Positions 1 to 24,345 of a stretch of 24,345 nt of DNA are shown here, piece after piece. A program made the position numbers and the translations under genes. Source of the DNA: a virus. Under the pieces are notes generated by a model that was given only the letters and a program-made list of their open reading frames with translations, made no database searches and was not told the origin of the DNA. The stretch lies in IMG/VR virus record IMGVR_UViG_3300037628_000174, positions 1-24,345 of that record. One strand, written 5' to 3'. The stretch's first letter is position 1, and every line of letters begins with the position of its first letter.

Positions 1-2
1 AG

Positions 3-848
3 CTAACAGCAGCGACACACAATGTGGCTACATCTGCTGGCCGTAGGTTGCGGGACATAGCAAGCAATATCGTTTTGACAGGGACAAGCCCCGATACTGC
101 CGGGACGGCCAACACGGCTATCAGGATCGAATTGGATGACGATGCAAGTTCAGACGATGGTGCATATGATCCAGCTATTGTTGTGATTACTGGTGGATTG
201 GGGATGGGTCAGTCTAGGCAAATTTTTGAATATGACGGGGATAATAAATTTGCTTATATCAACAGGTCATGGAAGGTGATACCTGATGACACAAGTGCTT
301 ACACCATAGTCGGATCTTCCGGCGATACCCATGTCAATGAAGGGTTGGTGACAGGCGGTGGCGATGATACTATCACATTGAATACACTTGCGAGTGATCA
401 GGATGATGTTTATCTGGGCCAAAGTGTGTTCCTGTTTGCTGGAACGGGAGAGGATCAGGAGAGAACGATCATAGCATACAACGGCACGACCAAGGTTGCC
501 ACCGTGGACAGGGACTGGATAGTGAATCCTGTGAATGGCGAAACAGTCTATGCGGTCCTTCCCAATGCGGACATCACAAGGGCAATGGTTGCCATTGCTG
601 CTGCACAGACAGACTTGGATACATTGACAGCTGCGAGAGGTGAACCAGGACAAGGTGCGTTGCCGGAATCAGCAACAACGAATCTTAAGATGGATTATCT
701 CTATAAGTTCATGCGGAATGTGGGCAAAGTTAACAAGACAACATTATTGGAAGAGGTCTATGCTAATGATGGGGTCACGGTGGACCACCAAGCACCAGTT
801 TCTGACAATGGAACGATATTCACCAAGGGCAAATTTGTGAGCGGATAG
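3..848 (+). CDS. Fibre-like phage structural protein with tandem domain repeat, 5' partial
   Basis: The frame is open to the left edge, with no stop and no ribosome-binding site before the first possible start (GTG at 24), so this is probably the C-terminal part of a longer protein. Counting from that GTG, two copies of a roughly 65-residue unit are visible at about 30-97 and 114-180. Each ends with a G-x-G-x-x-Q-x-R segment, an aromatic or YNG turn, an R-x-W segment and a short beta strand. A short Ala-rich helix (about 185-205) precedes a C-terminal block that resembles the ends of many phage fibre-like proteins (Y-L-Y-K-x-x-R-N, then D-D/N-G-T-I-F-T-K-G). The family function is not firmly known. 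A head or neck fibre role is inferred from the gene at 1139, which resembles fibre-tail adaptors. An ATG at 22 is out of frame. Confidence 0.7.
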   Translation, partial: LTAATHNVATSAGRRLRDIASNIVLTGTSPDTAGTANTAIRIELDDDASSDDGAYDPAIVVITGGLGMGQSRQIFEYDGDNKFAYINRSWKVIPDDTSAYTIVGSSGDTHVNEGLVTGGGDDTITLNTLASDQDDVYLGQSVFLFAGTGEDQERTIIAYNGTTKVATVDRDWIVNPVNGETVYAVLPNADITRAMVAIAAAQTDLDTLTAARGEPGQGALPESATTNLKMDYLYKFMRNVGKVNKTTLLEEVYANDGVTVDHQAPVSDNGTIFTKGKFVSG

Positions 849-851
849 ATT

Positions 852-1127
852 ATGGCACTGGATACAGAACTCAATCGAAGATCCGCCTACGGGTTTCTTC
901 TCCCATTCAGGATGGGCATGACCCCTGACACAGCTGGGATAGTCCGGGAAGAAAGACAGGCAATTGCTTTTTCCTACAGTGGATTGGATTTGACTTCGCT
1001 ATTTGTTGAGGCGGGTAGGCTGTTTGAAGTAGCAGCTGAAAATAGGTTTCCAATTGTGTCCGAAGAGAACAGGTTTCCAATTGTGGACGCTGAAAGCAGA
1101 TTTTACACGGTAAGGTCGGTAACATAG
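852..1127 (+). CDS. Small phage protein with four nine-residue repeats
   Basis: This 91-residue protein starts three bases after the stop of the preceding gene. Its N-terminus (A-L-D-T-E-L-N-R-R-S-A-Y-G-F-L-L-P-F) resembles small conserved proteins found next to phage fibre and adaptor genes. The C-terminal 36 residues (53-88) form four repeats of nine residues with an invariant Arg at positions 56, 65, 74 and 83 and a Val four residues later. There is no signal peptide or membrane segment. The Shine-Dalgarno site is weak, so translational coupling to the upstream gene is likely. No enzymatic function is suggested. A structural or assembly role is inferred only from context. Confidence 0.75.
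   Translation: MALDTELNRRSAYGFLLPFRMGMTPDTAGIVREERQAIAFSYSGLDLTSLFVEAGRLFEVAAENRFPIVSEENRFPIVDAESRFYTVRSVT
1008..1115 (+). repeat. Four 27-nt (nine-codon) tandem repeats
   Basis: The coding repeats follow the pattern [AE]-E/A-x-R-[FL]-x-x-V-x. The middle two copies are nearly identical in DNA: the 15-mer AGGTTTCCAATTGTG occurs at 1044-1058 and again at 1071-1085, exactly 27 bases apart. The outer copies have diverged. Confidence 0.85.
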
Positions 1128-1138
1128 AAAGGGGCATT

Positions 1139-1417
1139 ATGACGGTTGTCAAGGAATTCACAAAGGATCCAAATGCGGTGCTGGATTATGGGTTCGACTG
1201 GTCGGACTGGCTGACCACAGGGGAAACCATATCAACGTCCACCTGGATTGTCCCTTCCGGGATAACACAAGACAGCGAATCCGAAAGCACAGAGCTTACC
1301 ACTATATGGCTGAGTGGTGGGACTGCAAGAGAAAGATACGATGTGACCAACAGGATAGTCAGTTCTGCAGGAAGGACTGATGATAGAACCTTGAGAATAT
1401 TAGTCGCAAACAGGTAG
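1139..1417 (+). CDS. Putative phage fibre-tail adaptor protein
   Basis: This 92-residue protein has an AAAGGGG ribosome-binding site just upstream. Its first half reads K-D-P-N-A-V-L-D-Y-x-x-D-W-S-D-W-L followed by G-E-T-I-x-T-S-T-W-x-V-P-x-G. That arrangement recurs in a conserved family of small phage proteins annotated as fibre-tail adaptors. The second half (L-S-G-G-T-A-R-E-R-Y-D-V-T-N-R-I-x-S-S-A-G-R) looks like an immunoglobulin-like beta fold of the type used in head-tail accessories. It lies between a fibre-like gene and the MuF gene. Family membership is recognised by pattern only, and the precise attachment site on the particle is unknown. Confidence 0.65.
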   Translation: MTVVKEFTKDPNAVLDYGFDWSDWLTTGETISTSTWIVPSGITQDSESESTELTTIWLSGGTARERYDVTNRIVSSAGRTDDRTLRILVANR

Positions 1418-1426
1418 GTGAACTGC

Positions 1427-2449
1427 ATGGCGCAATCTGCCAGACAACATAAATCAATCGGTGTGAACGGGGTATCTATTGCTACATACCAGCAGGTGGA
1501 CCCGTCCCACACCCTGACCCTGCGAAACGCATTTGCATCCGACATGGGCAAGAGGTTCCGTGAACTGCGTGGCATCATCTGGCGGGCTATAGTCGATGAA
1601 GACGTGTTTGGCCTGATGACCGGATCTACCACAACCACGCTGCCATTGACCCTGTTTTCCCTTGATCGTGGATTGAAGACCTATCAGATGCGAACCCCAG
1701 GCCCCAGAGCATTTGCCTTCAACACGTCCAGGCAGAAGGTATCAGCCTTCATGGAGTGGCTGAACGAACAGGTGGAACAGGGCATACTGGAAGCATCCAC
1801 GATCCCACAGCTAGGCCAGGGGATTCAGCCACAGTGGACCGATGTCTACATCCAGAGTGCATACCAGCAGGGCATACGAAAGGGTCACCAGGAACTGATC
1901 AAGGCCGGTTGGGATATTCCATCCATAGAAAAACTCGGTGGGATCGAAGCCATATTCAATCAGCCTTTCCATGCAGATCGTGTGGGCCTTCTGTTCACAA
2001 GGACATTTTCAGATCTTCGTGGAATCACTGGCACCATGGAAACTCAGATAGCCAGGGTGCTTGCACAGGCCATGGCCGATGGTAAGGGGCCAAGGGAAAT
2101 CGCCAGGCTGCTCAACAGGACAATCAGTGGCCCCATGGGTGACCTGGGAATCACTGACACGCTTGGCAGGTTCATACCTGCTGAAAGACGTGCCAAGATC
2201 CTGGCCAGGACCGAAATCATCAGGGCACATGCCGAAGCACAGCTGCAGGAATTTGAAAACTGGGGCGTGGTTGGCGTGACGGCTGAAGTAGAATTCAGGA
2301 CGGCTGGTGACAGCCGTGTGTGTGTGATCTGTGCAAGCCTGAATGAAAAGATTTTCACCATAGAAGAAGCCAGGGGTGTAATTCCTCGGCATCCTCAGTG
2401 CAGATGCATCTGGCTGCCCGTAGACCCTGAAGCCGATGAAACAGATTGA
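1427..2449 (+). CDS. Phage minor head protein, MuF/SPP1 gp7-like
   Basis: The ATG at 1427 (340 aa) is preferred over the in-frame GTG at 1418, because that GTG lies within the ribosome-binding sequence AGGTAGGTG. The C-terminal third carries the Phage_Mu_F signature: R-T-E-I-I-R-A-H-A-E near residue 262, then D-S-R-V-C-V-I-C near 295, then G-V-I-P-R-H-P-Q-C-R-C near 315-325. The N-terminal half is helical and charged. Known MuF proteins are minor capsid components bound near the portal, some of them injected with DNA. The portal gene usually lies just upstream but is not found in this window, which is odd. A toxin-type C-terminal extension, present in some MuF proteins, is absent here. Confidence 0.88.
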   Translation: MAQSARQHKSIGVNGVSIATYQQVDPSHTLTLRNAFASDMGKRFRELRGIIWRAIVDEDVFGLMTGSTTTTLPLTLFSLDRGLKTYQMRTPGPRAFAFNTSRQKVSAFMEWLNEQVEQGILEASTIPQLGQGIQPQWTDVYIQSAYQQGIRKGHQELIKAGWDIPSIEKLGGIEAIFNQPFHADRVGLLFTRTFSDLRGITGTMETQIARVLAQAMADGKGPREIARLLNRTISGPMGDLGITDTLGRFIPAERRAKILARTEIIRAHAEAQLQEFENWGVVGVTAEVEFRTAGDSRVCVICASLNEKIFTIEEARGVIPRHPQCRCIWLPVDPEADETD

Positions 2450-2537
2450 CATTTGACAAAGGATATGGAAGATACCATCCAAAACAATCGATATCACTGG
2501 CTAACTTCAGCCTAATTAACTGAAGGACAGCAATAAA

Positions 2538-2597
2538 GGGGCCAAGTATGGGGCCATACAAGGGGAGAGATCCCCTTCCCATACTTGCCCCTTTTTT
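2538..2597 (+). terminator. Strong intrinsic terminator between MuF and protease genes
   Basis: The outer stem pairs GGGG (2538-2541) with CCCC (2588-2591), then CAAGTATGGG (2543-2552) with CCCATACTTG (2578-2587), leaving one bulged C. A second hairpin inside it pairs AAGGGGA (2560-2566) with TCCCCTT (2571-2577) around a GAGA tetraloop. Six T residues follow at 2592-2597. It points along the + strand. The protease ribosome-binding site starts only nine bases later, so read-through or attenuation must allow head-gene expression unless a promoter is hidden here. Confidence 0.88.
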
Positions 2598-2618
2598 GTT
2601 GCCAATGGAGGCCACACG

Positions 2619-4349
2619 ATGCCCTGGACAGTCGATGATGTAGAAGGATTCAAGTCCGGACTTACCGCCAGGCAGAAACGACAGTGGGTGGCTGTAGCCA
2701 ATTCGGCCTTAGCCAGTTGCATTGCAGATGACGGAAGCCAGTCATCCTGTGAAGCCAGCGCCATACGCCAGGCCAATGGCACAGTAGAAAACAACCAATC
2801 GCAAGCACCAGATGAGGTCCCCATGATTATCATACAGGTCAACGATTATACGATCAGAACAGAACAGCACGAAGGACGGCAACACCTGGTGGTTCCGGTC
2901 ATCATGATGGTTGAAGGCGTCCACAGTGGGTCAGCCGGTCCCCTTCTACACCAGGGTGAAGACCTTGGCCGTTATCCGGCATCATGGGACGGTATCCCTG
3001 TGACAATCCAGCATCCACAGGACGGGGCAGGGAATCCGATATCTGCAAACAGTCCTGAAACGATAGAACAGAATCGTGTTGGCCGTGTTTATCACACCAG
3101 ATATTCCAATGGAAAGCTACGTGCAGAAGCGTGGCTCGATGAAGAACGACTTCGCCAGCACTCACCCCAGGCTCTGGGTTATATAAGGCAGGTCCGGCCC
3201 TTGGACGTGAGTATCGGCGTGTTTACCGATGATGAACCCACATCGGGAGAATGGCAAGGGGAAGCATACACTGCGATAGCCAGGAATCACAGACCAGATC
3301 ATCTGGCCCTGCTACCTGGTGGACAAGGTGCATGCTCATGGGCAGACGGTTGTGGTGTAAGAACCAATCAGCAGGGAGGTGATATAGCGATTGACGCAAA
3401 GACCATAGCAGAAATCAAAGCACTAACAGGCAAAGGGCACCAGGTCATCCAAGTGGATGAAAGCGCTTCTGGTGGATTCAGGGATATCATGCACCAAATC
3501 CAGTCTAAATTAGACGGTATGGATGATGATATCAAATGGCATTTCCTGACAGAGACTTTCGATGACACGTTCATCTATGAAGTCCAACGCAGGGATACTG
3601 CTGCATCCACACTTTTCAGACGCTCCTATTCAACAAATGATGACGGAGTGGTGGAATTTGAAGGCGAACCTGAAGAAGTCATCCGGCAAGTCGACTTCAT
3701 AACTGTCAACGAAGATGGGACCAAGGTCACGATCATTAGCAATGGTCAGGCAGTGGCCCCAGATACAAACACCAATAATGAAGGAGGTGGAACGACTATG
3801 GCAACAGCATGTGATGTTGATAAGATCCTGCAGATGAACCACCTGCACTGGACGGACGAAGACAAGGATTATTTGATGACCCTGAGTGACGAACGGGTCC
3901 AGGGAATCCTTGACACCCCCGAACCGGATGGTGCCACCGAGGGTGACGACACCCCAACAGGTGATGCCGCACAGGATGGGGCTGCAGCCAGTGCTGCACC
4001 ACAGATGGATGAAGAGGCAGTCAAGGGTATCATCAAGGCGCAATTTGCAACCACTGAGGAAGCTCTCGGCTTGCTGCCTGATGAAATCCAGGCCAACATC
4101 CGTCAAGGCTTGGCCCTGAATGATCAGCGAAGAACCGAACTGGTCACACAGGTAACCACCAACAGTCCTAGCATCTACACGGAAGACGAACTCAAGGCGA
4201 TGAAGACACCCGAACTGGAAAAACTGGCCCAGATGGCCAACCAGAATCGCCCTGTGGACTATTCCCTGGCAGCATCGGGAACCATCCTTGACAACCAGGA
4301 CAACGATGTCCTAATGCCCACAGGTATGGGCACAACCGAATCCAACTAG
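2619..4349 (+). CDS. Prohead protease (DUF2213-type) fused to scaffold domain
   Basis: This 576-residue protein starts at an ATG preceded by TGGAGGCC. Residues 3-56 form a ChaB-like helical segment with two Cys, common at the front of such proteases. Residues 68-250 match the DUF2213 prohead-protease pattern: G-I-P-V-T-I-Q-H-P near 125-133, D-V-S-I-G-V near 196-201 and R-P-D-H-L-A-L-L-P-G-G-Q-G-A-C-S-W near 225-241. His132 and Ser198 are plausible catalytic residues, but this is inferred. Residues 258-390 form a linker domain. From 394 onward the protein is acidic and Ala/Gln-rich with predicted helices, as in scaffolds. The protease would cut scaffold and capsid N-termini during head maturation. 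An in-frame start with its own strong ribosome-binding site lies at 3798. Confidence 0.87.
   Translation: MPWTVDDVEGFKSGLTARQKRQWVAVANSALASCIADDGSQSSCEASAIRQANGTVENNQSQAPDEVPMIIIQVNDYTIRTEQHEGRQHLVVPVIMMVEGVHSGSAGPLLHQGEDLGRYPASWDGIPVTIQHPQDGAGNPISANSPETIEQNRVGRVYHTRYSNGKLRAEAWLDEERLRQHSPQALGYIRQVRPLDVSIGVFTDDEPTSGEWQGEAYTAIARNHRPDHLALLPGGQGACSWADGCGVRTNQQGGDIAIDAKTIAEIKALTGKGHQVIQVDESASGGFRDIMHQIQSKLDGMDDDIKWHFLTETFDDTFIYEVQRRDTAASTLFRRSYSTNDDGVVEFEGEPEEVIRQVDFITVNEDGTKVTIISNGQAVAPDTNTNNEGGGTTMATACDVDKILQMNHLHWTDEDKDYLMTLSDERVQGILDTPEPDGATEGDDTPTGDAAQDGAAASAAPQMDEEAVKGIIKAQFATTEEALGLLPDEIQANIRQGLALNDQRRTELVTQVTTNSPSIYTEDELKAMKTPELEKLAQMANQNRPVDYSLAASGTILDNQDNDVLMPTGMGTTESN
3781..3790 (+). 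promoter_or_regulatory. Internal Shine-Dalgarno site for nested scaffold
   Basis: AAGGAGGTGG lies seven bases before an in-frame ATG at 3798, inside the protease-scaffold gene. Its match to the 16S rRNA 3' end is as good as those before the capsid genes. Confidence 0.75.
3798..4349 (+). CDS. Nested scaffold protein from an internal start
   Basis: Initiation at the internal ATG would make a 183-residue protein identical to residues 394-576 of the protease fusion. The segment begins with M-A-T-A-C-D-V-D-K-I-L and continues through an acidic Pro/Asp/Ala-rich stretch. Helical segments with few aromatic residues follow (E-E-A-V-K-G-I-I, D-E-L-K-A-M-K-T-P-E-L-E-K-L-A). The design is the same in principle as lambda C/Nu3, where scaffold is made in excess of protease from a start inside the protease gene. 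The nested start is inferred from ribosome-binding site strength and spacing, and the product is not demonstrated. Confidence 0.65.
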   Translation: MATACDVDKILQMNHLHWTDEDKDYLMTLSDERVQGILDTPEPDGATEGDDTPTGDAAQDGAAASAAPQMDEEAVKGIIKAQFATTEEALGLLPDEIQANIRQGLALNDQRRTELVTQVTTNSPSIYTEDELKAMKTPELEKLAQMANQNRPVDYSLAASGTILDNQDNDVLMPTGMGTTESN

Positions 4350-4358
4350 CACGATACG

Positions 4359-4368
4359 AAGGAGGTGA
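4359..4368 (+). promoter_or_regulatory. Shine-Dalgarno site that sets a TTG start
   Basis: AAGGAGGTGA sits five bases before TTG 4374. An in-frame GTG at 4365 lies within this motif and so cannot be the start, which makes TTG the likely initiation codon. Confidence 0.8.
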
Positions 4369-4373
4369 ATCAA

Positions 4374-4898
4374 TTGACCACAGGTGCAACAACAGGAAGA
4401 TACAACACCATCAAGCTGAAGAAGCATAATGATGTCATCAATGAAAGGGTGGCTGCCGGGACCATTACCCCTGGCATGCTGATCGAAATCATTGCTGCTG
4501 GCACGATGCAAGCGCATTCGACTGCTGAAGGCAATGCTTTCCCTGAATTTGCTTTGGAAGACGAACTCCAGGGCAGGGACATTGACGATAACTATACTTC
4601 TGGTGAACAGGTCCAGTGCTGGACCCCAGGTGCCGGTGATGAAATCTTTGCCATCCTTGCAGATGGTGAAGTAGTTGTCATCGGTAGCTGGCTTGCTTCC
4701 AACGGTGACGGTTATCTGAGACTCCACGTAGCAGAAACCGAATCCTGGAATGTGAGTGAAGGGGGCAGCGTTACCGTCAACCCACTTCAGATTGTCGCAC
4801 AGGCCCTTGAAGCCCTGGCCCTTAACACGTCAAGTGGTGTAGAGGAATCCAGTGGCGGAATTGGCTATAACAAGCGGATCAGAGTCCGCAGAATGTAG
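4374..4898 (+). CDS. Putative head decoration (capsid cement) protein
   Basis: The likely start is TTG 4374 (174 aa), placed five bases after a near-perfect Shine-Dalgarno site. The protein has many short beta segments (P-G-M-L-I-E-I-I, D-E-I-F-A-I-L, V-V-V-I-G-S-W-L) and an A-L-E-D-E-L-Q-G-R-D-I-D-D-x-Y segment typical of decoration proteins encoded just before phage capsid genes. A helix near 145-155 and a basic tail (K-R-I-R-V-R-R-M) end it. It lies between the scaffold and the major capsid protein, the usual place for a protein that binds and stabilises the expanded shell. The assignment rests on position and fold type. No motif is decisive. Confidence 0.65.
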   Translation: MTTGATTGRYNTIKLKKHNDVINERVAAGTITPGMLIEIIAAGTMQAHSTAEGNAFPEFALEDELQGRDIDDNYTSGEQVQCWTPGAGDEIFAILADGEVVVIGSWLASNGDGYLRLHVAETESWNVSEGGSVTVNPLQIVAQALEALALNTSSGVEESSGGIGYNKRIRVRRM

Positions 4899-4904
4899 TT
4901 CATG

Positions 4905-4915
4905 AAGGAGGTGAT
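4905..4915 (+). promoter_or_regulatory. Perfect Shine-Dalgarno site for the capsid gene
   Basis: AAGGAGGTGAT is complementary over eleven bases to the 3' end of bacterial 16S rRNA. It sits four bases before the TTG start at 4920. The extended pairing may compensate for the weak start codon. Confidence 0.8.
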
Positions 4916-4919
4916 TTAG

Positions 4920-6005
4920 TTGAACGAGATTAATATTGATTTTTTGGGTAGGTCAGGTGGCCAAGGAGAAATGGCCCAGTATATGATGGGCAATGGCCGT
5001 CTGGATGTTGGCAGAATGCGTCCATGGATACACCCCAGAACGGGTCAGGTCTACATCACAAGTTATCGTGGTGGGGACCCGAACAAACCAGCAAGCTATG
5101 TCAATGTTCCGATCCAGACCAATGCAACCCTGCGAAGGGATGAATGGATCAGGCTTGATGAGGTTGTCCTTCAGATTTCTGAAACGAGACTGAATGGCAT
5201 TCAGGACCTTATCAGCAACGGTCTGACCTTTGACCTTGGCAATGCTATGGGCACCACAGTCCTTGAATATCACACGGTGTCCGATGCTATGGAAGCGGCA
5301 CTGACCATGGATGGGGTAACCCGTTCCGTTGGTGACCGTCCGAACTTCGAGACGGCCTATTTGCCCCTTCCTATCATCCACGTGGATTATGAGATTAATG
5401 CACGTGTCCTTGCGGCCAGCCGGAACATGGGCAATCCGCTTGACACAACCAGTGCAGAGCGTGCAGCTAGGAAGGTGGCTGCCCAACTGGAAACCATGCT
5501 TTTCACCGCTACCAGCTACACCTACGGCGGGGGCACGATTTACAGTTATCTCAATGAGCCCGACAGGAATCTTGGTTCCCTTACAGGTGCATGGAATACC
5601 CCCCTGACAGGTGCCCAGATCCTGACGGATGTGCTTGCCATGAAGCAGAGTTCTATCAGCGCCCTGCATTATGGTCCGTGGTCGCTCTATGTGCCAACTG
5701 ATTACGAAACAACCTTGGATGGGGATTATGATGCAACCACCCCAGGGACGACAATCCGTGAGCGTATCCTAAAGGTGTCAGGGATCAATGAAGTGAAGGT
5801 GATTGATACACTGACTGCTGGATCTGTTCTTCTGGTCCAGATGACTTCAGATGTGGTTCGCCTTGTCCGTGGTCTTGGGATGCAGAACGTTGAATGGGAA
5901 ACTGAGGGAAAGATGATCACCAAGTACAAGGTGATGACCATCCAGGTCCCCCAGGTCAGATCCGATCAGGCCGGAAATTCCGGTGTCACACACTACAGCG
6001 TGTAG
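4920..6005 (+). CDS. Major capsid protein, HK97 fold
   Basis: This 361-residue protein initiates at TTG. The pattern in its middle and C-terminal parts fits HK97-fold capsids of the encapsulin/linocin-like group: F-E-T-A-Y-L-P-L-P-I-I-H-V-D-Y-E-I near 141-157, A-A-R-K-V-A-A-Q-L-E-T-M-L-F near 183-196, then Y-G-G-G-T-I-Y near 202-208. The P-domain and A-domain strands follow (S-L-Y-V-P-T-D-Y near 254-261, V-V-R-L-V-R-G-L-G near 313-321, V-M-T-I-Q-V-P-Q-V-R near 338-347). No long N-terminal delta domain of the HK97 gp5 type is seen, which agrees with a separate scaffold. Copy number should be the highest in the window, matching the perfect Shine-Dalgarno site. The fold is confident and the exact subfamily less so. 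Confidence 0.88.
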   Translation: MNEINIDFLGRSGGQGEMAQYMMGNGRLDVGRMRPWIHPRTGQVYITSYRGGDPNKPASYVNVPIQTNATLRRDEWIRLDEVVLQISETRLNGIQDLISNGLTFDLGNAMGTTVLEYHTVSDAMEAALTMDGVTRSVGDRPNFETAYLPLPIIHVDYEINARVLAASRNMGNPLDTTSAERAARKVAAQLETMLFTATSYTYGGGTIYSYLNEPDRNLGSLTGAWNTPLTGAQILTDVLAMKQSSISALHYGPWSLYVPTDYETTLDGDYDATTPGTTIRERILKVSGINEVKVIDTLTAGSVLLVQMTSDVVRLVRGLGMQNVEWETEGKMITKYKVMTIQVPQVRSDQAGNSGVTHYSV

Positions 6006-6049
6006 TGGTGATATGATCTGTGAAATGAATGCGACTAATCACGTTGCTT

Positions 6050-6076
6050 TCCCCCACCGTCTTGCTGGGTGGGGGA
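6050..6076 (+). other. Hairpin after capsid gene, no U-tract
   Basis: TCCCCCACC (6050-6058) pairs perfectly with GGTGGGGGA (6068-6076) around a nine-base loop, in the 90-base gap between the capsid gene and the next gene. No T run follows on either strand, so it is not a classic terminator. It could protect the capsid mRNA from 3' exonucleases or lower downstream expression. Confidence 0.6.
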
Positions 6077-6095
6077 CAAAGATTGGAGGCTAATC

Positions 6096-6707
6096 ATGAA
6101 TGCAACAAACGCACCAGATGTGGCATTGGAAGTTGAAGAAGAAAAGATCCAGTGGATAAAGAAGGGTGGTGGCACCTTTCAGCTTTTGATGAAGAACGGC
6201 AACCGTAAACCGATCAAGGAAAACCAGAAATTCTGGGCATTCCCCAGTGAAGTTCCTGAAGCATTCCGTGACGTCTTAATCCCTGTGGATTCACTACCTA
6301 CGGCACTGACAAACCTGGACAGAGTTATCAGTCCCAAAAGCACGAAATTCAAAAAGGTCCCAACAGACCCCAAAGACATGAACGAAGAACAAAGACAGGC
6401 ACTGGCTGATCTTGATGTGACAAGCCCGGGTGATGCCACAGAAGCAACAGATGCCAACGAACAGGATGGCGCAGATGGAACAGATGAAGGCGCTGACGAC
6501 GCCACAGGTGCTGCTGGTGAAGCTACTGCCACAGATGTGGCTGACGACACAGGTGCTGACACCGATGGCAAAGACCCTGAATACAAGATAGAAAAGAGGT
6601 CTGCAGGTTGGTTCGATGTGGTCAATATTGAAACAGGCAAGCCAATCAATGAAAGTGCTTTAAGGGAAGCAGCGGCAGACGAACTCCTTGAAAGCCTGAA
6701 CGACTGA
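6096..6707 (+). CDS. Phage protein with acidic low-complexity linker
   Basis: The ATG at 6096 (203 aa) has TGGAGG six bases upstream. An earlier in-frame GTG at 6069 falls inside the hairpin and is unlikely. Residues 13-95 form a compact domain with a Q-W-I-K-K-G-G-G-T-F segment and an F-W-A-F-P segment. Residues 105-155 are an Asp/Ala/Thr/Gly-rich acidic linker. The last 45 residues (Y-K-I-E-K-R-S-A-G-W-F-D-V-V-N, then G-K-P-I-N-E-S-A-L-R) are a small domain that recurs in phage proteins encoded next to capsid genes. Function is unknown. Its position suggests a head accessory, and its C-terminal tail motif may be a binding module. Its stop overlaps the next start (TGATG). Confidence 0.7.
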   Translation: MNATNAPDVALEVEEEKIQWIKKGGGTFQLLMKNGNRKPIKENQKFWAFPSEVPEAFRDVLIPVDSLPTALTNLDRVISPKSTKFKKVPTDPKDMNEEQRQALADLDVTSPGDATEATDANEQDGADGTDEGADDATGAAGEATATDVADDTGADTDGKDPEYKIEKRSAGWFDVVNIETGKPINESALREAAADELLESLND

Positions 6708-7426
6708 TGAAGTGGACAGCTCCACCGTTGTGGCAGGATGGGGAATGCTGGATCATCGGTGGTGGCCCTTCTATCGCCAAACAGTTTGGCATTCCCAAGG
6801 ATGTGGTCAAGGCCGTGGCCAACAGGACACAGCTTCCATCAGCCTATTCTGACTTCCTTGCACCGATCCATGGTAAGCACGTGATCGGTATAAATAACGT
6901 GTACCAGATAGGAACCTGGATTGACGTCCTGTTCTTTGGTGACTGTTCCTGGTTTATGGTTCACCAGAAGAAGCTTTCTGAATGGCCAGGGCTGAAGGTG
7001 ACTTGCTGCAATCGGTTTGAAAGAAAGCCTGTGGACCTGTCAGAGAGCATCAAGTATCTGGGACGTGATAAGGGTCACAAGAAGGGCATATCACGGAGAA
7101 CGTCTTTTGTTTCTTGGAATGACAATAGTGGGGCTGCATCAATATCCATGGCTGCACACTTTGGTGTCAAGCGGATAATCCTGCTAGGGTTTGACATGCG
7201 TATTGAAGATATCAAGTCAGGGCTTACCCACTGGCATGGCAGCCACGGCAACCCAAGGGACATCAAGAACAAGAGAGATCGGATAAAAAGGACTTACAAT
7301 CGTCACCTGATGGGGTTCGGTCCTATTGCCCACGATGCCAAAAAGAGGGGAATTGAAATCATCAATGCAAGCCCTGAAAGTTCAATCACGGACTTTCCAA
7401 AAGTGAAGCTGAAGGAACTACTATGA
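6707..7426 (+). CDS. DUF115/Maf-like or glycosyltransferase-like Rossmann protein
   Basis: This 239-residue protein begins the modification cassette, with TGATG overlap to the gene before. It has the architecture of DUF115 (Maf/MptE-like) and distant sialyltransferase-like folds: a nucleotide-binding-type loop I-I-G-G-G-P-S (16-22), H-V-I-G-I-N-N-V-Y (58-66), D-V-L-F-F-G-D (73-79), N-S-G-A-A-S (140-145), then I-I-L-L-G-F-D-M (157-164) followed by a His-rich stretch (T-H-W-H-G-S-H, 174-180). Maf proteins in flagellated bacteria transfer nonulosonic acids to flagellin Ser/Thr. By analogy this protein could attach a sugar to a protein. Family membership is by pattern, and the substrate is unknown. 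Confidence 0.6.
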   Translation: MKWTAPPLWQDGECWIIGGGPSIAKQFGIPKDVVKAVANRTQLPSAYSDFLAPIHGKHVIGINNVYQIGTWIDVLFFGDCSWFMVHQKKLSEWPGLKVTCCNRFERKPVDLSESIKYLGRDKGHKKGISRRTSFVSWNDNSGAASISMAAHFGVKRIILLGFDMRIEDIKSGLTHWHGSHGNPRDIKNKRDRIKRTYNRHLMGFGPIAHDAKKRGIEIINASPESSITDFPKVKLKELL

Positions 7427-7974
7427 AAAGGGTATTTTTAGATGTCGGTGCTGCAGAAGGATCAAGCATCCGGTTCTTCAGAAAAAACCATCCCGAATCT
7501 GACCAGTTTGAAATCCACTGCTTTGAACCACTACCATCCAATGTAGAACTGCTGGGTGAATATCGGGACATCACCATCATCCCTGCTGCTGCATGGAAGT
7601 CCAATGGAACCAGCATCCTGTACCAGGGCAAGAAAAAGAGTGGCAGCATGTATAGTGACAAGACAACGGGTCTGGTGAGCAAGGACAATCCCCTGGAAAT
7701 TGACACCATCGATCTTGCCGAATACATCAAGTCCAACTTCACCCAGGATGACGAAATCTGGATCAAGATCAATACAGAAGGGGCAGAATACGAAATCATC
7801 CCCCACCTGCATGCAGAAGGGCTGATCCCCTGGTTTGACAGGATGTATATCAAATGGCATGGAGGGAGAAAGATCCCGTCACTGGAGAGCGTGGACAAGG
7901 TCACCAGGGCACTGGTCCCAGAATCGATTGGGTTGTGGAGGAAAAAGAAGATACTGCCACTGGTGGAAGCATGA
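7423..7974 (+). CDS. FkbM-family SAM-dependent methyltransferase
   Basis: This 183-residue protein overlaps the preceding gene by ATGA. The FkbM pattern is clear: motif I F-L-D-V-G-A-A-E-G (5-13) for SAM binding, F-E-P (34-36) at the end of the second strand, D-T-I-D-L-A-E-Y (94-101) and I-K-I-N-T-E-G-A-E-Y-E-I-I (114-126). FkbM enzymes O-methylate hydroxyls on sugars or small molecules. It is slightly short for the family, ending soon after the last core strand. Next to glycosyltransferases, sugar O-methylation is the likely role. The next gene starts at an ATGA overlap. Confidence 0.85.
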   Translation: MKRVFLDVGAAEGSSIRFFRKNHPESDQFEIHCFEPLPSNVELLGEYRDITIIPAAAWKSNGTSILYQGKKKSGSMYSDKTTGLVSKDNPLEIDTIDLAEYIKSNFTQDDEIWIKINTEGAEYEIIPHLHAEGLIPWFDRMYIKWHGGRKIPSLESVDKVTRALVPESIGLWRKKKILPLVEA

Positions 7975-8711
7975 CAGCGAATATCACAGTCATCATACCA
8001 TACTACAGGGCACCAGTCATGCTTCAGAAGCAGCTTGAAGTCATAGCCCTGTATCCACCTGGGTATAGGGTGATAGTCGTTGATGACTGCAGTCCAGAGC
8101 CAGCAGAGGACATCCTTCCGTGTTGGCCAGAAAGAAGTCTGCCAAGTGTGGACCTATACCGGATTGACACTGACATCCCCTGGAACAGGGAAGGGGCCAG
8201 GAACCTGGGGGCACACCTGGCTGACACCCCATGGATACTTCACGTTGATATTGACCATGTGCTTCCAGTTGACAGTGCAGGCAAGCTGCTACAGACAAGC
8301 CTGGACACAGACTGCTGGTATCGGTTTTCAAGGTTCAGGGTGGGCGTGGCCGATGACACCAGGAAGAAGGACACGATTCATGATGGCATGGAATATGGAC
8401 CGATCAAGCCACACATCGATTCCTACCTATGCACCAGGGATCTATACTGGGAAGCGGGTGGATACGATGAAGACTATTCTGGCAGCCTGGGTGGTGGTGG
8501 TCCGTTCCTGAAGATGATGAAAAGGACAGCAGGGGAAGCCCAGGTCTTTGAAGACATCCACCTTGAAGTCTACACAAGGAGTGTGGTGCCAGATGCTTCC
8601 GTGTGGGATCTGAGCCGTGATAAGGTCGAATTTAAGAACAATCATCGAAGGAAAGGAAGGGTCAAGGGCCAGAACCCACTTCGATTTGACTGGAGAAAGG
8701 TTGATCTATGA
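7971..8711 (+). CDS. Family 2 (GT-A) glycosyltransferase
   Basis: The ATG at 7971 (246 aa) overlaps the methyltransferase stop as ATGA. A longer open frame upstream lies within that gene and is not used. GT2 hallmarks are I-T-V-I-I-P-Y-Y (5-12), V-V-D-D-C-S (36-41) for the nucleotide base, N-R-E-G-A-R-N-L-G (72-80), the metal-binding D-I-D-H (93-96) in place of DxD, and G-G-Y-D-E-D-Y-S-G (163-171) for the acceptor side. No membrane helix is present, so it should act in the cytosol on a protein or soluble acceptor. Donor and acceptor cannot be read from sequence. Confidence 0.9.
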   Translation: MTANITVIIPYYRAPVMLQKQLEVIALYPPGYRVIVVDDCSPEPAEDILPCWPERSLPSVDLYRIDTDIPWNREGARNLGAHLADTPWILHVDIDHVLPVDSAGKLLQTSLDTDCWYRFSRFRVGVADDTRKKDTIHDGMEYGPIKPHIDSYLCTRDLYWEAGGYDEDYSGSLGGGGPFLKMMKRTAGEAQVFEDIHLEVYTRSVVPDASVWDLSRDKVEFKNNHRRKGRVKGQNPLRFDWRKVDL

Positions 8712-9307
8712 AGCAGAGTGGCACAGCACTGTCCTTTCCAGATGCAAGAATTATGGTCTATGCAGCGCCAAAGGCTGCATGTACGTCCGTCAAGAAGACA
8801 CTGGCATCAGCATATATGGAACCGTTTGACAAAACTGCACGTGATGCACTGCACCGGCTTAAAAGGAATGAAAGATGCTTGGACTATTTCAGGATAGCCT
8901 TCTGCAGGAATCCCATGGAAAAGATACGAAGCATCTATGCCGAAAAGCTGGTCCAGCGGAAAGCTGTCAAGCCCCTTCTTCGGGATCTGGGCTTCTATAA
9001 GGAAATGCCATTTGCAGACTATATCAATCTGGTGGTATCCATCACGGATGAAAAGGCAGAAAAACATCTGAAGTCACAACACCTGCTACTGTTTCGTGAT
9101 GGACCACCGGACCTGCTGATCCGGTTTGAAGACCTGACAAAGGGGTGGAAGCGAGTGCAGAAGATTTTCAAGGATCGATGCAGCAGGAACATTCCAGACC
9201 TCATGTGGGAAAACAAGACCACGGCTGAAAAACCGGCATTGACGGACCAGATGAAGACGGCAATAGCCCATCGGTATAAACAAGACATTCAAATGCTGGG
9301 GTATTAA
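8708..9307 (+). CDS. Sulfotransferase-like protein (Sulfotransfer_2-type)
   Basis: This 199-residue protein overlaps the GT2 gene by ATGA. Its P-loop A-P-K-A-A-C-T-S-V-K (20-29) matches the 5'-phosphosulfate-binding loop of carbohydrate sulfotransferases (typically P-K-x-G/A-C/S-T-x-x-K). The F-C-R-N-P-M-E-K-I-R-S-I-Y-A-E-K segment (65-80) matches the 3'-phosphate-binding element R-N-P-x-x-R-x-x-S-x-Y. R-F-E-D-L near 138-142 and the ending Y-K-Q-D-I-Q-M-L-G-Y also fit. It would transfer sulfate from host-made PAPS to a sugar hydroxyl. There is no signal peptide or transmembrane anchor, unlike eukaryotic Golgi enzymes. Such genes are uncommon in phages. Confidence 0.8.
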   Translation: MKQSGTALSFPDARIMVYAAPKAACTSVKKTLASAYMEPFDKTARDALHRLKRNERCLDYFRIAFCRNPMEKIRSIYAEKLVQRKAVKPLLRDLGFYKEMPFADYINLVVSITDEKAEKHLKSQHLLLFRDGPPDLLIRFEDLTKGWKRVQKIFKDRCSRNIPDLMWENKTTAEKPALTDQMKTAIAHRYKQDIQMLGY

Positions 9308-9311
9308 AACT

Positions 9312-9668
9312 ATGGGAAAGCATCCGACATTTCGCTATGGTCATCCTGCTTACGTCGATGAAGACGTACCAGCATACAAGTACAAGGACGATGATAGCCT
9401 GGTTGGAATTGGTGGAAACAAGGTATGTCCAAAGTGCAAGAAGTCCCCTGCAGACTTCGGTGGGCATGATCCCTGCATTTCAAATCTACCTGGTGTGTGG
9501 CGTGCATGCTGTGGACATGGGGTAAAGAAAGGCCACATAAAGTTCACCAATGGCGTGGTGATCAAGGGTGACTTCCATTCAATAACCAAGCAAGAAGCCC
9601 CCAAACCTGAACACCTTCAACGGGAAAAGGAGAGAGTGATTAGACATGGTAATCCAGAAGAGGGGTGA
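9312..9668 (+). CDS. Small cysteine-rich conserved phage protein
   Basis: This 118-residue protein starts four bases after the previous stop. The centre has C-P-K-C-K (38-42), D-P-C-I-S-N-L-P-G-V-W (53-63) and A-C-C-G-H-G (66-71), followed by I-K-F-T-N-G-V-V-I-K-G. The Cys/His set could bind one zinc. Short proteins with the same D-P-C-I-x-N-L-P-G-V plus C-C-G-H-G core recur as uncharacterised proteins in phages, usually as 50-70 residue proteins. Here the core carries about 35 extra N-terminal residues and a charged C-terminal tail. Function is unknown, and its placement between a sulfotransferase and a methyltransferase may or may not be meaningful. It overlaps the next gene by 23 bases. 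Confidence 0.7.
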   Translation: MGKHPTFRYGHPAYVDEDVPAYKYKDDDSLVGIGGNKVCPKCKKSPADFGGHDPCISNLPGVWRACCGHGVKKGHIKFTNGVVIKGDFHSITKQEAPKPEHLQREKERVIRHGNPEEG

Positions 9669-10260
9669 TTATGACGATTACGTTGTGCAGCAGGGGAAAA
9701 AGGGGAACAACCCTGGCAAGCGAAAGTGGCTTATCTCGGACAAGTCAAGGGCCAAAAGAAAGAGGCGGTTTGTCCAGATCCTGGACAGTGCCAAATCGGA
9801 CCTTCTTCCGGGCAAGATCTTGTGCCTTGGGGCAAGAACCGGATGCGAAGTTGCAGCGGCCAGGGGGGTGGGTTTTCCCGGTTCACAGGGGATAGACCTG
9901 CATCCAATAGGAAGCAAGCACCTGGTCAAAAAGGGTGACTGGCATGACATCCCGTTTGATGATGATAGCTTTGAAAATGCATTCACCAACTCGATTGACC
10001 ACTGCTACGACGTGGGCAAATTGGCAACTGAAGTCCACCGGATCTTGAAGCCAGGTGGTAGGTTCTACTTCATGATGTCCGAAAGGCAAATGCTGAAGGA
10101 CAAGCCGGACCAAAAGACCTATATGGCCGGGAGTCAAAATTTCCTGTTCTGGGAAAACGGGCATGACCTGGCCATGGAATTCACCAAGCACGGATTTCGG
10201 ATATTCAAAGAGTGGGCAGGTCGAAAGTGGGCAAGCTGTATCGTTGAAAAGGTGGTGTGA
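9646..10260 (+). CDS. Class I SAM-dependent methyltransferase (Methyltransf_11-like)
   Basis: This 204-residue protein starts at ATG 9646 with AGGAGAG upstream, inside the end of the previous gene. After a basic N-terminus (residues 15-45), motif I is K-I-L-C-L-G-A-R-T-G-C-E-V (57-69), the second-strand acidic residue is in G-I-D-L-H-P (82-87), then G-D-W-H-D-I-P-F-D-D-D-S-F (97-109) and H-R-I-L-K-P-G-G-R-F (131-140). The last motif is the classic beta5 region of small-molecule methyltransferases. Cassette context suggests a sugar or another soluble substrate. Nothing suggests a DNA target, since no DPPY-type motif is present. Confidence 0.85.
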   Translation: MVIQKRGDYDDYVVQQGKKGNNPGKRKWLISDKSRAKRKRRFVQILDSAKSDLLPGKILCLGARTGCEVAAARGVGFPGSQGIDLHPIGSKHLVKKGDWHDIPFDDDSFENAFTNSIDHCYDVGKLATEVHRILKPGGRFYFMMSERQMLKDKPDQKTYMAGSQNFLFWENGHDLAMEFTKHGFRIFKEWAGRKWASCIVEKVV

Positions 10261-10835
10261 TGGGTGCTGAAAAGGTTGGAAGAAGGTATAGGGGTAAAGG
10301 AGCCACTGGATACGAATCAAAAAGGGCTGGAAAGTCAAAATGGATAATGGAAAACAACGGAGTGGAAACACTTCTGCCCGTGGATGCTAACACCGTTCTG
10401 GACGTTCCGGTGGGTACTGGTCGGTTTAATTATCTTTACAGGCAACGAGGCTTGAATGTGACAGGCGTTGACACCTCACATGACATGCTTGAAGAAGCTC
10501 GAAAGAAAGGGATGCATGATCTTCGTGTGGGTGACATAAGGCATCTGCACTTCGATCACAAGCGATTTGACGTGGCAGTCTGTATTCGTCTGTTTGCATG
10601 GTTTGAACCAGATGAAGTCCTGGATGCACTGACCGAAATGGCACGTGTTGCTGGGATACTGATCGTGAATATACGCACCAAGGAAGGTGAAGCCTTCTGC
10701 AAAAGCAATTCCCTGTGGAACCATTCACGTGCTGACTTCACGTCCTGGGTGGCCACCATCGGATACCAGGTGGACGAAGTCTTCCACGTAGGCAACAAAG
10801 GCAATGACATATACAGGTTGACACCATGCGTATAG
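10260..10835 (+). CDS. Second class I SAM-dependent methyltransferase
   Basis: The ATG at 10260 (191 aa) overlaps the preceding stop as TGATG. An in-frame GTG one codon earlier is possible. Motif I is V-L-D-V-P-V-G-T-G-R-F (46-56), motif II ends in G-V-D-T-S-H-D-M-L (69-77), and G-D-I-R-H-L-H-F (91-98) leads to F-D-V-A-V-C-I-R (103-110). The D-V-P-V-G-T-G-R form with a Pro occurs in a subset of small-molecule methyltransferases. It is not a close copy of its neighbour at 9646: motif residues and loop lengths differ, so they are separate enzymes rather than a recent duplication. The substrate is unknown. It overlaps the next gene by ten bases. Confidence 0.85.
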   Translation: MGAEKVGRRYRGKGATGYESKRAGKSKWIMENNGVETLLPVDANTVLDVPVGTGRFNYLYRQRGLNVTGVDTSHDMLEEARKKGMHDLRVGDIRHLHFDHKRFDVAVCIRLFAWFEPDEVLDALTEMARVAGILIVNIRTKEGEAFCKSNSLWNHSRADFTSWVATIGYQVDEVFHVGNKGNDIYRLTPCV

Positions 10836-11431
10836 AAATGACCGGACCACCAACGGCTGGCAAATCAAGCATTGTGAAATCGCTTAGGAAAAGGGGCATG
10901 GAAAAGATGTCAGTGGTTTCCGTGGCCCGTAAGATCCCGAAGAAGTGGGGCGCCTTTGGGAAAGGTGTTGAAGAAATCTACAGCCAACGAAGCTTCAAGT
11001 CCCTGCCATTAAAGACATTGAACGCCCTGGCAGCAGCCTGGGATGCAAAGAAGAGCAAGGACTGGATAGTGTTTGATGAAGCGTTGATCCTGTGCGGCTT
11101 TTCATTGGCCATCAGGATTCCAGAAGAAGCTGAATGGTACTTCAAGCATGTGCCACTTCCTGACATCCTGGTCTATGTCACTGCCAGCAAGGATGTCCTA
11201 TTTGCAAGAAATGAACTGCGTGGGGATAGAAGCCGTCCTGACAAGACCCTTCGGTGTATGAGGGCACACAAGAAATATATCAGATTTCTGAAGGCAAGGC
11301 AGTGCAACATTCTACGGTTTGACACATCTGACATGACAACTGAATTCATAACCAATGAGATCGTAAAGGAAATCAAAGATGTCGAGCGAAGAAAGAACCG
11401 AAAAGGAAAGCATCCAGGACGAAAGCATTAG
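10826..11431 (+). CDS. P-loop kinase-like protein
   Basis: This 201-residue protein has a Walker A loop G-P-P-T-A-G-K-S-S (7-15) at its N-terminus. D-W-I-V-F-D-E-A (79-86) fits the acidic Walker B/DR-type strand of nucleoside and nucleotide kinases. P-L-P-D-I-L-V-Y-V-T-A (110-120) with Arg128 and Arg132 fits the lid region, and R-F-D-T-S (near 165) the final strand. It resembles thymidylate-kinase or deoxynucleoside-kinase folds, but the LID and substrate residues do not identify one. In a sulfation and glycosylation cassette it might activate a sugar or act in a PAPS-type pathway, which is speculation. The C-terminus is very basic and overlaps the next gene by 53 bases. Confidence 0.7.
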   Translation: MRIEMTGPPTAGKSSIVKSLRKRGMEKMSVVSVARKIPKKWGAFGKGVEEIYSQRSFKSLPLKTLNALAAAWDAKKSKDWIVFDEALILCGFSLAIRIPEEAEWYFKHVPLPDILVYVTASKDVLFARNELRGDRSRPDKTLRCMRAHKKYIRFLKARQCNILRFDTSDMTTEFITNEIVKEIKDVERRKNRKGKHPGRKH

Positions 11432-12947
11432 TGTTGTATGTTTTCTATGGGATGACGGTGTCAGGAATTACCTTCCTGAACATGTGAACCAGCTTGCCAT
11501 CATGGTACACAAGCACCTGGCTGTTCCCCACCGGTTCATATGCATCACAGACGAAGAAGATGGCTTCAGTGATGATGTCGAACTGTTCAAACTTCCAGAA
11601 GATGCCAGGTGGACACTTGGTCTGCTAAATCCGACAGGTTCAAAGAAGGGCCATCTACCATCGAGCTATAGAAGGCTGTGGCTGTTTTCTGAAGAAGCCA
11701 AGGCCCTGGGTGATCGTATCCTGATGACTGATATTGATTGCTTGGTCGTGAACAGCTTAGAACCAGTCTTTGACTTCACTGAAGACTTCGTGGGTTGGCG
11801 TCCCAGGTCTGAAGAAACCACCAAGGTGAAGGCAAAGGTCCCATATAAGCGGATAGGTGGTGGCACCTGGCTGCTTCGAACAGGGTCTATGACACACATA
11901 TGGGATGACTTTTCCACAGAAGGAATTGAAGCTGCAATGCTTGAAGGCTGGCGTGGATCTGATCAAGCCTGGTTGAGCTACAACCTGGCCAAGGACTGCA
12001 TGGTGTTTCCCGATGACGTGGGCATCTATCACACCCAGGACGGTGCCAAGTATTGGGAAGAAACCCCAAAAGATGCCAGGATCATTCATTTCAACGGGAA
12101 GGTGAATCCATGGGACGAAGATGCAAGATCAAGACCTTGGTTCTGTAGGCTTATTGGTGTTCCATATGATAAAACAAAATGGAAAAAGAAGAAACCAGTA
12201 CCATTCAGGAAACGCAAAAGACAACACGGTCCTGAACCGGTTGAAGTTGAACGTGTAGCTGAAGAAATTGACATTGTCATCTATTGGTGGGACAAATGGC
12301 CGGAAGGTCTACCAGGCATGGGCACGGCCTATATTAAAAAGCTGGTTGCCGGTGTGAAGCTGCATATCCCTGACGACATCGACTATAGAATTATCCTATT
12401 TACAGACAACATGGATGTGCAGATATCGGGAGTGGAAACTCGTGCGCTGGACATTCCGAACTTCAGGTGGAATCTAAAGAAGATGTTTATGTATTCCAAA
12501 AAGGCAAACCTTAGAAAGCACGTCCTGTGTCTGGACCTTGACTGCATAATCGTTGGGGATTTGTCCCCTGTGATAAGGCAGGTCCTGGCTCTAAACAGAA
12601 AGCTGCTTGTCACATGCATCGGTGCATATAGAAAAAAGCGTCTGGGCGGCAGCGTGATCGGATTCAGGACTTGCCGTGAACTTAACAAGCTTTTATGGGA
12701 ACCACTCCTGGGGGAAAGAAGGGCCTCACTTGAAGGCATCACCAAGGGTTCCGAACGGCGATACCTGCAAAGACAGCTTGCGCCAAAGCAGGTAGGGATG
12801 TGGGAGAGATACTTGCCTGGCCAGGTCCTGTCCTATAAGCGAGACTGTAAAAACGGACTTCCACATGGTGCATCCATTGTCCGGTTTCATGGCAGCCCTA
12901 GACCTCACCAAGTGAATGACGACTGGGTAAAGGAGAACTGGAAATGA
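11379..12947 (+). CDS. Tandem two-domain GT-A glycosyltransferase
   Basis: This 522-residue protein contains two glycosyltransferase-like domains joined by a Lys/Arg-rich linker (about 266-283). Domain 1 (about 17-262) has a V-V-C-F-L-W start, the metal site T-D-I-D-C (117-121), S-D-Q-A-W (194-198) and I-I-H-F-N-G-K (235-241). Domain 2 (about 297-522) has the equivalent I-V-I-Y-W-W start, L-D-L-D-C (385-389) and V-R-F-H-G-S (501-506). This order resembles GT8-like and phage-encoded DxD transferases. Both domains keep the DxD and the late His-containing strand, so both could be active. Domain 2 lacks an obvious S-D-Q-A-W. The start at 11379 lies deep in the previous gene, but no later ATG precedes the first strand. 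Confidence 0.82.
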   Translation: MSSEERTEKESIQDESISVVCFLWDDGVRNYLPEHVNQLAIMVHKHLAVPHRFICITDEEDGFSDDVELFKLPEDARWTLGLLNPTGSKKGHLPSSYRRLWLFSEEAKALGDRILMTDIDCLVVNSLEPVFDFTEDFVGWRPRSEETTKVKAKVPYKRIGGGTWLLRTGSMTHIWDDFSTEGIEAAMLEGWRGSDQAWLSYNLAKDCMVFPDDVGIYHTQDGAKYWEETPKDARIIHFNGKVNPWDEDARSRPWFCRLIGVPYDKTKWKKKKPVPFRKRKRQHGPEPVEVERVAEEIDIVIYWWDKWPEGLPGMGTAYIKKLVAGVKLHIPDDIDYRIILFTDNMDVQISGVETRALDIPNFRWNLKKMFMYSKKANLRKHVLCLDLDCIIVGDLSPVIRQVLALNRKLLVTCIGAYRKKRLGGSVIGFRTCRELNKLLWEPLLGERRASLEGITKGSERRYLQRQLAPKQVGMWERYLPGQVLSYKRDCKNGLPHGASIVRFHGSPRPHQVNDDWVKENWK

Positions 12948-13645
12948 AGGATCCAATCCTAATCACTGGGGCAGCAAGAAGTGGGACCAGTATGGTGGCC
13001 GGGATGATCAACATATGTGGCGCTTTTGGCGGAAACATGTCAGGACCAAATAGCAACAACGCCAAGGGGATGTTTGAAAATGCCAGCATCAGGCAGAACG
13101 TGGTCAAGCCTTATCTTCGGGACATCAAAGTCGATCACATGGGGCAATACCCACTGCCTGAGATCGACGGTCTGAACATCCCTAATGACTGGAAAGCCAG
13201 AGTGGAAGGCGTGATCAAGAGCGAAGGCTACAAGGACGGCACGCCATGGATGTATAAGGGGGCCAAGATGTGCCTGATGTGGCCAGTGTGGCATTATGCC
13301 TTTCCGGATGCCAAGTGGATCATAGTCAGAAGAAGGACGGGTGATATTGCCACATCATGCATCAAGACCAACTTCATGCGGGCATTTACACGGGAACAGT
13401 TCAGGTCTGCAGTTGGTGCAAAGGACGAAAGGGACGGATGGATCTGGTGGGTCAGGCAGCACGAAGCTAGGTTCTATGAAATGATCACCCATGGCATCAA
13501 TGCCAAGATCGTATGGCCAGAAAGGATGGTGGGTGGTGACTACAAGCAGATAATGGAAACCATCGATTGGCTGGGACTGGATTGGAAGTCAGAAGCATTG
13601 AGTTTCGTAGATCCAAAATTATGGAAAAGCCGAAGGAAGAAATAG
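12944..13645 (+). CDS. Second sulfotransferase-like P-loop protein
   Basis: This 233-residue protein overlaps the glycosyltransferase by ATGA and closes the cassette. I-L-I-T-G-A-A-R-S-G-T-S-M-V-A-G (5-20) is the sulfotransferase-type 5'-phosphosulfate loop (G-x-x-R-S-G-T-S/T). K-W-I-I-V-R-R-R-T-G-D-I-A-T-S (124-138) fits the 3'-phosphate-binding Arg/Ser element. G-M-F-E-N (42-46) is commonly seen in bacterial sulfotransferase-like proteins. The fold differs in detail from the 8708 protein, so two unrelated sulfotransferase types occur in one operon. It would need host PAPS. A P-loop kinase is a less likely alternative. Confidence 0.78.
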   Translation: MKDPILITGAARSGTSMVAGMINICGAFGGNMSGPNSNNAKGMFENASIRQNVVKPYLRDIKVDHMGQYPLPEIDGLNIPNDWKARVEGVIKSEGYKDGTPWMYKGAKMCLMWPVWHYAFPDAKWIIVRRRTGDIATSCIKTNFMRAFTREQFRSAVGAKDERDGWIWWVRQHEARFYEMITHGINAKIVWPERMVGGDYKQIMETIDWLGLDWKSEALSFVDPKLWKSRRKK

Positions 13646-13656
13646 GGAGGCAGTAA

Positions 13657-14034
13657 ATGGCAAACAGGACAACAGCAACAGACGTAAAGCTGATACTGGA
13701 TACTGATCTGGACGATCCAATAGTGGAAGCGTTCATTTCTGATGCCAACCCTATCGTGACGGACGTGCTTGGATCTGACACTTCACTGTCTTCTGCACAG
13801 AAGGCATCCATAGAAAAGTGGCTGACAGCCCACTTTATTGCATGCACCAGGGACCAGCAAGCCCAAAGGGAAGAAGCCGATGAAGCTGCCATAGTCTACC
13901 AGGGAAAGACGGCAATGGGACTGGATGCCACATATTACGGGCAGCAGGTCAAGGTTCTTGATACAACGGGCAAGATGGCCAAGGCTCTTGGTAAAAGACG
14001 TGTCACCATCACGGCCATCACCAGCTTCGAATAG
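13657..14034 (+). CDS. Head-tail connector (HK97 gp6-like adaptor)
   Basis: This 125-residue mostly helical protein has GGGAGG upstream and begins a return to morphogenesis genes. The pattern T-A-T-D-V-K-L-I-L-D-T-D-L-D-D-x-I-V-E-A-F-I-S-D-A followed by helices (S-S-A-Q-K-A-S-I-E-K-W-L-T-A-H-F) fits small connector proteins that assemble as a ring under the portal. The C-terminal G-M-G/L-D-A-T-Y-Y-G-Q-Q-V, then G-x-M-A-K-A-L-G-K, is found in the same kind of protein. In the usual siphovirus order this gene follows the capsid gene closely. Here it is separated from it by the 7-kb cassette. Confidence 0.75.
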   Translation: MANRTTATDVKLILDTDLDDPIVEAFISDANPIVTDVLGSDTSLSSAQKASIEKWLTAHFIACTRDQQAQREEADEAAIVYQGKTAMGLDATYYGQQVKVLDTTGKMAKALGKRRVTITAITSFE

Positions 14035-14047
14035 GAGGTCATCCCCA

Positions 14048-14227
14048 ATGGTACAACCTTTCAAGACTATAGAAATGGACCTTACGGACATAATGCGAAG
14101 GCACCAGGTCAGAATCAGGGTCACGAATGTCAAGAAGGTCACGCTTCGTATCCGGTTGGCTATCAAGTTGATGAAAGCGGTGGTCTTCATACTACCGTCA
14201 GACACAAAGGTGTTTGTGGAGGATTGA
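14048..14227 (+). CDS. Small basic conserved phage protein, 59 aa
   Basis: This short gene has AGGAGGT eight bases before ATG 14048. It encodes 59 residues. The middle reads Q-V-R-I-R-V-T-N-V-K-K-V-T-L-R-I-R-L-A-I-K-L-M-K-A-V, alternating hydrophobic and basic residues in a strand-turn-helix pattern. Very similar small R/L-rich proteins occur between connector and stopper genes in many phages, with unknown function. There is no clear transmembrane helix because basic residues interrupt the hydrophobic run. Its stop lies three bases before the ATG of the next gene. Confidence 0.75.
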   Translation: MVQPFKTIEMDLTDIMRRHQVRIRVTNVKKVTLRIRLAIKLMKAVVFILPSDTKVFVED

Positions 14228-14229
14228 AC

Positions 14230-14595
14230 ATGGCACGTTTTCCTAATCGCAATCTTGACCAGACGGCCGTATATTGGGGCACACCCACAGCGGACGGCAG
14301 CGGTGGATTCACATATGCCGATCCTGTGGAAATCAGTTGCCGGTGGGTGGACGTCAACGAACTGATCACTGTATCCAACGGTGACCAGATCCTGTCCCAT
14401 TCCAGGGTCCAGGTGGCCCAGGACGTGGATGAAGAAGGGTTGCTGTTTCTTGGTGACCTGGATGATCTTGACTCTTCACAGGAGGCATCACCAGAAACGA
14501 TATCCACGGCATTCAGGATCATACGCTTTGACAAAACGCCACTGATCAAGACCAACAGCGATGGTGTGAGACATCAAAGGAATGCGAGGTTGTAA
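14230..14595 (+). CDS. Putative head closure (stopper) protein
   Basis: The ATG at 14230 (121 aa) has GGAGGA six bases upstream. An in-frame TTG at 14224 is too close to that site to be the start. The protein is beta-rich: Q-T-A-V-Y-W-G-T-P-T-A-D-G-x-G-G-F-T-Y-A-D-P-V-E-I opens it, followed by C-R-W-V-D-V-N-E, a hydrophobic-alternating V-Q-V-A-Q-D-V-D and L-F-L-G-D-L-D-D-L. This pattern is typical of the small head-completion or stopper proteins that seal the connector channel. It lies between connector and gp10-like genes, as expected. Its stop overlaps the next start (TAATG). Confidence 0.65.
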   Translation: MARFPNRNLDQTAVYWGTPTADGSGGFTYADPVEISCRWVDVNELITVSNGDQILSHSRVQVAQDVDEEGLLFLGDLDDLDSSQEASPETISTAFRIIRFDKTPLIKTNSDGVRHQRNARL

Positions 14596-15092
14596 TGGCT
14601 GTAAAAGGATCAGGGATTGAAGGTGTGATCAAGAACCTGAACAAGGCCCTGAAGAAGATCGAGGGTGGAACAATGAAGGGGCTGATCAGGGCCTCTATAG
14701 CTGTTCGTAGAAGCATGGAAAACAATGCGCCTTCAATACCGGTAGACCTTGGCAATCTACGTGCAAGCTACTTTTCCGTCACATCGGAAGGCAACACACA
14801 GGCCGGATCAGTGGCATCATTTCAAGGGGATGATGCGGGTAAGTTGGGTGGTGACCATTCATCTGTTGTGACTGAATCCAAGGCTGGTGTGTTGTCAAAA
14901 AACCCTGCCATAAGGATGGGTTTTTCAGCATTCTATGCTGTATTCGTCCATGAAAATGTTGGTGCTGAATTTAGTCAGCCTGAAGATGGATCCATAAAGG
15001 CGGCAACCGGCGCAAAGTTCTTTGAAGCAGCCTTGAAGCGCGAAGCTCCAAAGATTCTTCGCATAATCGAAAAGGAGGCCAAGGTCATATGA
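14595..15092 (+). CDS. HK97 gp10-like neck/tail-completion protein
   Basis: This 165-residue protein starts with a helical segment (G-I-E-G-V-I-K-N-L-N-K-A-L-K-K-I) and A-S-I-A-V-R-R-S-M-E-N-N-A-P-x-x-P-V-D-L-G-N-L-R-A-S. That second motif, N-A-P-x-D-x-G-x-L-R-x-S, is characteristic of the HK97 gp10-like family. The middle holds F-S-A-F-Y-A-V-F-V-H-E-N-V-G-A (near 114-128) with its Y-A-x-x-V-H-E segment, then G-A-K-F-F-E-A-A-L near the C-terminus. Family members bridge head and tail during joining. It overlaps the next gene by ATGA. Confidence 0.85.
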   Translation: MAVKGSGIEGVIKNLNKALKKIEGGTMKGLIRASIAVRRSMENNAPSIPVDLGNLRASYFSVTSEGNTQAGSVASFQGDDAGKLGGDHSSVVTESKAGVLSKNPAIRMGFSAFYAVFVHENVGAEFSQPEDGSIKAATGAKFFEAALKREAPKILRIIEKEAKVI

Positions 15093-15484
15093 ATCCAACA
15101 TCCAGAGACTTCAAGGACATGATTGTGGCTGGACTCGGCCTTGTCTTTGCCACTGATCTTTTCTATGGCAGAGAGCCTACAGCAGCGGCTAACGCAAACT
15201 GTGTCACGATATTTGACACGCCAGGTGGACCACCCGATGTGACACTGGGTGCAGACAGCACCTATGATAGACCGTCCATCAACATCAGAGTCAGAAACAC
15301 CGACTATGGCACGGGATGGGCGCTTATTGACTCGATAAAGACCCTGCTTCACGGCAAAGGACCCGAGACGTGGAACGGGACTTTATATCACTCGATTGTC
15401 TGCTCCAGCGAACCTGCCTTGCTGGACTGGGATAAAAACAATCGGGCAAGATTCTTTACCAACTTTCAGGTCCAAAGAAGTTAG
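15089..15484 (+). CDS. Tail terminator protein
   Basis: This 131-residue protein is an alpha/beta protein with the layout of tail terminators and minor capsid proteins of the same family. It opens with a helix (D-M-I-V-A-G-L), then F-Y-G-R-E-P, C-V-T-I-F-D-T-P-G-G-P-P, Y-D-R-P-S-I-N-I-R-V-R near 68-78 and a helix W-A-L-I-D-S-I-K-T-L-L-H. Short strands ending in N-F-Q-V-Q-R close it. Tail terminators form a hexameric ring that stops tube growth and docks onto the head. Its place just before the tail-tube gene fits. The ribosome-binding site for the tube gene overlaps its stop. Confidence 0.75.
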   Translation: MNPTSRDFKDMIVAGLGLVFATDLFYGREPTAAANANCVTIFDTPGGPPDVTLGADSTYDRPSINIRVRNTDYGTGWALIDSIKTLLHGKGPETWNGTLYHSIVCSSEPALLDWDKNNRARFFTNFQVQRS

Positions 15485-15497
15485 GAGGTGAGAACGT

Positions 15498-15932
15498 ATG
15501 GCAACAGGAACACAAGGGACGGAATTTCGTAGGTGGGACACGGGCTCTGGGACATGGGTCCAGATAGCAGAAATTGTGTCGATTGGTGGACCAACGATGT
15601 CAAGGACCACCATAGACACCACTGCACTGGACACACCTGGTGGATACATGACCTTCATCGCTGGGTTGCGCGATCCAGGAGCAATCACGTTGAATATGAA
15701 CTTCACACGTGCCACCTACAACATCATGAAGACGGACTTTGAAAGCGACACGGAGCAGAATTATGAAATCGTGTTGCCCGATGATGACACTACCAGCTTT
15801 GAATTCGGAGGGCTTGTTACAGAGCTACCGCTCAACATCCCGACAAACGATAAGATAACGGTAGACATCACCATCAAGATTTCCGGACCGATTACCGTGG
15901 AGTCAGGCAGTGGCCCCAGTGCTGGTGCATAG
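15498..15932 (+). CDS. Major tail tube protein
   Basis: This 144-residue protein has a strong AGGAGGTGAG site at 15484-15493. It begins M-A-T-G-T-Q-G-T-E-F-R-R-W and contains beta segments typical of siphovirus tube proteins: W-V-Q-I-A-E-I-V-S-I-G-G-P, D-T-T-A-L-D-T-P-G-G-Y-M-T-F-I-A-G-L-R-D-P-G and T-L-N-M-N-F-T-R. Later it has F-E-F-G-G-L-V-T-E-L-P-L and K-I-T-V-D-I-T-I-K-I-S-G. The D-T-T-x-L-D-T/S segment followed by an x-G-L-R-D-x-G turn is a hallmark of tube subunits. It is small and lacks the C-terminal Ig domain found in lambda gpV. It should be the second most abundant virion protein. Confidence 0.87.
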   Translation: MATGTQGTEFRRWDTGSGTWVQIAEIVSIGGPTMSRTTIDTTALDTPGGYMTFIAGLRDPGAITLNMNFTRATYNIMKTDFESDTEQNYEIVLPDDDTTSFEFGGLVTELPLNIPTNDKITVDITIKISGPITVESGSGPSAGA

Positions 15933-15944
15933 ATTCCATAATTT

Positions 15945-16000
15945 ACCATAACATTTGCCCAAATCCTAATCATGGATTAACCATAGCAAGAACCTAATCA
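15945..16000 (+). repeat. Imperfect direct repeat in the gap before the tail chaperones
   Basis: ACCATA-x-CA occurs at 15945-15953 and 15980-15988. Each is followed after a short spacer by CCTAATCA, at 15965-15972 and 15993-16000. The spacers differ (11 and 4 bases), so this is an imperfect repeat. The gap is AT-rich and carries the chaperone ribosome-binding site GAGGAG at 16002-16007. No convincing promoter or terminator is seen. Confidence 0.4.
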
Positions 16001-16014
16001 AGAGGAGAAACACA

Positions 16015-16440
16015 ATGGCAATGCTCACACGTGACGACCTACTGGCAAAAGAAGATCTGAAGATTGATCGAGTGGACTTTGACGATGGCGGACACATCTT
16101 TGTCAAGCAGATGACAGCCAGGGAGAAAGAAGGCTGGGAAATGTCCCTGATGTCCGAAATCAAGGACAAGGATGGAAAGGTTACCGACTATGAACGGTCC
16201 CCCACTGACTTCCGTGCAAAGCTGGTGGTGCGGACGGCATGCGATGAAGACGGGGAACTGATATTTCTTCCTGAAGACTATGAAACCATGTCCCAGAATA
16301 TGGGTGCAAAGCGGATGGAAACCATAGTCGATAAGGCACAGGCCCTGAACAAGATCAGTAATGAAGACCGAGACAAGATGATAAAAAACTCCGACGGCGG
16401 CCAGGACGCCGATTCCAGTTCCGACTCTGTAGAGAGTTAG
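16015..16440 (+). CDS. Tail assembly chaperone G (zero-frame product)
   Basis: This 141-residue protein starts at ATG 16015, seven bases after GAGGAG. It is acidic and helical with a beta-rich front (I-D-R-V-D-F-D-D-G-G-H-I-F-V-K) and M-T-A-R-E-K-E-G-W-E, followed by the R-A-K-L-V-V-R-T-A-C-D-E-D-G segment common in chaperones of the lambda gpG type. Its tail (G-G-Q-D-A-D-S-S-S-D-S-V-E-S) is low-complexity and is replaced when ribosomes slip at 16383-16389. Known relatives coat the tape measure and bring in tube subunits but are absent from the finished tail. Confidence 0.85.
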   Translation: MAMLTRDDLLAKEDLKIDRVDFDDGGHIFVKQMTAREKEGWEMSLMSEIKDKDGKVTDYERSPTDFRAKLVVRTACDEDGELIFLPEDYETMSQNMGAKRMETIVDKAQALNKISNEDRDKMIKNSDGGQDADSSSDSVES

Positions 16441-16826
16441 GGATACCACACCCTGACTTTCTCCTGGACCTGTTGACGGTAGAACAGATCATGGAATGGG
16501 AAGCTGAAAACTTCCTTGAACCGATAGGTGAACAGCGTGCTGACTACAGAATGGCCGTGATCTGTTCGACTGTGACTAATCTTGCAGGATATATCAACAG
16601 TAAGAAGGGTCAGTGGAAACCAGTCAAGCCACAAGACTTCATGCCCAAGTGGGATAGTGAAGGCAATCCGGAAAAACAGTCTGTGGAAGACATGAAAGAA
16701 TTCATGATGGGCATGGTAAGGGCAAGCAGGATAAGACAAAGGGCACCGCTTGACCGGCCACCGAGAAGCCTGAGAGCCAGAAGGACAGAGAAGAAAAGGA
16801 CCAACACTAAGAAAGGAAAGGTCTGA
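16015..16826 (+). CDS. Tail assembly chaperone GT (programmed -1 frameshift product)
   Basis: Slippage of -1 at A-AAA-AAC would join 125 G residues to 145 residues read in the -1 frame, giving about 270 aa. The -1 frame is open from 16365 to the stop at 16824-16826. Directly after the slip it reads L-R-R-R-P-G-R-R-F-Q-F, then C-R-E-L-G-I-P-H-P-D-F-L-L-D-L-L-T and E-W-E-A-E-N-F-L-E-P-I-G-E-Q-R-A-D-Y. Those last two segments are the typical opening of phage T domains. The T part has no credible start of its own: the first possible initiator, TTG 16473, has no ribosome-binding site and would lose the conserved opening. The C-terminus is strongly basic. The fusion should be a minor product that links tape measure and tube. 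Confidence 0.85.
16383..16389 (+). promoter_or_regulatory. Slippery heptamer A AAA AAC
   Basis: In the zero frame the codons read ATA AAA AAC, so the heptamer has the X-XXY-YYZ phase needed for simultaneous -1 slippage of both tRNAs. After the slip the next codon is CTC at 16389-16391. Confidence 0.88.
16395..16411 (+). promoter_or_regulatory. Frameshift-stimulating hairpin
   Basis: CGGCG (16395-16399) pairs with CGCCG (16407-16411) around the loop GCCAGGA, beginning five bases after the slip site. That spacing is in the range known for stimulators. The stem is short but all G-C. Confidence 0.6.
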
Positions 16827-19800
16827 TGGATCTTGGAACGCTACACGCGACACTGGGTGCAGATCTGAACCCGCTTAGAAGTGACCTTCGTAAGGCTGGC
16901 ACGCTTATGGACACCTACGTGGGCAAGACCCGTAAGAAGCTGGCAACCATCAGAACTTCCGTGTTGAGCCTAAAAGGTGCCTTCATTGGTCTTGGTGCAG
17001 GTATCATAGTGCGTCAGTTCGTTAAAACGGCAGATGCACTGACCTTGATTGAAAGTAGGCTGTCCTTGGTCACAGATGGGACTGAAGATCTGATTCGTAC
17101 CCAGAAGGATTTGCTTGACCTTTCGAATGAAACCAGGTCTGCTTTTCAGTCCACAGCAGACCTGTATGCCAGGGTTGCAAGATCCACCAGGCAGTTAGAC
17201 ATAACACAGAAGGATCTCCTGCAGACGACCAAGACCATCAACCAAGCTATCATAGTTTCAGGTGCTTCATCAACAGAAGCAAATGCGGCAATCATTCAGT
17301 TGTCACAGGGCCTGGCCGCTGGGGCATTGAGGGGTGAAGAACTCAATTCCGTCATGGAACAGACCCCACGGCTCGCACAGGCCATGGCTGCTGGCATGGG
17401 GATAGGTATAGGCAAGCTTCGGGAACTCGGCGCAGCTGGCAAGCTGACGGCAGAGGTTGTTATAAAAGCATTGCTGTCACAGTCCGATGTCATAAATACA
17501 GAATATGGCAAAATGACTTTGACTGTGGGACAGGCTTTCACCGTTTTAGGCAATGAAGTGGACCAGGCCATAAAGCGTGTTTCTGACCTGACCGGTGCAA
17601 ACAAGAGCCTTGCAGGATCAGTCACAGATCTGACAGGAGTGATCAAGATCTTGACCAGTGAATCTGTTCTAAAATCCTTGATTGCTGACTTTGGTCGTCT
17701 TTGGGACCTACTGTCTGCCTTTCCAGATGCCATCTTTGACAGCTTTGACCGTGCAGAAAAGGAACTGGCCAAGATAGAAGGTGGGATCAAGGATGCACAG
17801 AAGCAAGTAGCTGATAGGTCTACATTTAACGAGTTTGTTTCATTTCTTACCAAGTGGGGAAACGATATCATCAGCCTTTTCACAGTTGTCATAAGGGCTG
17901 TGGGGAGACTCTTTACTGCTATGGTAGGGGATGCCATCGTGGCGGTTCGATCCATAGGTAAACAGTTTGACAATCTGGTAAAGACAATAATCGAATTGCT
18001 ACCATCTATTAAAACCATATTTTCTGATATAAACCAGGCTCTTGGTGCTCTTCTTCGTGGGGACCTGGATGGCTTCAAGGAAGCTCTTAGCTTTGATGCT
18101 TTCAGGGAAGTGGCTGGTGGGGCTGCATGGCAGAAGTTTGTTGACGACATTAGCGCAGACAACGATCAGTTGGGTGCAAACTGGCGTGCTACCACTGAAG
18201 GGATAGCATCAGACTGGAAGACCATGGCAGATAAAATGCTGGGGATCAAACCCCCTGAACTCCCTGCTGTTGTGGATTTACCAGTCGTCACACCACCACC
18301 TCCGGTTCCAGCACCGACCCTGTCCAGCTATGACAAACTGATTGCCAAGCTGGAATTGGAGGCAAGCCTTATTGGCAAGACCACCACCATGCGCAAGGCT
18401 CTGACCCTGATCAACAAGGTACAGCTCAAGGAAGGTATCAAGCTCACACAGGAACAGACAGACAAGATCAAGGCCCTGGTCAAGGTCATTGGTGCACAAC
18501 AGACCAGCCAGGCGCAACTCACCGCCATGAAGCGGATATTTGCCGACATGGGAAACCTGCGAGTCAACGACTTTGAACTGTCCAAGAAACTGCTGGATCA
18601 GGAACGTACCCAGTTTGAATCGCTAATCAAGGACGAGGACCTTCTCAACCAGTGGTATTTCAATCGTTTGGAGCAGTTGCAGGATGATCAGACTATCCGT
18701 TTTGGTTCGATGATAGATGCGATGCGGGTTGCGCAGAAGCGTTGGGTGCAGGACCTGCAGACAAACTCGGAGATCGCTGCACAGGCTATGGACAAGTTCT
18801 TGGATACTACCCGTAATGGCTTTGCTGATATGTTCGAAGATCTGCTTTCCGGAACCACCACAGACTTCGAAGCGTTTGCCAATGACCTGATGTCGATCTG
18901 GAGGAGGGCACTTGCACAAATGGCAGCACAGAAACTGATTGCCGGTGACCTTACCGGACTTTTCGGACTTGCCGGATCACCACTGGGAAGAACTGTGCTG
19001 GGTGCTTCCATCGGTGAACAGGCCGGTGGTGGTGGTACAGGTAGCCAACTGGGTGGGGCTGCAGGATCTGCAGCAGGGTTTGCATTGGGCGAATCCCTTG
19101 GGTTCCTGGTCACCACAGCAGCGATTGATACGGCCATTGGCGGGGCAGTTACTGCAGCCCTGGGATTCGCTCTCCCTGGTGTTGGTCTTATCATTGGCGC
19201 TCTTCTTGGTGGGGTTCTTGGTGGGCTGCTTGATAGAGGACCATCTACCATCCGTGGCGGGACCGGCTTTGCTGCAGCACAGGACTTTGACATACTGGCC
19301 AACCCACGAATAGAAGCCATATCCAGTTTTAATTTCCAAGACCAGAACCGACAGGATCTTGTGGATGCGGTACAGCAAGCAACAGATGCCACCATCAACG
19401 TGAGATTGTCAGAGATTAGTGGTCTTATCCTGCAGGGAATAGAAATGGGACTGATAACCCCATCTGACGTGCCTGAAGGCTTCCTTTCCGGATTTGCCGT
19501 TGCCGGTCCTGATCTGTCACGTCCACCCAAGATCAGACCCGAAGATTTCGAGGCGCTGACCACATCCAACATAGAGAAGGCCCTGAACATCCTGAACAGG
19601 ACAATAGAGTCAGCCGGTGATGGGTTCATCCCGGCCCTGGAAGCATCCATTGCTGCAGCCGAATCAGAAGCAGAAGCGGTGAGCGTTGCCGCACAGCAAC
19701 TGGCACAGGCCACAACCATTCTGGATCTGCAGGGACAAATTGCAGGTGCCGGTGTGGGTGCCCGACCAAAGACCATAGCCGAACTCAAGGCCAGCTTTGA

Positions 19801-20908
19801 CGAATTGTCAGCCACGTTTGATCATCTGGACACAGTATCCACCACCTACTTTGACGACGCACGTGACATACTGACTGAGCAACTGGCAGTGCAAAAGCAG
19901 ATTCAGTCCCTTACAATGAAGCAGGTGGCGCAAAATGATAAGAACATAGGCAGCATAAACCAGTTGCTTGATTCCCTGGAGTTTGGCGAGTTTGCACCGG
20001 TACAGAGCCGTGAATCATTCCAGAACAGATTTGACCAGCTAATGGCACTCACCAGGAGCGAAGATCCGGATGTGGTCACTATGGCGATCCAAAGCCTGAC
20101 CACGTTCCTGCCCGACTTTCTCCGCTTCCAGGAGGCGTTCGGTGGTGACCAGTTGGCACTGATCCAGTCGGTAAGGGAAAGCCTTGAAGGTGTGAAGACC
20201 GATCTTCTGCAGTCACAGGCAGAACTCCTTGGGGTGGCCTTTGAAGATCTGGCGAGCGCAACTGAAGGGCTGACCGGTGCCACCAATACCTACATTGAGT
20301 CCTTATCGACTTCCAGGGATGAACTCCGTGATCTTTTTGATATCGAGGTGGATATACCGGATGTGGATTGGGATACGTTCATCGGTGATGTGGACTGGGG
20401 AGACTTCATACGATCCCCGCCATGGAAGCAGTTTCTATCTGATGTGGATTGGGATGCATTCGTTACATCACCCGTTTGGACAGACTTTATTGGCGATGTC
20501 GGCTGGGACGATTTCATTACCTCTCTGGCGTGGCCGGAATTTGTGGCGGATGTGGATTGGAAAGCCTTTGTGCTGACGCCAGAATGGGAGGACCTTGTTG
20601 CATCTCCCGCATGGCCGTCAATCCTGGCATCTCCCCTATGGGCAGAGATTGTGGATGAATTAAACTGGGGCAACTTCGTATCTACACCTGACTGGCCGGG
20701 ACTATTGCAGGTGCCAGATGGTTTTACAGGTAAGGTCATTGGGACCAACGATATTGACTTTGGTCAGACTGTCACTGTGGTCCCCACCACTATCAATATT
20801 GATCTTGGGGGGGGAATCATAACGGCTACGGTCAACGATCTGCTGGAAACCAATGATGAGACAAGGCAGATCATCATCGACATCCCCCGATCCGGGTTTA
20901 TCGATTAG
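16826..20908 (+). CDS. Tail tape measure protein
   Basis: This 1360-residue protein starts at TGATG overlap with the chaperone stop. Residues 1-60 include a helix and a hydrophobic stretch. Residues about 60-255 match the conserved N-terminal tape-measure domain (S-R-L-S-L-V-T-D-G, F-Q-S-T-A-D-L-Y-A-R-V-A-R, A-L-R-G-E-E-L-N-S-V-M-E-Q). A Pro-rich hinge lies near 475-495, long helices at 500-700 and a Gly/Ala-rich hydrophobic region at about 705-815 that may insert in or cross the host membrane. More helices run to about 1165. At 1182-1298 there are thirteen Trp-based nonapeptide repeats, then a beta-rich end. At about 0.15 nm per helical residue it sets an upper tail length near 200 nm. No lysozyme or peptidase motif is evident. 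Confidence 0.92.
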   Translation: MDLGTLHATLGADLNPLRSDLRKAGTLMDTYVGKTRKKLATIRTSVLSLKGAFIGLGAGIIVRQFVKTADALTLIESRLSLVTDGTEDLIRTQKDLLDLSNETRSAFQSTADLYARVARSTRQLDITQKDLLQTTKTINQAIIVSGASSTEANAAIIQLSQGLAAGALRGEELNSVMEQTPRLAQAMAAGMGIGIGKLRELGAAGKLTAEVVIKALLSQSDVINTEYGKMTLTVGQAFTVLGNEVDQAIKRVSDLTGANKSLAGSVTDLTGVIKILTSESVLKSLIADFGRLWDLLSAFPDAIFDSFDRAEKELAKIEGGIKDAQKQVADRSTFNEFVSFLTKWGNDIISLFTVVIRAVGRLFTAMVGDAIVAVRSIGKQFDNLVKTIIELLPSIKTIFSDINQALGALLRGDLDGFKEALSFDAFREVAGGAAWQKFVDDISADNDQLGANWRATTEGIASDWKTMADKMLGIKPPELPAVVDLPVVTPPPPVPAPTLSSYDKLIAKLELEASLIGKTTTMRKALTLINKVQLKEGIKLTQEQTDKIKALVKVIGAQQTSQAQLTAMKRIFADMGNLRVNDFELSKKLLDQERTQFESLIKDEDLLNQWYFNRLEQLQDDQTIRFGSMIDAMRVAQKRWVQDLQTNSEIAAQAMDKFLDTTRNGFADMFEDLLSGTTTDFEAFANDLMSIWRRALAQMAAQKLIAGDLTGLFGLAGSPLGRTVLGASIGEQAGGGGTGSQLGGAAGSAAGFALGESLGFLVTTAAIDTAIGGAVTAALGFALPGVGLIIGALLGGVLGGLLDRGPSTIRGGTGFAAAQDFDILANPRIEAISSFNFQDQNRQDLVDAVQQATDATINVRLSEISGLILQGIEMGLITPSDVPEGFLSGFAVAGPDLSRPPKIRPEDFEALTTSNIEKALNILNRTIESAGDGFIPALEASIAAAESEAEAVSVAAQQLAQATTILDLQGQIAGAGVGARPKTIAELKASFDELSATFDHLDTVSTTYFDDARDILTEQLAVQKQIQSLTMKQVAQNDKNIGSINQLLDSLEFGEFAPVQSRESFQNRFDQLMALTRSEDPDVVTMAIQSLTTFLPDFLRFQEAFGGDQLALIQSVRESLEGVKTDLLQSQAELLGVAFEDLASATEGLTGATNTYIESLSTSRDELRDLFDIEVDIPDVDWDTFIGDVDWGDFIRSPPWKQFLSDVDWDAFVTSPVWTDFIGDVGWDDFITSLAWPEFVADVDWKAFVLTPEWEDLVASPAWPSILASPLWAEIVDELNWGNFVSTPDWPGLLQVPDGFTGKVIGTNDIDFGQTVTVVPTTINIDLGGGIITATVNDLLETNDETRQIIIDIPRSGFID
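20369..20719 (+). repeat. Thirteen 27-nt coding repeats, Trp every nine residues
   Basis: TGG codons occur exactly every 27 bases from 20369 to 20693. Each unit reads W-x-x-[FIL]-[ILV]-x-x-x-x. The first half alternates between endings like D-V-D and S-P-x, giving an 18-residue super-period, and later units become more uniform. The DNA is diverged, so the repeat is best seen in protein. Confidence 0.95.
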
Positions 20909-20917
20909 GGAGGACAC

Positions 20918-21343
20918 ATGGCAGCCCAAGAACCATACGATTATCTACCAGGGACCGCTACGGCAGATTACGTTGCAGCAAATCTGGCCGTGACCCCACA
21001 AAGGACCTTGACCGAACGGGGTGGATTTCCCGGACAGAGACGCCACCAGTCCGATGGTGCTGGGTTCATGACCACCACACGCAACACCACCCCACGGTTT
21101 TGGTTCCTGCTGATCTGGGACGCTATCACGACCTCTGACGCGGGGATCATCTTTGATTACTATTTCGATGTGGCCAAGGGTAAGGGGCTGGCCAGGTCCT
21201 TCAAGTTCACCCACCCCACAGATGGTCACGTTTATATCTGCAAGTTTGATGATTCTGAAATCAACCGAAATATCACTGCCATCCTGACCACGCAGGGATT
21301 TACCGCCATCCGGTTGGTTGTAATAGACAGGGTTAACGACTGA
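20918..21343 (+). CDS. Putative distal tail / minor tail protein
   Basis: This 141-residue protein has GGGAGGA upstream and follows the tape measure by nine bases. Its C-terminal half has G-L-A-R-S-F-K-F-T-H-P-T-D-G-H-V-Y-I-C-K-F-D-D-S-E-I. That R-S-F-x-W/F-x-H-P segment occurs in phage minor tail proteins encoded between tape measure and hub genes, including gene-transfer-agent and DUF2460-type proteins. The N-terminal half is shorter than in those families. The central W-F-L-L-I-W-D-A and D-Y-Y-F-D segments look like the core strands. It would form the ring joining tube and hub. Its stop overlaps the next start (TGATG). Confidence 0.6.
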   Translation: MAAQEPYDYLPGTATADYVAANLAVTPQRTLTERGGFPGQRRHQSDGAGFMTTTRNTTPRFWFLLIWDAITTSDAGIIFDYYFDVAKGKGLARSFKFTHPTDGHVYICKFDDSEINRNITAILTTQGFTAIRLVVIDRVND

Positions 21344-24300
21344 TGAGCAGATCCTACGATGCCACACAGATTTCCATTGCCACATCCGATGACATGGACC
21401 AGTCGTGGTTATGGACCATCACAACGCCGGAAGGGCATGTCTATAGGCGATCCCTGAAGGAATACAGCTTCGGGGGAAACCTGTTCACCGAAGGAATTAC
21501 GGGCTTTACCCGTCTGAAGTGGACACGAAGCAAGTCTGGACTGAACATGATAGCCCCTTCCCGTCTCAAGTTCAATCTTCTGAGTGACACGCTGGGGGGC
21601 GTGATTCAGGAAGAGAGCGGGGATGCGCTGCTGGCAGAGGATGGGGAAGAGTTAGAACTGGAAGGCGCGGTCCTTACCGCTTTAGAGTTGCAAGATGCAG
21701 AGGTCCTTCTCCAGCTGGTGATTTCTGATGGGTCCGATGAAAGGGTGATGGCATCTGCCAAGTATCGGGTCAAGGTAGTCAAGATCCAGTACCAGACGGC
21801 CAAGCTTGAATGCGTAGACTTTGTTACGGATCGCATAGACGGGATGTGGCCGAACCTTCAACTGATCAAAAACCTGTCACCATCGGATGACCCTACCCCC
21901 AGAATCCTGGACAATATGTGCGTGCCGGTGGTGTTCGGTACGCCCTATATCCCATTGCGATCAATATACGTGAGCGGTGACACTGACAGGTTCTATGTCT
22001 TGGGATTGGCAGACGGGGCTTACACTGTTGATGAGGTCAGATCGCCCAGGGGAACGATGGGTGGAAGCAGCGCGCCTACTGTCTGGACCAGTGGTGGGTT
22101 TACCTTCACCCAATCGACTAAGGCACTTGGCGGGGTCAATTATCGAGTGTTCCAGCCTATCATTATGGATAGTGATAACGATGGGGTGGCGGACGCGAAT
22201 GGCCTATGGTTTGATAACGACTTTTTTGAGGACGTGCCGACTAAATTCAGAAAGGAACGGACCAAGTTCATTAACGGTTCCCAGATCGGAACCCATGATG
22301 GTGGCAACAACCAGGCATCCTTGACCGATTCTGGTGCCTCTTGGCCTGCCAGTGGCCTTGTCGGCGCATATGTGGTCAACCGTACCCAGCAGAGCTATGG
22401 ATTGATCACTGCCAACACAGGGACCAACATCACAGCGACAATGTCCAGTGGTGACTGGGACAATGGCGATGATTACACGATAGGTGGACCAGCATCCATC
22501 ATCCGGTACGTCATGACCGACAGCATCGAAGGCATGGGTTTTGCGGCAACAGACTTCAACGACACGGCTGGCGGTGCTGCAGAGCTTGTCTTCAGTGAGT
22601 GGTCATCGGACAGTCTGACCGGCCTTGTTTGGAACGGGGGGTGGTTCTTCCAGGAGAAACGGACAGAAGTGCTGGCTGCACTGCTCAACATGTGTCACAG
22701 CTACTTTGAGGTAGGGGATCAGATCAACCTTCGGGTGCTGTCCAAGGCCAGCCAGACCACCCTGACTGTCAACGACATCGAGGAAGATAGCTTTGACTGG
22801 AAGACGGTCAATGTGGCAGTGACAGATAGTGCCTATGTCAACATCCCCAAGAGTGGGCAACCACAGCACAGGTTGTTCCCCCTGCTTGTCCCTGCCAAAT
22901 CCACAACGGATTCCCCCGCCACAGACAGGCTCAATTTCCATCTGGTGGATGACACCCAGCAAGGTCAAGACCTGCGAACCCTATCGCTACAACGGGTGAT
23001 CCTGAAGTCTGCACAAGCCAGTTTCACCATGTGGCCACAGCAGATGAAGATCCTGCCCGATGACGTGTTGACGATCAATGACAGCGAGTATGGACCCAGC
23101 GTGGCCGTCTTTGTGGACAGTGTTGACCTGGACCTGGACCTGAACATGAAGGTGGTGGCTTATGCCACAAGCGCGGCCCTGGATGATTATGACGATGTGG
23201 GGTCGTCTGATGTCACGCTGGCCGACCACACAGGGGATAGCACCACCACCTATAGCCCGACGATTGCAGGTCCGGATGGGACACCTACAAGCGGTGATCC
23301 ACCCAATGCGCTACCTGGTAGGCTTCGTGTGGGCAAGACTGTCAATTATGTCCTGATAGAACCTGCGGGACCACGGATCGACATCGTGGAAGGTGCGAAC
23401 GTCCGAACCCGGATGGGGAACCTGGACGGGATTCTTGATTATGTATCTACCATCTACGGGTTTGCTGCTGTTAATGATGCTGACAACTTCGTAACGGTTG
23501 ACCCCACCAATGGAATACGGATATCGTCAAGTGATGCTGAGGCAATTACGATTAAGGCTGGTGGCGGAATCGTCATTGAGCAGGGCGGTGATATCACCAT
23601 GGAAGGTGGTGGGGCTGGCAACCCATCGCTGCTTCGATTTGCTGATCAGGCCGTCCCAGGTGAGATTCGCTTCGAACAGTCTGGAAATAGTGCAAATTAT
23701 TGGACCATCTACAAAACAGCCCTTGGCGGTGACCCTGATGATTCACTTATATTTCTCCCAACCAATCTAACGAATGCATCGATGGGTTTTGGAACGGCAA
23801 CACCGGGGCAGTGGGTTCACTTTTATAACGCGGGTGGATTGAACGCTTTCAAGATTGAGAATCCAGGATCTGATCCTGGGGATAACATACAGTTATTATT
23901 GAAATCAGACACTGCGCAGTTGAATCTTATCTCATATTCATCCAGTTTTGTTGCTCCTGTGTTACGTGATGCAGTCCTTATTAGTGGAAGTTCCGCTTCA
24001 AAATTCATTATTGATTCTGGAGATGCAATTCCTCTGCAATTGAGGACAAATAGTAATGATGTTCTTGTTATAGATGGATCTGGAATAACATCTATCGGTG
24101 ACGGTGGCGCAACAAACTATGCTCAATTCTCAGCTACAGGAGATTTACATTTCGTCGGGTCTGCCGGTATGATCTCTGGGGCGATGTTCGTTCCTGGTGT
24201 GGACATAACTGTACCAATCGGGAGCGCAAATCCCACAGAGGTCAAGAATGCAGCAGGGGATGGGTGGGCAGTTGGGGAACTCAACGGTATGACGTTCCCA

Positions 24301-24345
24301 ACGGGAGGCACAGAGCATTACCTTGAATTGACCATAGCTGGAAAG
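21343..24345 (+). CDS. Tail hub fused to distal fibre, 3' partial
   Basis: One frame is open from ATG 21343 to the right edge without a stop, 1001 codons so far. Residues 1-620 look like a tail hub: an acidic helix (100-120), the K-Y-R-V-K-V-V-K-I-Q-Y segment near 140, P-V-V-F-G-T-P-Y-I-P near 190-199, and a D-S-D-N-D-G-V-A-D-A-N-G loop near 277-288 that resembles calcium-binding loops. A domain at about 309-383 (L-T-D-S-G-A-S-W, then I-T-A-N-T, ending D-W-D-N-G-D-D-Y) is a spacer module common in environmental phage proteins. A Thr/Ser/Asp/Pro-rich linker lies near 615-650. From about 690 the protein has fibre-type beta repeats (N-L-D-G-I-L-D-Y, V-T-V-D-P-T-N-G-I-R-I). The last 230 residues are coded by markedly AT-rich DNA. 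This end probably contacts the host. Confidence 0.8.
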   Translation, partial: MSRSYDATQISIATSDDMDQSWLWTITTPEGHVYRRSLKEYSFGGNLFTEGITGFTRLKWTRSKSGLNMIAPSRLKFNLLSDTLGGVIQEESGDALLAEDGEELELEGAVLTALELQDAEVLLQLVISDGSDERVMASAKYRVKVVKIQYQTAKLECVDFVTDRIDGMWPNLQLIKNLSPSDDPTPRILDNMCVPVVFGTPYIPLRSIYVSGDTDRFYVLGLADGAYTVDEVRSPRGTMGGSSAPTVWTSGGFTFTQSTKALGGVNYRVFQPIIMDSDNDGVADANGLWFDNDFFEDVPTKFRKERTKFINGSQIGTHDGGNNQASLTDSGASWPASGLVGAYVVNRTQQSYGLITANTGTNITATMSSGDWDNGDDYTIGGPASIIRYVMTDSIEGMGFAATDFNDTAGGAAELVFSEWSSDSLTGLVWNGGWFFQEKRTEVLAALLNMCHSYFEVGDQINLRVLSKASQTTLTVNDIEEDSFDWKTVNVAVTDSAYVNIPKSGQPQHRLFPLLVPAKSTTDSPATDRLNFHLVDDTQQGQDLRTLSLQRVILKSAQASFTMWPQQMKILPDDVLTINDSEYGPSVAVFVDSVDLDLDLNMKVVAYATSAALDDYDDVGSSDVTLADHTGDSTTTYSPTIAGPDGTPTSGDPPNALPGRLRVGKTVNYVLIEPAGPRIDIVEGANVRTRMGNLDGILDYVSTIYGFAAVNDADNFVTVDPTNGIRISSSDAEAITIKAGGGIVIEQGGDITMEGGGAGNPSLLRFADQAVPGEIRFEQSGNSANYWTIYKTALGGDPDDSLIFLPTNLTNASMGFGTATPGQWVHFYNAGGLNAFKIENPGSDPGDNIQLLLKSDTAQLNLISYSSSFVAPVLRDAVLISGSSASKFIIDSGDAIPLQLRTNSNDVLVIDGSGITSIGDGGATNYAQFSATGDLHFVGSAGMISGAMFVPGVDITVPIGSANPTEVKNAAGDGWAVGELNGMTFPTGGTEHYLELTIAGK

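Follow-up and report, generated by a model that had tools for sequence, protein, structure and literature searches.

What does a virus gain by carrying, between its major capsid gene and its putative head-tail connector gene, a run of genes whose predicted products resemble enzymes of glycan synthesis? The window (the whole stretch of DNA analysed, a complete virus record of 24,345 bases classed as a fragment or linear) encodes on the plus strand ten open reading frames, A to J, at positions 6707-13645. Head genes lie on the 5' side of this cassette and neck, connector, tail and tape-measure genes on the 3' side. The upstream border is the major capsid gene (4920-6005, plus strand; phrog_771 9.9e-20, DUF6260 3.3e-18), whose product is a possible acceptor of the glycan and also scored above the cut-off for the encapsulin family Linocin_M18. 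It is followed by w8 (6069-6707, plus strand), a small protein whose N- and C-terminal domains are conserved and which has an acidic linker. The downstream border (13657-14034, plus strand) matches phrog_37884, a family of no assigned function, and is named a putative head-tail connector by its position.

The original prediction had described ten co-directional genes between capsid and connector, overlapping at nearly every junction, and products free of membrane helices. All ten reading frames were recovered at the same positions, eight of the nine internal junctions overlap (D/E is the exception), and Kyte-Doolittle hydropathy found no membrane segment in any of the ten proteins. Distances from stop to next start are -1 for w8/A, -4 for A/B, B/C and C/D, +4 for D/E, -23 for E/F, -4 for F/G, -10 for G/H, -53 for H/I, -4 for I/J and +11 for J/connector. 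This arrangement is not due to chance, since it recurs in dozens of nonredundant relatives.

Profile searches of all ten proteins against Pfam, PHROGs and NCBIfam gave a family for nine, weakly so for H, and none for E. Gene A (6707-7426, plus strand), the conserved first gene, matched phrog_4603 at 4.9e-35. Its Pfam match to the MptE-like family PF01973 (9.7e-5, 22.6 bits) falls short of the curated cut-off of 34.6 bits, so we file it only as CstII/Maf(DUF115)-like, taking Maf to be a member of the DUF115 group. A PDB sequence search with the A profile returned weak matches only. The structure model of A (pLDDT 95.4) found its best PDB fold match in the sialyltransferase CstII (1ro8, E 2.5e-5, probability 1.00, TM about 0.5), followed by MptE-type HPPK and then by weaker GT29 sialyltransferases. 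Judged by the CstII-like fold, A is most likely a glycosyltransferase, although its resemblance to MptE-type HPPK counts against this. In one relative (L124), A is fused to a GT2 domain.

The remaining genes are all on the plus strand. Above their cut-offs are B, an FkbM methyltransferase (7423-7974; TIGR01444 1.2e-13), C, a GT2 glycosyltransferase (7971-8711; PF00535 2.7e-11), D, a Sulfotransfer_2 sulfotransferase (8708-9307; PF03567 3.9e-7) with candidate PAPS-site residues judged by eye only, and the class-I methyltransferases F (9646-10260; PF08241 6.9e-8) and G (10257-10835; PF13649 2e-16). The Cys-rich protein E (9312-9668) stands outside known families, with no Pfam or NCBIfam match and one weak relative in a jumbo phage. 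H (10826-11431) is a P-loop kinase-like protein with weak P-loop and thymidylate-kinase-like matches only (AAA_18 3.5e-5, phrog_761 1.4e-7). I (11379-12947) is a two-domain GT8-like glycosyltransferase (phrog_1962 3.6e-20, with a weak GT8 match) whose D-x-D pair is kept at 93% and 100% in relatives; with C, it makes up the phage glycosyltransferases assigned in the window by these families. J (12944-13645), usually the last gene, resembles Sulfotransfer_3 at 5.9e-5, just under the cut-off (23.9 against 27), while its homologue in L045 scores 31.8, above it. Residues R12, S13, G14, R130 and S138 of J, a candidate PAPS site, are conserved at 98-100% across 62 aligned rows. With the limits applied, tblastn against 50,697 phage records gave no match for either J or H.

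Relatives were gathered from scans with capsid and A alignments, to which the window and a few phage records were added. The 157 loci with a capsid gene formed 112 clusters at 95% capsid identity, and 56 nonredundant clusters were closed, that is, had both borders present. Genes of relatives come from our own tiling of open reading frames, on contigs that are often fragments; as the tiling allows overlaps, gene coupling in relatives cannot be proven from it. A is present in 51 of the 56 closed clusters (50 by tiling, and L039 added by tblastn after the tiling had missed it), and wherever tiled it is the first gene after w8. A J-type sulfotransferase occurs in 43 of the 56 and is last in 40 of those 43, and I-like transferases occur in 39. 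Since A itself was used to find part of the full set, the loci found through the capsid give the fairer count: among the 38 closed clusters of this subset, A is found in 33 (including L039) and J in 26, last in 25. Two of these capsid-found closed loci, L157 and L159, have neither gene. L071 and L158 carry J but lack A, and L039, among others, carries A but lacks J, so the two do not form one obligate pathway. The span from capsid to connector ranges from 94 to 10,017 bp. In L003 (9051-11141) and L007 (10675-13519), large proteins with no enzyme signature follow A directly; these are possibly fibre-like virion proteins and glycan acceptors.

Between the conserved ends, the gene content changes from locus to locus. 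Counting as cargo all genes of at least 140 aa other than A, J and w8, the 56 closed loci hold 370 genes in 98 families, 51 of them singletons. Methyltransferases are the commonest Pfam assignment among family representatives and GT2 comes next; epimerase, GDP-mannose dehydratase, DegT aminotransferase, formyltransferase and short-chain dehydrogenase are also found. L045, for instance, carries GT11, DegT, epimerase and Sulfotransfer_3 genes, and L025 carries PfkB, alcohol dehydrogenase, transketolase-like, GT9 and methyltransferase genes. Profiles of the window's own genes found D in a total of two loci, and E, G and H nowhere but in the window. A NUMOD3 motif was seen in 2 of 94 family representatives and Radical SAM in 3 of 94.

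Pairwise comparison of close relatives locates where this content changes: loci with similar flanks hold unrelated middles. L115 and L036 share 82.5% DNA identity as far as the 3' end of A, and 89% again from the start of J, with no blastn match between these two points. L126 and L028 follow the same pattern, losing identity after A and regaining it at J, and in L099 and L103 identity resumes at a GT9 gene, the conserved last gene there in place of J. In these three pairs the breakpoints point to homologous recombination within the conserved genes at either end. The cassette of the window is one allele of an exchangeable locus with conserved ends (A, and usually I and J) and a variable middle. 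The original prediction had treated the cassette of the window by itself, and this design emerges only from the relatives.

A further link between the head block and the glycan enzymes is provided by w8, which is present in 54 of the 56 closed clusters. Enzymes on seven contigs also carry its N-terminal domain of about 40 residues, with E of about 1e-15 to 1e-20: fused with a second DUF115-like domain and FkbM (L040, L059), within a 705-aa Capsule_synth-like protein (L096, L103) and within a 314-aa protein of no assigned family (L099, L051, L052). These fusions link the head block to glycan enzymes, and we hypothesize that the domain probably docks the enzymes on a head protein. An open reading frame with the w8 N-domain is also kept in L159, which has no cassette. 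Neither sequence nor fold gave w8 a significant PDB match, it has no consistent PHROG, and a representative, searched with tblastn against the 50,697 phage records under the limits applied, found no match.

Some homologues of A in other phages occupy comparable places. In Psp6, phi1 and Tetraselmis viridis virus S20 they sit between capsid and connector genes, and the window's capsid protein has no match to any of the three; the S20 capsid belongs to another capsid family, phrog_10. The head region of S20 resembles that of the window: an A homologue comes after the capsid gene, and head closure is preceded by GT2-like, methyltransferase and phrog_1962 genes as well as, further downstream than the A homologue, another phrog_4603 gene. 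It differs in its capsid, in a head-tail adaptor that lies among the glycan genes, and in that no w8 or J homologue was found there. The S20 homologue of A (L009, 6001-6741) covers two annotated coding sequences and may hold a frameshift. In P1 (pmgO) and CcrColossus the A homologue shares its region with other transferases, and in CcrColossus it follows the tail genes. In CBW1004C-Prop1 (L170, 5974-6504), the head region includes a D-related sulfotransferase directly followed by a 'DNA-stabilizing protein'; the gene in front of the sulfotransferase would be the coat gene by analogy with P22-like order.

The best reading of the locus, to which we give a probability of roughly 0.7, is an exchangeable virion-glycan locus within the head gene block, with glycan, chemistry and acceptor predicted from the genes. 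It is the best-supported reading because of the position and coupling in the head operon, the lack of membrane machinery, the A homologues beside another capsid family, the w8-domain fusions and the finding of no general DNA-hypermodification gene set in relatives. The enzymes could instead act on another part of the virion, such as the tail or a head fibre, or J could sulfate a protein directly, the modification then being virion-directed but not a capsid glycan. The J-only loci L071 and L158, the A-only L039, the position of the CcrColossus homologue and the large proteins after A in L003 and L007 would fit such a target; nevertheless, capsid and connector genes bound the locus and most closed loci hold several glycosyltransferases, and we consider this unlikely. 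Much less probable is a DNA target, with modified bases decorated by the transferases, the methyltransferases and the kinase, and with their place in the head block incidental. H is weakly thymidylate-kinase-like, and DNA-modifying glycosyltransferases have been described in phages (cited in PMC12619734), but H occurs in no relative, a thymidylate-synthase family was found in 1 of 23 relative contigs (many incomplete), and sulfotransferases and deoxyaminosugar enzymes suit glycans better. ADDT pyrophosphorylase was found in 0 of the 23, where the search control likewise gave no match. The original prediction had also ranked DNA hypermodification as the weaker explanation.

A mere insertion hot spot, gathering metabolic genes with no joint function, is a shade less probable again: it would account for the 98 cargo families with 51 singletons and for the lower GC of the cassette relative to the upstream sequence, seen in 48 of 51 loci (mean difference 3.6 points), but not for a cargo strongly skewed to glycan enzymes, nor for conserved ends, retained catalytic residues and fused domains. 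We give least weight of all to modification of the host surface, by serotype conversion or superinfection exclusion, in spite of the resemblance of the cargo to bacterial surface-polysaccharide genes. Plain hydropathy assigned at most one membrane segment to each of 569 cassette proteins, which leaves no candidate for a flippase, a polymerase or a GtrA/GtrC-like protein among them; the locus is in late head position; and promoter-like sites are no commoner than in shuffled sequence, both promoter- and terminator-like sites being at about chance level. O-antigen conversion, already held less likely at the outset, loses further ground with these observations.

Mechanistically, the virion-glycan reading would run as follows. 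The capsid protein, w8 and the soluble transferases would be made from one late head gene block, whose position and coupling are observed, presumably on a shared transcript. In the cytosol, A would most likely place the first sugar on a head protein, and the variable cargo, made up of glycosyltransferases and methyltransferases with nucleotide-sugar enzymes added in some relatives, would build and trim the glycan. The set would usually end with I and J; J, judging by its family and conserved sites, would probably transfer sulfate from host PAPS. The w8 N-domain carried by some enzymes would probably dock them to a head protein. Recombination in the conserved A and the conserved last gene would then swap the middle, a swap visible in the alignments, so that similar particles could carry different coats. 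Context favours the virion-glycan part of the sulfated, methylated coat first proposed; its sulfate and methyl finish rests on enzyme families. Whether the locus specifies a 'capsid serotype', with alternative and often sulfated head glycan coats made by soluble, partly w8-docked enzymes and swapped wholesale through the A and last-gene borders, we regard as an evenly balanced proposition.

Bacterial O-antigen and capsule loci have conserved borders and a variable, exchangeable middle of glycan genes. The cassette resembles them by analogy in this design, but differs in lying in a viral head operon and in having no membrane flippase or polymerase. To our knowledge, virion glycosylation is documented in few phages. 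Measured glycans on capsid or tail-tube subunits are described for mycobacteriophages Che8 and Rita (Freeman et al. 2023, as cited in PMC11256854 and PMC12619734). The glycosyltransferases are phage-encoded there too; the glycan was measured in those phages, whereas here it is predicted from genes. The F1 phage Maravista has its transferase genes close to the 3' genome end (PMC11256854), while those of the window are in the head operon, and the window locus differs from the mycobacteriophage systems in its sulfotransferases and exchangeable middle. Chloroviruses and mimiviruses encode lineage-specific glycosyltransferases, nucleotide-sugar enzymes and, in some cases, sulfate metabolism for the particle surface, and glycan variants define the antigenic classes of PBCV-1 (PMC7019647, PMC9614988). 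Their virus-encoded glycan gene sets likewise differ by lineage, but hosts are eukaryotic, capsids are other, and there are no conserved A and J borders in a head operon. Maf proteins transfer nonulosonic acids onto flagellin (PMC13317340); A has a fold like that of the GT42 sialyltransferase CstII, but it is viral, short and made of one domain.

Openly licensed papers yielded no description of a locus of this kind, and the function of phage sulfotransferases has been called unclear (PMC10580990). If the virion-glycan reading is true, this common exchangeable glycan locus in the head operon would place particle chemistry under diversifying exchange in a broad uncultured phage group and would offer phage sulfotransferases a role, with the conserved A, the conserved last gene and the candidate docking domain as experimental handles. 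Binned relatives span several phyla, and one cassette-bearing relative (L162, CP070742.1) lies within the 3.74-Mb chromosome of a Zixibacteria MAG, a weak clue to a host.
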